Positions 1-64,000 of a DNA stretch of 64,000 bases are shown here, piece by piece. Both the position numbers and the translations under genes were made by a program. The notes below the pieces were generated by a model. The model had not been told where the DNA came from, searched no databases, and saw nothing but the letters and a program-made list of their open reading frames with translations. Location of the stretch: NCBI GenBank assembly GCA_902578305.1, contig CACHCK010000001.1:1-64000 (forward strand), read 5' to 3'. This DNA comes from an uncultured Pelagibacteraceae bacterium. GTDB taxonomy: Bacteria; Pseudomonadota; Alphaproteobacteria; Pelagibacterales; AG-422-B15. Each line of letters starts with the position of its first letter. Within the stretch, counting starts at the first letter, position 1.

Positions 1-1
1 C

Positions 2-679
2 GCAGATATCATTGATATTGGTGGAGAGTCAACAAGGCCTGGATCAAAAGAGGTTAGAGTTAATGAGGAAATTAGGCGAATTATACCAATAATTTCTCAA
101 ATCAGAAAAAAATATAAGAAAGAATTTATCTCGGTAGATACAAGAAAATCTCAAGTTATGAAAGAAGCATGTAAGTTTGATATAAATCTAATAAATGATG
201 TCTCAGGACTTAGATTTGATAAAAATTCAAAAAAATTTTTAAACTCGAATAAAATTCCTTTTGTTTTAATGCATTCAATTTCAACTCCTGAAAAGATGCA
301 AAAAACTATAAAGTACAAAGATGTACTTCTTGATATTTATGATTTCTTTGAAAAGCAAATCAGTTTATGTGAGAAAAATGGCATATCAAAGAGCCGAATT
401 ATAATAGACCCTGGAATTGGTTTTGGTAAAACTTTGCAACAAAATTTGAAACTAATTTCAAACATCGCATTGTTTCATTCCTTAGGCCTTCCTGTGCTAT
501 TGGGAAGCTCTCGAAAAAGTTTTATTGGCAAGATTGAAAAAAATGAATTATATGAGGATCGATTAGGTGGTTCAATAGCAACAGTTTTGCATGGATTAGC
601 TGAAGGAGTTCAAATATTTAGGGTGCACGATGTTTATGCAACAAAACAATCAATTAAGGTTTATTCTAAAATAAAATGA
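2..679 (+). CDS. folP: dihydropteroate synthase, 5'-truncated by window edge
   Basis: Frame 2 is open from base 2 (ADIIDIGGESTRPGSK...) into the listed ORF; contains IDPGIGFGKT and LGSSRKSFIG motifs. Confidence 0.93.
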   Translation, partial: ADIIDIGGESTRPGSKEVRVNEEIRRIIPIISQIRKKYKKEFISVDTRKSQVMKEACKFDINLINDVSGLRFDKNSKKFLNSNKIPFVLMHSISTPEKMQKTIKYKDVLLDIYDFFEKQISLCEKNGISKSRIIIDPGIGFGKTLQQNLKLISNIALFHSLGLPVLLGSSRKSFIGKIEKNELYEDRLGGSIATVLHGLAEGVQIFRVHDVYATKQSIKVYSKIK

Positions 680-2007
680 AAAATTTTTTTGGAACAGATG
701 GAGTAAGAGCAAGTTCAAATAGTCAAAAACTTAATGGCCTAACGCTTATGAAACTTGGAATGGCACTAGGTAAACACTTTACTGTTGGAGAACATCGTCA
801 CAAGGTCGTTATTGGTAAAGATACAAGACTATCAGGATATATGATTGAACAGGCATTAACCTCTGGATTATTATCTATGGGAATGGATGTCTTTCTTTTT
901 GGGCCCATACCTACACCCGCAGTTGCAATGTTAACAAAATCTATGCGAGCAGACTTAGGGATAATGATAACTGCTTCACACAATCAATATCAAGATAATG
1001 GTATCAAAATATTTGATAAAAATGGAAATAAATTATCAGACGAAACTGAAATTGAAATAGAGTCTCTTATGGAATCTGAATTAGAAAATTCATTAGCGGG
1101 TCCAGAAAAAATAGGCAGAGCAAAAAGACTCGAAGATGCAAATGGTAGATATATAGAATTCCTAAAAGGTACTTTTCCTAAATCACAACGACTTGATGGT
1201 CTTAAAATTGTAATTGATTGTGCAAATGGGGCTTCTTATATTTCTGCACCTTTAATTTTATGGGAGCTTGGTGCAGAAGTTATTCAAATAGCTACTCAAC
1301 CAAATGGAACTAATATAAATTTCGAATGTGGGTCTACTAATACCAATAAACTTGCTAAAAAAGTATTAGAGGAGAAGGCTGATATTGGTATTGCCTTAGA
1401 TGGCGATGGTGATCGATTGGCTGTTATTGATGAAAAAGGACATTTAGTCAATGGCGACCAGATACTGGCATTACTAGCTATTGAAATGTCAAAAGATAAA
1501 AAATTAAAAAATAATAATGTAGTTGGTACTTCAATGGCAAACATGGGCTTAGAAACTTTATTAAAGAAACATAACATTGGGTTAATCAGGGCAAAAGTTG
1601 GTGATCGATATGTAAAGGAAAAAATGATTTCAGAAGATTTAAATTTAGGCGGTGAACAATCTGGACACATAATTTTACGTGATTTTACTTCATCAGGAGA
1701 TGGAATAGTAGTTGCTCTTCAAGTTCTATCTATCTTAAGTAGAAAAAAAGGAAAAGCCAGTGAATGCCTTCATTTATTCAGTCCTCTACCGCAAAACCTG
1801 ATTAATTTCCCCGTAAAAGAAAGAAATATTTTAGATCACGAGGATACGAAATTATTTATCAAATCTTGTGAAGAAAAAGTTTCAGAAGACGGAAGAATCG
1901 TAGTTAGAATGTCTGGTACTGAACCTCTTTTAAGAGTTATGATTGAAAGTGGAAATCAGCATACAATTGACGAATTAACTGAGAGCGTAACAAAATATTT
2001 TTCATAA
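676..2007 (+). CDS. glmM: phosphoglucosamine mutase
   Basis: FGTDGVRA start, TASHNQYQDNGIK active-site loop, DGDGDR metal loop; 4-nt overlap with folP. Confidence 0.96.
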   Translation: MKNFFGTDGVRASSNSQKLNGLTLMKLGMALGKHFTVGEHRHKVVIGKDTRLSGYMIEQALTSGLLSMGMDVFLFGPIPTPAVAMLTKSMRADLGIMITASHNQYQDNGIKIFDKNGNKLSDETEIEIESLMESELENSLAGPEKIGRAKRLEDANGRYIEFLKGTFPKSQRLDGLKIVIDCANGASYISAPLILWELGAEVIQIATQPNGTNINFECGSTNTNKLAKKVLEEKADIGIALDGDGDRLAVIDEKGHLVNGDQILALLAIEMSKDKKLKNNNVVGTSMANMGLETLLKKHNIGLIRAKVGDRYVKEKMISEDLNLGGEQSGHIILRDFTSSGDGIVVALQVLSILSRKKGKASECLHLFSPLPQNLINFPVKERNILDHEDTKLFIKSCEEKVSEDGRIVVRMSGTEPLLRVMIESGNQHTIDELTESVTKYFS

Positions 2008-2016
2008 AGGCATTAA

Positions 2017-4193
<2,177 letters not shown>

Positions 4194-4224
4194 AATATGG
4201 TTACTTTTTTCTAGAAATCAATGA

Positions 4225-5196
4225 TCAGCTTTTAATTGAATTTACCAATTTGCTCAAGTAATCCGGCATAACAGACTGAAAATGAAGCATTTTTTCTTTT
4301 TTAGGATGAAGAAACCCAAGAGATTGCGCATGCAGAGCCTGTCCTGGCAACATTTTAATTGATTGAACTGTGCTTTCTGAAAGTGATTTTAGTTTACTTT
4401 GAGGCGATCGCCCATAAGTACGATCTCCTATGAGTGGATTTCCCTTTTCTGTTAGATGCACTCTTATTTGATGAGTTCTTCCGGTTTCTAAGCGACATTC
4501 TAATACTGTGGCAATAATTTGATTTTTTTTGTTCTTTAAATTTTCTAGTGTCTTGTAATGAGTGATAGCAACCTTACCTCTACTCACAGAACTCATCATT
4601 TTCGTTCTATTCTTATTACTTCTAGATAAAAGTGACTTAATTTTTCCATTTGCTGGTGAGATTTTGTTCCAGCATACAGCAATATAAACTCTTTCAATAG
4701 AGTGAGAAGCAAATTGGTCAGATAAATGTTTATGAGTGAAATCATTTTTAGCTATTACAACTAGTCCACTCGTATCTTTATCAATTCGATGAACTATTCC
4801 TGGCCTTTGAGCATCACCGACAAATTTTAATTCATCTCCACAATGATTGATCAAAGCATTAACAATTGTACCTGTCTTATTTCCAGCACCGGGGTGCATT
4901 ACAATGCCCGCAGGTTTATTGATAACTATCAAATCCTTATCTTCATAAACAATATTTAATTTTATGTTCTCACCAATTATTGGTGTCTCATTTGCTAATT
5001 GTATATTTACTGAAATATGATCGCCTAATGAGATCTTATAATCAGGATCTACAATATTATTATTTACTGTAATATTGAAGGACTTTATTAATTGAATTAT
5101 TTTTGACCTACTAAATTCTTTCAAATTTAAAGCAATATATTTGTCTATACGTTGACCTACTTGCTTCTTATGGTTGACTTTGTATTGATAGAACAT
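4225..5196 (-). CDS. rluD: RluA/RluD family 23S rRNA pseudouridine synthase (start possibly 5217)
   Basis: S4-like N-terminus plus HRIDKDTSGLVVIAK catalytic motif; internal Met at 5196 avoids overlap with divergent gene. Confidence 0.9.
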   Translation of the reverse strand: MFYQYKVNHKKQVGQRIDKYIALNLKEFSRSKIIQLIKSFNITVNNNIVDPDYKISLGDHISVNIQLANETPIIGENIKLNIVYEDKDLIVINKPAGIVMHPGAGNKTGTIVNALINHCGDELKFVGDAQRPGIVHRIDKDTSGLVVIAKNDFTHKHLSDQFASHSIERVYIAVCWNKISPANGKIKSLLSRSNKNRTKMMSSVSRGKVAITHYKTLENLKNKKNQIIATVLECRLETGRTHQIRVHLTEKGNPLIGDRTYGRSPQSKLKSLSESTVQSIKMLPGQALHAQSLGFLHPKKEKMLHFQSVMPDYLSKLVNSIKS

Positions 5197-5208
5197 TATG
5201 AGATAACG

Positions 5209-5496
5209 ATGTACCAAAAAATTATGCTATTTATAGTTATATTTCTCGGAATTGTAATTTTAATTGGTACCACGATTGTTATTACTACTATTATTGAGCG
5301 ATCATACAAGATTGATTTTTTTACTTCCACTGATAATTCTGAGAAGGATATAAATATTGAAAAAAAATGTGATCTTGTGGGTGAAAAAACTAAAGTTATT
5401 TCTCTAAGTGAGGACAAATTAGCTATTATTTGTGAGGGTCGTATTGAGGTAATGAATTTATCTAATAATCAAGTAGAAAAAGTAGTTAACTACTAG
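5209..5496 (+). CDS. small single-TM membrane protein (start in track 5152; ATG 5209 fits better)
   Basis: Hydrophobic N-terminal helix MYQKIMLFIVIFLGIVILIGTTIVI; divergent from rluD; family not assigned with certainty. Confidence 0.6.
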   Translation: MYQKIMLFIVIFLGIVILIGTTIVITTIIERSYKIDFFTSTDNSEKDINIEKKCDLVGEKTKVISLSEDKLAIICEGRIEVMNLSNNQVEKVVNY

Positions 5497-7142
5497 CTTG
5501 CTCTATAAAAACTGGTCTCTACATCAGGTAAAGTTTCTTTTTTAAGGATGAGATCAGATGCCTTTTCAGCGATCATTACAGTTGTTGCATTGAGATTTCC
5601 TGTAATGATATTTGGCATTATTGAAGCATCTACAACTCTTAAATTTTCAATCCCATAAACTTTGAGCTCTTCATCGACAACAGATAACTCATCTTTACCC
5701 ATCTTGCATGTACAAGAAGGATGATAAGCAGTATCACCTTTATTTTTAATGAATTCATTTAAATCACCTTCAGAGCTTGAATTTATTCCAGGGTTAATTT
5801 CTTTTCCTCGATATTTATCAAAAGCTTTTTGATGAAAAATTTCCCTTGCAATTTTAATACCATCTCTCATTTCTTTTAAATCATGCTCTGTCTGCATATA
5901 ATTAAACTGTATAGCGGGTGAAGCTGAGGGATTGTTTGACTTTAATTTGACATGTCCTCTACTTGTTGGCCTCATTGGTCCTACATGCGCTTGAAAAGAA
6001 TGAGAGCTTGGAGATTGTCTTCCATGATCCAATACAAGCGATGGAAAGAAGTGATACTGAATATTAGGATAATCAACCATATCATTACTTCTCACGAAGC
6101 CGCCTGTCTCTAAGTTTGAATATGCTGCCACTCCAGATTTAAAAATAAACCACTCTATCCCTATGAATGCCATTCTTATTGGATTATATGATGTGTAAAG
6201 TGTAACGGGCTTTGTACACTCATATTGTAAATAAGTTTCAAGATGATCCTGTAAATTTTCACCTACACCTCTTAGGTCATGTTGAACAGAAATATCTAAT
6301 TTTTTTAGTTCTTCAGCATTTCCTATACCTGAAAGCATTAGAAGTTGAGGTGAATTTATTGCTCCAGCTGATAATATCACTTCATTTTCAGCATGTATTT
6401 TTTTTCTCTCTCTTCCTGTAGTACATTCAACCCCAACGGCTTTATTATTTTCAATAATAACTTTGTTTACTATTGTATTTGTAATAACGGTAAGATTTCT
6501 TCTGTTAATAACTGGATGCAAGTAAGTTACACTCGTACTCTGTCTTCTGCCTCCATAAATAGTGGTATCCATTAGACCAAATCCCTCTTGCTTATATCCA
6601 TTCATGTCATTATTTATCTCATAGCCGGCTTGTTCTGCTGCTTCTAGGTAGACCTTACTCAATTCATTGCCCTCTGAAGATCGAGATAATTTTAAAGGAC
6701 CGCTTTTATTCCTATAAGTTTCATCTAATCCTTCAATTGACTCTGATTTTTTAAAATAAGGAAGAACATTATTATAATTCCATGACTTAAGATCTTTTTG
6801 AGCCCAGTTTTCAAAATCCATTGGATTTCCTCTTACATGAACCATACCGTTGTGTGATGAACTTCCTCCCAACATCTTTCCTCTTGGGCAAAACATTTTT
6901 CTATTGTTCATGAACGGTTCAGGCTCAGTTTCGTATAAATAATTATATTTTGGGTCATGCATTGTGTATAATAAAGCTGCTGGCATTGAGGTTTTCCATG
7001 TTTTATCCGATGGACCTGACTCTATTAACAATACATTTATCTCTGGATCAGCTGAAAGTCTATTTGCCAGAACACAACCCGCACTTCCGGCACCAATAAT
7101 AATATAATTATAAGAATTAAATTGCATAACTAATTTTACCAA
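5493..7142 (-). CDS. GMC-family oxidoreductase (choline dehydrogenase-like)
   Basis: [21 protein letters not shown] motif, GMC signature PRGKMLGGSSSHNGM, C-terminal NLRVVDASIMPNIITGN. Confidence 0.9.
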   Translation of the reverse strand: MVKLVMQFNSYNYIIIGAGSAGCVLANRLSADPEINVLLIESGPSDKTWKTSMPAALLYTMHDPKYNYLYETEPEPFMNNRKMFCPRGKMLGGSSSHNGMVHVRGNPMDFENWAQKDLKSWNYNNVLPYFKKSESIEGLDETYRNKSGPLKLSRSSEGNELSKVYLEAAEQAGYEINNDMNGYKQEGFGLMDTTIYGGRRQSTSVTYLHPVINRRNLTVITNTIVNKVIIENNKAVGVECTTGRERKKIHAENEVILSAGAINSPQLLMLSGIGNAEELKKLDISVQHDLRGVGENLQDHLETYLQYECTKPVTLYTSYNPIRMAFIGIEWFIFKSGVAAYSNLETGGFVRSNDMVDYPNIQYHFFPSLVLDHGRQSPSSHSFQAHVGPMRPTSRGHVKLKSNNPSASPAIQFNYMQTEHDLKEMRDGIKIAREIFHQKAFDKYRGKEINPGINSSSEGDLNEFIKNKGDTAYHPSCTCKMGKDELSVVDEELKVYGIENLRVVDASIMPNIITGNLNATTVMIAEKASDLILKKETLPDVETSFYRAS

Positions 7143-7171
7143 AGTTTGTAATTATAGTACAACATAAGCTT

Positions 7172-8050
7172 ATGTTAAAAAATTTAAACCCCAATTATGC
7201 AATTGTACTTTCAACATTATTGTGGGGTACGTGGTGGTATCCATTAAGGCTACTTAATGAATATGCATATAATAATGCAATTCCGCTCACTTTAAGTTTC
7301 ACTATTGCTGGGTTATTTTTATTATTTTTTTCATACAAAAATATATCAAAATTAACTAATCGAAATTTAATTCTTACAATAGTCGCAGCTTCAGCAGGAG
7401 CGGCTGCAATGTGTCTTTATAATGAAGGTTTAATTAGAGGTAATGTTGCAAGAGTCTTGATCTTTTTTTATTTAACAGCTGTATGGAGCACTTTAATTGA
7501 AATTATTTTTCTAAGAGCGGCCTTAAACATTTATAGGTTTTTTTCAATTTCTTCAGGTTTTATAGGTCTGTTTATTATAACTGGGTTGGATCAAGGAAAT
7601 TTTATGCCTAGCACACTTGCAGATCTGTTTGGAATTCTCTCAGGATTTCTCTGGTCAATCTGTGCAACACTCATAAGAATAAATGAGGAACTTGATGTAA
7701 ATTTCGGTACTTCAGTTTTTATTTTAATTGGGGGTCTTTTTGTTGTTATTGCAACATTCTTACCAGATGGGCAAATACTTTCAGGATTTAACTATGATAT
7801 TTTAAAGAATACTATTTTGATAATTTTAATATTCGCATTTATCTGGTTATTGCCAGGTTACTGGCTTGTCACCTATGGTCAGGATCAAGTTGATCCAGGA
7901 CGCGCGGGGATCCTATTGATGTTTGAAGTTGTTATTGGCGTTATATCTGCCTATCTGCTTGCAAATGAAATAATCTCGATTAGAGAGTTTATTGGTGCAA
8001 TATTCGTAATGAGCGCACCATTAATCGAGATCTATTCAGTAAAAAAATAA
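7172..8050 (+). CDS. EamA/DMT-family transporter
   Basis: About ten hydrophobic segments, DMT-like length and layout. Confidence 0.75.
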   Translation: MLKNLNPNYAIVLSTLLWGTWWYPLRLLNEYAYNNAIPLTLSFTIAGLFLLFFSYKNISKLTNRNLILTIVAASAGAAAMCLYNEGLIRGNVARVLIFFYLTAVWSTLIEIIFLRAALNIYRFFSISSGFIGLFIITGLDQGNFMPSTLADLFGILSGFLWSICATLIRINEELDVNFGTSVFILIGGLFVVIATFLPDGQILSGFNYDILKNTILIILIFAFIWLLPGYWLVTYGQDQVDPGRAGILLMFEVVIGVISAYLLANEIISIREFIGAIFVMSAPLIEIYSVKK

Positions 8051-8134
8051 TTAAATCAGACGTTTATCTAATTAATTACGTAACATAATTTAATTTTTTT
8101 TTATGTGGAAGCGCCTACATATATATGTTTCAAT

Positions 8135-8140
8135 TATAAT
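8135..8140 (+). promoter_or_regulatory. putative -10 box (TATAAT) upstream of the substrate-binding protein gene
   Basis: TATAAT 25 nt upstream of ATG; AGGAG ribosome-binding site at 8155-8159. Confidence 0.45.
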
Positions 8141-8165
8141 GTAAGATATAAATTAGGAGTTTAAA

Positions 8166-9182
8166 ATGAATAAATTTTTTAAAAAATCTGCAATTGGAAT
8201 ATTTTTAGCAGGTTTTGCAGTTATTTTTGCAGTTAGTTGCGACAGGAATCAGGAAGTAGCTGATTGTGGCACAATTACTGTCGCAGAAATGAATTGGGCA
8301 TCAGCTGAAATGTTTGCTCATGTAGATAAAATAGTATTAGAAAATGGGTATGGTTGTAATGTTGAACTTGTACCCGGCGATACTATGCCAACAGCAACAT
8401 CAATGATGGAAAAAGGTGAGCCGGATGTAGCTCCTGAACTCTGGATTAATTCAGTTCGTATAGCTCTAGATAATGCAGTAGGTGAAGGTCGTTTGCATTA
8501 TGCGGCTGAGGTACTGTCTGACACTGGTGAAGAAGGATGGTGGATTCCTCAGTACATGGCTGATGCAAATCCTGATATCCAAACGGTTTATGACGTTATA
8601 GAGCGCCCTGAACTTTTCCCTCATCCGGAAGGTGGAGATGGAGCAATTTATACATGTCCATCAGGTTGGAACTGTCAAATTAGTACCGGAAATCTCTTTA
8701 AAGCGTATGATATGGAAGCAAAAGGATGGAGACTAGTTGATCCTGGATCAGGTGGTGCATTAGCTGGTGCTATCGGTGAAGCATATAATAAAGAAGAGGG
8801 ATGGCTAGGATACTATTGGGCTCCTACAGCAGTTCTTGGCAAATATCCACTTAAGAAACTAAGCTTTGGCGTTGAACACAGTAAAGAAGAGTGGGACACT
8901 TGTACTTCTCAAGACGGATGTGCAGATCCAAAACCTAACGCATGGGTTGTTTCTGAAGTATACACTGTTGTAACTGATAACTTTAAAAATAGTTCTGATC
9001 TTGGAATGGAATACATTTCAAAGAGAGCACTTCCAAACAGCACTGTTAATGCTTTATTAGCTTGGAAAGATGAAAATCAAGCATCTGGCGAAGACACAGC
9101 TATACATTTTCTGAAAAACTATACAGAATGGCACAGCTGGGTTGACGGTAATGCGAAAGCTAAAATTGAAGCAGCGTTATAA
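8166..9182 (+). CDS. proX: glycine betaine/choline/proline-type ABC transporter substrate-binding lipoprotein (OpuAC/ProX family)
   Basis: Signal peptide with VSC lipobox; OpuAC-like architecture; followed by permease and ATPase genes. Confidence 0.85.
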   Translation: MNKFFKKSAIGIFLAGFAVIFAVSCDRNQEVADCGTITVAEMNWASAEMFAHVDKIVLENGYGCNVELVPGDTMPTATSMMEKGEPDVAPELWINSVRIALDNAVGEGRLHYAAEVLSDTGEEGWWIPQYMADANPDIQTVYDVIERPELFPHPEGGDGAIYTCPSGWNCQISTGNLFKAYDMEAKGWRLVDPGSGGALAGAIGEAYNKEEGWLGYYWAPTAVLGKYPLKKLSFGVEHSKEEWDTCTSQDGCADPKPNAWVVSEVYTVVTDNFKNSSDLGMEYISKRALPNSTVNALLAWKDENQASGEDTAIHFLKNYTEWHSWVDGNAKAKIEAAL

Positions 9183-9198
9183 TTAAAAAAATAATATT

Positions 9199-9222
9199 GC
9201 GGACTATAGAAATATAGTCCGC
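9199..9222 (+). promoter_or_regulatory. perfect 10-bp stem with GAAA tetraloop in the proX-proW intergenic region
   Basis: GCGGACTATA-GAAA-TATAGTCCGC, no following T-tract. Confidence 0.8.
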
Positions 9223-9230
9223 ATATTTAT

Positions 9231-10127
9231 ATGAACTTTACCGAATTTTTTATTTCATTTCCTGAAATGAGTAAGGAGAGTCTTCGCTTATTCAAGAAGT
9301 CTCTTGATGGCGCTTACCGAAACTTTTCACGTGAATATGGCGATACAATTGAAGCGGTTTTTGATCCAGTGCTTTATTTCTTAGTATGGTTTGAAAAAAT
9401 ACTACAAAATTCTCCATGGCCTGTCGTAATAATCGTTTTCTTATTATTGATTTATTATGGAAGTAGAAGTATCGCTCTAACTATTTCATCTTTAATTGCT
9501 TTTTTATTAATTGGATATTTTGGAATGTGGGATGATACGATGTCCACAGTCAGTATTATTGGTGTTTGCACACTAATGTCTATCGGCCTAGGTATACCAA
9601 TTGGCATATTAATGTCAGGATCTGATAGGGCGAGAGCCGCAATTACTCCAATTTTAGATATTATGCAAACGATGCCAAGTTTTGTGTATCTCATTCCAGT
9701 TGTTATGTTATTGGGTATTGGTAAAATTCCTGGTTTACTTGCAGTTATAATCTATGCAATCCCGCCAATAATTCGACTTACTGATCTTGGTATTAGAGAA
9801 GTTAATAAAGAAGTTTTAGAAGCCGCAGATGCATTTGGTGCAAATAGAACTCAAAAATTATTTAGAGTACAGCTTCCATTAGCTTTACCAACAATTTTCG
9901 CTGGTATTAATCAAACAATAATGATGGCACTTGCAATGGTAGTTATTGCTTCAATGATTGGGGTTAAGGGATTGGGGCAACCAGTCTTAAAAGCCATCAC
10001 CAATCAATATTTTACAATGGGCCTTCTCAATGGTTTGGCTATTGTAGCTTTGGCGATCATATTTGACAGGGTTTCTCAGTCATTTGGCAAAAGAATGCAG
10101 CAATATAGGGCTGGCGCAAATGAGTGA
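9231..10127 (+). CDS. proW: glycine betaine/proline ABC transporter permease
   Basis: Binding-protein-dependent permease EAA-type motif EAADAFGANRTQKLFRVQLPLALPTI. Confidence 0.9.
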   Translation: MNFTEFFISFPEMSKESLRLFKKSLDGAYRNFSREYGDTIEAVFDPVLYFLVWFEKILQNSPWPVVIIVFLLLIYYGSRSIALTISSLIAFLLIGYFGMWDDTMSTVSIIGVCTLMSIGLGIPIGILMSGSDRARAAITPILDIMQTMPSFVYLIPVVMLLGIGKIPGLLAVIIYAIPPIIRLTDLGIREVNKEVLEAADAFGANRTQKLFRVQLPLALPTIFAGINQTIMMALAMVVIASMIGVKGLGQPVLKAITNQYFTMGLLNGLAIVALAIIFDRVSQSFGKRMQQYRAGANE

Positions 10128-11145
10128 GATAAAGATTAAGATAGAAAATTTGTATAAAATTTTTGGATCAAGACCAAGAGAGTACACAGACATAGTTAGA
10201 GATGGTGTTGATAAAGACGAGTTATTATCAAAATATAATCATGTTCTTGGGTTGGATAATATTTCTCTAGATATCAAGGAGCATTCAATACAAGTTGTAA
10301 TGGGATTATCAGGGTCAGGAAAATCTACTTTGATAAGACACATTAATAGATTGATTGAGCCAACCGAGGGAACGGTCACAGTTGATGGAGAGGATATTAC
10401 TAAACTTAATAAAATGGATCTTCTAGAGTTTAGAAGAAATAAAACAGGGATGGTTTTTCAACGCTTTGCACTATTTCCTCATCAAAATATATTAGACAAT
10501 GTCCAGTTTGGATTGAGCATAAAAAATCTAGATAAGTCAGACTCTATAGAAAGAGCAATGTACTGGATCGAAAAAGTTGGTTTAACCGGTTTTGAAAATA
10601 AATTCCCAAATCAATTGTCAGGAGGAATGCAGCAAAGAGTAGGATTAGCTAGGGCGTTAGCTACTGATCCAGATATATTGCTAATGGACGAAGCCTTTAG
10701 TGCGCTTGATCCATTAATAAGAACTGATATGCAGGACCAATTACTGGACTTACAAAAGAATTTAAATAAAACAATTATGTTCATAACTCATGACCTCGAT
10801 GAGGCACTAAAATTAGGCGACCGAATAGCTATACTCAATGGCGGAAAACTTGTTCAAGATGGAAATGCAGAGGAAATTCTTTTAAAACCCGCTGATCAAT
10901 ATGTGGCCAATTTTGTTAAGGATGTTAATCGTATAAAGGTTTTAAAAATCAAGACAATTCTTGACCAAGGAGGTGAACGAGCAAATTCTAATCCAACTGT
11001 AAACGTAAATGATAGTATTGAAACTTGTTTGCCGGCAATACTTGAAAGTCAATCCGGTCTTAACGTAATTGATGAGAAAAACAATTTTGTTGGCTCAGTA
11101 TCAAAAAACAAAATTATAGACATTTTGCAAAAATCTAAGGATTAA
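10120..11145 (+). CDS. proV: glycine betaine/proline ABC transporter ATP-binding protein (corrected start; track start 10063)
   Basis: Walker A GLSGSGKST, signature LSGGMQQRVGLARA, C-terminal CBS-like region; ATG 10120 overlaps proW stop. Confidence 0.92.
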   Translation: MSEIKIKIENLYKIFGSRPREYTDIVRDGVDKDELLSKYNHVLGLDNISLDIKEHSIQVVMGLSGSGKSTLIRHINRLIEPTEGTVTVDGEDITKLNKMDLLEFRRNKTGMVFQRFALFPHQNILDNVQFGLSIKNLDKSDSIERAMYWIEKVGLTGFENKFPNQLSGGMQQRVGLARALATDPDILLMDEAFSALDPLIRTDMQDQLLDLQKNLNKTIMFITHDLDEALKLGDRIAILNGGKLVQDGNAEEILLKPADQYVANFVKDVNRIKVLKIKTILDQGGERANSNPTVNVNDSIETCLPAILESQSGLNVIDEKNNFVGSVSKNKIIDILQKSKD

Positions 11146-11160
11146 TTCTACTGAATTTTT

Positions 11161-13569
11161 TTATTGCCTTAAATTTTTACCGGTTTGGTCATAACAAGCA
11201 TTATCAATAATTGAGGCATTATAAAACTCTCCATTTATTTCAACTTGCAAAACTTCTTTGGATTTTAATAAATCATTGTTCAAGTATGCAAAAGCAATAC
11301 TTTTTTGCACATAGTGGCCGAAGCCTCCAGATGTTACATATCCGATACATACTTCATTCTGCATAACAGCTTCATTGCTAGTCACATCTATGTTGTCAGT
11401 TTCAATTACCAAGGAAAATAATCTGTGATTGCTATCATCTTTAACTGCAGCGTCTTTACCAATAAAATCTTTATCCCAATTTATAAATGCAGAAAGGCCA
11501 GTTTCTTTTGGAGTATAGTCAGGTCTAAAATCTAGTGTCCATGCGCCCCAATTTTTTTCTAGTCTCATAGACATCAAAGCTCTTCCGCCAAAAGGTTTAA
11601 TGTTGAATTCTTCTCCTGCATCCTCAATAGCCTCATACAGCTTGATTTGATAGTGTGGAGCTACATATATTTCATATCCCAATTCTCCAGTAAATGACAA
11701 CCGGTTGACTAATGCAGGAACACCAGCAACAAACATTTGTCTAGAATCTCTAAATTTAAATGACTCATTAGAAACATCTTCTCTTACCAATAATTGCAGT
11801 AAATTTCTAGACTTTGGGCCAGAAATAGCAAGGCCGTGATAATCATCAGATCTGTTTTTATAAATGACCTCATATTGATCTAGATGTTGTTCAAACCATC
11901 GTCGATGCATTTCCTGAGCGGCACCAGATCCATAAACCATAAAATGATTTTCACTAATACACGAAACTGTAAGGTCCCCATATAATTTACCTTTTTTAGA
12001 TAGCATTGGACTTAGTGCTATGCGTCCAACTTTAGGTATTCTACCTGCCAAAATATAATCCAAAAATTTTCTTGAGTCTTTTCCCTTAAATTCATGTTTA
12101 GAAAAATTAGCAATCTCTGTTACTCCAACGTTTTCTCTTACATTTTTTACTTCATTTGAAACATAGTTATGGGATCGAGAGCGCTTGATAGTTGGTTCTT
12201 CGTAAGCATCATCAGGATTATCAGCAAACCATAGAACATTTTCGAGTCCAAAGCTGTCACCCATAACTGCTCCCATGTTAACGAAGCGATCATATAAAGC
12301 TGTAGTTTTTTGTTTCCTTCCTTTTGGTAAAGTCTCATTTGGAAATGTCATAATAAATCTTCGTTCATAATTTTCAGATGATTTAATTGTTCCATAATGT
12401 GGAGATGCATAATCACCAAACCGTGCGACATCCATCGCCCAAACATCTATGGAAGGTTCACCATCAATAATCCATTCTGCAATACATTTGCCAACACCTC
12501 CTCCTTGACAGAACCCGGCCATAACACCGACTGCTACCCAATAATTTCTCATACCTGGAACTGGTCCAATGAGAGGATTTCCATCAGGACCAAATGTAAA
12601 AGGGCCGTTAACAATATTTTTAATTCCTGCTTTTTCCAAAGCTGGCATTCTCTCAAAACCAATGACTAATCGATCTTGAATATTTTCTAATTTTGGTTCC
12701 AACAGTTCATGTCCAAAATCTAATGGGGTTCCCTGAACTTTCCAAGGAGTAGACTTATGTTCATATGTGCCAAGCAACATGCCTTGTCCTTCTTGTCTAA
12801 AATAGATATTACCATCAAAATCAGTTCCAACTGGTAGCCTTGTTCCCTTAGGCATCGCTGCTATTTCTGGAATTGTATCAGTGATTAAATAATGATGCTC
12901 CATTGGCTGTACAGGCAAATTTAATCCAGCAAGTTTACTGACCTCTCTCGCCCAAAGTCCTGCAGCATTAATTACAATTTCTGTATGAATATTGCCCTTA
13001 TCAGTAAACACATCCCAGGTTCCATCTTCTCTTTGCTTAGTGTCTTTAACCTCAGTATTTGTGTAATAGTTAGCGCCATGAACTTTTGCAGATTTTGCAA
13101 ATGCATATGTGACACCTGATGGATCTACTTCTCCATCGATCGGATCCCACAAAGCTGAAATATATTTATTGGGATCGATAAGAGGATTTTTTTTTGCAAC
13201 CTCCTCTAATGAGATAAACTCTTGATCAAGACCCATATATCTGGCTTTTGTTCTTTCTCTTTTAAGATAATCAGACCAAACTTCATTAGAGGCTAAATAA
13301 AACCCTCCACTTGGTTTAAAGCCAACTGAATGACCTGAAGTCTCTTCAATTTCCTTGTACAAGTTTATTGTATATGCCATCAGTCTGGATATGTTTGGAT
13401 CTGAAGAAATGACATGAACGTTTCCTGCGGCATGCCATGAGGATCCTGCTGTTAATTCTTTTCGCTCAAGGAGAACGCAGTCCTTCACCCCAAACTTTGC
13501 TAAATGGAAAAGAATAGAGCAACCTACAACTCCCCCGCCAATAACAACAACTTTAGCATGAGTTTGCAT
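11161..13569 (-). CDS. FAD-dependent dimethylglycine (or sarcosine) dehydrogenase with C-terminal GcvT-like domain
   Basis: VVIGGGVVGCSILFHLAKFG Rossmann motif, GSSWHAAG flavinylation-site region, GcvT-like C-terminal half. Confidence 0.88.
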   Translation of the reverse strand: MQTHAKVVVIGGGVVGCSILFHLAKFGVKDCVLLERKELTAGSSWHAAGNVHVISSDPNISRLMAYTINLYKEIEETSGHSVGFKPSGGFYLASNEVWSDYLKRERTKARYMGLDQEFISLEEVAKKNPLIDPNKYISALWDPIDGEVDPSGVTYAFAKSAKVHGANYYTNTEVKDTKQREDGTWDVFTDKGNIHTEIVINAAGLWAREVSKLAGLNLPVQPMEHHYLITDTIPEIAAMPKGTRLPVGTDFDGNIYFRQEGQGMLLGTYEHKSTPWKVQGTPLDFGHELLEPKLENIQDRLVIGFERMPALEKAGIKNIVNGPFTFGPDGNPLIGPVPGMRNYWVAVGVMAGFCQGGGVGKCIAEWIIDGEPSIDVWAMDVARFGDYASPHYGTIKSSENYERRFIMTFPNETLPKGRKQKTTALYDRFVNMGAVMGDSFGLENVLWFADNPDDAYEEPTIKRSRSHNYVSNEVKNVRENVGVTEIANFSKHEFKGKDSRKFLDYILAGRIPKVGRIALSPMLSKKGKLYGDLTVSCISENHFMVYGSGAAQEMHRRWFEQHLDQYEVIYKNRSDDYHGLAISGPKSRNLLQLLVREDVSNESFKFRDSRQMFVAGVPALVNRLSFTGELGYEIYVAPHYQIKLYEAIEDAGEEFNIKPFGGRALMSMRLEKNWGAWTLDFRPDYTPKETGLSAFINWDKDFIGKDAAVKDDSNHRLFSLVIETDNIDVTSNEAVMQNEVCIGYVTSGGFGHYVQKSIAFAYLNNDLLKSKEVLQVEINGEFYNASIIDNACYDQTGKNLRQ

Positions 13570-13571
13570 TC

Positions 13572-14612
13572 TTAAGGTGTGAATTCTTTATTTACCTGCT
13601 TAAGAGTTTCGTCTGTTCCATGGTGAAAATGTTTTCTCATGTCCGGCATATATTTCATCGAAATTGGTTTTTTACCAACTGCAACTGACATTTCTCTCAC
13701 GTGATGTGCTTCGGCGCCACAACAAATTCCAATAAAATTGATATTTTTTTCCATACAGTCTGCAGCAAATTTAGCCATTTCAAAACGATTACAAAAAAGA
13801 TTATCCAAGGCTACAGGAAATGCATTATTTCCAGGAATACAATCACATCCATCATCAGAAATATTTAAAAAACCAGGTTCCTTTTCTGTTGTTCGATAAG
13901 GCACTGGCAATCCAGCAACATGGCAAGATACTTTATCTCTTACTTTTTCTAGAAGTTTCATAGTCATATCTGGCCCTCTATAACAGTTTAAACCAACGAC
14001 ATTTGCACCCAAGTCTTCCATCATTTTACATGCATCTTCAGGTGTATGTCCTTCTCTTGTCTTATCTCCCCTGGGTATCGCAAAATTTGTAACTGCAATC
14101 ATGCCTTCATCTTTGATTGCTTTTAGAGCAATTTTCATTTCCTCAGTCCAATTAATTGTCTCAGCGACAATAAAATCAACTCCCGCTTCCTTTGCCCACG
14201 CCACTTGTTCCTCATACATTTTCTGACATTGAATAAGAGATTGTTTATCATTTGGATCATAAATATTTGTATTTGCTACATCTCCACAAACCATAAGATC
14301 TAAATCATTATATTCATTAGCTGCATCTTTTGCAATTTGAAGAGCATTTTTCTGTAAAGACTCTAATAAATGTTCTTTCCCAATTATTCTTAATTTTTCT
14401 CTATGGCCATAATAAGTGAAAGCTTGGACGACATCAGATCCTGCTCTTATAAATTCTCTATGTAATTGAGTAACAACTTCTGGGTGCTCTAAAACAACTT
14501 CAGGAACAAATCCTCCTGCGGATAAGTAACCTCTTCGTTCCATGGCGAATAAATAACCTTCAGCACAAATGATTGGTCCCTCATTTAATCTCGTTATCAG
14601 ATCTTTTTTCAT
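13572..14612 (-). CDS. betaine-homocysteine S-methyltransferase family protein
   Basis: AGSDVVQAFTYYGHREKL, GLNCYRGP and GICCGAEAHHVR zinc-thiolate motifs; next to DMGDH. Confidence 0.87.
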   Translation of the reverse strand: MKKDLITRLNEGPIICAEGYLFAMERRGYLSAGGFVPEVVLEHPEVVTQLHREFIRAGSDVVQAFTYYGHREKLRIIGKEHLLESLQKNALQIAKDAANEYNDLDLMVCGDVANTNIYDPNDKQSLIQCQKMYEEQVAWAKEAGVDFIVAETINWTEEMKIALKAIKDEGMIAVTNFAIPRGDKTREGHTPEDACKMMEDLGANVVGLNCYRGPDMTMKLLEKVRDKVSCHVAGLPVPYRTTEKEPGFLNISDDGCDCIPGNNAFPVALDNLFCNRFEMAKFAADCMEKNINFIGICCGAEAHHVREMSVAVGKKPISMKYMPDMRKHFHHGTDETLKQVNKEFTP

Positions 14613-14723
14613 GAATGCACTCCTAATTTATTCAAACAATAAATAAAAAATTATACCTAATTTAATATTCTGTCGAATTAAAAAAATGACAAGGCTATTC
14701 TTTTTTGGAATGAATAAGCATTT

Positions 14724-16094
14724 CTAATTTGAAAACAAACGCTCATCAAGCGGATAAGTAGAAATCGTTTCGTAACCATTATTTGTTACGACACCCTGAT
14801 CCTCAAGCTTGACCATGTGGTCCCCATTAACTTCACCCACCAAAGCCTCGACACAAAGAGTCAGTCCTGGTTCCAGAACAGCGTCAAAGGCATTTTTAAC
14901 CAAACGGTCTGGGTAGGCGATCAATGGCCATTCGTCACACATCCCGACACCATGCATAGGTGATGAATACTTGAGCGCCTGATACTTGTCCTGCAACACG
15001 TGCAAAGAATGAGTTAAGTCTTCCATGTGGAGGCCGGGCTTGAGAAGCCTTGTGTTATAGCGAATGTGTTCTACTGCCTCTGCATAACTCTCGCGCATAT
15101 TAGCTGGCGCTAAACTATCTCCAATCCACCAGGTACGACTGAGATCTGCACAAATCCCATAGGGGCCGATCAAATCAGTATCAAAAGCAAGAATTTCGTT
15201 CTCAGATATGATCCTTGGCCCACATTCTTGAAACCATGGGTTGGTGCGTGGCCCTGAAGTAAGCAGTCTTGTCTCAATCCACTCGCCACCTCTTTTAATA
15301 TTTTCTGCATGGAGTACCGCCCAAACATCATCCTCTGTCACACCACCTTTTGGAATTTCTGAGCGTGCAAACTCCTCCATAACTGCCATCGAGCGTTCAC
15401 AAGAATAAATAGAACAGCGCATTGCTCGTAATTCGTGCTCGGTTTTGATAGCTCGTGCACGTTCTGTCACTTCCTCACCGTCACAGTACTCAAGCCCTGC
15501 TCGACGGACCGCATCTAAACCTGCAGGCTGAATTTTGTCTATACCGACTTGTGTACAACCTGGAGCGTGAGTGGCAATTAAGTCTAGTACCTCAGCTGCG
15601 AAAGCGTCAGCTGCTGGCCCAATCCGGTCACCACGGGCGAAGTAAAACATGTCCGCACCTGAGCGGCTCTCCCGAACAAGTGGATTGTATTGGGCGAGGA
15701 ATGGTGCGTTTTTATAATCCCAGAGTACCATATACCCATCAGCACAAAGCAAGCACGCCCGGAACGGATTGTGGGTGTTCCACAACTGCATATTTGTCGT
15801 GTCAGTTGCATAACGAATATTAAGGGGATCAAACATCAATAAGCCCCCATAACCCCTGGCTACAATTGCATCAGTCAAGCGTTTGTGTCTGGCTTTGCGC
15901 ATCTCAGTCAGATCTGGCAATATAAGCCCTGCATCTTGCCATTCAGCATAGGCTAATGCAGTTGGGCCAATTTCGACACGATCGCCATCATTGATTGTTC
16001 CATCGCCCAGATGCACCCCCTGGCTTGGGTCTATCTTATGATTATCGCTGTAGTAATTATTTATATTTGGTAATATTTTACGATTTATCTTCAT
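14724..16094 (-). CDS. dddP: DMSP lyase DddP (M24 metallopeptidase-fold)
   Basis: Recalled DddP motifs: IDPS.G..LGDGT.ND.DR.EIGPT, FDPLNIRYATD.TNMQLWNTHNPFRA, GGEWIETRLL.SGPRTNPWFQECGPRI, FDTDLIG.YGIC.D.SR.WWIGD, HGVG.CDEWPL. Confidence 0.93.
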   Translation of the reverse strand: MKINRKILPNINNYYSDNHKIDPSQGVHLGDGTINDGDRVEIGPTALAYAEWQDAGLILPDLTEMRKARHKRLTDAIVARGYGGLLMFDPLNIRYATDTTNMQLWNTHNPFRACLLCADGYMVLWDYKNAPFLAQYNPLVRESRSGADMFYFARGDRIGPAADAFAAEVLDLIATHAPGCTQVGIDKIQPAGLDAVRRAGLEYCDGEEVTERARAIKTEHELRAMRCSIYSCERSMAVMEEFARSEIPKGGVTEDDVWAVLHAENIKRGGEWIETRLLTSGPRTNPWFQECGPRIISENEILAFDTDLIGPYGICADLSRTWWIGDSLAPANMRESYAEAVEHIRYNTRLLKPGLHMEDLTHSLHVLQDKYQALKYSSPMHGVGMCDEWPLIAYPDRLVKNAFDAVLEPGLTLCVEALVGEVNGDHMVKLEDQGVVTNNGYETISTYPLDERLFSN

Positions 16095-16102
16095 TTTATT
16101 AA

Positions 16103-17245
16103 TTAAGGATTAATTCTATTCAAATAATTTAATCTACCTACGATCTCATCCCTATCAATATAATATCCTTGGAGGTGTCTATTACCTGAATTGGCATCGT
16201 ATTCTTTTCTGCCATGCAAGACTCTTCTGTTATTAAAGCTAAAAATATCTCCAGCTTCTAATCTGAAATTGATTTCAAACATAGGGTCATGTAGCAATGA
16301 AAGAAGTTTACGATATGCTTCATAGAAGCTATCCATAACTTCAGGACTGCAATCCATTATTCCCATATAAGCAACGCTAAACCGTATATCATTAAAATCA
16401 TTGTTGTGATCTAGAGTAAATATGGGTTTATGCATTACTCTAATTGTGTTTGCGGTGTAATCTCTATTTACAAATTTTACAGGTGTATCAAGAAGAATCT
16501 TGAAGAATTCAGTAAAATTTTCTTTCATATAGCTTGCAACTCTAAATCCATCTAACGCAACTGATTCACCACCGGTTGCATCGTTTATTAAACAATGAAG
16601 AAACTGGTAGCCAGGAGCAATTTCATAATATGGTAAGTCGATGTGATTTCTTAGAGCTGCTGCGGTATAGGCTGAATTGTTTGGATTAGGAATGTCGATT
16701 ACTTCAAACGGTGTTTTAAAAAAAGTTTCTCTGTGATGACTTATATTTGATAGAACATCAAAGCCTGACTCTTTTTCAGTGGGTGCATTTTTTACAATTG
16801 AAATGCCCTTATAGTGAAGTTGTTCTAACCATTTTTTAATTCCATCATCTCCACTGATAATTTCTTGATAATCTATTTGAATATCTTCAAAATTTGATTG
16901 CATGCTATTATCCCATAAAAAATAAGGTGAACTATATTTTTTCTTACTTTTCATCGTGTAGCAGTTATGTCGAAGCCATTCGGTATCATAGTAACTTATA
17001 TGGCTTCCTTCACTCCACTCAATCTCCAACTGCCCTTTATCATTTATTGTAAACGCTTTTGGGTGAATATTTTCTGAAACATTTAGCAAGTTAAAGGTTC
17101 TCTCCCTTGCAGTAGGGTGAACTTCTGATGGACAATTATCCCTTAACCACAAAAAATTGAATTTACTCTGCTCACCATCACTCCAATCAATTAGAATCGA
17201 TTTACCATTTTTTTTTAATGATGATATTGATGGATTCTCATTCAT
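16103..17245 (-). CDS. gamma-butyrobetaine dioxygenase-like Fe(II)/2OG oxygenase
   Basis: LWLRDNC N-terminal domain motif; HID...PGYQFLHCLIN...LHGR facial-triad context. Confidence 0.85.
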   Translation of the reverse strand: MNENPSISSLKKNGKSILIDWSDGEQSKFNFLWLRDNCPSEVHPTARERTFNLLNVSENIHPKAFTINDKGQLEIEWSEGSHISYYDTEWLRHNCYTMKSKKKYSSPYFLWDNSMQSNFEDIQIDYQEIISGDDGIKKWLEQLHYKGISIVKNAPTEKESGFDVLSNISHHRETFFKTPFEVIDIPNPNNSAYTAAALRNHIDLPYYEIAPGYQFLHCLINDATGGESVALDGFRVASYMKENFTEFFKILLDTPVKFVNRDYTANTIRVMHKPIFTLDHNNDFNDIRFSVAYMGIMDCSPEVMDSFYEAYRKLLSLLHDPMFEINFRLEAGDIFSFNNRRVLHGRKEYDANSGNRHLQGYYIDRDEIVGRLNYLNRINP

Positions 17246-17248
17246 ATC

Positions 17249-18223
17249 TTATTTAAATGTATTATATTTTCTGTCCCAATTCGGAAACTTACCTTTTTGA
17301 TTCTTATTTAAAGTTTTCATAATTTCAATCAAAAACAAATCTCTTTGTTTTTCTAGTTCTTTAATATTGAATTTTCCTGCTTGTTTTTTTGTTCCTGAAA
17401 CCATTGCTTTTTTAAGTTTGTTGGTTAATTCAGGCGCTTTCAATTTTGTCCAAGGGAGTTTCAGTGCAGGACCAAATTGTTCCAGCATGTGTTTCATGCC
17501 AGTTTCTCCGCCAGCTAAATGGAACGTTAGACAAACCCCCATAAAAGCCCATCTCAATCCAGGACCATAAACAATTGCATCATCAACTTCATCCGTTGAT
17601 GCTACTCCGTCATTTATTATATGTAAGGCTTCACGCCATAACGCTTCTTGTAGTCTGTCTGAAATATATCCTTCTATTTCTTTTTGAACAATAAGTGGTC
17701 GCATTCCAATATGTGCATATAATTTTTTTAATTTTTTAACGCTTGTATGACTAGTTTTCTTGCCAGCCACAATTTCTACCAACGGTAATAAGTATACAGG
17801 ATTGAATGGATGTCCTATTAATACTCTCTCAGGAAACTTACAAGCCGATTGAATTTTAGATGGCAATAAGCCTGACGAACTAGAAGCGATTATAACTCTC
17901 TTATCAACTAAATTATCAATTTGTTTGAGTATATTTTTTTTAATCTTTTCGTTTTCTGGTGCATTCTCTTGAACAAAAGTTGTATCCTTCAATGCACTAG
18001 GTAATTTTGAATAGACCTTAAGATTTCTTAATGAGGCATTTCTATTCAAACCAATTTTCTTTAAGCTTTTAAAAGCAGTTCGAACATTTATTTTTAGCTG
18101 CTCACGTGAAACACTATTAGGGTCATATGCTTTTACAGTATAACCTTTTGCTAGAAATCTTGCAGCCCAGCCTGCGCCAATTACTCCAGTACCCACAATA
18201 GTGATGACTTTATTTTGTTTCAA
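17249..18223 (-). CDS. L-carnitine dehydrogenase-like 3-hydroxyacyl-CoA dehydrogenase family protein
   Basis: [26 protein letters not shown] motif, [17 protein letters not shown]; flanked by GBBH and BKACE. Confidence 0.85.
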
Positions 18224-19104
18224 ACTTTAAGCCCAAGTTTTTTTCTAGCTTCATCTGGCCCCATAACATTAGCACCAAGATTACTAATTATTGTCGTCGC
18301 TTTTTCAACAAGTTGACCGTTTGAAGCGTATACACCTTTTTCAAGATATAAGTTGTCTTCAAGACCAACTCTAACATTGCCTCCCAAGAGAACCGCTTGA
18401 GCAACCATCGGCATTTGATGAACCCCAATTCCAAAAGCTGCCCAGTTACTGCCCGATGGTAGCATGTCTACCATGTTTTTCATTGAACCGGTATTAGCCG
18501 GTGCCCCATAGGGAATGCCAAGACAAATTTGAAATAGAGGAGGGCTGTCAAGCAACCCCTCATCGTACATTTGATTTGCAAACCACATATGCCCTGTATC
18601 AAAAACTTCTAACTCCGGTTTTACGCCTAATTCTTGTATTCTTTTTGCACCAATTCTTAATTGTTCAGGAGTACTAACATAAATCATGTTGCCATCACCA
18701 AAATTAAGAGTTCCACAATCAAGGGAACATATATCTGGTAATATTTCTTCAACGTGACTTAGTCTTTCAATCGCATTAACAAAATCAGTATTAGGTCCGA
18801 ACTTTAACAGATCATCCTCAGGTCCAATTTCTATATCACCGCCCATACCACTGGTAAGATTTATTATGACATTTGTGCCACTATCTTTTATGCGGCTCAC
18901 AACCTCTTTATAAAGCTCATCGTCTCTTGATCCCTTTCCTGTATTTAAATCTCTGACATGGATATGCGCTATAGCAGCTCCAGCTGACGCTGCTTCAATT
19001 GCTGCATTAGCAATTTGCTCTGGCGTCACCGGTATGTTTGGATGTTTGTTGACTGTATCTCCTGATCCAGTAACAGCACATGAAATAATGACGTCTCTGT
19101 TCAT
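18220..19104 (-). CDS. beta-keto acid cleavage enzyme (BKACE/DUF849), likely 3-dehydrocarnitine cleavage
   Basis: [46 protein letters not shown] typical BKACE N-terminus; carnitine gene context. Confidence 0.88.
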
Positions 19105-19143
19105 ATTTCCTTTACTAGTGAAAAAAAATTAATTTACAATTAC

Positions 19144-19157
19144 CATACTATAGTATG
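19144..19157. promoter_or_regulatory. perfect 14-bp palindrome in divergent promoter region (candidate operator)
   Basis: CATACTATAGTATG equals its reverse complement; lies between BKACE(-) and ALDH(+) start codons. Confidence 0.5.
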
Positions 19158-19172
19158 TAATTATCATCTGAA

Positions 19173-20597
19173 ATGCAAAATCTACAAAAATTTTATATTG
19201 ATGGTCAATGGGTAGCGCCACAATCTAGTAAAAAAATGCCTGTCGTAAATCCAGCTACAGAGGAAGTTATCGGTGAAGTCATATTAGGTAATGAAGAAGA
19301 TGTAAATATCTCAGTAAAGGCCGCTAAAAATGCATTTATGAGTTTTTCAAAAACTTCTAAAGAAGAGAGAATGAATATTTTGAAAAATATACGAAAAATT
19401 TCAGAAGAAAGATTTGATGACTTAGCTGATGCTATGACAATGGAGATGGGTGCACCAAGAAAAATGTCACGTGAAGCCCAAGCTGATGCAGCTATAGGTC
19501 ATTTGGATGGTTTTATTAGTGCATTAGAAAAACATGAAGAAAAAATTGAGTTATCTAATACAGATATTTTATTAAAAGAACCAATTGGAGTATGTGGTCT
19601 AATCACTCCATGGAATTGGCCAATAAATCAAATCACATTAAAAGTTTTGCCAGTCATTGCAACTGGCTGTACTTGTATTTTAAAACCATCAGAACATACG
19701 CCATTATCAGCAATGGTTTATGCCGAAATACTTGATAAAGCCGGTGTCCCTGCAGGTGTTTTCAATTTAGTTCATGGTGATGGCGAGGGTGTGGGCATAG
19801 CCATGTCAAGACATCCAGATATTGAGATGATGTCGTTTACCGGCTCTAAAAGAGGCGGTAAGTCGGTTACAATAGAGTCTGCTGAAACTGTCAAAAAAGT
19901 TACACTTGAGCTTGGAGGTAAGTCACCTAATTTAGTTTTTGCAGATTGTGATCTTGAGGAAAAAGTAACCGCATCTGTAAATGAATGTATGTTTAACACC
20001 GGACAATCATGTGACGCTCCTACCAGATTACTGGTTGAAAAAAAATGCTACGATGAAGTCGTTACAATTGCAAAAAAGGCGGCTGAAGAAATAAAAGTTG
20101 GAGATCCACAAGAGGATGGAGATCATCTAGGACCTTTATTTGATAAAATCCAATTTGATAGAGTTCAAAACATGATTCAGGTAGGAATAGATGAAGGCGC
20201 CGAGCTGCTTGTTGGTGGACTGGGTAAACCTGAGGGGTTAGAAAAAGGTTGGTTTACTAAACCAACTATATTCATAAATGTTAATAACAGCATGCGAGTG
20301 GCTCAAGAAGAGATTTTTGGCCCCGTACTCGTAATAATTCCATTTGAAGATGAAAAAGAAGCTATTGAAATAGCTAATGACACACCTTACGGACTTGCCG
20401 CATATTTACAAACAGGCGACACTGAAAGGGCAGAAAGAGTTTCAAGACAACTTAGAGCTGGCGGTGTACATGTAAACGGAGGCGGTTATAACTACGGCTC
20501 TCCTTTTGGCGGTTATAAAGAGTCTGGAAACGGCCGCGAAGGCGGTGATATGGGGCTTGAAGATTATCTTGAAACAAAAGCATTACATATTGCTTAA
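19173..20597 (+). CDS. NAD-dependent aldehyde dehydrogenase (candidate trimethylaminobutyraldehyde/betaine aldehyde dehydrogenase)
   Basis: TPWNWPINQ, SFTGSKRGGK, LELGGKSPNLVF, FNTGQSCDAPTR motifs. Confidence 0.88.
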   Translation: MQNLQKFYIDGQWVAPQSSKKMPVVNPATEEVIGEVILGNEEDVNISVKAAKNAFMSFSKTSKEERMNILKNIRKISEERFDDLADAMTMEMGAPRKMSREAQADAAIGHLDGFISALEKHEEKIELSNTDILLKEPIGVCGLITPWNWPINQITLKVLPVIATGCTCILKPSEHTPLSAMVYAEILDKAGVPAGVFNLVHGDGEGVGIAMSRHPDIEMMSFTGSKRGGKSVTIESAETVKKVTLELGGKSPNLVFADCDLEEKVTASVNECMFNTGQSCDAPTRLLVEKKCYDEVVTIAKKAAEEIKVGDPQEDGDHLGPLFDKIQFDRVQNMIQVGIDEGAELLVGGLGKPEGLEKGWFTKPTIFINVNNSMRVAQEEIFGPVLVIIPFEDEKEAIEIANDTPYGLAAYLQTGDTERAERVSRQLRAGGVHVNGGGYNYGSPFGGYKESGNGREGGDMGLEDYLETKALHIA

Positions 20598-20622
20598 AAT
20601 TTAATTCAAAGCAGTAAAATTT

Positions 20623-22563
20623 ATGAAAAAATTACTGTGGCAAGCCTCCGAAAAAAGACGAAAACAATCGAACTTAGTCAAATACCATTGTTATCTCAAA
20701 AAAAGTTACTCAATAAATTTTGATTATGAATATGACTCCTTATTCAACTGGAGTATAGCAAAGCCTAATTTATTCTGGACGAGTCTTTTGAGTTATTTAG
20801 ATATAAGCTATAGCGGCAATGAAAACCCTGCTATTAGTGAAAGTGAAAATATTTATGACAAGAAATTTTTTCCAAACTTAAAGCTTAGCTATAGTGAAAA
20901 TATCATTAATAATTTAAATTCTATTCCTATACTCTATGTAAATGAAATTGGATTTAAAAAATATTACAGCAAAGAAGAAGTTATTCATAAAGTAAATTTA
21001 GTCGCAAAATATTTGAGATCTATCGGTGTTAAAAAAGGTGATAGAGTTGTAGGCATTGTAACTAATAATGCGGAAACATTGATTTCATTTCTTGCAGTAA
21101 ATTCAATTGGTGCGGTATGGTCTTCTTGTTCACCAGATTTTGGTGAACAGGCTATATTAGATAGGTTTAGTCAAATAGAGCCCAAAATTTTATTTTATTC
21201 CAGCAGCTATATGTATGGAGGAAAGAAATTTAAAATTTTAGAAAAAATAAAAAATGTTGAGAGTAAGCTTAATACATTGGAAGTATCCATATGCATTGAT
21301 TATTCTCAAAAAGACAAAAGTTTCATCGATGAAAAATTAAATTTTTTTGAAGAAAACAATAGAGAATTGAGTGAGCTCTCTTTTGAAAGATGTCAGTTTA
21401 ATGACCCTATGTATATATTGTATTCCAGCGGTACAACTGGAAAACCAAAATGTATTGTACATAATACCGGAGGTCCATTAATCCAACATTTGAAAGAACA
21501 GCAACTTCACTGTGAAATTTGTGAAAACGATAAGCTTTTCTATTTTACTACTTGTGGATGGATGATGTGGAATTGGCTTATTTCTGGTCTTGCTTCTAAG
21601 GCAACAGTTGTTCTTTATGAGGGGTCTCCTTTTTTTCCACATCAGGACTCACTTTTTAAAGTGGCGGAAGAAGAGGAAATTACTTGCTTTGGTACAAGTG
21701 CAAAGTTTATTGATGCGCTAAGAAATAGCCAAATTCAAATTTCAAATAAATATAAACTATCAAAATTAAAAACAATTTTAAGCACTGGATCACCACTAGT
21801 TAGTGAGAGTTTTAATTATGTTTATAGCAATATTAAGCAAGACGTACATTTAGCCTCTATTAGTGGCGGTACTGACATTGTTTCATGTTTTGTTGGAGGA
21901 GATCCAACTGGCGCAGTATTTTCAGGAGAAATTCAATGTGAATGTTTAGGAGTTGATGTAGATATATTTAATGAAGATGGGGTTAGTACTCAGCAAAAAG
22001 GAGAACTAGTCTGCAAATCAGCAATTCCTTCAATGCCAATTGGGTTCTGGGATGATGTTAATAAAGAAAAATATATAAAATCATATTTTTCAAAATTTCC
22101 CAATATTTGGACACAAGGTGACTATGCAATCAAAACAGCAAATAAGGGTTTCATAATCTTTGGGCGCTCCGACTCAACTCTCAATCCTGGCGGTATTAGA
22201 ATTGGTACTGCAGAAATATATAGGTCTGTTGAAAAACTAGAAGATATCAATGAATCGATTGTGGTTGGGCAAGAATGGAATGATGATGTCAGAATTATTT
22301 TATTTATAACCCTTAAAGCCAAAAGTCATCTAAATGATAAATTAGTTGCTAATATCAAGGAAAATATTAAAAACTCAACCTCCATCAGACATGTGCCCGC
22401 AAAGATTATTCAAGTTACTGATATTCCAAGAACTCGGAGCGGTAAGATAGCTGAATTGACTGTAAGAGATATTATAAACGGTAAAAAAGTTAAAAATATG
22501 GAGGCTCTTGCAAATCCAGAATGTCTTGCAGAATATGAAAATATTGAAGAATTAGACTATTAA
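20623..22563 (+). CDS. acetoacetyl-CoA synthetase
   Basis: AMP-binding YSSGTTGKPKCIVH; AACS-like N-terminus; SISGGTDIVSCFVGG; C-terminal TRSGKIAELTVRDIINGK. Confidence 0.87.
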   Translation: MKKLLWQASEKRRKQSNLVKYHCYLKKSYSINFDYEYDSLFNWSIAKPNLFWTSLLSYLDISYSGNENPAISESENIYDKKFFPNLKLSYSENIINNLNSIPILYVNEIGFKKYYSKEEVIHKVNLVAKYLRSIGVKKGDRVVGIVTNNAETLISFLAVNSIGAVWSSCSPDFGEQAILDRFSQIEPKILFYSSSYMYGGKKFKILEKIKNVESKLNTLEVSICIDYSQKDKSFIDEKLNFFEENNRELSELSFERCQFNDPMYILYSSGTTGKPKCIVHNTGGPLIQHLKEQQLHCEICENDKLFYFTTCGWMMWNWLISGLASKATVVLYEGSPFFPHQDSLFKVAEEEEITCFGTSAKFIDALRNSQIQISNKYKLSKLKTILSTGSPLVSESFNYVYSNIKQDVHLASISGGTDIVSCFVGGDPTGAVFSGEIQCECLGVDVDIFNEDGVSTQQKGELVCKSAIPSMPIGFWDDVNKEKYIKSYFSKFPNIWTQGDYAIKTANKGFIIFGRSDSTLNPGGIRIGTAEIYRSVEKLEDINESIVVGQEWNDDVRIILFITLKAKSHLNDKLVANIKENIKNSTSIRHVPAKIIQVTDIPRTRSGKIAELTVRDIINGKKVKNMEALANPECLAEYENIEELDY

Positions 22564-22579
22564 TCATATATTTTCAAAT

Positions 22580-23674
22580 ATGAAGCTAGATTTTGACTCA
22601 AAAGAATTAAGAGTATTTGATAAAGAGGAAATTTTTAAAATACATCCCTTGTGGATACGGGAACGATCAATTGAAAAAGGGGAAGTTGATCAAAATTCTT
22701 TCCAAAGATTATATGATCCTGAAAAGATTAAACCTGATTTGCAAATAAAGAATGCTCAGCTGCTAGCAGATAACAAAATGCTTGTAGAATTTTCTGATAA
22801 CCATAGTGCAACTTATTGTTTAGATAAGTTAATAACAGAAATTAAAAGATCAAATGTCCTACCGCCAAAGATTTATTGGAATAAAAATGATGCAGAGTTA
22901 AAAAAATTTAGTTTTGCCTATGGAGCAAACGAAAGTCAGCAATTGTTTGAAATTTTAAAATTTTATCATCAGTATGGCTACGTTGTAGTCGAAGATTTAC
23001 CAGCTAAGGATGGAGAAGTTATAAAATTTGCTGAAAAAATTGGGTTTATTCGAGAAACTAATTTTGGAAAGCTATTTAATGTGAGGTCACAAAAACAACC
23101 TAATGACTTAGCTTATACATCCATCGAATTAGAATCGCATACTGATAATCCCTACAGAAAACCAGTACCATCAATTCAATTTTTATTTTGTATTGAAAAC
23201 AGTTGTAAAGGTGGAGATTCCACAGTTGTTGATGGTTTCAAAGTTGCAGAGGATCTAAAAAAAGAAAATCCACAAGCTTTTAATATCTTAGTAAATACTC
23301 TAATAAATTATAAATTTGAAGATAATGATGCTATTTTAGAAAAAACTGGAAAAATTATAAAATTAAGTGCTAGAGGAGAACTCAAACAAATAAAATATAG
23401 TAATAGATTAGACTTTGTATTTTACGATGAGCCAAAGGTTTTAGAAGAATTTTATGCTGCTAAAAGAGTTATGCATCAAATGATCAATTCAGATAAATAT
23501 ATATTACAATTTCATTTAGAGCCTGGTAACTTATTAGTTATGAATAATTACAGAACTTTGCATGGAAGAAGAAGCTACAATACATCTGAAGGAAGTCGGT
23601 GGCTTCAAGGGCTATATATTGACCATGACTCTGCTGAAAGTAAATATAAACTACTCTCTAAGGAATTAGAATGA
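22580..23674 (+). CDS. TauD/gamma-butyrobetaine-hydroxylase-like Fe(II)/2OG oxygenase; candidate TmpA
   Basis: HTDNPYRKPVPSIQFLFCIEN ... LHGRRSY; N-terminal HPLWIRERSIEKGEVDQNSFQRLYDP lacks Cys residues; 4-nt overlap with HD-domain gene. Confidence 0.75.
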   Translation: MKLDFDSKELRVFDKEEIFKIHPLWIRERSIEKGEVDQNSFQRLYDPEKIKPDLQIKNAQLLADNKMLVEFSDNHSATYCLDKLITEIKRSNVLPPKIYWNKNDAELKKFSFAYGANESQQLFEILKFYHQYGYVVVEDLPAKDGEVIKFAEKIGFIRETNFGKLFNVRSQKQPNDLAYTSIELESHTDNPYRKPVPSIQFLFCIENSCKGGDSTVVDGFKVAEDLKKENPQAFNILVNTLINYKFEDNDAILEKTGKIIKLSARGELKQIKYSNRLDFVFYDEPKVLEEFYAAKRVMHQMINSDKYILQFHLEPGNLLVMNNYRTLHGRRSYNTSEGSRWLQGLYIDHDSAESKYKLLSKELE

Positions 23675-24222
23675 AGACAGTCAAGTTTACCGAAATGAAA
23701 AAAGGGTCAAAAGAAGATTATGAACTTTTGGCTGAATATGAAAAAAACTATGTAAATGAACTTCCTGATCGAATTTTGGAATCATTAAAAAACTTAGATA
23801 ATTCAGTGGATGGGTACCAAGTATCAAGACTAGAGCATTCTTTGCAATCAGCAACCAGGGCTGAAAAAGATGGGGCAGATGAAGAAATGATTGTTGCTAC
23901 ATTGTTGCATGATATAGGAGACAGTCTTGCTCCTTATAATCACAGTCAGCTCATAGCCGCTGTTTTAAGGCCGTATGTTTCTGAAAAGGTTCATTGGATT
24001 ATGTTGCATCATGGCCTTTTTCAAGAATATTATTATGCTCATCATTTAGGCAAGGATAGAAATTCACGAGATAAATTTAAAGACCACCCATACTATCAAG
24101 ATGCGATTGATTTTTGTGAAAAGTGGGATCAAAAATCTTTTGATCCTAATTATGAATCCTTCCCGTTAGATCATTTTGAACCAATGGTGAGAAGATTATT
24201 TTCTAAAGAGCCAAATTTTTAA
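23671..24222 (+). CDS. HD-domain protein, PhnZ/TmpB-like; candidate TmpB
   Basis: LEHSLQSATRAEKDGADEEMIVATLLHDIGD...VHWIMLHHGLFQEYYYAHHLG, similar in layout to PhnZ-type mixed-valent diiron oxygenases. Confidence 0.72.
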   Translation: MKTVKFTEMKKGSKEDYELLAEYEKNYVNELPDRILESLKNLDNSVDGYQVSRLEHSLQSATRAEKDGADEEMIVATLLHDIGDSLAPYNHSQLIAAVLRPYVSEKVHWIMLHHGLFQEYYYAHHLGKDRNSRDKFKDHPYYQDAIDFCEKWDQKSFDPNYESFPLDHFEPMVRRLFSKEPNF

Positions 24223-25346
24223 GCTATCTTTTTTACAATTACATTTCCAACTGAATAGCCAGCTCCAAATGAACATATAATTGCTAAATCATTTTTATTT
24301 AATGATTTATTGTATTTATGAAAGGCAATAATTGAACCAGCTGAACTTGTATTTGCATATTCATCCAAAACTACAGGTGCTAATTCTTTTGGGGCATCTT
24401 TTCCCAATACATACTTTGAAATTAAAACATTCATATTCTCGTTGGCTTGATGAAGATACATGCCTTTGAGATCATTGGCCGATAGGTTATTTTCTTCTAA
24501 ATGAGATTTAATCAAGTTAGAAACTTCTGGAACAACTTCCTTAAATACTTTTCGACCATTTTGATGAAATAATTTATCTGACTGACCAACGCCATCAGGC
24601 GATGAATTATTTAAAAAGCCATAATTATTTCTTATATTGTTTGAAAACTTAGTTAATAATCTAGTACCAATTATTTCATAGGAGTTTTCTTTGATATTTT
24701 CTTCATTAAGACGTTCTAAAATAACTGCAGTCGCAACGTCTCCAAAAATAAAATGACAGTCTCGATCTCTGAAATTTAAATGTCCGGTACAAATTTCAGG
24801 ATTAATCATGATAGCAGACTTTATACTTCCAGACTTTACCATATCGAAGATAGTTTGAATTCCAAAAGTTGCTGATGAACACGCAACATTCATATCAAAA
24901 GCAAAACCTTTGATACCCAAAGCATTTTGTATTTCAATTGCAATTGCTGGATAGGCACGCTCAAGATTTGAACAAGCTACAATTACTGCATCAATATCAT
25001 CTACATCTATATTTGAGTTTTTAATCGCATCTTTAGCTGCAATGACCCCCATTTCAGCTAAATTAGATAATTCTTCTTCTGACCTTTCTCTCAATTTAGG
25101 CCTCATAAAAGAAGTATCTAGAATTCCTGTTTTATTTTGTACATATCTTGATTTAACGCCTGATGCTTTTTCTATGAATTCAGCGCTGGATTTTTCCAAA
25201 GGTTGGGTTTTTCCATTTTTAATATCTTCTGAATTTACTTCATTAAATTCATCAACATATTTATTGAATGATTGTACCAATTCCTCATTAGAGATTTTTT
25301 CCTTAGGAGTGTAAAGGCCGGTCCCAGAAATTTGAACTTTATACAT
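24219..25346 (-). CDS. beta-ketoacyl-ACP synthase III family protein (FabH-like, long form)
   Basis: Thiolase fold with MNVACSSATFGIQT (Cys), LHQANENMN (His) and EYANTSSAGSI (Asn) catalytic contexts. Confidence 0.83.
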   Translation of the reverse strand: MYKVQISGTGLYTPKEKISNEELVQSFNKYVDEFNEVNSEDIKNGKTQPLEKSSAEFIEKASGVKSRYVQNKTGILDTSFMRPKLRERSEEELSNLAEMGVIAAKDAIKNSNIDVDDIDAVIVACSNLERAYPAIAIEIQNALGIKGFAFDMNVACSSATFGIQTIFDMVKSGSIKSAIMINPEICTGHLNFRDRDCHFIFGDVATAVILERLNEENIKENSYEIIGTRLLTKFSNNIRNNYGFLNNSSPDGVGQSDKLFHQNGRKVFKEVVPEVSNLIKSHLEENNLSANDLKGMYLHQANENMNVLISKYVLGKDAPKELAPVVLDEYANTSSAGSIIAFHKYNKSLNKNDLAIICSFGAGYSVGNVIVKKIA

Positions 25347-25407
25347 ATTGGAAACTATAAAATTTAAGTAGGCGCTTTGACTAATTAACTTTTTTTTCTA
25401 ATTATTA

Positions 25408-25440
25408 CAAAAAAAGAAAACTGACCCTAAAAAAGGGCCA
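25408..25440 (-). terminator. rho-independent terminator for the small lipoprotein gene
   Basis: On minus strand GGCCCT-TTTTT-AGGGTC stem followed by AGTTTTCTTTTTTT. Confidence 0.7.
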
Positions 25441-25451
25441 GCTTCTAATAT

Positions 25452-25568
25452 TTATATTCCTGGAATATAAGGAACGCCATCACCTTTAATGGTTTCATTT
25501 ATGCTTTGTAATGTAGTACAAGCTGAAATCATAAAACTGAAAGCTAAAACTGTAAGAGTAGTACGCAT
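25452..25568 (-). CDS. 38-aa small lipoprotein (not in ORF track)
   Basis: MRTTLTVLAFSFMISACTTLQSINETIKGDGVPYIPGI*; hydrophobic signal with ISAC lipobox; upstream AGGAG-like site; own terminator. Confidence 0.75.
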   Translation of the reverse strand: MRTTLTVLAFSFMISACTTLQSINETIKGDGVPYIPGI

Positions 25569-25627
25569 GCTTTTTCTCCTATTTATTTAAAGATACTATA
25601 TTTAATTAAGTACTAATTACAATTATT

Positions 25628-25888
25628 ATGTTTAGAATCATGAAATTCTATGTGTATATCATTGGCACAACCAATCCTAAGCCAAGAACGTATGTTGGTT
25701 GGACCAATAATATTGATAAAAGAATAAGTGCTCATAACGCCTCAAAAGGTGCAAAATACACTAGAGGTAGCAAATGGAAACTTTTGTATAAAGAGATCTT
25801 TGAGTCTAAATCAGATGCAATGAAAAGGGAAATTGTTTTAAAAAAAGATCGTAAACTCAGAACGCAACTTAGAAAAAAATTAGTTTAA
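25628..25888 (+). CDS. GIY-YIG nuclease family protein
   Basis: YVYIIG...TYVGWTNNIDKRISAHN...GAKYTRG. Confidence 0.88.
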   Translation: MFRIMKFYVYIIGTTNPKPRTYVGWTNNIDKRISAHNASKGAKYTRGSKWKLLYKEIFESKSDAMKREIVLKKDRKLRTQLRKKLV

Positions 25889-26302
25889 AGTTCCATATTC
25901 ACTTCTTCCTTTTTTTCTTAGTCCGTAAGGACCAGCAATATAAATTGTAATTGGCTTAATGCCCGGCTCTAAGTCAACCCGGTGCAAATTATCAGCACTT
26001 CTGAAGCCTATATAAAATTTTCCACGCCATTTTCTTTCTTCTTTGATGTTTGTCTCCCAGTAACCACCACTTAAAATAATTGTAATATATGGAAAGGGAT
26101 GATTGTGTAGCCCAATTCCATGATCATTATCTAAAATATGATGAATAAGTATATTGAAAGGAAACCATTTTGGTCTTTTTCTAAATAGCAAATAATACCT
26201 GGCGGTCCATGGTTTTGCTAAATGATATTCTGGGTGTGAAGGGCCTCTGTCCATCACAACTTTTTTTCGTCCTAATTTCTCTAGTATCTTAAGAAAAAGC
26301 AT
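25880..26302 (-). CDS. cupin-like protein (start corrected from 26488)
   Basis: DNDHGIGLHNHPFPYITIILSGGYWE; upstream part of track ORF runs over tRNA-Arg so Met at 26302 preferred. Confidence 0.65.
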   Translation of the reverse strand: MLFLKILEKLGRKKVVMDRGPSHPEYHLAKPWTARYYLLFRKRPKWFPFNILIHHILDNDHGIGLHNHPFPYITIILSGGYWETNIKEERKWRGKFYIGFRSADNLHRVDLEPGIKPITIYIAGPYGLRKKGRSEYGTLN

Positions 26303-26325
26303 GGTACGTGAAATATAATATAGAT

Positions 26326-26402
26326 GCGTCCGTAGCTCAACTGGATAGAGCATCAGACTTCGGATCTGAGGGTTGAGGGTTCGAATCCTTCCGGGCGCAC
26401 CA
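26326..26402 (+). tRNA. tRNA-Arg(TCG)
   Basis: Cloverleaf by eye: acceptor GCGTCCG/CGGGCGC, anticodon loop CTTCGGA, GGTTCGAATCC T-arm, encoded CCA. Confidence 0.95.
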
Positions 26403-26411
26403 GAAAAAATT

Positions 26412-27011
26412 ATGAAGATATATAAACCATTTGGACCAACAATAGGCAAAACAAAGCTCTCATCGAGAACAGTTACAAACTTAAACAAGTTTTCAGATCA
26501 AGTGTCAAAAAATAAGTCCTTATCTAAAAAGTATGATTATGATCATAGGCTCATAGGAAGTATGAAACAGCAGTTTAAAATACCAAATAAAATTTTAAAA
26601 GCTGGAATAGAAAAACAGATAATTAATTCAATAAAAGATTATTATAAGCAAACATTAAATATAAAAGTTAAGAAAATTAAAATTGAAAGAGCTTGGATAG
26701 TAAGTCAGTATGCTGGGGATTTTAATCCACCTCATTTACACAGAGGCAACATCAGCGGTGTGGGTTATTTAAAAATTCCCTCGTCTATACGATTAAATAA
26801 AGAAAAAGATTTAGCAGGTTTAATATCATTTTTTGATGGTCGTGTTTCTATGCCCAGGAACAGCCCTCCGCTAGTTAAGCACCGTGAAACATTTAAGCCT
26901 AAGGTAGGAGATTTGTATATTTTCCCTTCTTTTTTAATGCATGATGTCCACCCTTTTAGAGGAGATGGTGAGAGACGGTGTTTTTCTTTTAATGCATTCG
27001 TAGACGCTTAA
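26412..27011 (+). CDS. putative 2OG-Fe(II) oxygenase family protein (start corrected from 26373)
   Basis: PPHLHRGNISGVGYLKIP ... YIFPSFLMHDVHPFRGDGERRCFSFNAF. Confidence 0.8.
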   Translation: MKIYKPFGPTIGKTKLSSRTVTNLNKFSDQVSKNKSLSKKYDYDHRLIGSMKQQFKIPNKILKAGIEKQIINSIKDYYKQTLNIKVKKIKIERAWIVSQYAGDFNPPHLHRGNISGVGYLKIPSSIRLNKEKDLAGLISFFDGRVSMPRNSPPLVKHRETFKPKVGDLYIFPSFLMHDVHPFRGDGERRCFSFNAFVDA

Positions 27012-27647
27012 TTAATGTTTCTTGTTAAAATTTTTAAATTCTTTATTAATTAATTTTTTAGACAAAGAACCCTCGCGTATAATGTTTATTTGATTATTTT
27101 TAGTTTCAACTAAAGTTGACTCTTTAAAGCTCATTTTACCTTTTTTTTCGATTGCATAAGCAACATCTTTTGATTTTATTATTCCTAATTGATTTAAAGA
27201 TTTTATATTTATTTCTCCATGAATATTAGCGCTTGTAGTTGCAAGTGGCTTTTGAATGTACTCGAGAATTTTTATAACATCTTTATTTTTTGGAATGCGT
27301 ATACCTACCTTAGACAATCTTTTATCCCCATTGTAAAACTTTTTTCCTTTCTTTTTTAATATCAAAGTAAGTGGTCCAGGCCAATATTTTGATGCCAAAT
27401 ATTCTTCAAAGGGTGAAAATATTGCAAGCTTTTTAGCTTCAGCAATTGAATGAGTAAACAGAATAAGAGGAAATCTTTTGGGTCTTTTTTTAATCTTAAA
27501 TATATTTTCAACGCCTTGAAAACTCTTTGCATCGGCTGCAATACCATAAATGGTATCTGTTGGGATTACTATAGTTTTTCCTATGAGTAGACTTCTAGTT
27601 ATAATTTTAATATTATTTGAATTTAGATTTATTATTTTAGATTTCAT
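27012..27647 (-). CDS. L-threonylcarbamoyladenylate synthase (Sua5/YciO/YrdC family)
   Basis: TIVIPTDTIYGIAADAKS, RPKRFPL, WPGPLTLILKKK. Confidence 0.93.
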   Translation of the reverse strand: MKSKIINLNSNNIKIITRSLLIGKTIVIPTDTIYGIAADAKSFQGVENIFKIKKRPKRFPLILFTHSIAEAKKLAIFSPFEEYLASKYWPGPLTLILKKKGKKFYNGDKRLSKVGIRIPKNKDVIKILEYIQKPLATTSANIHGEINIKSLNQLGIIKSKDVAYAIEKKGKMSFKESTLVETKNNQINIIREGSLSKKLINKEFKNFNKKH

Positions 27648-27650
27648 TAA

Positions 27651-28586
27651 ATGACTCAAACACAAATATATTTCGATGATAATTTTAAAGATCATGTATC
27701 TTCTCTCGATTATCCAGAGAGAACTGATCGAGTAAAAAATATCATCGATTTAATAAATAATGAAGAATTTAAAAATATATCAATAATTAAACCGAATAAG
27801 GTAGATTACTCTCATATTTATGAAGCACATGATAAAAGATTTGTAGATGAAACTCTTGATCGTTTTCCAAAAGATGAACAGATAGTTTTTCTGGATCAAG
27901 AAACACCTGTTTCTCGTGGTTCTTTTGAGGCAACATTAAAAGCTGCAGGCGCTGGCATAGACGCAGCAGATAACGTTATAAATAAAAAATGTATGAATGC
28001 GTTCTGTATTGTAAGGCCGCCAGGCCATCATGCATGTTATGACCGTTCAATGGGTTTTTGTGTATTTAATAATGTAGCTATATCTGCAAAGTACTTGATT
28101 AATCGGTATGGTTTAGAAAATATTGCCATTATTGACTTTGATGTTCATCATGGAAACGGAACGCAAGATATATTCTATGAAAATTCTAAGGTGCATTACT
28201 ATTCAACTCATCAATATCCATTGTATCCTGGAACAGGCGATACAAATGAAAAGGGAGTAGGCAATATTGTTAATGTACCTCTTCAAGCGGGAACAAATTC
28301 ATCTCAATATCAATCGGCATTTGATGAGATGGTTATAAAAAAATTACATGATCAAAAACCAGATTTTTTAATTTTATCAGCGGGTTTCGATGCTCACAAA
28401 AAAGACCCATTGGCATCGTTAGAACTTTTAGAAAATGATTTTAAATTGATTACACAAAAGTTGATGAGTATTGCAGATAAATATTGTGATAATCGAATTA
28501 TTTCTATGCTTGAAGGTGGATATGATATACAAGCTTTAGAAAATTCAATGATTACCCATATAAGAGAGTTACAAAATAATGACTAA
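27651..28586 (+). CDS. histone deacetylase family protein / acetylpolyamine amidohydrolase-like
   Basis: RPPGHHACYDRSMGFCVFNNVAI, IDFDVHHGNGTQDIFYE, LSAGFDAHKKDPL. Confidence 0.93.
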   Translation: MTQTQIYFDDNFKDHVSSLDYPERTDRVKNIIDLINNEEFKNISIIKPNKVDYSHIYEAHDKRFVDETLDRFPKDEQIVFLDQETPVSRGSFEATLKAAGAGIDAADNVINKKCMNAFCIVRPPGHHACYDRSMGFCVFNNVAISAKYLINRYGLENIAIIDFDVHHGNGTQDIFYENSKVHYYSTHQYPLYPGTGDTNEKGVGNIVNVPLQAGTNSSQYQSAFDEMVIKKLHDQKPDFLILSAGFDAHKKDPLASLELLENDFKLITQKLMSIADKYCDNRIISMLEGGYDIQALENSMITHIRELQNND

Positions 28587-28812
28587 AATACCTGATGACA
28601 TAAAAAAACTTTCTTTTGAAAAAGCTATGAAAGAACTATCTCAGATTGTAGAAAATTTAGAGAGTGGAAACATTGATCTTGAAAAGTCTATTGAGTATTA
28701 TACGCGTGGATCGCAATTAAGAGCCCATTGCCAACAAAAATTAGACGATGCAGTTTTAAAACTTGAGGAAATCAAAGTGCTGCCAGATGGTAAAATATCT
28801 AAAAAAAAGTAA
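28579..28812 (+). CDS. xseB: exodeoxyribonuclease VII small subunit
   Basis: LSFEKAMKELSQIVENLESGNIDLEKSIEYYTRGSQLRAHCQQKLDDA. Confidence 0.95.
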   Translation: MTKIPDDIKKLSFEKAMKELSQIVENLESGNIDLEKSIEYYTRGSQLRAHCQQKLDDAVLKLEEIKVLPDGKISKKK

Positions 28813-29631
28813 ATGAAACATCAAATCATAAATAACGATTTGAAAAAATTTACCATTAAATTCAATAAATTTTTAAAAAAAAAACTTAGTAAAGATAAAA
28901 ATCTATTAAATCAAGCTATCCTGTATTCAATTAATACAGGAGGTAAAAGATTTAGACCATATTTAGTATATATTTTTGGTAAAGAATTGAATTTATCAAA
29001 TAGTGTTATTTTTAATTTAGCTTCAGCAATTGAGATGTTACATAATTATTCTCTTGTGCATGATGATTTACCATCTATGGACAACGATCAATTTAGAAGA
29101 GGAAAAAAAACAACACACTATAAATTCAATGAATATACTGCAATTCTCGCGGGATGTGCTTTATTGACAAAAGCATATCAAATTTTATCTAGTAGTTATT
29201 TTAAAATATCAGATAAGAAAAAAACAAAGTTGATTGAAGTAATGAGCAAAGTTTCAGGTGAAAAAGGACTTCTTTTAGGGCAATACTATGATTTGAGTTT
29301 AAAATCACCTACTGTAAGTGGGAGATTAGAATTAAACAAATTAAAAACTGCAAAATTAATGTCTTATTGCTGTCAAGCAGTTGCAATTTGTGCAAATAAA
29401 AATAAGAGTGTCGAAGATAGTATGAAAAAAATTGGAGAGTACATCGGAGAAATTTTTCAAATCAATGATGACATTGCAGATTTTCCAAGAATGTCAAAGG
29501 TAAATACTGAGATTTTACTAAATTACAAAAAAAAACTAGCTGAAAAGACGTTACAGAATTTGAAGAAAATTAAATTAAAGAAAAAAAAGACTTTGTTGCT
29601 TATTGATTTTTTAGTTGATCTAAAAGTTTAG
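28813..29631 (+). CDS. ispA: polyprenyl (farnesyl) diphosphate synthase
   Basis: [28 protein letters not shown] aspartate-rich motif, QINDDIADF. Confidence 0.92.
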
Positions 29632-30713
29632 CCACATTGCGCTCTATTGCGCAATATATGATCTGCTAAAACACACGCCATCATAGCCTCAGCAATTGGG
29701 ACAGCTCTCAAACCTACACATGGATCGTGACGACCTTTTGTTGAAATCGATGTATTTTGAAATTTATTGTTAATTGTTTTTTTTGCCTTCAAAATTGACG
29801 ACGTTGGTTTAATCGTTATTGATAAATTTAAATCCTGACCACTTGATATACCACCTAAGATTCCGCCAGAGTTATTAGAAGAAAAGATAATTTTTTTATT
29901 TTTATTAGCTCTTATTTCGTCGGAGTTTTCATCACCTGATAATTCAACAGCCTCATTGCCAGCTCCTATTTCAACACCTTTAACAGCGTTGATGCTCATC
30001 ATTGCACCTGCAAGGTCAGCATCTAATTTACCATATACTGGTTCTCCAAGTCCGGCGGGAACATTTTTAGCATTTACTAATAATTTTGCACCCAATGATG
30101 ATCCTTTTTTTCTAGTTTCATCTAGGTACTCTTCCCAAACTTTAACTATTTTTTTATCAGGACAGAAAAAAGAATTTTTCTTTACGTCATTCCAATTGAA
30201 ATTTCTTTGATTAATTGTGAGCTTTCCAACTTGTGTAACTGCACCTTGAATTAAAATATCTTTTTTTAATATATGTCCAATTACTTTTCTTGCGACAGCG
30301 CCAGCAGCTACTCTACTCGCAGTTTCTCTTGCGGAAGAACGACCTCCACCTCTATAATCCCTTATTCCATATTTCAAAAAATATGTTAGGTCAGCATGTC
30401 CAGGTCTAAATTTATTTTTTATATCGCTGTAGTCTTTTGATTTCTGATCTTTGTTCCAAATTAACAGCATTATCGGAGTTCCAGTTGTTTTTCCCTCAAA
30501 TACACCAGATAAAATTGAAACTTTATCATCTTCTCTTCTTTGTGTAACAAATCTATTTTTTCCTGGCTTTCTCATATCTAAATATTTCTGAATATCCTTG
30601 TCCTTAAGTGGTATTAGAGGAGGGCAGCCATCAATTATACATCCAATAGCTTCCCCATGAGATTCCCCCCATGTTGTAAATCGAAAATTTTTTCCAAAAG
30701 TATTAAATGACAT
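29628..30713 (-). CDS. aroC: chorismate synthase
   Basis: [47 protein letters not shown]. Confidence 0.97.
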
Positions 30714-30722
30714 ATTTATTTT

Positions 30723-31703
30723 TTATTTGTCTCTGATTATTAAATGATCCACCAAATCATCAAGATACACTTTATATTTATTTCCTTCAAATTTATTAAT
30801 CTTAGTTTTGGCTTTTTCTGCATATTTTCCAACAAATTCGATTGAACTTTTATAAGTATTTGTTTTCTTCATCAGATCCAGAATTAGTGCCAGATCTTTT
30901 TTACTTCTTTTTCTCTTAAAAAATAGCTTGGCTATAATTTTTTTTGACTTTTTATCAGATTTTTTGAAACAATGAATGACTGGATATGTTACTTTACCCT
31001 CAAAAAAATCTTTCCCAACACTTTTACCCATTTTGCTCGAGTCACCAAAATAATCTAATACGTCATCAGATAACTGAAAGGCCATGCCAAAATTAAATCC
31101 AAAATCATTAAATATTTTTTGAGTTCTTGTATCTTGGTCAGTAATTATGGTTGGTAAGAAACAAGATATCCTAAAAAGCTCAGCAGTTTTAGCATCTATG
31201 ATAGATAAATACTTTTTTTCTGTTAAGTTAATATTTTGATTATTGCCTACGTCTTGTATTTGTCCTCTTGCTAAAATGAGTGATGTTTGGGATAATATCT
31301 CTAGTAATTTTAATGATTTATTTTTTACCATTAGCTTAAAAGCTCTACTTAACAGGTAATCTCCAACTAAAACACTTACTTTATTTCCCCATATTTGATT
31401 TGCGCTTAATTTTCCTCTTCTGATCTTTCCTGTATCAATTACATCATCATGCAACAAAGTGGCGTTATGAATAAACTCAATGCAGACAGCAAGTGTTACA
31501 TCCGCGTTACCTTTATAATTTAGCATTTTTGATACAATTAATGTAAGAAGGGGCCTTATTTTTTTTCCCTTAGCTTTAATGAGATGGCCTGCTGTTAAAG
31601 TAATTAATTTTTCTTCATCCTTGATGTTCTTACTGATTTCTCTTTCAACTCTCTTCAGAGAGCTTTTAAGTAAATTCGATAATGATTTTACTGGTGTATT
31701 CAC
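30723..31703 (-). CDS. ispB: polyprenyl diphosphate synthase (octaprenyl-type)
   Basis: GKKIRPLLTL, FIHNATLLHDDVID, FQLSDDVLDYFG. Confidence 0.92.
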   Translation of the reverse strand: MNTPVKSLSNLLKSSLKRVEREISKNIKDEEKLITLTAGHLIKAKGKKIRPLLTLIVSKMLNYKGNADVTLAVCIEFIHNATLLHDDVIDTGKIRRGKLSANQIWGNKVSVLVGDYLLSRAFKLMVKNKSLKLLEILSQTSLILARGQIQDVGNNQNINLTEKKYLSIIDAKTAELFRISCFLPTIITDQDTRTQKIFNDFGFNFGMAFQLSDDVLDYFGDSSKMGKSVGKDFFEGKVTYPVIHCFKKSDKKSKKIIAKLFFKRKRSKKDLALILDLMKKTNTYKSSIEFVGKYAEKAKTKINKFEGNKYKVYLDDLVDHLIIRDK

Positions 31704-31793
31704 TTATTAATTATGATTTTGTTTTATATTTAGATGTACTTATAATATAGTCTCATATAATTAAAAGTTATTGATTTCAGGCAAAAATTAAAA

Positions 31794-32600
31794 ATGAGCT
31801 TTATATCCTCTAAAACAAGAATAAATATAGTTGGCTTGCGAGGTGTTATTGGAGATCTCGGTAGATTTCAAAAGGGACTGACACTTGAGAATTGTGCCTC
31901 TATTCTAGATAAAGCTTTTAGCTTTAAAAAGCCATCTTTAGTAGTCATCAAGATCAACTCTCCAGGTGGTTCACCGGTTCAATCCGAGCTTATACACAAC
32001 CGTATAAGAAATTTATCGAAGAAAAACAATGTGAAAGTGATTACAATCGCGGAGGATGTTGCTGCCTCAGGAGGTTATATGCTGATGTGTGCAGGAGATA
32101 TTTTAATCGCCAATAAAAGTTCAATAGTCGGATCAATAGGAGTAATCAGTGCCTCTTTTGGATTCAAAAAATTAATTGATAAACTAGGCATTAAAAGGCG
32201 AGTTTTTACAAAAGGAGATAGAAAATCGTTTCTAGATCCATTTGAAGAAGTCTCTAAAAAAGACATAGATAAGCTGATCAAAGTTCAGGATAGCATATTT
32301 GAAAATTTCAAAGATTTAGTCTCAAAAAATAGAAAAAAGAAAATAGACCCAAAAAAAGTTTTTAATGGGGAGTTTTGGACAGGCGAACAAGCAAAAAAAC
32401 TTGGTTTAGTAGACTCGAATGAAGAACTAAACTCATACATTGAAAAACATTACGGAAAAAAATTAAAGATTAGGAACATAGAAGAAAAAAAATCATTCAT
32501 TAAAAATATTTTAAATAATCAGATTTCAAATAACGATATTGTTGACCGGCTTACAGAAGCTCTAAGGGAAAATTCATTCTGGAGTCGATATGGCCTCTAA
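31794..32600 (+). CDS. S49 family peptidase (SppA/SohB-like)
   Basis: [42 protein letters not shown]. Confidence 0.9.
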
Positions 32601-33948
32601 AAACATGGAAGACCTCGTTTCATTATGTAAAAGACGGGGGTTTATTTTTCAATCAAGTGAAATTTATGGTGGCTTGCAAGGAATATATGATTATGGTCCA
32701 CTCGGAGTAGAATTAAAAAACAACCTTAAATCCTCTTGGTGGAAATCAATGATCTATGATCGAGATGACGTTGAAGGACTTGATGCATCTATTTTAACAA
32801 GTAGACACGTATTAAAATATTCAGGCCATGAAGATACTTTCTCTGATCCTTTAGTCGACTGTAGAAATTGCAAAAATAGATTTAGATCTGACCAGGCCAC
32901 GGATGGAAAATGTCCAGCATGTGGGTCTAGCGATCTAACTGAACCTCGACCATTTAATCTTATGTTTAAAACCACAGTTGGTCCTGTAGATGATGGCAGT
33001 AATTATGCTTACCTAAGACCTGAAACCGCACAGCAAATTTTTACAAATTTTAAAAATATATTGGACTCAACAAGTAAGACTATTCCTTTTGGAATCGCGC
33101 AGATAGGTAAAGCATTTAGAAATGAAGTCACTCCAGGCAAATTTATATTCAGAGTTAGAGAGTTTGAACAAATGGAATTAGAATTTTTTGTTGAACCAGG
33201 TAAAGATGATGAGTGGCATAAATATTGGGTAGACAAGAGGTATTCATGGTGGATTGATCAAGGCATATCTGAAAAAAGATTAAAAAAGCTAGATGTTGAA
33301 GACGCTGACCTATCTCACTATTCAAAAGCTACTGTAGATCTTATGTACGAATTTCCACATGGACTTGAAGAGTTAGAAGGTATAGCAAACAGAACTGATT
33401 TTGATCTTGGCTCTCACACTAAAAATCAAAATGACTTTAAAATATCCGCAGATGTAATGAAAAACAACCAATCAACAACGAAATTGAGTATTCAAAATTT
33501 AGAAAGTAAAGAATGGTACATCCCTTATGTTATAGAACCCTCCGCTGGTGTTGATCGAGGTGTATTTGCTCTACTCAATGAAGCTTACAAGGAGGAGGAT
33601 TTAGAAAACGGAAATAAAAGAATTGTGTTAAGTTTGAAACCTCATTTGTCTCCAATTAAAGCGGCCGTAATTCCTCTTAAAAGAAATAATGAGGATTTAG
33701 TCAATAAAGCAAGCAAGATTAAGAATGATCTTCAAGCACTAGGTATGGGAAGGGTCATTTTAGAAAACTCAGGAAATATTGGAAAAGGTTATAGACGTCA
33801 TGATGAGATTGGCACACCTATTTGTATAACAGTTGATTTTGAAACAATCGAAAATGATACAGTGACTATAAGAGATAGAGATACTATGTCACAAAAAAGA
33901 GTTTCATCTCAAGATTTAAAACACGAATATAAAAAAGTTTTTAATTAA
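32590..33948 (+). CDS. glyS: glycyl-tRNA synthetase, single-chain (alpha2) type
   Basis: [62 protein letters not shown]. Confidence 0.93.
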
Positions 33949-34410
33949 TTATATATTTCTTCTCGGAAATTCTATTTTGCCAAATGGCCAAGAATTTTCT
34001 AACCATTTTTTAAATGTTTTGCCTAATTCATCCTCTAAGCCGCTATCAAGCAAATCTTGTCTTATCCAATAGTATGCTTGTACCTCATACTCAGGGTTAT
34101 CGGAGGGATAAATATAGCAACAACCAATTACATCTTTCCCTTCTTTTGTTGATAGAACTGTGTAAGCGAAAGAATGTCTAAGAGAAAATTCCACTTCATG
34201 CCATCCTAGATCGGCAAGATTTTCATCTAATGTCATTTCTTTTGGCCATTCACTATCGTCCATTAGTTTATATAGATGGTCTACACTTTTCATTACTGCC
34301 TCATAGTCTTTGTCGACATATTTTATTGTAAGTGGTCTTAAGATAAAATTTTTGGTTACTAATTCTGTAGGAACTTTAAAGCTATCTTTTACTATTGGAC
34401 GGCTGTACAT
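33949..34410 (-). CDS. GNAT-like N-acetyltransferase family protein
   Basis: FILRPLT..., FAYTVLSTKEGKDVIGCCYIYPS layout. Confidence 0.6.
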   Translation of the reverse strand: MYSRPIVKDSFKVPTELVTKNFILRPLTIKYVDKDYEAVMKSVDHLYKLMDDSEWPKEMTLDENLADLGWHEVEFSLRHSFAYTVLSTKEGKDVIGCCYIYPSDNPEYEVQAYYWIRQDLLDSGLEDELGKTFKKWLENSWPFGKIEFPRRNI

Positions 34411-35250
34411 TTAAATTTCAAGTCCAAAATCAACGTTTTCAATGCTATGAGTAAGTTGTCCGATTGAAATTCTATCAACTTTTGTTTTCGCATAGGACTT
34501 AATATTTTTTAAATTAATATTTCCAGATGCCTCACAAAGAAACTTTTTTTTAACTATTTTTAAGCACTGAGAAATTTGTTTCTCAGACATATTATCGAGA
34601 AGTACAATATCTATTTTCTGATTTAAAATTTTTTTTAATTGTTTAATTGTGTCAATTTCTACTGTAATTTTCTTTTTTAATTTTGATCTACTAATTTTTT
34701 TTATATTCTCAACCAGTTCTTCTTTATTTCCAAGATGGTTATCTTTTATGAAATAAAAATCCGATAAAGTAGCCCTGTTTACATGCGCGCCACCAATTGT
34801 AAGAGCATATTTTTGTACCTGTCTCATCCCGGCAATTGTTTTTCTCGTTGAATAAATTTTAACTCCATAAGGTGCTGCAATATCAACAAATTTTCTTGTT
34901 TTTGTAGCAATACCAGACATGAACCCTAAAAAGTTTAAAGCTGTTCTCTCTGCAATTAATATACTTTGTGCATCACCATTTACGTCAATAATTTTATTCC
35001 CTTTAACTACTTTACTTCCATCTTTCTTTAGAACTTTTATTTTAATTTTACTATTGAGCGCTTTAAATGTCTGAACAGCAAACTCAGTTCCACAGACAAT
35101 TGCATTCTCTTTTGCGACTATAGAAGCTTTAAGTTTTGTTTTTTTGGAAATTAAAACTTTTGAAGTTATATCGCCATATTTACCAAAATCTTCTTTCAAA
35201 GCGATTTTGATTTTTTTCTTTATATCTTTTTTAGCTAACAAGTTTTTCAT
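34411..35250 (-). CDS. nadC: nicotinate-nucleotide pyrophosphorylase (start corrected from 35295)
   Basis: EDFGKYGDITS, STRKTIAGMRQVQKYALTIGGAHVNR, VEIDTIKQ. Confidence 0.95.
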   Translation of the reverse strand: MKNLLAKKDIKKKIKIALKEDFGKYGDITSKVLISKKTKLKASIVAKENAIVCGTEFAVQTFKALNSKIKIKVLKKDGSKVVKGNKIIDVNGDAQSILIAERTALNFLGFMSGIATKTRKFVDIAAPYGVKIYSTRKTIAGMRQVQKYALTIGGAHVNRATLSDFYFIKDNHLGNKEELVENIKKISRSKLKKKITVEIDTIKQLKKILNQKIDIVLLDNMSEKQISQCLKIVKKKFLCEASGNINLKNIKSYAKTKVDRISIGQLTHSIENVDFGLEI

Positions 35251-36844
35251 CAACTTCTGATATAGAAGAATCCAAGATAGTTTTGATATAACCATCTATT
35301 TCTGAATATTTAATATCAAAATGCTTAATAAAATCTTCATCAGTATCTTGGTAATCAGATCTTAAATGACAACCTCGACTTTCTCTTCTTAAATAAGCGC
35401 CTATGATAATAAATTTGCTAACCAAAATCATATCATTAAGTTTAGCTGAAAGGCCTTTTGACTCTCTCTCAATTTTTAGTACATCATTTAGACCCCTAAT
35501 AATAGAATCCTTATTTCTAACAATTCCTAAATTTCTCATCATTGTAGACCTTAATTGCCATATATATTTTTTTGCTCTTATTTTATTTTTAGTTTTCTCT
35601 TTAAAAATTTTAATAAATTTAGAGCTAATATGAATATCCTTTTTAATATTCTTTTTATTTATTTCATTTGCAACAATCTTAGCAAATACAAGAGATTCTA
35701 ATAGTGAATTTGATGCAAGGCGATTTGCTCCATGAATACCAGTTGCAGCGACCTCTCCGCAGCACCAGAGCCCTTCAACAGAAGTCTGTCCTTTCAGATC
35801 AGTTTTTACTCCACCTATATGATAATGAGCGACAGGAATTATTGGCAGTAGGTCTCTTTCAGGATCTAAGTCTGCATTTTCACAATAGGACGAAACTTGA
35901 GGAAAACGAGCATTAAAATTACTACCCATATACCTGCAATCTAAAAATACTGAATTTCCTTTTTCAATTTGTTTGAATATATTTTGAGCAATAAGATCTC
36001 GTGGTGCCAACTCATTATCAGGATGAATACCAAACATAAACCTTTCTTCATCTTGATTTACAAGGTAAGCCCCTTCACCTCTAATCGCCTCAGTAGCCAA
36101 AGGAGTAGGGTCTAGGCCAAAATCAAGACCTGTTGGGTGAAATTGTACGAACTCCATGTCAGTAAGTGTCGCACCAGCATGAGATGCCAACGCCACGCCC
36201 TCTCCATAAGAACTTCGTGGGTTGGTCGTATTTGCAAAAATACCTCCTAAACCACCTGTCGCTAAAACTACATGTGAACTTTGGATAATTACATTACTGT
36301 CAGGAACATTATCGTCAGTAAATCTTCCAATTACTCCATAAATAGTATTTTTTTCAGTCATAATTCGATCAATTGAAACATTTTCTAAAACTGTTATGTG
36401 ATCACTTTTTTTTACTTTTTCAATTAAGCCGCGCATAATTTCAAGACCAGAACTATCACCTTTTGACCTTATGATTCTATTAAAGCTATGGGCACCTTCT
36501 AGTCCTAGGTTAAATGAACCATCTTCATTTTTATCAAAATTAACTCCGTATCCCTCTAAATCATCAATGATGCCTTTTGCATTATTTATAACTTCTTTAA
36601 TCGCATCGATATTCGCCAAGCCTTTTGCTGTAGTCAAAGTATCATTAATATGACTTTCATTACTGTCATCCTTTGAAACTGCCGCGGCAATCCCTCCTTG
36701 TGCCCAACTACTTGAGGTGTTAATTCCAAGTGAACTTTTAGTAATTACGCATACTTTTCTTGGCGCTAAATTGAGTGCAACAGTTAATCCCGCTACACCA
36801 CCACCCACTATTACAACATCAGGTCTATAAATAGAATCAGACAT
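35231..36844 (-). CDS. nadB: L-aspartate oxidase
   Basis: VVIVGGGVAGLTVAL, SSWAQGGIAAA, EFVQFHPTG, GANRLASNSLLE. Confidence 0.96.
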   Translation of the reverse strand: MSDSIYRPDVVIVGGGVAGLTVALNLAPRKVCVITKSSLGINTSSSWAQGGIAAAVSKDDSNESHINDTLTTAKGLANIDAIKEVINNAKGIIDDLEGYGVNFDKNEDGSFNLGLEGAHSFNRIIRSKGDSSGLEIMRGLIEKVKKSDHITVLENVSIDRIMTEKNTIYGVIGRFTDDNVPDSNVIIQSSHVVLATGGLGGIFANTTNPRSSYGEGVALASHAGATLTDMEFVQFHPTGLDFGLDPTPLATEAIRGEGAYLVNQDEERFMFGIHPDNELAPRDLIAQNIFKQIEKGNSVFLDCRYMGSNFNARFPQVSSYCENADLDPERDLLPIIPVAHYHIGGVKTDLKGQTSVEGLWCCGEVAATGIHGANRLASNSLLESLVFAKIVANEINKKNIKKDIHISSKFIKIFKEKTKNKIRAKKYIWQLRSTMMRNLGIVRNKDSIIRGLNDVLKIERESKGLSAKLNDMILVSKFIIIGAYLRRESRGCHLRSDYQDTDEDFIKHFDIKYSEIDGYIKTILDSSISEVDEKLVS

Positions 36845-37866
36845 TAGCTGCTTCTGCCAATTTCAAGCATACGATCAATGGAAAGACGGGCCCTATCAAT
36901 AATTGCCTTATCGACTAAAATTTGATGCTGGTTAAATCGTATTGCATCATAAATTTTTTTTAGAGAAATTCTTTTCATATGAGGACATAGATTACAAGGT
37001 CTGATAAATTCGACATTAGGATTTTCTATGGCAACATTATCACTCATCGAGCATTCCGTCACCATAATTACCTTTCCAGGTTGATTGTCTTTTACATAAT
37101 TACTCATTCCAGCCGTTGAGCCAGCGAAGTCACTTACCGCAATTACTTCAGGAGAACATTCAGGGTGAGCTAATACAACAATATCTTTGTGTTGTTTTTT
37201 ATATGCCATTATTTCATCGGCAGTAAATCTCTCATGAACCTCACATCGCCCTTTCCAAGAAATAATTTTCACATCTGTTTGAGCTGCGATATTTTTTGCA
37301 AGGTATTCATCAGGTAGAAATATAACTTTATCAACACCTAAAGATTCTACTACATGTTTTGCATTTCCTGATGTACAGCACACATCTGTCTCTGCTTTTA
37401 CATCAGCTGATGTGTTAACATATGTAACAACTGGTACGCCAGGATATTTTTGTTTTAATAATCTTATGTCTTCTGCGGTTATTGACTCAGATAAAGAACA
37501 TCCTGCACGCGTATCTGGAATTAAAACATTTTTGTTTGGACTAAGAATTTTTGCTGTTTCAGCCATAAAATGAACGCCACAAACTATTATTGTATCTGCT
37601 TCAGAGTCTCTTGCCTCATAAGCTAATTTTAATGAGTCACCAACGATGTCAGATACGCAGTGAAAGATTTCAGGTGTCTGGTAATTGTGAGTTAAAATTG
37701 CAATATTTTTTTCTTTTTTTAGTTTATTTATTTCATGTATGAGTGGAGCATGAAATGGCCACTCAACTTCAGGTATTATTTTCTCTACACCCTTATATAG
37801 ATGAGCCGTTGCATCTTTCACTTCAGAATTAAAATCTGATGGATATTGCAAATTTTCATTCAACAT
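36844..37866 (-). CDS. nadA: quinolinate synthase
   Basis: [41 protein letters not shown]. Confidence 0.96.
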
Positions 37867-37956
37867 AATTATTTTTTAATATAGTTTAATATTACAATTA
37901 TAGTTAAATGTATATATTTCAACATATCAACAATTATAGGAAAAACATGGAAATCT

Positions 37957-38042
37957 GCCGTCGTGCTGGAATTGGTAGACAGGCTGGTTTGAGGGATCAG
38001 TGAACATAGTTCGTGAGAGTTCGAGTCTCTCCGACGGCACCA
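37957..38042 (+). tRNA. tRNA-Leu(GAG)
   Basis: GCCGTCG/CGACGGC acceptor, anticodon loop TTGAGGG, long variable arm, AGTTCGAGTCT T-arm, encoded CCA. Confidence 0.94.
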
Positions 38043-38065
38043 TATGGTAAAAGGTACAGAATAAG

Positions 38066-38953
38066 ATGAAAATCCTTTTTATAGGACCCACGAGAATCGG
38101 GGATACCATTCTATCCACATCAATAATAAATTTCTATTTACAGAAATATGATGATTGTAGTTTTTCTGTAATCACGAGTCCATTTGCTAAAGACATATAC
38201 GTCAATATGCCAAGACTATCTAAAATTTTAGTTGTTAATAAAAAAAGATATGGTTTGCATTGGTTAGATATAATTAGATTCTCTTTTTTTAAAAGGTGGG
38301 ATCTTGTGATCGATTTAAGATCTTCAATTACATCTTATTTACTTGCTACCCGGACTAGAAAAATATTCAAAGGTAACAACAATTTTCATAAACTTGTACA
38401 GTTTAAAAAATTCTTAAATACTGATAAAGCAATAGTTCCAAAAGTTTGGTATGATACTGAAGTTAGCTCAAAAAGCTTAGTAAAAATTTCTAATAATCAA
38501 CGCATGATTGCTGTTGCACCTTATTCAAACTGGTCAAAAAAAGATTGGTCAATAAAAAAATACAAGACTTTACTTGAAAATGAATTTTTTAAAAATTACA
38601 CAATAATTTTAACTGGTATTTCGAATGACATTCGAAATAAAGAAGAGTTTGACGATTTCTTAAATTCATCAAGCCTTAAAATCATAAATTTGTTTGACTG
38701 GGGTAATCTTAGACATATGGTACCAATATTTGAAAAATGTGATTTTTTTATTGGCAGTGATAGTGGACTAATGCATCTATCGGCATCAGCTGGATGTAAA
38801 ACTTTTGCCCTTTTTGGACCCACAAACGACTTAGTGTATGGGCCATGGGGAAATAATACTGTGATTAAATCAAATAATGGTATGCTGGATCATGAACTTG
38901 AAAATTTATCTGTTGAGAAAGTTATAAATAGCATAAAAGAAACTCTGTCATGA
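38066..38953 (+). CDS. glycosyltransferase family 9 / ADP-heptose:LPS heptosyltransferase-like
   Basis: MKILFIGPTRIGDTILSTSIINF, FIGSDSGLMHLSASAGCKTFALFGPT. Confidence 0.87.
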   Translation: MKILFIGPTRIGDTILSTSIINFYLQKYDDCSFSVITSPFAKDIYVNMPRLSKILVVNKKRYGLHWLDIIRFSFFKRWDLVIDLRSSITSYLLATRTRKIFKGNNNFHKLVQFKKFLNTDKAIVPKVWYDTEVSSKSLVKISNNQRMIAVAPYSNWSKKDWSIKKYKTLLENEFFKNYTIILTGISNDIRNKEEFDDFLNSSSLKIINLFDWGNLRHMVPIFEKCDFFIGSDSGLMHLSASAGCKTFALFGPTNDLVYGPWGNNTVIKSNNGMLDHELENLSVEKVINSIKETLS

Positions 38954-40260
38954 TTGATTTAATTATAAGAAACGGAAAGATTGTAACTCATAACAATGAA
39001 AGATTAGCTGATATTGCCATTAAAAATGGAAAAATATTTAAAATTGGCAAACTATCTAATCTGAAATCAAAAAAAACTATTGATGCTAAAGGTTTACATG
39101 TTCTGCCAGGTGCTTTTGATACACAAGTTCACTTTAGAGAGCCGGGCAATACTAAAAAAGAAAACCTCAAAACGGGTAGCTTAGCTGCTGTTGCAGGAGG
39201 GATAACTTCAGTTTTTGATATGCCTAATAACAAACCTAGCATCACAACAAAAAAGCTTTTTATGAAGAAATTGCAGACTGCAAAAAAGAGAATGCATTGC
39301 AATTACGCTTTTTATTTTGGAGCTGAGAAAGATAACATTAAAGAAATTAAGAAAGTTGAGAAAGTAAAGGGTTGTTGTGGTGTAAAGGTTTTTGTTGGCT
39401 CCTCAACAGGTACATTACTTGTCTCAAACCATAATGATATTGAAAAAATTATGAGATCAACAAATAAAATGATCTCATTCCATTCTGAAAATGAAGATAT
39501 GCTAATCACAAGAAAAAAATACGCTAAAAAAGGAAATCCGTTAAGTCATCAATTATGGCGAAATGTAGACACAGCCTTAAGTTCTACAAGAAAGCTGATC
39601 AGATCAGCTAATAGAAGTAAAAAAAAAATACATGTTCTTCATATAACTACTGCAGAAGAAATAAAATTGCTTCTTAGAAACAGAAAATATGTCTCATTTG
39701 AAGTGACACCTCAGCACCTAATATTGGCATCACCGGATTGTTATAAAAAACTGGGCACTTACGTTCAAATGAATCCACCTATTAGGGGAGCTAGACACAG
39801 AAATGTTCTAAGAAAAACTTTGCAAAAAGGCAAAATCGATATTATTGGATCAGATCACGCTCCTCATTTAAAATCTGAAAAAAATAAAATTTATCCAAAT
39901 AGTCCATCAGGAATGCCGGGAGTTCAAACTCTAATTCCTATTCTTTTAAATGAGGTTACAAAAAAGACAATTTCACTCAATGAAGTAGTAAAGCTAACAA
40001 GCTTTAATCCTAAAAAAATATTTAAGATTAAAAATAAGGGGCTAATTAAAGTTGGTTATGATGCCGATTTAACAATAGTTGATATGAATAAAACTAAAAA
40101 AGTTTTGAATAAAGATATGAAATCAAAGTGTAGATGGACACCTTTCAATGGCATGAAACTCAAAGGTTGGCCTGTTGGAACAATAATAAATGGTAAAGCA
40201 GCATTTTGGAAAAATAAAATCAATAAATCAGTATTTGGTAATCCAATAAGTTTTAATTAG
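38950..40260 (+). CDS. dihydroorotase family amidohydrolase
   Basis: LPGAFDTQVHFREPGNTKKENLKTGSLAAVAGGIT, IGSDHAPH, GMPGVQTL. Confidence 0.9.
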   Translation: MIDLIIRNGKIVTHNNERLADIAIKNGKIFKIGKLSNLKSKKTIDAKGLHVLPGAFDTQVHFREPGNTKKENLKTGSLAAVAGGITSVFDMPNNKPSITTKKLFMKKLQTAKKRMHCNYAFYFGAEKDNIKEIKKVEKVKGCCGVKVFVGSSTGTLLVSNHNDIEKIMRSTNKMISFHSENEDMLITRKKYAKKGNPLSHQLWRNVDTALSSTRKLIRSANRSKKKIHVLHITTAEEIKLLLRNRKYVSFEVTPQHLILASPDCYKKLGTYVQMNPPIRGARHRNVLRKTLQKGKIDIIGSDHAPHLKSEKNKIYPNSPSGMPGVQTLIPILLNEVTKKTISLNEVVKLTSFNPKKIFKIKNKGLIKVGYDADLTIVDMNKTKKVLNKDMKSKCRWTPFNGMKLKGWPVGTIINGKAAFWKNKINKSVFGNPISFN

Positions 40261-41030
40261 CTGCGAGCAATAAAAGAAGAATTTTTAAAATTACGCTTAC
40301 CATAACGCAAAATTTTGCGATCTAATGTTCTTATTCTGCCACCCGCAAATCTTAATATAGCATCACCAGCGGCTGTATCCCATTCCATTGTAGTTCCAAA
40401 CCGAGGGTATATATTTGCAAAGCCATGTGCGATGTAACACAACTTTATTGAACTTCCTGAACGGAGTATTTTATTAGAATTGAATCTCTTAAAGATCATT
40501 TTTTTTGCTTTTTCCACTTCACTCTTAGCAAGTGAATGAGATCTACTTAAAATGACTATATTTTTATTTCTTTTTTTAACTTTAATTTTTTTTATATTAT
40601 TAATTTGTCCCTTTTTATTTATTTTTGAAAAATAAGATTTTTTATCTTTTGTGAAATAAAGCTTATTCTTAGTAGGCATATAAATAATACCAAAAACTGG
40701 TTTTTTATTTTCAATCAGGCCGATATTTACAGTAAATTCGCCATTACCTTTTAAAAATTCTTTTGTGCCATCTAATGGGTCTACTAACCAAAATCTTTGA
40801 GCGGCTTTACCTTTTTTAATTTGCTCTTCAGAAACTATTGAAATATCAGGAAAATGTCTTTTTAAGCCCTTACAAATTATATCATTCGCCCTTATATCTG
40901 CATTTGTAACAGGCGTATTATCGGACTTGTATCTTTTGATTACCTTTTTTTTGTAGATTTTGGTGATTTCAACACCAGCAAGATGAACAATTCTAATTAA
41001 TTCATCTAGTTTTTCGGGTGTTATGTTCAT
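40257..41030 (-). CDS. cysQ: 3'(2'),5'-bisphosphate nucleotidase
   Basis: VSEEQ, WLVDPLDGTKEFLKGNGEFTVNIGLI, EWDTAAGDAIL. Confidence 0.92.
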   Translation of the reverse strand: MNITPEKLDELIRIVHLAGVEITKIYKKKVIKRYKSDNTPVTNADIRANDIICKGLKRHFPDISIVSEEQIKKGKAAQRFWLVDPLDGTKEFLKGNGEFTVNIGLIENKKPVFGIIYMPTKNKLYFTKDKKSYFSKINKKGQINNIKKIKVKKRNKNIVILSRSHSLAKSEVEKAKKMIFKRFNSNKILRSGSSIKLCYIAHGFANIYPRFGTTMEWDTAAGDAILRFAGGRIRTLDRKILRYGKRNFKNSSFIARS

Positions 41031-41104
41031 ATCAGGAGTAAAGCTTGTAAAATAGACAATAAGACAAATATATTATACATACCAGAGCAAAATAATTAAA
41101 TCGT

Positions 41105-42199
41105 ATGGAATACAATGTGAATAGCATAAAGGGAAATAATCCTATTGTAGTAGCTATGTCAGGTGGCGTTGACTCTTCAGTGGCTGCCGCACTTATGAAT
41201 AAGGGTTATGAGGATGTGATAGGTGTCACTCTAAGACTATATGATGAAAAAAAAGTAGCAAACTCTAAAACTTGTTGTTCAGGTGCAGATATAATGGATG
41301 CAAAAAAAATTGCTAACACCATAACTATTCCACATTACGTTTTTGACTATGAGGAAATTTTTAGAAAAAATGTTATTGAACCTTTTATTGACGAATATAA
41401 ATCAGGAAGAACCCCCATACCTTGTATAAATTGTAATGAAAAAGTAAAGTTTCTTGATCTACTGTCTTTTGCAAAAGAAATTAATGCAAAATCATTAGTG
41501 ACAGGTCACTATATAAAGAAAGTAAAGATTGATAATGAGTGGCGGCTGTATGTTCCCCAAGACAAAGATCGGGATCAGTCCTATTTTCTTTTTACAATGA
41601 AAAAAGACGATCTGGATCTCATTGAATTTCCTCTGGGCGATTACAAAAAAGATGAGATCAGGGATTTAGCTTTGAAACTAAACCTACACGTGTTTGATAA
41701 AAGTGATAGCCAGGATATTTGTTTTATACCTGATGGAGATTATAAAAAGTTTATAAATAAGAATATTGAGAGCCATGAAGGAGAAGTTGTAGATGTAGAC
41801 GGAAATGTGCTTAATAAACATAAGGGCATTCAAAATTTCACAATAGGACAAAGAAGAGGTTTGGGAGTTTCACAGGATGAGCCACTTTATGTAAAAAAAA
41901 TTGATAAAAATAAAAACAGAGTCATTGTAGCAAATAAGAATAATATTAGTTCTTCAACTATATATGTTGAAAATGTAAACTTAATTACAAAAAATTTACC
42001 TAAGGATCTATATGTAAGAGTTAGATCAACTGGAAAATTATTAGATGCAAAAATAGAAATCAAAAAGAATAATGGAGCAAAAATTTCTCTTACAACTCCT
42101 GAAACAGCTGTATCACCAGGTCAGGCCTGCGTTTTTTATTGTAAAGATGAAATAGGTACACGACTTTTAGGGGGCGGCTGGATCCATTCGACAAATTAG
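41105..42199 (+). CDS. mnmA: tRNA-specific 2-thiouridylase
   Basis: VVAMSGGVDSSVAAALM, GRTPIPCINCNEKVKF, DSQDICFIPDGDY, TIGQRRGLG. Confidence 0.95.
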   Translation: MEYNVNSIKGNNPIVVAMSGGVDSSVAAALMNKGYEDVIGVTLRLYDEKKVANSKTCCSGADIMDAKKIANTITIPHYVFDYEEIFRKNVIEPFIDEYKSGRTPIPCINCNEKVKFLDLLSFAKEINAKSLVTGHYIKKVKIDNEWRLYVPQDKDRDQSYFLFTMKKDDLDLIEFPLGDYKKDEIRDLALKLNLHVFDKSDSQDICFIPDGDYKKFINKNIESHEGEVVDVDGNVLNKHKGIQNFTIGQRRGLGVSQDEPLYVKKIDKNKNRVIVANKNNISSSTIYVENVNLITKNLPKDLYVRVRSTGKLLDAKIEIKKNNGAKISLTTPETAVSPGQACVFYCKDEIGTRLLGGGWIHSTN

Positions 42200-42226
42200 T
42201 AATATTGTATATTATGGCTCATCTTT

Positions 42227-42303
42227 GGCGGGGTAGCTCAGTTGGTTAGAGCGGAGGAATCATAATCCTTAGGTCGGGGGTTCAAATCCCTCTCCCGCTA
42301 CCA
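42227..42303 (+). tRNA. tRNA-Met(CAT), elongator-like
   Basis: GGCGGGG/TCCCGCT acceptor, anticodon loop ATCATAA, GGGGTTCAAATCCC T-arm, encoded CCA. Confidence 0.93.
42262..42303 (+). repeat. attL-like 42-bp direct repeat (3' part of tRNA-Met)
   Basis: ATAATCCTTAGGTCGGGGGTTCAAATCCCTCTCCCGCTACCA identical at 43707-43748. Confidence 0.95.
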
Positions 42304-42536
42304 AATTTCGGTAGGTTTTCCAGTCCAAACTCTCTTTTGTAAGATTTTCGCCATAACTAATGTTTGCAAGTTGGGACAGTTTTGTGACAACTGGTGCAGT
42401 TGGTGCTAACCAAAACCAACAAAAACAAGCAGTTGCAAAAAGATTGAACAATCAACTACGGATTTGATTTATGTAATTGAATTGATTGGATAAATTGATT
42501 CTACAATGTTATAAATCAACACGAACTCTAGACTAG

Positions 42537-42596
42537 CCCCTAATTGATATAGGCACACCTGAGGACTACTATAGAGCAATTGAAATAGAAAGAGAT
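42537..42596 (+). pseudogene. truncated C-terminal fragment of a sugar nucleotidyltransferase (approximate ends)
   Basis: Frame reads PLIDIGTPEDYYRAIEIERDYANK; in-frame TAG at 42534 immediately upstream. Confidence 0.55.
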
Positions 42597-42597
42597 T

Positions 42598-43464
42598 ATG
42601 CAAATAAAAAAAAAAAAAGAAAATCTAAAAGTTTTAGTCACTGGTACAAGAGGATCACTTGGAAAAAGCTTATTTCGCTCTTTAAAACAAAATAATATTA
42701 AAGTTTATGAGGCTGATATAGTAGATCGCAGCAACACAATTAATCTTTTGAAAGATTATGATCTAGATGAATTTAATATTATTTACCATTTAGGAGCAAG
42801 CAGTAAAAGAAGTGATAATATTATTGATATTGTAAATAAAAATTTATATGCCACAGAAAAATTATTCAATAAGGCGAGCAAAATTAAGCAGATAAAAGTT
42901 ATATTTGCTTCTGCAAATTCTGTAGTAAGCTCTAGGCATCATAAGCAAATAGATATGAACACTCCTTTCAGTGCAAAAGAATTCTATAGTAGCTCTAAAC
43001 TTATGGGTGAGGGTTTACTAATAAATTATCTTGGAAGAGATAGAAGTTCGATCATAAGATTGCCTGCGATTTACGGGATAATCAATAACAAAGAAGGACT
43101 GATTCATAGATTAATTGAGTTATCAAAAAAAAATAAAGATATAGTTATAGATTATCCAAATTGCCTTTTCAATAATGCAATTACTTTATCTTGCGTTGTA
43201 GATTTTTTTACAAAGATTTTAAATAACATTAATCAAATCAATGGAAAAGATTTTCTAATTGCAGCTGACAGTGAAATAAGCTTAATGTCGATGGCAGAGA
43301 GAATAATTAAAAGAATGAATTCTAAATCAAATATAATAACTAAAAGTAATATTCAGTCAAAAAATATGAATTACATAATTGATACATCGGCTGCAAAAGA
43401 ATTTGGATTTAAACCCGAAAAGATGATAGATATAGTTGATATGGTTTGTGCAAACTATGAATAA
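42598..43464 (+). CDS. NAD-dependent epimerase/dehydratase (extended SDR)
   Basis: KVLVTGTRGSLGKSLFRSL, YHLGAS, FYSSSKLMGEGLL (Y..SK context), IIRLPAIYG. Confidence 0.85.
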   Translation: MQIKKKKENLKVLVTGTRGSLGKSLFRSLKQNNIKVYEADIVDRSNTINLLKDYDLDEFNIIYHLGASSKRSDNIIDIVNKNLYATEKLFNKASKIKQIKVIFASANSVVSSRHHKQIDMNTPFSAKEFYSSSKLMGEGLLINYLGRDRSSIIRLPAIYGIINNKEGLIHRLIELSKKNKDIVIDYPNCLFNNAITLSCVVDFFTKILNNINQINGKDFLIAADSEISLMSMAERIIKRMNSKSNIITKSNIQSKNMNYIIDTSAAKEFGFKPEKMIDIVDMVCANYE

Positions 43465-43706
43465 AATTACTTCAAAAAAGTTAGCATATTTTGGAGGTAG
43501 GCTACGCATATATCTAACAGTTCTGATTCTACTGATACACCTGTGACACTTTTGGGACACTTTGTATTCGAGGTCATTAGACTCCATTCGATTCTACAGA
43601 TCAATATAAAACTTTTGTAAAATTGTAGATTTGCAAGAACTTGCAGTTCGGATTCAATTAGTTCAAAGAGTTAAATGTTTTGCAAGAAACGACTCTTTTT
43701 ATTATA

Positions 43707-43748
43707 ATAATCCTTAGGTCGGGGGTTCAAATCCCTCTCCCGCTACCA
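43707..43748 (+). repeat. attR-like 42-bp direct repeat of tRNA-Met 3' end
   Basis: Exact match to 42262-42303. Confidence 0.95.
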
Positions 43749-43763
43749 TTACATAGTATCTAT

Positions 43764-44879
43764 TTAATTAGCAGCCAATAAATATTCTTCTACTTTATTT
43801 ACCCACGAGTAATTCTCTGTGGCTCTTTTTTTACCATTATTTCCTAACTGAATTCTCAATTGTTTATTTTCTAACAAGAACAAAATCTTCTCAGTAATCA
43901 TTTTTTGGTTACCAGCATCACACACTATGCCAGTTTCATTATTTAAAATTGCGTCTGCTATTCCGCCACTATTACTTCCTATAGATGCTACGCCATGAAA
44001 AGAAGCATCGATATAAGCCATTCCAAAACCCTCTACAGACTCACCAACTTCCGTTGGAGTCATTACAAATAGATCTGAGTTCTTTAAGATCAATGATTTT
44101 TCTGGTTCAGTTATCCAGCCTAAAAATCTCACATTATCCTCTAGTTTCAACTTGCTGGTGAATTTTTTAATTTCTTCTAAATAAGGCCCCTTCCCGGCAA
44201 TTAAGTATAAAATATTCGGAAATTTTTTTTTGATTTTGCATAGTGCATTTAGAACATATGTATGTCCTTTTCGTTTTTCAACTCTTGCAAGTGTAGTTAT
44301 CACCGGTGAACTACCACCTATAATATTGCTTACATTTTTTCTATCTTCTTCAGAAATAAAATCATTATAGACGTCAATACCAGGATGAATAATTTGAATG
44401 TCTTTAGTCTTTATATTCAGTGACGCTTGCATCAAATCTTTTGTATAAGATGAGTTCGCTATTATTTTATAAACCCCTTTATAAGAATTTCTAATTCTAT
44501 TTTTTTTAAACCTCAGCAAATCAAGCATCATTGTCCAATACTGCTTAGGTATTTCCGTTCCATGGGCAAGAACCAAAATTTTTTTTTGATTTTTATTAAC
44601 ATATTCAACACTTTTCCAAGAGTCTGCGTAGATTGCAGACACTGAATTGTTTTTGCACATTTCTTCAAGATAATTTGCCTTTCTAAGTCGACGTATGGGT
44701 TTCCAGCCAGAAAATCTTTTTATTTTATAATCTTGATTACGATCATCATCACTTTCTATTCCATCAGCCAACACAAATACTTCTATTCCTTTTTTAGCCA
44801 TGGCTTCAGCCATTCCAGTCATTAATGACTCGATACCGCCAATTTTTGGATAAAAACACTGAGTAGTGATGATAATCAC
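43764..44879 (-). CDS. glycosyltransferase family 4 protein
   Basis: PKIGGIESLMTGMAEAM, VITTLARVEKRKGHTYVLNAL, EGFGMAYIDASFHGVASIGSNSGGIADAI. Confidence 0.9.
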   Translation of the reverse strand: MIIITTQCFYPKIGGIESLMTGMAEAMAKKGIEVFVLADGIESDDDRNQDYKIKRFSGWKPIRRLRKANYLEEMCKNNSVSAIYADSWKSVEYVNKNQKKILVLAHGTEIPKQYWTMMLDLLRFKKNRIRNSYKGVYKIIANSSYTKDLMQASLNIKTKDIQIIHPGIDVYNDFISEEDRKNVSNIIGGSSPVITTLARVEKRKGHTYVLNALCKIKKKFPNILYLIAGKGPYLEEIKKFTSKLKLEDNVRFLGWITEPEKSLILKNSDLFVMTPTEVGESVEGFGMAYIDASFHGVASIGSNSGGIADAILNNETGIVCDAGNQKMITEKILFLLENKQLRIQLGNNGKKRATENYSWVNKVEEYLLAAN

Positions 44880-44889
44880 TGAAATTACT

Positions 44890-45450
44890 TTATTGTTTCC
44901 ATTTTATTGAACATCCTATACTAGGAATCTGATCTAATGGTCCTGAACCTGTTTCTGAAATCTGTATCATTGCTTCTAAAAGCTCTTTTTTTGCATCAGG
45001 GATAATCTCCATTTTTGATTCCTCAAGTCGACCTCGATACTGAAGTTCATCATTTGCATTAAAGCCAAAAAAATCAGGAGTGCATACAGCATTATAATTT
45101 TTACCTACATTTTGAGTTTCATCATAAACGTATGGAAATACAAAATTATTTCTCTCAGAAAATAACTTCATATTATCAAAAGAATCCTCAGCTCCATACT
45201 TTGGGTCATTAACATCATTAGACATTATTGCTATTACACCTATACCCTTTTCTTTCAGTAAAGTAATATCCTCTACAATTCTATGAATGACCGACTTCAC
45301 ATATGGGCAATGATTGCAAATGAACATAACTAGTGTTCCTTTTGGGCCTTTGATATTTTGATATGAGTAGTATTTGTTATCAACACCAATGAGATTAAAC
45401 TCTGGAGCTTTCCATCCAAAATCACAGATTGGTGTCTCTAATGCAACCAT
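44890..45450 (-). CDS. thioredoxin/redoxin family protein
   Basis: KAPEFNLIGVDNK, VMFICNHCPYVKS CxxC, AVCTPDFFGFN. Confidence 0.85.
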   Translation of the reverse strand: MVALETPICDFGWKAPEFNLIGVDNKYYSYQNIKGPKGTLVMFICNHCPYVKSVIHRIVEDITLLKEKGIGVIAIMSNDVNDPKYGAEDSFDNMKLFSERNNFVFPYVYDETQNVGKNYNAVCTPDFFGFNANDELQYRGRLEESKMEIIPDAKKELLEAMIQISETGSGPLDQIPSIGCSIKWKQ

Positions 45451-45519
45451 AATTTTCTTTATATTACTCTAATAACTAGATATCATTACTATATTTCTTA
45501 CTCAACTAAATAACAAGAT

Positions 45520-46050
45520 ATGATCTATTCGCTTGGAGATAAAAAAATAAATAGTGATAATGCCGATTTTTGGGTCGCACCAAGCGCCTCTGTTATTGGA
45601 GACATCACGCTGAAAAAAAATGCAAGTGTTTGGTTTGGAGCTGTTTTAAGAGGTGACAATGATCCAATAATTATTGGAGAAAATTCAAATATTCAGGATA
45701 ATTCAGTTTGTCATACGGATGATGGGATGCCATTAGTAATAGGTGATAATGTCACAGTTGGTCATAAAGTTATTTTACATAGTTGTTCTGTTGGGAATAA
45801 TTCTCTCATAGGAATGGGCTCAACAGTTTTAAATAAGGCAAAAATAGGAAATAATTGTTTGGTTGGCGCCAATACGCTAATAACTGAGGGGAAAGAATTT
45901 CCTGATAATAGTCTGATAGTAGGATCTCCGGGCAGTGTTAAAAGAGAGTTGACTGATATGGAAAAAAAGATAATTGAACTTAGTGCTTTCCACTATGTTG
46001 AAAATATGAAAAAATTTAGAGATAATTTAAAAGAAGATAATATTGAATGA
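45520..46050 (+). CDS. gamma-carbonic anhydrase family hexapeptide-repeat protein
   Basis: [46 protein letters not shown]. Confidence 0.92.
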
Positions 46051-47708
46051 ATACTTTCGACTACATAATTGCTGGGGCAGGATCAGCTGGCTGTGTTCTT
46101 GCAAATAGACTCTCTAAAGATCCAGATACAAAGGTCCTTTTAATCGAAGCAGGTGGAACTACATGGCATCCGTTTGTTAAAATGCCAGCAGGCGTACTTG
46201 AACTAATTTCTGGCGAAGGTGCTGGCAAATTTTATAACTATGGCTATTGGACAGAGGGTCAACCACATTTGAATAATAGAAAGCTTTTCTTCCCTCGAGG
46301 TAAAGGTTTGGGTGGCTCAAGCAATATTAATGGAATGCTCTACGTGAGAGGTCACTCACGTGATTATGATATATGGAGACAGCTTGGCAATGAAGGATGG
46401 TCTTATGAGGAAGTGTTGCCTTATTTTAAAAGAGCTGAAAATAATGAAAATGGATCATCGGAATTTCATGGAAGTGACGGAGAGTTAAGTGTTCAAAACC
46501 CAGTATTTACAAATAATCCTCTACATAGATGTTTTCTAAACGCTGGTAAAGAGGCTGGCTACAAATACATTGAAGACATTAATCAATACGATAATGAAGG
46601 TTTTGGACCATGTCCTCAAACGATTTCAAAAGGCTATAGAGCAAGCACAAGTTTTTCATTTTTAAATCCTATTAAAGATAGAAAAAATTTAACGATTGCA
46701 ACTAATTCAACAACTAACAAACTTTTATTCGAAGGCACTAAATGTGTAGGGCTTGAGTATCTAAAAGGAAAAGAAGTTATAAAGGCTTACGCTGATAGGG
46801 AAGTAATTGTATGCGGAGGTGCTATTAACTCGCCTCAAATATTACAACTTTCAGGTATCGGTAAAGGGGATTACATAAAAAAATGGGGATTAAAAGTTGT
46901 AGCTGATCTACCAGGAGTAGGTGAAAACCTACAGGATCATTTAGATGTATTATCTCACTACGAGTGTACGCAACCAGTAACTGAAGCGAAATATACAGCG
47001 GGTGGACTTGCAGTTTTTAGAATGGCCGCAATCTTAGCTCAATGGATGGTTACTAAAAAAGGGCCAGGAAATGACATTGGTTTATCAGGTGTATCATTTT
47101 TAAAAACAGATGACACGCTTGACCTTCCAGACATTCAAATGCACTTTATTGGATCACTTTTAAAAGATCATGGAAAGACAAGACCTGATTCACATGCTTT
47201 TAGTAATCACGTGTGCATGCTTAGACCTGAAAGTAGGGGCTACATTGCTCTAAAATCCCTTGATCCGACAGTACCTCCGATTATACAGCCAAATTATTTT
47301 GCAACTCAAAAAGATCGAGACACCCTTATAAAAGGTGTAAAAATGTCCAGAGAAATAATGAACCAGTCTGCTTTTGATGAATACCGAGGTAAAGAGATGT
47401 CTCCTGGTGTTCATGTTCAAACTGATGCAGAAATAGAAGAGTTTATAAGAAATGCTGCAGAAACAATTTATCATCCAGTTGGTACCTGTAAAATGGGCAG
47501 TGATGAATTTGCGGTTGTAGACGATAAATTAAGGGTTAGAGGAGTAGAAAATTTAAGAGTCATTGATGCGTCAGTAATGCCAACTCTAATTGGTGGTAAC
47601 ACTAACGCACCAACAATTATGATAGCTGATAAAATCTCTGATCATATTCTTGGCAATGAATTCCTTCCACCACAGCATGTGAGCTACAAAGACAGAAACG
47701 CTGCATAA
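46047..47708 (+). CDS. GMC-family oxidoreductase (choline/alcohol dehydrogenase-like)
   Basis: [51 protein letters not shown]. Confidence 0.92.
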
Positions 47709-47710
47709 TT

Positions 47711-49888
47711 TTGAACAAATTTTTATTTTCAATTCTTGTAATAGCTCTAGTTTTTGTTTCGACACTTATAGTAGTCAATCAGTATAATACTAAAAATTTT
47801 GCGCAAACTAGTTTTTTAGAAATAGAAAAAAAATACTCTTACAAGATTGAACGAGACCAGTTTGGAGTGCCGCATGTATATGGAGATACTGATAAAGATG
47901 CAGCATTCGGATTTGCTTATGCACAAGCAGAGGATGATTTAAAACATGTCGAGATGATGATTAAAATGTCTCGTGGTGAACTATCAAACTTAAATTTTAA
48001 TTCAAAGACTCTCTCCGCAATTTATTCACTTATTACTGGTGATGGTGACATAATGGAGAGTATTGATGCAATAGAAGGAGTAGAATTAGATTTTTTAATT
48101 AAGTTTTTTAATGTTCATGAAACTGTCAATAATAAAATTTCGGAAATTCCAGAGGAGACAATTAATTATATCAAAGGTTATGCAGATGGACTTAATTATT
48201 ACGCTGCAAAAAATCCCAACTTAGTTGATCAATCTTTATATCCGGCTACTGTATATGATTTAGTTGCTGGAATGACATTTCGAATGCCACTATTTTATGG
48301 CATAGACCATTCAATCACAGAACTCATTAATTTAATGGATAATAATGAAGACGAAGTTGCAATGAACATGAACGCACTATCTGATAATCCAATAGTTGCA
48401 AGCATAAATACCTACTTTAAACCATCGGGTTCAAACGCATTTGCTGTTTCCAAAAGTAGATCACAAGACGATGAGACAATGCTTGTCATTAATTCACATC
48501 AACCATTAACGGGCCCAGTTGCTTGGTATGAAATTCATATAAAAAGTGGAGAAGGCCTAAATATCATGGGTGGTACTTTTCCAGGATCGCCATTTGTGCA
48601 TGTTGGCTTTAATGAAAATCTAGGGTGGGGAGCTACAGTTAATCAGCCAGATTTATCTGATATTTATGAATTAAAACTAAACCCAGAGAATAATGATCAG
48701 TATGAACTAGATGGTGCATGGGTCAATTTCACCGAAACGGATCAAGAATTTAAAGTTAAACTGTTTGGCCCTTTCAGTATTACATATCCCATACAAATGT
48801 ACCATTCAGCACATGGGCCTGTTCTGAAAGACGATAATAAAGCCTATGCCCTAAGGTTTGTTGGAATGAATGATGTCAACCACTCAACGGCATGGCTCAA
48901 AATGAATAAATCAAAAAATATTGATGAATGGCTTGATGCCTTAAGAATGGAACAGCTAGCTAGTTTAAATTTAGTTTACGCCGATAAAGAAGATAATATT
49001 TTTTTTGTTCATAATGTTAAATCGCCAGTAAGAGACCCAAACTATAATTGGAAGCAAGTGGTACCCGGAAATAAGAGTGATTTAATTTGGAACAGTTTTC
49101 ATCCTTTTGAAAGCGCGCCTCAGATCTTAAACCCAAGCTCTGGATATATATTTAGTACTAATCAAAATCCTTTTTTTGTTACAGCTAAGGAAGATAACCT
49201 ATCTTTATCTAACTTCAATCCAACCATGGGTTTTCAAACACGAACAACGAATAGAGCGTATAGAGCTTACGAACTTCTTGATCCTGATAAATCAATATCA
49301 TTTAGTGAACTTGATAAATACAAACACGATAATAAGTTTTCTTACAATTCAAGACAATACAAGTTTATGAAAGAAATTTTCAATCATGAATTTTCAGAAA
49401 ATAAATTAAAAAATGCTCAAGAATTTTTGAGAGATTGGGATCTAGGAACTGACTCTGATAATTTACATGCTGCTTTTGGAGTTTGTATCTTGTCTCCTGA
49501 ATGGTTGGCAGAAATAACAAGAAAGCCACGCCCAGATCCAATCGAAATCTTCATTAATTGTGTTGATGAGTTTGAGAAAAACTTTGGGACATTAAATGTA
49601 AAATGGAGTGATGTTAATTTCTTGGAGAGAGGATCAAATTTAGTGCACATTCAAGGAGGGCCTGATGTTTTAAGGGCAATTTATGCCCCGCGAAGCGATG
49701 ATGGTATACTCAAAGCTGTTGCCGGAGACGGTCTTTATATCTATGTAAAATGGGATGAGAATAAAAAACAGGTATCAAAAAGCATTCACCAATTCGGAAG
49801 CGCTACAATGAACATGGGTTCTCCGCATTATGATGATCAAATTATTTTATTTGCGAGCGAAAAGCTTAAAGATACGTTCTTTAATTGA
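47711..49888 (+). CDS. penicillin/acyl-homoserine-lactone acylase family Ntn-hydrolase, TTG start
   Basis: N-terminal hydrophobic segment; DQFGVPHVYGDTDKDAAFGFAYAQAEDDL; catalytic-Ser context PSGSNAFAVS; GFNENLGWGATVN. Confidence 0.88.
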   Translation: MNKFLFSILVIALVFVSTLIVVNQYNTKNFAQTSFLEIEKKYSYKIERDQFGVPHVYGDTDKDAAFGFAYAQAEDDLKHVEMMIKMSRGELSNLNFNSKTLSAIYSLITGDGDIMESIDAIEGVELDFLIKFFNVHETVNNKISEIPEETINYIKGYADGLNYYAAKNPNLVDQSLYPATVYDLVAGMTFRMPLFYGIDHSITELINLMDNNEDEVAMNMNALSDNPIVASINTYFKPSGSNAFAVSKSRSQDDETMLVINSHQPLTGPVAWYEIHIKSGEGLNIMGGTFPGSPFVHVGFNENLGWGATVNQPDLSDIYELKLNPENNDQYELDGAWVNFTETDQEFKVKLFGPFSITYPIQMYHSAHGPVLKDDNKAYALRFVGMNDVNHSTAWLKMNKSKNIDEWLDALRMEQLASLNLVYADKEDNIFFVHNVKSPVRDPNYNWKQVVPGNKSDLIWNSFHPFESAPQILNPSSGYIFSTNQNPFFVTAKEDNLSLSNFNPTMGFQTRTTNRAYRAYELLDPDKSISFSELDKYKHDNKFSYNSRQYKFMKEIFNHEFSENKLKNAQEFLRDWDLGTDSDNLHAAFGVCILSPEWLAEITRKPRPDPIEIFINCVDEFEKNFGTLNVKWSDVNFLERGSNLVHIQGGPDVLRAIYAPRSDDGILKAVAGDGLYIYVKWDENKKQVSKSIHQFGSATMNMGSPHYDDQIILFASEKLKDTFFN

Positions 49889-49924
49889 GCTTGTAGAATG
49901 AAAATAATTATATAAAATTTTCTC

Positions 49925-51490
49925 ATGTTATTACACGAGCATTTAGAAAATGGAGCAGATAAAAATCCTAATTTTCCTTTCTCTGAATTTGAAGGAAATT
50001 CACTTTCTTATCAAGAAGCAAATTTATTAAGCAATCAATTAGCTAATAAATTAGTATCTGAGGGTATAGAAGTTGGTGATAGATTTGCATTTCTTGCAAA
50101 AAATTGTACAGAAATGGCAATTATGTATTATGCGGCATCAAAAGTTGGCGCTGTTCCTGTTCCACTGAATTATCGTTTAGCAGACCAAGAGTGGGCTTAC
50201 ATAATAAATGACTCTGAAGCTAAACTTATCATAGTCAAAGGAAATGAATATTCGGATAGAATAAATCAGATTTCATCAGAATTAAAAAATGTAAAAAAAT
50301 ATATTTCTATATCGCTTGATAATAGTATCGAAAAATTTCAGGATTTTTATGATTGGCTTTCAGATAGTTCGAATGAAAAACCAACTTTAAAAATCCATGA
50401 AAATGATGACGTATATCAAATGTACACAAGTGGTACTACAGGTCATCCAAAAGGCGCTGTTCTTTTACAAAGAAATGTTGCTGCTAATATTAGACAGTAT
50501 TTAAATAGTTTAACTTTACCAAGGCCTTCAAGAACTCTATTGGTAGCGCCAATGTATCATGCCGCTGCAATGATTAATATGTGCGGATGCATTGCTATAG
50601 GTGGAACTATAGTTATTCAAGAGGATTTTATTCCGCAAGATGTAGTAGACTGTCTAGCAAATGAAAAAATTACGCATACAGTATTAGTCCCTGCGATGAT
50701 TCAAGCATGCTTAGTATCAGTGCCAAATGTTGCAAACAATGAATACAATGATTTAGATCAGATTCATTATGGAGCCTCACCGATCGCCCCGGAAACACTC
50801 AAAAAAGCAATGGACGTTTTTAAGTGTAAATTTGGACAAGGTTTTGGAATGACAGAAACGGTAGCTGTTATTTGTTTAATGACCCCAGAAGAACATATTC
50901 GTGCACTCAATGAAAAACCCGAGCTATTAAAATCATGTGGAAGACCTGCAATTGATACACAAGTTGAAATTAGAGATGAAAATGATAACCCTCTTCCCAT
51001 TGGAGAAATAGGTCAGATCTGCGCAAAGGGACCTCAAATCATGAAAGGTTATTGGAATAAAAAAGAGGAAAGTGAGAAAGCGCTTAAAGGCGGGTGGATG
51101 CATACAGGTGATGCAGGTCGAATGGATGAAGAAGGATTTGTATTTATACAAGATAGAATAAAAGACATGATTGTGTCTGGAGGTGAGAATATTTACTCAA
51201 CAGAAGTTGAAGCAGCTTTATTTGCACATCCTGATGTTGTTGATGCAGCAGTCATTGGTGTTCCAGACGAAAAATATGGTGAAGTAGTTAAAGCTTGTAT
51301 CGTGAGAAAGGAGGGGTCAAATGTAACTGAAGCTGATTTGATCAGCTTTTGTAAAGACAGAATTGCAAGTTATAAAAAGCCCCAATCAGTAGATTTTATT
51401 GATGAAGTTCCAAGAAATGCTAGTGGAAAAGTTCTAAAAAAAGTATTGAGAGAACCGTATTGGAAGGATCAAGAGAGACAAGTAAGCTAA
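49925..51490 (+). CDS. long/medium-chain acyl-CoA synthetase (AMP-forming)
   Basis: MYTSGTTGHPKGAVLLQRN, FGMTETVAVICL, GWMHTGDAGRMDEEGFVFIQDRIKDMIVSGGENIYS. Confidence 0.9.
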   Translation: MLLHEHLENGADKNPNFPFSEFEGNSLSYQEANLLSNQLANKLVSEGIEVGDRFAFLAKNCTEMAIMYYAASKVGAVPVPLNYRLADQEWAYIINDSEAKLIIVKGNEYSDRINQISSELKNVKKYISISLDNSIEKFQDFYDWLSDSSNEKPTLKIHENDDVYQMYTSGTTGHPKGAVLLQRNVAANIRQYLNSLTLPRPSRTLLVAPMYHAAAMINMCGCIAIGGTIVIQEDFIPQDVVDCLANEKITHTVLVPAMIQACLVSVPNVANNEYNDLDQIHYGASPIAPETLKKAMDVFKCKFGQGFGMTETVAVICLMTPEEHIRALNEKPELLKSCGRPAIDTQVEIRDENDNPLPIGEIGQICAKGPQIMKGYWNKKEESEKALKGGWMHTGDAGRMDEEGFVFIQDRIKDMIVSGGENIYSTEVEAALFAHPDVVDAAVIGVPDEKYGEVVKACIVRKEGSNVTEADLISFCKDRIASYKKPQSVDFIDEVPRNASGKVLKKVLREPYWKDQERQVS

Positions 51491-52935
51491 GCTGTAGCCG
51501 TGCCTCCAACAGTAAGATTTTCTATCAACATAGTAGGCTGACCTACTCCAACCGGAACACTTTGACCGTCTTTACCGCACGTTCCAATACCTGTATCCAT
51601 TTTTGAGTCGTTACCAACCATCTTAACTCTTTTTAACACATCAGGACCGTTACCAATAAGCGTTGCACCTTTTACAGGGTTTGTAACTTTACCATTTTCT
51701 ATTTTGTAAGCTTCAGTACAAGTGAATACAAACTTACCACTTGTTATGTCAACCTGGCCACCGCCGAAATCCACAGCGTATAGACCATTCTTAACTGATT
51801 TTAGAATTTCCTCCGGATGGCGATTACCCGACAACATATATGTATTTGTCATACGAGGCATGGGTAAGTGAGCATAACTTTCTCTTCTGCCATTCCCTGT
51901 AGGATTAACGCCCATCAGTTTTGAGTTTAATCTGTCCTGCATGTAACCAGTTAAAATTCCATTTTCAATTAACGTTGTACAATTAGTTGGTGTACCCTCA
52001 TCATCAACGCTTAAAGATCCTCGACGAGAGTCAATTGTTCCATCGTCAACAACTGTCACTGACTCGTCTGCAATTTTTTCTCCCATAAGGTTAGAGAATG
52101 CAGAAGTTTTTTTCCTATTAAAATCACCCTCAAGTCCATGTCCAATTGCTTCATGTAGCAGAACACCCGGGTAACCTGGTCCAAGAACTACATCCATTTC
52201 ACCTGCAGGTGTGTCAACGGAAGTAAGATTTATCTCGGCTTGATTGATTGCTTCATCTACCTGATTTTGCCAATGAGAGGAACTTAAGAAAGTTGAATAA
52301 TCTACTCTACCACCTGAGCCTCTGCTGCCATTTTCCTGACGTCCATCCTTTTCGAGAACGATGGATACATAAAGTCTTACCAGAGGGCGAAGATCTTCAA
52401 TCATAATTCCGCCAGGTCTATAAATTCTCACGGCCTGCCATTCACCGTTTAAAGAAGCCGAAACTTGCTTAACATTTGGATTTTTTGATCTCGCGTATTC
52501 ATCAATTTTTTTTAGAGTTTCTACTTTTTCTGAGAATTCAGTTTCATTAATTGGATTGATCTCATTGTAAAGTTTACGGTTGGTTTTTGAGAAATTAGCG
52601 TTGAAATTAGCATTATGGTCTTTCGTAATAAAATTTACTGTTTCACTAGCTTTTTTTAGAGCATTTTCATCAATATCGGATGAATGAGCGTATCCTGAAC
52701 TTTCGCCGGCTATAGCTCTTAATCCAAAACCCTTTGATGTATCAAATGATGCACTCTTTAGCCTTTGATCATCGTATACAAAGCTCTCACTTTCACAGAA
52801 TTCCATGAATAGTTCTCCATCGTCTGCTTTGTGCAAAGCATCTGAAACAATTTTATCAACTTTTGAGTTATCTAAATTGCTTCTAGTGAAAAAGAGGCTG
52901 TCATTGGACTGATTCTCTATTTTTTTGTTAATCAT
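51487..52935 (-). CDS. tldD: metalloprotease TldD
   Basis: GPGYPGVLLHEAIGHGLEGDFNRKK (HExxxH), YMLSGNRHPEEI, GIGTCGKDGQSVPVGVGQPTM. Confidence 0.95.
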   Translation of the reverse strand: MINKKIENQSNDSLFFTRSNLDNSKVDKIVSDALHKADDGELFMEFCESESFVYDDQRLKSASFDTSKGFGLRAIAGESSGYAHSSDIDENALKKASETVNFITKDHNANFNANFSKTNRKLYNEINPINETEFSEKVETLKKIDEYARSKNPNVKQVSASLNGEWQAVRIYRPGGIMIEDLRPLVRLYVSIVLEKDGRQENGSRGSGGRVDYSTFLSSSHWQNQVDEAINQAEINLTSVDTPAGEMDVVLGPGYPGVLLHEAIGHGLEGDFNRKKTSAFSNLMGEKIADESVTVVDDGTIDSRRGSLSVDDEGTPTNCTTLIENGILTGYMQDRLNSKLMGVNPTGNGRRESYAHLPMPRMTNTYMLSGNRHPEEILKSVKNGLYAVDFGGGQVDITSGKFVFTCTEAYKIENGKVTNPVKGATLIGNGPDVLKRVKMVGNDSKMDTGIGTCGKDGQSVPVGVGQPTMLIENLTVGGTATA

Positions 52936-53096
52936 TTCGAATTGTTCTGAATTAAAGATAATGTTACAAAATATATTAAAAAAACCCTAAAAACTAGCAA
53001 AAATTGCGTCAAACTGTCGCGAAATAATGAGTAGTTTAATGCAAATTAAGCAATATATTACTTAATAACTCAATACTTTAAATCAATAATTTCTCT

Positions 53097-53924
53097 ATGA
53101 AAAATATTATCAAGATATTATTTTTTCTTCTTATACCTTCTTTTTCACTAGCAAATGAAGGCATTTCTGAAAATTGGCAGCTAAGCTTTCAACAGCCCGC
53201 AACTGATTTAATGTCTGACATTATATCATTTCATAGTTATATTTTAATGCCTATCATTACAGGCATATCACTTTTAGTACTTGGTCTTCTGCTATACATC
53301 ATGTTCAGATTTAATAGCAGCCGTAATCATGTTGCTTCCACGACAACACACAACACAACAATTGAAATATTGTGGACTGTAATTCCAGTAATATTGTTAA
53401 TTATTATTGCTATTCCTTCTTTCAGATTACTTTATGTTTCTGAAACAATACCAAAGGCAGATATAACAATTAAGGCTATTGGCAATCAATGGTATTGGAC
53501 TTACGAGTACCCTGATTTCGATGATATCTCTTTTGATGCTAACATGCTTGCTGATCATGAGCTATCAGATCCAAAGTTAAGATTGTTAGAGACTGATACT
53601 CAAATTGTTGTACCAGTAGATAAAGTGGTCAAGCTTCAGTTAACTTCAGCAGATGTGCTGCACGCTTGGACAATTCCAGCATTTGGTGTCAAGATGGATG
53701 CTGTACCAGGAAGATTAAATGAAACATGGTTTAAGGCTAATAAAGAAGGAATTTATTATGGCCAATGCTCAGAGCTTTGTGGTCCAAAACATGCATTTAT
53801 GCCCATTAATGTAAAAGTCGTCTCAAACAAAGAGTTTGAAGAGTGGATTGAATTTGCTAAATCTGAGTATGCATCCCTAGAGATTAATTACAGTAACGAT
53901 ACATTTGAAATGGCTAAAAAATAA
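53097..53924 (+). CDS. coxB: cytochrome c oxidase subunit II
   Basis: EILWTVIPVILLIIIAIPS, QWYWTYEYP, GQCSELCGPKHAFMPI CuA site. Confidence 0.97.
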   Translation: MKNIIKILFFLLIPSFSLANEGISENWQLSFQQPATDLMSDIISFHSYILMPIITGISLLVLGLLLYIMFRFNSSRNHVASTTTHNTTIEILWTVIPVILLIIIAIPSFRLLYVSETIPKADITIKAIGNQWYWTYEYPDFDDISFDANMLADHELSDPKLRLLETDTQIVVPVDKVVKLQLTSADVLHAWTIPAFGVKMDAVPGRLNETWFKANKEGIYYGQCSELCGPKHAFMPINVKVVSNKEFEEWIEFAKSEYASLEINYSNDTFEMAKK

Positions 53925-53952
53925 AATATTTATTTAGAGGAGAAACATATAA

Positions 53953-55563
<1,611 letters not shown>

Positions 55564-55571
55564 AAATTACA

Positions 55572-56501
55572 ATGGCAAATATTACCTCAGTTTCTAACAA
55601 ACAGGAATTTGGGCTAGGTTCTATTGCAACAAAGCTAGTTCTTTATACCTCCTTGCTTAAACCAAGGGTCATGTCACTTTCTATATTTACAAGCCTTGTA
55701 GGAATGATAATCGCACCTGGAAGTCTGAGTTTTACAACGGGTTTGCTCGCAATTCTTGCTATCTCAATTGGTTCTGGCGCGTCAGGAGCACTAAACATGT
55801 GGTATGAGAGAGATACTGACAAATTAATGAATAGAACAAAAGATCGAGCTTTGCCAACAAACCAAATAAGCGCTAATGGGGCACTCATCTATGGCATAAC
55901 ACTCTCAATAATTGCTGTATCAATGCTTTACTTGGTTTCAAATTTAGCAGCAGCAGGATTACTTTTACTGACAATTTGCTTTTATATATTTGTTTACACA
56001 ATATGGCTTAAAAAGAGGACACCTCAAAATATTGTGATAGGAGGTGCAGCGGGAGCCTTTCCTCCGATGATCGGTTGGGCAGTTGTGACAGGAGGAATCT
56101 CAACTGAGATTTGCCTTCTTTTCATGTTAATTTTTCTATGGACGCCTCCTCACTTCTGGGCTCTTGCACTTTATAAATCAGATGATTATAAAAAGGCTGG
56201 AATTCCAATGATGCCACTGATTGTTGGTGAGCGTAAAACGATAAATTTAATTATCGCATATTCGATTACCTTATTGCCACTTACTTTAATTATGAGTTCA
56301 TACTATTCTCTGTTCTTTGGAGTTTCGTCAACAGCTCTAAGTATTTTTTTCATTTATTTGGCATTTGATCTCAAAAGATCGTGGTTGAAAGATGGCTTAC
56401 TTGAGCGAAAAGCTCAAATGCTGTTTTATTTTTCAATTATTTATCTGTTTAATATTTTCTCAATTCTATTAATCGATAATTTACTATGGAATATTTACTG
56501 A
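55572..56501 (+). CDS. ctaB: protoheme IX farnesyltransferase
   Basis: LLKPRVMSL, NMWYERDTDKLMNRTKDRALPTNQIS, FLWTPPHFWALAL. Confidence 0.96.
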   Translation: MANITSVSNKQEFGLGSIATKLVLYTSLLKPRVMSLSIFTSLVGMIIAPGSLSFTTGLLAILAISIGSGASGALNMWYERDTDKLMNRTKDRALPTNQISANGALIYGITLSIIAVSMLYLVSNLAAAGLLLLTICFYIFVYTIWLKKRTPQNIVIGGAAGAFPPMIGWAVVTGGISTEICLLFMLIFLWTPPHFWALALYKSDDYKKAGIPMMPLIVGERKTINLIIAYSITLLPLTLIMSSYYSLFFGVSSTALSIFFIYLAFDLKRSWLKDGLLERKAQMLFYFSIIYLFNIFSILLIDNLLWNIY

Positions 56502-56605
56502 TGGATAAAAAAATAAAAAAAAGAAATATTATAACTGCCCTCGTACTAGTTTTCTTTGTAGCTTTATTTTTCTCTTACACTGTTTATAAGTTGGGAACTA
56601 TTTAA
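56501..56605 (+). CDS. 34-aa single-TM small protein between ctaB and ctaG (not in ORF track)
   Basis: MDKKIKKRNIITALVLVFFVALFFSYTVYKLGTI*; 1-nt overlap with ctaB stop (TGATG), TAA directly abuts ctaG ATG. Confidence 0.8.
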   Translation: MDKKIKKRNIITALVLVFFVALFFSYTVYKLGTI

Positions 56606-57142
56606 ATGAATTTTATCAGGTCAAACAACAGCATCACTGCGATTGGACTAATAGGCATAGTTATCACTATGATCGCTTTAGCCTATGCGTCAGTGCCTCT
56701 ATACAACTATTTTTGTAAAGTTACAGGATTTGGAGGCACTCCAAATGTGTATTCTTCTGAAAGCATTTATTCTATCGATAAAACTATCAATGTTAGATTA
56801 GACTCCAACGTTGGTTCTACACTCGATTGGGAATTCTATCCTGAGCAAAGAATTCATCAATTAAAGATAGGTGAAAATAAACTGATTAATTATGTGATAG
56901 AGAATAATACAGACCAAACTCTAAGCGGTACAGCTGTTTATAATGTGTCACCAACTGAGGCAGGAAAGTACTTTAACAAAATTGAATGCTTTTGTTTTCA
57001 AGAAACGGAGCTAATGGCTAACGAGACTAAAATTATGCCAGTTTCATTTTTTATAGATCCTGAAATTGAAAATGATAAATACATTTCTGATTTATCAGAA
57101 GTTACTTTGTCCTATACCTTTTATGAAAACAGTGATACATAA
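56606..57142 (+). CDS. ctaG: cytochrome c oxidase assembly protein Cox11
   Basis: ASVPLYNYFCKVTGFGGTP, NKIECFCFQETELMANE. Confidence 0.95.
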   Translation: MNFIRSNNSITAIGLIGIVITMIALAYASVPLYNYFCKVTGFGGTPNVYSSESIYSIDKTINVRLDSNVGSTLDWEFYPEQRIHQLKIGENKLINYVIENNTDQTLSGTAVYNVSPTEAGKYFNKIECFCFQETELMANETKIMPVSFFIDPEIENDKYISDLSEVTLSYTFYENSDT

Positions 57143-57148
57143 TTAGAT

Positions 57149-57949
57149 ATGAGTTCAGAAAATACAAAAAGAACACATGAATACCATTTAGTTGATCCAA
57201 GTCCTTGGCCCCTTCTTGCATCTATTGGAGCTTTAATTGCATGCGTTGGTGCTGTTGTTTATTTTAGGACAGATGACATGTGGACAATGATAATTGGTTT
57301 AGCAATTGTTATCTATGTCTCATACATGTGGTTTAGAGATGTGATTATAGAGGGCGAACATCAAGGTCATCACACTCCAGTTGTTCAAATTGGCCTTAGA
57401 TACGGCATGACTTTATTTATTGCATCAGAAGTTATGTTCTTTGTTGCTTGGTTTTGGGCATATTTCAACGCAAGTTTATTTCCTACAGAACAAATAGGAG
57501 CTATATGGCCTCCACCAGATATTCATCTAATGGATCCATGGCATATACCTCTAATCAATACGTTAATCTTGCTTTTATCAGGAACAACAGTTACGTGGGC
57601 TCATCATGCATTGCTAGAAGGCAATAGAAAAGAGCTAATACAGGGACTATGGTGCACGGTAGGACTTGGTGTCGTGTTCACTGGTTTTCAGGTTTATGAA
57701 TACATGCATGCTGATTTTTCATTTTCTGGGCACATCTATGGAGCAACTTTTTATATGGCGACTGGCTTTCATGGCTTTCATGTTCTAATTGGAACAATAT
57801 TCTTAATTGTTTGCCTTGGTAGATCGATTGCTGGCCATTTTAAATCTGACCATCATTTTGGGTTTGAGGCTGCTGCTTGGTATTGGCATTTTGTTGATGT
57901 TGTTTGGTTATTTTTATTTGCAGCAATTTATGTTTGGGGCTCATATTAA
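57149..57949 (+). CDS. coxC: cytochrome c oxidase subunit III
   Basis: HEYHLVDPSPWPLLASIGA, FHGFHVLIGTIFLIVCL, WYWHFVDVVWLFLFAAIYVWG. Confidence 0.97.
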   Translation: MSSENTKRTHEYHLVDPSPWPLLASIGALIACVGAVVYFRTDDMWTMIIGLAIVIYVSYMWFRDVIIEGEHQGHHTPVVQIGLRYGMTLFIASEVMFFVAWFWAYFNASLFPTEQIGAIWPPPDIHLMDPWHIPLINTLILLLSGTTVTWAHHALLEGNRKELIQGLWCTVGLGVVFTGFQVYEYMHADFSFSGHIYGATFYMATGFHGFHVLIGTIFLIVCLGRSIAGHFKSDHHFGFEAAAWYWHFVDVVWLFLFAAIYVWGSY

Positions 57950-57961
57950 TAAATACTTTAA

Positions 57962-58657
57962 TTGATTAAAAATCTTCTTTTCCACTTAATATTTATTTTA
58001 ACAATCGTATTGCTTCTTTTGCTTTGTTTTTGGCAAACACAAAGGCTCGAATGGAAAAATAATTTAATAGAGTCAATTAATTCTAATTATAATTCTGTGC
58101 TAGATGAATTTCCGTCAAACGATGAGAACTCTCAATATGAATTCATGAATACTTCGGTAAAAGGACAATTATTAATTGGTAAAAAAATGTTTTTTTATAA
58201 ATTTAATCTTAAAGGAGAGTCTGGTTATGAAATTGTCTTACCAATGCAAATGATTAGCAAAAAATTTATTTATGTAATACTTGGCTGGATACCGTTTGAC
58301 TCTAAAGATAATTTTGAATTAGATGAAGTTTTCAAAAATAGTGAGATAGAAATCAGAGGAGCTTTAATCTATTCGAAGGATCGAAAGCCGCTTATTCCAG
58401 AAAATGATACAATTGCAAATACCTGGTATTTGCTCAATACAAGTGAAATGGATAAATATCATAAATTAAATTCTAGTAAGTATATGATAAAATTATTAGA
58501 CCAAAGCTATTCTGATAATGTTCTGATTGAATTTGAGCCATCTAATATAACAAATAATCATCTCCAGTATGCTGTTACCTGGTTTTTGTTGTCTTTTGTA
58601 ATTATGATAATGTATATCTACTATATTAGACAAAAGGTGCAAAAAAATGAGGTATAG
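57962..58657 (+). CDS. SURF1 family protein, TTG start
   Basis: FWQTQRLEWKNNLI, VILGWIPF, cox operon context. Confidence 0.85.
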   Translation: MIKNLLFHLIFILTIVLLLLLCFWQTQRLEWKNNLIESINSNYNSVLDEFPSNDENSQYEFMNTSVKGQLLIGKKMFFYKFNLKGESGYEIVLPMQMISKKFIYVILGWIPFDSKDNFELDEVFKNSEIEIRGALIYSKDRKPLIPENDTIANTWYLLNTSEMDKYHKLNSSKYMIKLLDQSYSDNVLIEFEPSNITNNHLQYAVTWFLLSFVIMIMYIYYIRQKVQKNEV

Positions 58658-60032
58658 AAGCACAAGGGGCAGCGATTACTTTGGGTTTAGAGAAATTTTA
58701 TTTGCTGGCTTAGCAAATGATGGAGGCCTATTTATTCCTGAAAATTGGCCAAATATAAATCATAAAGATATTAATCGAAATGTAAGTTATGAGGACTTAA
58801 CAGAAATTATTTTATCTCCATTTATTGGTGACGAAATAGAGTCCGATCAATTGAAGAGGATAATTAAGGAAGCGTATTCAAATAACTTTACAGAAAGTGG
58901 CTGTGTATCATTCAAGGAGCTTAATACTAACGAAATAATCATGGAGCTATTCAATGGCCCAACTTTAGCCTTCAAAGACTTCGCAATGCAATTACTTATC
59001 CCTCTTTTTGATCATTTTTTAGAAAAAGAAAAGAAAAGAATAAATCTTATAGTAGCAACATCAGGTGACACAGGATCAGCCGCTATCAACGCTGTAAAAA
59101 AAAGTAAAAACATAAATATTTTCTGTTTATATCCTAAGGGTAGGATTTCAGAATTTCAGAGAAGGCAGATGTCTACTGTTAATCAGGAAAATATTTTTCT
59201 TTGTGAAGTAGAAGGAACTTTTGATGACTGTCAAAAAATTGTTAAAGATATTTTGAAAGATACAGATTATAGTATGCATAATAATATATCAGCAGTTAAT
59301 TCAATTAATTGGGCAAGAATTATCATTCAATCAGTATATTACTTTTATACATTTATTAATTTTACTGAAAGAGCTTCCAATAAAGTTAATTTTTCTGTCC
59401 CAACTGGTAACTTCGGAGATATTTATGCTGGTTATGTTTCATATAAAATGGGATTACCTATCAATAAATTAATAGTGGCTACTAACGAAAACGATATTCT
59501 AAATAGATTTATGAAGTCAGGAGTATATGAATCTAAAACAGTTATAAAAACATCAAGCCCAAGTATGGATATTCAGGTAGCAAGTAATTTTGAAAGATTA
59601 CTTTTTGATATACTTAATCAATCAAATACTGAAACAAAAGTATCAATGGAAAATTTTGAAAAAAGTGGAAAAATATCAATATCTGAGGAAAATTTAGAAA
59701 AAGTTCGAGAGGTATTTAGCTCGAATAGTTCTTCTATGGATATCGTTCAAAACACAATCAAATCCGTGAAAGATAATTTTTCATATGTTATTGACCCCCA
59801 CACTGCTACAGGACTGGATGCATCAAGATATGAAAAAGATATGGATAGGCTTAATTTTGTTTTGGCTACAGCTCACCCTGTAAAATTTTCTGAGGTTGTT
59901 GAAAAATCAATAGGTGAACATTTAAATTTAATGAGTAAATACAATTACTTATTTGATGCTGAAGAAAAAATGTATAAAATGGAAAATAACACAAGTCGAA
60001 TTAAAGAATTCATTAGGGAGCAGATAAGCTAG
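58647..60032 (+). CDS. thrC: threonine synthase
   Basis: NGPTLAFKDFAMQLL, VATSGDTGSAAINA, SVPTGNFGDIYAGY. Confidence 0.96.
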   Translation: MRYRSTRGSDYFGFREILFAGLANDGGLFIPENWPNINHKDINRNVSYEDLTEIILSPFIGDEIESDQLKRIIKEAYSNNFTESGCVSFKELNTNEIIMELFNGPTLAFKDFAMQLLIPLFDHFLEKEKKRINLIVATSGDTGSAAINAVKKSKNINIFCLYPKGRISEFQRRQMSTVNQENIFLCEVEGTFDDCQKIVKDILKDTDYSMHNNISAVNSINWARIIIQSVYYFYTFINFTERASNKVNFSVPTGNFGDIYAGYVSYKMGLPINKLIVATNENDILNRFMKSGVYESKTVIKTSSPSMDIQVASNFERLLFDILNQSNTETKVSMENFEKSGKISISEENLEKVREVFSSNSSSMDIVQNTIKSVKDNFSYVIDPHTATGLDASRYEKDMDRLNFVLATAHPVKFSEVVEKSIGEHLNLMSKYNYLFDAEEKMYKMENNTSRIKEFIREQIS

Positions 60033-60607
60033 TGTCATTTTTAACAACTTATTATCCAAAAAAGATAACATTTGAGAGGAAAGGTGAGAACGTCATCCTA
60101 AGACCTCCTGATTATAAAGATTGGAAATTATGGTCTTCATTAAAAGAAAAAAATAAAAGATATTTAAAACCGTGGGAACCTACATGGTCACCAAATGAAC
60201 TTGAAAGAAGTTCATTTGTGAAAAGAGTAAGATATTTTGAAAAACTTGCATTAGATGATAATGCATATTCTTTTCTGATATTTGAAAAAAATAATAATAA
60301 TTTGATTGGCGAAATTAATATAAATAATGTTCAAAGAGGTGTAGTTCAATCTTGCTCAATTGGGTATTGGATTTGTGAAACTAAGATGGGTAAAGGTTTA
60401 ATGAGTGAGTCAATAAAACTTATCAAAGAATTTATTTTTGATGAATTGAATTTACATAGAGTAGAGGCAGCGTGCCTACCAAGGAATGAGCGTTCTTTAA
60501 AGACACTTAAAAAAAATAATTTTTGCATTGAAGGATTAGTAAGACAGTATTTGAAAATCAATGGCAAGTGGGAGGACCACTTACTTTTATCTTGTATTAA
60601 GGAATAA
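60032..60607 (+). CDS. GNAT family N-acetyltransferase (RimJ-like), GTG start
   Basis: IGYWICETKMGKGLMSESIKLIKEFIFDELNLHRVEAACLPRNERSLKTLKKNNF. Confidence 0.87.
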   Translation: MSFLTTYYPKKITFERKGENVILRPPDYKDWKLWSSLKEKNKRYLKPWEPTWSPNELERSSFVKRVRYFEKLALDDNAYSFLIFEKNNNNLIGEININNVQRGVVQSCSIGYWICETKMGKGLMSESIKLIKEFIFDELNLHRVEAACLPRNERSLKTLKKNNFCIEGLVRQYLKINGKWEDHLLLSCIKE

Positions 60608-60625
60608 ATTTATTATGGTCGTCAA

Positions 60626-61111
60626 ATGTCAGATTTAATTGGAAATGAATTACCAAATGAAACTTTAGTTTATATGGATAAGGACAAAGGTCCACAACCA
60701 TTAAAGATATTGGACTTCTGCAAAGGGAAAAAAATAGTAATCTTTGGTGTACCAGGTGCATTCACACCAACATGTGCTCGAAATCATTTACCTGGCTTTA
60801 TAGAGAATGCCGACAAAATTAGAGAAAAAGCTGTTGATGAAATAGTATGTTTTGCAACTAACGACATATTTACTATGTCAGCATGGGAGGAAATGTCTGG
60901 ATCAAATGGAAAAATAAAATTTTTATCAGATAGTAAGGCTGAGTTTGCAAAATCATTAGGTACAGACTATCCCGATACATTTGGAACATCGATCAAGACA
61001 AAAAGATGCTCACTACTTGTCAATGATGGAATTATTGAAAAGTTTTTTGTCGAAGTTGATGGTGGTAAAGTTGATGTAAGTGGAGCAAATAAAATGATGG
61101 ATTTACTATAA
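60626..61111 (+). CDS. peroxiredoxin (Prx5-like)
   Basis: KIVIFGVPGAFTPTCARNHLPGF. Confidence 0.94.
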   Translation: MSDLIGNELPNETLVYMDKDKGPQPLKILDFCKGKKIVIFGVPGAFTPTCARNHLPGFIENADKIREKAVDEIVCFATNDIFTMSAWEEMSGSNGKIKFLSDSKAEFAKSLGTDYPDTFGTSIKTKRCSLLVNDGIIEKFFVEVDGGKVDVSGANKMMDLL

Positions 61112-61112
61112 T

Positions 61113-61547
61113 TTATCTTTTTATCTGAGCGACCGCCAGTTTATCAGCAATTTCATTTCCGTAATCACCTGAGTGACCTTTCACCCACTGCCATTTTATC
61201 GAGTGTTTATCGGTCAGATTGTCTAATTCAACCCAAAGATCTTTATTTTTTACGTCTTTTTTTTGTGCAGTCTTCCAATCATTGGTTTTCCATTTTTTTA
61301 TCCACTCCTGAATACCTTGCATGACATACTTTGAGTCAGTGAAAATTATTATGTCTCTTTTTTCATTAAGATAATCTAGAGCATAAATAACTGCTTTTAA
61401 TTCCATTCTGTTATTTGTGGTGTTATTTTCAGATCCACTTAACTCAATTTTCTTATCATCAATTTCAATGTAAGCTCCCCAACCTCCATTGCCCGGATTG
61501 CCTGAGCAAGCTCCATCGGTGTACATAACAACCTTTTTAGAGGCCAT
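61113..61547 (-). CDS. rnhA: ribonuclease HI
   Basis: VVMYTDGACSGNPGNGGWGAYIE, NRMELKAVIYAL, WVKGHSGDYGNEIAD. Confidence 0.97.
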   Translation of the reverse strand: MASKKVVMYTDGACSGNPGNGGWGAYIEIDDKKIELSGSENNTTNNRMELKAVIYALDYLNEKRDIIIFTDSKYVMQGIQEWIKKWKTNDWKTAQKKDVKNKDLWVELDNLTDKHSIKWQWVKGHSGDYGNEIADKLAVAQIKR

Positions 61548-62499
61548 ATTCGCCTACTTTTTTAACGGATTGGTGAAATTGGAGTTTAGTGAGATACTCA
61601 TTAGGGTCCTTTTTAAGGATCAGTTCATTATCATCATGCGAATAGTAGTCGATTAAACGAGTTAGTAGATACCTTAGAGATGAGGCTCGTGTAAGAAGAG
61701 GTAAAGCTTTCTTTTCTTCCTCTGAAAATTCTCGCAACTGATTGTAACTGCCCAATAAATGTTTTGCTTTTGTTGGATTGAATTCGTTATTATTTGGCTC
61801 AAAACACCATGCATTTAGACAGATAGCAATTTCGTAAGCATAATAATCGGTGCATGCAAAATAAAAATCTATTATACCTGTAACCTCATTACCTTCAAAA
61901 AAAATATTATCTGGAAAAAGATCTGCATGAATTATACCTGAAGGTAAACTATGACCAAGGTTTTCAGATAGGAAAGTATATTCTTCATTGATTAAATCGA
62001 TTACCTGTGCGTCTATATTATCGTCAAAATTTTTTAAAGTTTGAATTAAGCTGTTGAGGTTTACAAATCCAAGCTCATTTTCTCTAGTCATTTCAAGTCT
62101 AGCTGATTCTTTATGCATTCTTGCGATAGTGGAGCCTAAAGACGCACAGTGTATTGGTTTAATTTGATCTATTGACTTACCTTTTAAGAACGATGTGATT
62201 ACAGCTTTCTTATTTTGAATTGAGTTTGAATAATTTCCTTTTTTATCTTGTATTACCTCAGGGCACTTTACATTGTTTTTATTCAAATGATTCATTAGAT
62301 CAAAAAAGAATTGAAGATTATCCTGATTTGTTCTTTCTTCAAAAATAGTAAGTATGTAATTTTTTTCTAGAGTCTTTAGTAAATAATTTGAATTAGAAGT
62401 TCCACCTTTTATACCTGAAAATTCAAGAACATTTTCAATACTATAGTGATCAGTAAAAAGATCCAGTTCTTCTCTAGATATGTGCGTATAGACTGCCAT
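61537..62499 (-). CDS. thrB: homoserine kinase (ThrB, APH-type)
   Basis: GIKGGTSNSNYLL, GIIHADLFPDNIFF, GIIDFYFACTDYYAYEIAI. Confidence 0.92.
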   Translation of the reverse strand: MAVYTHISREELDLFTDHYSIENVLEFSGIKGGTSNSNYLLKTLEKNYILTIFEERTNQDNLQFFFDLMNHLNKNNVKCPEVIQDKKGNYSNSIQNKKAVITSFLKGKSIDQIKPIHCASLGSTIARMHKESARLEMTRENELGFVNLNSLIQTLKNFDDNIDAQVIDLINEEYTFLSENLGHSLPSGIIHADLFPDNIFFEGNEVTGIIDFYFACTDYYAYEIAICLNAWCFEPNNNEFNPTKAKHLLGSYNQLREFSEEEKKALPLLTRASSLRYLLTRLIDYYSHDDNELILKKDPNEYLTKLQFHQSVKKVGEYGL

Positions 62500-62539
62500 A
62501 ATTTATTTATAGCTTAGAAAGAGAGATATAAATAATAAA

Positions 62540-63034
62540 TTATACCTTAAGTTTACTTATTTGATCGATTGATTGTTTTACAAGCTTATCTGCACTTTGG
62601 TCGTTGATGTTTTCTAATATAATTTTCTCAGCAATATTTACTGAGTTATTTACAATCTCGTCATTAACTTTTGATATAGCCATTTTTTCAGCCCTTGATA
62701 TCTTTTCTATGGCTTGCTGTTCGGCTCTTTTAATAAATTCTTCTGCTTTTAACTTTGACTCTTCCTCGTGATTCTTTGCAATTTCATTTGCTTGATCAAT
62801 AATTGCTTTTGCTTCCTCATCAGCAGACTGAACCTTTCTCTCGTAATCGGCTAAAAGAGAATTCGCTTCTTCTTTTAATTTTCGGGCATTATCTAACTCA
62901 GATTTGATTTTATCAATTTCACCATCAAGAAGTTTCGCAATCATTGATGGCGCTTTAATTACAAGCGCAATTATGACAAATATTATAAAAGCTACTAATA
63001 CCCAAGACGATGGATCTGAAAAGAATGATGACAT
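62540..63034 (-). CDS. atpF: F0 ATP synthase subunit b
   Basis: Short N-terminal TM then long charged coiled coil; in F0 operon. Confidence 0.9.
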   Translation of the reverse strand: MSSFFSDPSSWVLVAFIIFVIIALVIKAPSMIAKLLDGEIDKIKSELDNARKLKEEANSLLADYERKVQSADEEAKAIIDQANEIAKNHEEESKLKAEEFIKRAEQQAIEKISRAEKMAISKVNDEIVNNSVNIAEKIILENINDQSADKLVKQSIDQISKLKV

Positions 63035-63050
63035 TAAATAGTTCCTAGCA

Positions 63051-63602
63051 TTAGTTTAATTTCTTATTTATTTCCTCATCTGAAGGAATATTTTCAATAT
63101 ATCTTGATACAATAGCTTTAACGGTATCTAACGTTGCATTTCTTATTTCAATCTTAGATTTTTCTTCTTGAGCTTTTATTTTAGCCTGAGACTCAGAGAT
63201 TAGGGAGTTAACTTTTTCTTCATTTTCTTTTTTAAGCGTTTCTAAATGATCAAGCATTGCTTTTTTAGAGTTAGTTATAATCTCATTTGATTCTTGTGAT
63301 GCACTTGCCATTTGCTCATCATATTTTTTTAATATATCAGTTGCTTCTGTATTAAGATTATCAGCATCATTGATGTCATTTGAAATCTTATCTCTTCTTT
63401 CTTCAATTGTTGCGCCTAACTTTGGTATTACAAATTTCCACATAAACAGGTATAAAAGTGAAAACGTAATTACAAGCCAAAATAATTGAGATGGAAATGT
63501 CGAAATATCCATCTGCGGAAGACCAGCAGATTTCTGGCCCTCTGCAGCATATGCGAAATTAATTGGCGCAGTTAATAGAAAAGCTTTTAATAAGATTTTC
63601 AC
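63051..63602 (-). CDS. F0 ATP synthase subunit b'
   Basis: MDISTFPSQLFWLVITFSLLYLFMWKFVIPKLGATIEERRDKI, b'-type. Confidence 0.9.
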   Translation of the reverse strand: MKILLKAFLLTAPINFAYAAEGQKSAGLPQMDISTFPSQLFWLVITFSLLYLFMWKFVIPKLGATIEERRDKISNDINDADNLNTEATDILKKYDEQMASASQESNEIITNSKKAMLDHLETLKKENEEKVNSLISESQAKIKAQEEKSKIEIRNATLDTVKAIVSRYIENIPSDEEINKKLN

Positions 63603-63607
63603 TTTTC

Positions 63608-64000
<393 letters not shown>

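Follow-up and report, generated by a model that had tools for sequence, protein, structure and literature searches.

A DMSP lyase gene of foreign composition lies within a three-gene module that probably spread recently among SAR11 bacteria

The dddP module and its insertion site

The window, which is the whole stretch of 64,000 nucleotides of DNA analysed here, belongs to a SAR11 (Pelagibacterales) single-cell genome and carries a gene for the DMSP lyase DddP together with genes for a BHMT-like methyltransferase and a DMGO-type protein, set between a carnitine/betaine-type gene block and an ABC transporter operon (Table 1). The nearest named carriers of this module are uncultured Pelagibacteraceae single cells, and the family of the host differs from that of the order's complete genomes.

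Table 1. Features at the dddP locus, in window positions
Feature	Position	Strand	Remarks
ProX/ProW/ProV-type ABC transporter, DmpXWV-like, right flank	8166..11145	+	
proX	8166..9182	+	
proW	9231..10127	+	
proV	10063..11145	+	over the TIGR01186 cut-off
15-bp direct repeat TAGAATTAATCCTTA, right copy	11136..11150	-	3' end of proV; identity breakpoint in G007
Inserted stretch between the repeats	11151..16103	-	missing at empty sites L166, L169, L230 and others
DMGO, dimethylglycine dehydrogenase/oxidase-like (FAD and GcvT-type), module gene 3	11161..13569	-	802 aa; native-like GC3 0.244
BHMT-like methyltransferase, module gene 2	13572..14612	-	346 aa; closest solved relative human BHMT 1LT7; native-like GC3 0.216
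dddP-BHMT gap, within the module	14613..14723	-	111 bp; 98-100% identity among carriers
dddP, DMSP lyase	14724..16094	-	456 aa; sole GC-rich gene of the module
GBBH-like dioxygenase (gamma-butyrobetaine hydroxylase-like), left flank	16103..17245	-	TIGR02409 310 bits, under cut-off 415
15-bp direct repeat TAGAATTAATCCTTA, left copy	16104..16118	-	3' end of GBBH
Carnitine dehydrogenase-like gene, left flank	17249..18223	-	NF005471 373 bits, cut-off 414
BKACE-type cleavage enzyme, left flank	18220..19104	-	NF052387 248 bits, under cut-off; G007 recombination tract fades here

The identification of dddP made in the preliminary description was borne out. The protein scores 787 bits against the NCBIfam equivalog NF043017 (cut-off 600; profile positions 1-442 of 443) and matches the solved DddP of Ruegeria lacuscaerulensis (4RZY) over its full length (E 2.5e-201), gap-free over residues 12-453, and the motifs named in the preliminary description are present, with FDTDL at residue 304, HGVG at 381, CVEAL at 414, and KLEDQ at 429. 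An alignment with the DddP of locus L062 shows conservation of D305, D307, D317, H381, E416, and E431, which we take to be the metal ligands (D, D, D, H, E, E), and of the active-site D387, which is equivalent to Asp377 of 4RZY and is Asn in 4S01. Judged by its sequence, the gene is a bona fide dddP, and its product probably makes DMS, a climate-relevant gas. The BHMT-like protein stays under the NCBIfam cut-offs (PRK07534, 98 of 338 bits; PRK08645, 145 of 453 bits), and the closest solved relative of DMGO is human dimethylglycine dehydrogenase (5L46, E 1.1e-181). The insert holds three metabolic genes only, with no transposase or integrase. A search of the dddP-BHMT gap for a riboswitch or other RNA returned no Rfam match with an E value of up to 1, and promoter and terminator scans gave chance level only.

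In carriers, the ~4.95-kb dddP-BHMT-DMGO stretch sits exactly between GBBH and proV. In genome G034, with 97-98% nucleotide identity in the flanking genes, GBBH and proV are directly convergent with overlapping 3' ends and no module between them, and the junction is likewise empty in G029, G011, G021, and eight sister-clade genomes; absence of the module is firm only where such an empty junction was read, because the genomes are incomplete single-cell assemblies. The two copies of TAGAATTAATCCTTA lie 4968 bp apart, the closest empty site (L166, in G034) has a single copy, and most carriers with both junctions read have the repeat at both ends, with one base changed in one copy each in G012 and G028. 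Since keeping the two overlapping gene ends intact would in any case require ~10 of the 15 bases to be present twice, the repeat is modest evidence for a particular, transposition-like insertion mechanism and no proof of it. In one further genome (G032, C6:8531-9672, in L236), GBBH contains stop codons or frameshifts beside an intact module, which reflects either sequencing error or a real pseudogene.

Composition and ancestry of dddP

The composition of dddP was compared with that of 396 open reading frames (ORFs), each 150 codons or longer, drawn from 442 kb of its genome. The gene ranks first among them for GC (0.472, z 3.8), GC3 (0.427 versus an ORF mean of 0.230, z 6.1), and four-fold GC (GC4, 0.385 versus 0.197), and its codon fit (-0.095 versus a mean of 0.203, sd 0.041) is the worst of all. 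The G+C counts reported earlier for five 60-nt lines (30, 31, and 28 within dddP; 15 and 14 in the flanks) are all exact, and such lines average 28.6 G+C over the gene versus 20.3 (sd 4.7) over the 64-kb window. In 1-kb windows, GC reaches 0.484 within dddP and lies at 0.28-0.41 away from it. The anomaly is therefore real: the sliding-window profile is not smooth, and the codon usage is unlike that of the genome, as is looked for in a horizontally acquired gene. The increase in GC begins ~35-65 bases past the start codon, after ~10-12 AT-rich codons, near the point at which most other DddP matches start (residue 9-11), and the N-terminal residues may therefore be native sequence.

The closest DddPs from outside SAR11 are 86-90% identical at the amino acid level (two more at 82-83%), after which the next fall to 61-65%. 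Those at 82-90% come from roseobacters, SAR116, a metagenome-assembled genome (MAG) labelled Rhodospirillaceae, and a gammaproteobacterial MAG. In the DddP tree, the SAR11 sequences group together (100/100) and are nested in a roseobacter/SAR116 clade (98/100), in conflict with the species tree. Extreme composition, this nesting, and absence from the same site in close relatives (G034, G011, G029, and others) together uphold the foreign, higher-GC origin that had been proposed, as well as the expectation that the gene would not be present in all relatives. The suggested roseobacter-like donor fared less clearly: the sister of the SAR11 sequences is Ruegeria arenilitoris HKCCD6430, with weak support (83/71), and a grouping of SAR11 with SAR116 DddPs is not rejected (AU p 0.12), even if the tree does not favour a SAR116 donor. 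The phylogeny thus points weakly to a putative roseobacter donor.

Two observations bear on the age of the import. Donor-type genes have a GC3 of 0.58-0.77, versus 0.43 in SAR11 dddP and 0.23 in the host, and polarised single-nucleotide polymorphisms comprise 17 GC>AT and 4 AT>GC changes (17/21; sign test p 0.007). With a GC3 between donor type and host, the cross-lineage import is old, unless an unseen donor had intermediate GC.

Full-length DddP is confined to this genus among the 398 Pelagibacterales sampled. Among the outside loci at 86-90%, a DMGO-like gene precedes dddP, and in the two that were read in detail (L028 and L034) an MttB-like gene lies upstream; L028 also has a GbdR-like regulator and osmolyte transporters. 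In L034 (SAR116 AG-893-M18, 1849-7347), the MttB-like/DMGO/dddP genes are GC-rich (DMGO 0.58, dddP 0.60) within a locus that averages 0.45, so this cluster may be an import in SAR116 too. A phage or plasmid vector was considered and rejected: viral contigs contained no dddP, phages gave a 24% match only, and plasmid DddPs were less than 60% identical.

Spread of the module among SAR11 lineages

The module or a part of it occurs in 17 of the 44 genomes of the genus, 16 of them with full dddP and one (G016) with a fragment at a contig end. Between the carriers G000 and G007, dS is 0.017 for dddP, 0.010 for BHMT, and 0.008 for DMGO; it is ~0.1 for GBBH and carnitine dehydrogenase, 0.52 for BKACE, 1.06 for an ALDH gene, and 1.8-3.0 or saturated in the cox block, and beyond the tract it is at least 0.5 and mostly >1. 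Along the G007 sequence, the right repeat marks a step in identity from ~65% to ~99%, and on the left identity drops near 18.6 kb. This profile fits exchange through homology at one end and through a short repeat at the other, a mechanism read from the pattern of identity. Four other carriers (G066, G006, G028, and G012) have modules at least 99% identical beside ProX and ProW alleles that are 76-89% identical. In a tree of cox genes, the closest genomes to G000 and G007 are G034 and G011, respectively, both with empty sites, and monophyly of the carriers is rejected (AU p 8e-34). At the transporter itself (counterparts L160, L163, and L169), ProX, ProW, and ProV alleles are 73-92% identical in nucleotides and other genes ~94-97%; this locus is recombination-prone.

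The spread of the module between SAR11 lineages is a recent event, and the import of dddP from a GC-rich donor is an old one. The word "recent" in the preliminary description accordingly applies to the former and not to the latter, in which GC3 has already fallen to 0.43. Its proposal that a single gene was inserted was not supported: the insertion comprises dddP, BHMT, and DMGO, and gives the impression of one gene because BHMT and DMGO are native-like in composition. With dddP alone GC-rich, the module is best described as mosaic, an imported gene next to a native-type pair.

We favour, with a probability of roughly 0.85, an old import of dddP, its joining to BHMT-DMGO, and a recent spread of the resulting module across SAR11 lineages. 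Composition, tree, empty sites, repeat, and near-identity across diverged genomes were computed, and from them we infer the transfer mechanism, the assembly order, the enzyme activities, and selection. At some earlier time, an AT-rich lineage of the SAR11 type would have acquired a dddP of the roseobacter/SAR116 clade, which became joined to a native-type BHMT-DMGO pair, after which the ~4.95-kb module would have spread very recently among lineages of one genus, at a single site formed by the overlapping 3' ends of GBBH and the DmpXWV-like transporter operon. It would move by recombination through flanking homology, with the 15-bp repeat at one end. If so, the ability to produce DMS would be able to pass through SAR11 regardless of species boundaries, and SAR11 carriers may go unnoticed in surveys that attribute dddP to roseobacters and SAR116 alone. 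Close relatives include both occupied and empty sites, so time-series metagenomes already available could serve to gauge how much DMSP cleavage contributes to fitness.

A more specific version, which we regard as doubtful, is that TAGAATTAATCCTTA at the GBBH/proV overlap serves as a reusable landing and excision site for a recombinase-free cassette. Entry would then rely on long homology at the GBBH end and, at the proV end, on microhomology within the repeat, precise loss between the repeats could follow, and DMS-making capacity would switch rapidly across diverged SAR11 lineages.

That dddP alone was inserted beside a resident BHMT-DMGO pair appears improbable. It is the sole GC-rich gene, and G021 has the pair without dddP; however, that pair (81% and 71% identical in amino acids) lies at another locus, the empty sites are devoid of all three genes, and no genome read has an intermediate at the GBBH/proV site, either dddP without BHMT-DMGO or the pair alone. 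The three genes also share their near-identity and their outer boundaries. Little probability likewise falls to a mobile element or phage that ferried the module between lineages: direct repeats at the ends and near-identity across diverged hosts would suit such a vehicle, but the insert has no recombinase, and on the left side in G007 the boundary tapers off within homologous host genes, as homologous recombination would leave it.

Presence of the module in the ancestor of the genus, followed by repeated loss (e.g., by deletion between the 15-bp repeats) and with strong conservation as the source of similarity, is very unlikely. Precise loss between direct repeats would leave the empty site observed, and the carriers are scattered over the cox tree, but conservation of proteins cannot produce a dS of 0.008-0.017 between G000 and G007 versus 0.5-3 elsewhere, and the sister-clade genomes and G021 are all empty at this site. 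Secondary loss in single genomes such as G034 is possible. Contamination of single-cell libraries or assembly chimeras would be the least credible explanation, even if the named carriers are all single-cell genomes from one style of project, since the module runs without a break into lineage-specific flanks on 70-660 kb contigs, dddP alleles vary among carriers (45 polymorphic sites), and all carriers share the same site and junctions.

Proposed function and comparison with known systems

The proX product matches the DMSP-binding DmpX 7YLE (233 bits) and, in an alignment read by eye, appears to keep seven of the eight pocket residues listed for RnDmpX (W35, T64, W84, E113, W152, A153, Y200, and W202; PMC10030565), with A153 replaced. 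By this resemblance, the neighbouring transporter is likely a DMSP importer. The genes upstream resemble those for steps from gamma-butyrobetaine and carnitine to betaine, most of them under curated cut-offs. In this route, gamma-butyrobetaine is followed by carnitine and then betaine. We propose that the module serves the joint use of imported DMSP and betaine, a role predicted from gene content: the transporter would import DMSP and glycine betaine, DddP would split DMSP into DMS and acrylate, BHMT would pass a methyl group from betaine to homocysteine, and DMGO would oxidise the dimethylglycine so formed, which would lengthen the carnitine/betaine route encoded by the adjacent genes. DddP enzymes cleave DMSOP too (PMC10686828), and release of DMSO is therefore possible. 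A search for an acrylate route gave AcuI matches, none above the cut-off in the 44 genomes. DmdA reached 352 bits in the genome itself (cut-off 410) and exceeded the cut-off in none of the 44, so demethylation is not established with this model.

A cupin-type DMSP lyase as the lineage's own route was set aside, as the sole DMSP_lyase (PF16867) match in the genus lies in G021 (L262, C3:67119-67475), which is 99% complete and has no dddP. A DddP-like M24 protein matching at 36-39% is found in four loci (L015-L018, in G050, G044, G043, and G046) and in about 96 of the 398 sampled Pelagibacterales. Two scanned copies score 337-357 bits against the DddP cut-off of 600, and the four that were aligned keep the metal ligands and the active-site Asp, but Trp105 is substituted by Tyr or Phe; a DMGO gene is found close by in L017 and L018.

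The SAR11 DddP resembles 4RZY and the NF043017 family in its full-length match, ligands, active-site Asp, and score over the cut-off, and differs from known DddPs in its SAR11 host and in ~10 extra AT-rich N-terminal residues; it belongs to the 86-90% roseobacter/SAR116 subclade and not to the common roseobacter DddPs at 61-65%. The roseobacter/SAR116 clusters (L028 and L034) combine MttB-like, DMGO-like, (GbdR-like), dddP, BCCT, and ProX-like genes. In both settings dddP lies in a betaine/dimethylglycine cluster, in L028 also beside osmolyte transporters, whereas the SAR11 module has a BHMT-like gene for the MttB-like one, a DMGO only 64% identical, another gene order, and no regulator.

A polar survey counts DddP among the DMSP genes of Pelagibacterales (PMC8520302), and a literature search, mostly without subscription journals, found no published description of the dddP-BHMT-DMGO module or its site. 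Gene sweeps are known in SAR11 from the nar operon (PMC12374537), and the transfer of phnCDEubiE between Pelagibacterales and HIMB59 is a cross-order case (PMC12416821). As in these, a near-identical operon occurs laterally spread in otherwise diverged genomes; unlike them, the cargo here is for DMSP and betaine, there is one fixed site with a 15-bp repeat, and the lineages involved differ by a dS that is mostly >1. The dmpXWV genes were reported not to be co-located with known DMSP catabolic genes (PMC10030565), whereas here a DMSP lyase module directly adjoins the transporter. The parts, and the process of gene sweeps in SAR11, are known; their combination is new.

Follow-up and report, generated by a model that had tools for sequence, protein, structure and literature searches.

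Structure of the tRNA-Met island

The window, a 64-kb stretch of DNA from a bacterium of the genus AG-422-B15 (Pelagibacterales), carries an intact tRNA-Met(CAT) gene followed by a short island that closes with a displaced copy of the 3' half of the same tRNA. The same tRNA-Met sequence recurs without change in 37 further genomes of the family. As the first-pass annotation had reported, an exact 42-bp repeat lies at the 3' end of the tRNA gene (42262-42303) and again at 43707-43748, with a spacing of 1445 bp; none is expected by chance (100 shuffles). If one mismatch is allowed, the repeat reaches 45 nt (42259-42303 and 43704-43748), and this single mismatch of the right copy falls just outside the exact 42 bp. 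The features of the locus, including stretches shared with elements in three other genomes (G027, G033 and G038), are as follows.

42227..42303, + strand: tRNA-Met(CAT), intact (ARAGORN), with the left attachment site in its 3' half
42259..42303, + strand: left att core, anticodon loop to CCA (exact 42-bp part 42262-42303)
42304..42536, + strand: element's left end, with homology to the G038 left end (nucleotide match and global alignment)
42371..42389, + strand: left putative pair of arm-type sites TTGGGACAGTTTTGTGACA, located 68 bp inside the island (motif match; the offset is likewise 67-68 bp in G027, G033 and G038)
42537..42608, + strand: gene scrap PLIDIGTPEDYYRAIEIERDYANK, starting where the left-end homology ends (42536)
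42598..43464, + strand: NAD-dependent sugar epimerase/dehydratase, 288 aa, open frame (Pfam PF01370 Epimerase, E=2.7e-14)
43529..43706, + strand: element's right end, with homology to its counterparts in G027, G033 and G038 (nucleotide match)
43541..43559, + strand: right putative pair of arm-type sites CTGTGACACTTTTGGGACA, at a distance of 154-165 bp to the right att (G027, G033 and G038 have the same spacings, 165/154)
43704..43748, + strand: right att core, displaced tRNA-Met 3' half (exact part 43707-43748)

The island spans 42304-43748 and consists of a 1403-bp interior and the right att copy. Only one substantial ORF was found in the interior, and neither a recombinase ORF in 42304-43706 (ORF list and Pfam scan) nor a phage gene in the island was detected, so that the earlier description of about 1.4 kb with one epimerase gene and no recombinase holds. 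The island has a G+C content of 29.7%, compared with 33.8% for the window; this difference was given no weight as evidence of origin. The window's own island is known from one genome only. No tRNA duplication was found at the other two tRNA genes of the window.

Occupancy of the site within the genus

The locus was oriented in the uncultured relatives of the same genus that have a match to the tRNA-Met, and a tree of the flanks was built. The site is polymorphic: both the empty and the variable forms that the first-pass annotation had named as the signs to look for in relatives are present. It is empty in 26 genomes of the genus, in which the downstream glycosyltransferase gene ends at most about 22 bp from the tRNA, and occupied in nine genomes, the window included. 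The inserts differ from one another, which fits the proposal that cargo is exchanged at this site. A clear second att is present in six genomes (the window, G027, G033, G038, G001 and G015).

Window: 1.4 kb, epimerase cargo, clear second att
G027 and G033: 1.2 kb, glyoxalase cargo, clear second att
G038: 5.6 kb, intact integrase, clear second att
G001: 1.3 kb, hydrolase-like cargo, att with 1 mismatch, arm sites gone
G015: 0.7 kb, methyltransferase, att with 2 mismatches
G009: methyltransferase related to that of G015, att badly eroded and barely recognisable
G032 (locus L039): 1.9 kb, NeuB-like and cytidylyltransferase-like ORFs (named by eye), without recognisable att
G020 (locus L047): 0.85 kb, short-chain dehydrogenase-like, without recognisable att

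The last two inserts may be either eroded islands or products of another insertion mode. Between G015 and G009, the methyltransferase inserts show 82% identity and the neighbouring genes 71%, pointing to transfer of this insert across the genus. At a further locus (L046, in G013) the additional sequence lies 5' of the tRNA-Met, where a degenerate tRNA-Met copy is followed by roughly 2 kb containing a single gene for a coiled-coil-like protein of 597 aa and then by the intact tRNA-Met; this arrangement is readable as a 5'-side insertion that brought or regenerated the whole tRNA.

The neighbour of the window in the flank tree, G021, has an empty site and aligns with the window without a gap from the tRNA into the right flank; after the right att core, the window returns to the empty-site sequence of G021. 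The insertion in the window is therefore precise. Most assemblies available for this genus are single-cell or metagenome-assembled genomes, where amplification chimeras occur, and a duplicated tRNA half could in principle be such a chimera, as the first-pass annotation had cautioned for the repeat. However, several independent genomes share the structure: the second att occurs at the same place in six genomes, the ends of the elements keep a conserved geometry, and the nearest relative has a precise empty site. With five genomes besides the window carrying a second att at this site, and with the precise empty site, we rejected an amplification or assembly artefact, to which we assign a negligible probability.

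An integrase-bearing relative and shared element ends

The 5.6-kb element of G038, inserted at the same att, encodes a 459-aa protein that matches Pfam Arm-DNA-bind_3 (E=5.5e-8) and a PHROG integrase family (E=4.6e-25), and in which candidate catalytic R, K, HxxR and Y residues are readable. In the elements of G027 and G033 the integrase is cut to approximately its first 90 codons, with the same truncation in both. The window's island retains homologous stretches of about 230 bp on the left and about 180 bp on the right. Its left end is 78% identical to that of G038 over 42369-42536 (E=2.5e-28), and global alignment of the left ends gives 74.8% identity over 226 aligned positions, compared with a shuffled mean of 61.7%. 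Its right end is 75% identical to that of G027 over 177 bp (E=1.2e-25) and 91% identical to that of G038 over 66 bp (E=2.6e-20). These related ends support derivation of the window's island from an integrase-bearing element by replacement of the interior.

Within the right end, a 29-bp block at 43576-43604 of the window, ATTAGACTCCATTCGATTCYACAGATCAA, is almost invariant in four elements whose surroundings differ by about 25%; the block is perhaps a further protein-binding site, e.g. for an excisionase. The G038 element (locus L032) also contains four small adjoining ORFs, each with the start MKHLLSI and a signal-peptide-like N-terminus, and may encode a winged-helix protein. Among those of its ORFs that were scanned, none was recognised as a relaxase or conjugation gene; most of the ORFs match nothing known.

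Putative arm-type site pairs

A paired motif, TGKKACAnTTTTGKKACA, with an 11-bp period is present at both ends of all four elements (window, G027, G033 and G038). Its offsets are constant, at 67-68 bp on the left and 154-165 bp on the right, even though the elements measure 1.2, 1.4 and 5.6 kb. Only two motif pairs occur in the 64-kb window, both of them in the island, and none in shuffled sequences. Two pairs per genome were found in 4 of the 397 genomes of the order, which are precisely the four genomes named above; the other 15 genomes with a hit have single matches of the TGTTACA type. In IMG/VR contigs, similar pairs 207-230 bp apart flank cores that resemble tRNA 3' ends, with recombinase-like ORFs (judged by eye) alongside; no similarity of these ORFs to the G038 integrase was detected by phmmer. 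Because similar pairs flank tRNA-end cores in viral contigs, the pairs of the island are very likely integrase arm sites, in keeping with a phage-type attP. Altogether, the precise empty site, the integrase-bearing relative at the same site and the retained arm-type sites agree with the footprint of tyrosine-recombinase integration originally proposed for the repeat.

All four arm sites of the window carry G where all sites of G027, G033 and G038 carry T, and the viral examples include the TGGTACA, TGGGACA and TGTGACA types. This concerted change at both ends, which was noticed after the fact, suggests a match to a different integrase rather than random decay.

Cargo of the island

The epimerase contains the Rossmann motif GTRGSLG and a YxxxK motif, both read from the sequence. 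At E<=1e-15, none of the 396 other genomes of the order gave a match to it. The search for a donor covered 397 genomes of the order and 385 of the class and yielded nothing close, the best proteins being 24-27% identical; among phages the best matches, from Flavobacterium phages, are only 27% identical.

The scrap PLIDIGTPEDYYRAIEIERDYANK that precedes the epimerase is probably the C-terminus of an HddC-type sugar nucleotidyltransferase. This assignment comes from a PDB sequence match whose statistics are weak owing to shortness: the best match of the 27-aa query is to C-terminal residues 209-222 of 6jq8 (E=0.017), a protein of the 6-deoxy-mannoheptose pathway. The scrap is too short for a Pfam or NCBIfam match, and none was obtained. 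A scrap followed by an epimerase gene looks like what the capture of a polysaccharide-operon fragment would leave.

Probable movement of an integrase-truncated sibling

The elements of G027 and G033 are 99.0% identical over 1204 bp, whereas their flanks are 91-93% identical (binomial P about 2e-26). The non-coding ends of the two elements differ at 6 positions in 487 bp. On the right side, mismatches resume at the first base after the att, with six differences within 20 bp. In the flank tree G027 and G033 are not sisters, and genomes with an empty site lie between them; at an unrelated locus the two genomes are 88% identical. Since the elements are more similar than their flanks, the identity switches at the att and the hosts are not sisters, there is strong support for a recent movement of the truncated-integrase element between genomes. 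Forms of this element family that lack an integrase, or have a defective one, would accordingly be counted among those that move.

The main alternative for the identity of G027 and G033 is RecA-mediated exchange via the tRNA and the 45-bp att. In its general form, this explanation treats the tRNA and its partial duplicate as short homology at a recombination hotspot, where cargo is exchanged by RecA without site-specific recombination. The approximately 128 identical bp upstream of the G027 and G033 islands, which include the tRNA, would fit such an exchange, as would the patchy near-identity seen elsewhere in the window. However, homologous recombination would have had to stop exactly at the first base after the att on the right side. 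The integrase-type ends moreover recur in G038, although the mnmA genes of G038 and G000 share only 72% identity, and G038 has a bona fide integrase at the same site. We consider it very improbable that homologous recombination accounts for the island.

Elsewhere in the window, a 9-kb region (6500-15500) is 99.3-99.5% identical to G001, G031 and G041, whose mnmA genes are 7-8% different from that of the window. The region contains a substrate-binding protein/permease/ATPase transporter cluster (8166-11145) and a gene for an 802-aa oxidoreductase-like protein, and it looks like a recent homologous-recombination patch or sweep.

Search for a helper integrase

The first-pass annotation had suggested looking in the genome for an integrase that matches this tRNA. 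None was found in the assembly of the host (94.6% complete): the only candidates are two generic Phage_integrase genes, both on contig C4, which we take to be XerC/XerD-like. Any mobility of the island would therefore depend on the integrase of another element. The G038 integrase had no match in IMG/VR (by a pattern search, which reaches close relatives only), INPHARED or PLSDB, and neither the att core nor the conserved right-end block was found in IMG/VR. For the arm-site variant of the window, these searches identified no integrase.

An island without a helper in its own genome could also be a decayed remnant, in which the integrase was deleted, the epimerase was gained by illegitimate recombination, and the product is now an immobile, eroding relic. 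The site does display a series of erosion (G001, G015, G009, and then G032 and G020), and a leftover piece of a second gene is what one would expect of chance capture. Against this, the att core and all four arm sites of the window persist with exact spacing and a concerted change, the epimerase is intact, and an equally integrase-defective sibling appears to have moved recently. Decay is an appreciable but still unlikely explanation. Of the three origins first offered for the island, namely a decayed island, a satellite mobilised in trans and a site of cargo exchange, each fits part of the data; the apparent recent movement of the sibling favours mobilisation in trans over simple decay.

Proposed mode of mobility

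We therefore prefer to read the island as a CIME/MITE-like integrative cassette that is non-autonomous and relies on an integrase acting in trans, at a probability of roughly 0.7. Its ancestor would belong to a family of small elements with a tyrosine recombinase whose specific target is the tRNA-Met gene of AG-422-B15. The integrase and accessory genes would have been swapped for about 1 kb from an apparent surface-polysaccharide operon, while both att cores and both putative arm-site pairs were kept. The arm sites would be bound by the integrase of a relative that either shares the cell or has newly entered it, and the two tRNA 3' halves are predicted to recombine and release a circle. This circle would then insert at the tRNA of another cell, the tRNA being regenerated each time. 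We infer that the window's copy is still able to excise; its helper may be a so far unsampled integrase that recognises TGKGACA arms, and passage from cell to cell could be, for instance, by phage particle, vesicle or transformation.

Comparison with known systems

In CIMEs, integration and transfer genes have been lost and attL and attR kept (PMC5704250). The window's island is similar in that it retains att cores and putative arm sites without an integrase. However, the cassettes described here are only 1.2-1.4 kb long with one gene, the 5.6-kb parent has no recognisable conjugation genes among the ORFs scanned and is no known ICE, and the evidence here points to solo movement by an integrase acting in trans rather than to accretion beside an ICE.

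Typical tRNA islands are far larger than the island of the window. As outlined for Islander, a tyrosine integrase targets a tRNA gene, and the regenerated tRNA and a displaced fragment mark the ends of a genomic island (PMC4383910). The window has the intact tRNA, the displaced fragment and the empty site in relatives but differs in having no integrase gene inside the island.

Hitcher elements such as MITEs and CALINs keep recombination sites, have lost the recombinase and are mobilised by the enzyme of a helper (PMC11389934). In contrast to these, the enzyme in the present case is an integrase of the phage type with tRNA specificity, and the element has complete att sites and arm sites enclosing a protein-coding gene.

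Phage satellites of the PICI/PICMI type have phage-related genes and are packaged by a helper phage. In the window's island no phage gene was detected, the ORFs of the G038 element are largely without known function, and neither the att core (IMG/VR) nor the G038 integrase (IMG/VR, by the pattern search for close relatives, and INPHARED) was matched in viral sequences.

Two systems of streamlined aquatic bacteria are closer in setting. The additive flexible genomic island of Ca. Methylopumilus at tRNA-Lys, as presented in PMC10872708, holds cargo of 330 bp to 42 kb beside repeated tRNA ends, and shares with our locus the variable cargo next to tRNA ends; its repeat, however, is 20 nt long and varies in copy number, and the part of PMC10872708 that describes it gives no integrase family, arm sites or donor-recipient comparison. 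Tycheposons are introduced in the same source as cargo-carrying elements that measure 4-200 kb and have a tyrosine recombinase and a tRNA (PMC10872708); they occur in Prochlorococcus and are also reported in Methylophilaceae, with tRNA-Met among the used sites. They resemble the present family as tRNA-adjacent tyrosine-recombinase elements, but the window's island, at 1.4 kb and without a recombinase, falls outside their definition.

Implications for gene gain in the SAR11 order

A wider reading, which we put forward tentatively and consider rather doubtful, is an integron-like exchange that operates on a phage-type integrase. Single-gene cassettes of 1-1.5 kb, with complete att sites and with arm sites tuned to several integrase specificities, would circulate at one tRNA-Met site, the integrases would reside in few cells, and surface-polysaccharide and other genes would be delivered singly.

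Bacteria of the SAR11 order have very small genomes, few recognised mobile elements and a gene content that varies between cells. If the island is mobilised in trans as we propose, kilobase cassettes without the burden of their own integrase would let genes be gained at low cost, and they would easily be overlooked by island finders keyed on an integrase. The arm-site signature provides a sequence handle for finding more such elements, and the pair of elements in G027 and G033 allows a direct test of movement in trans.
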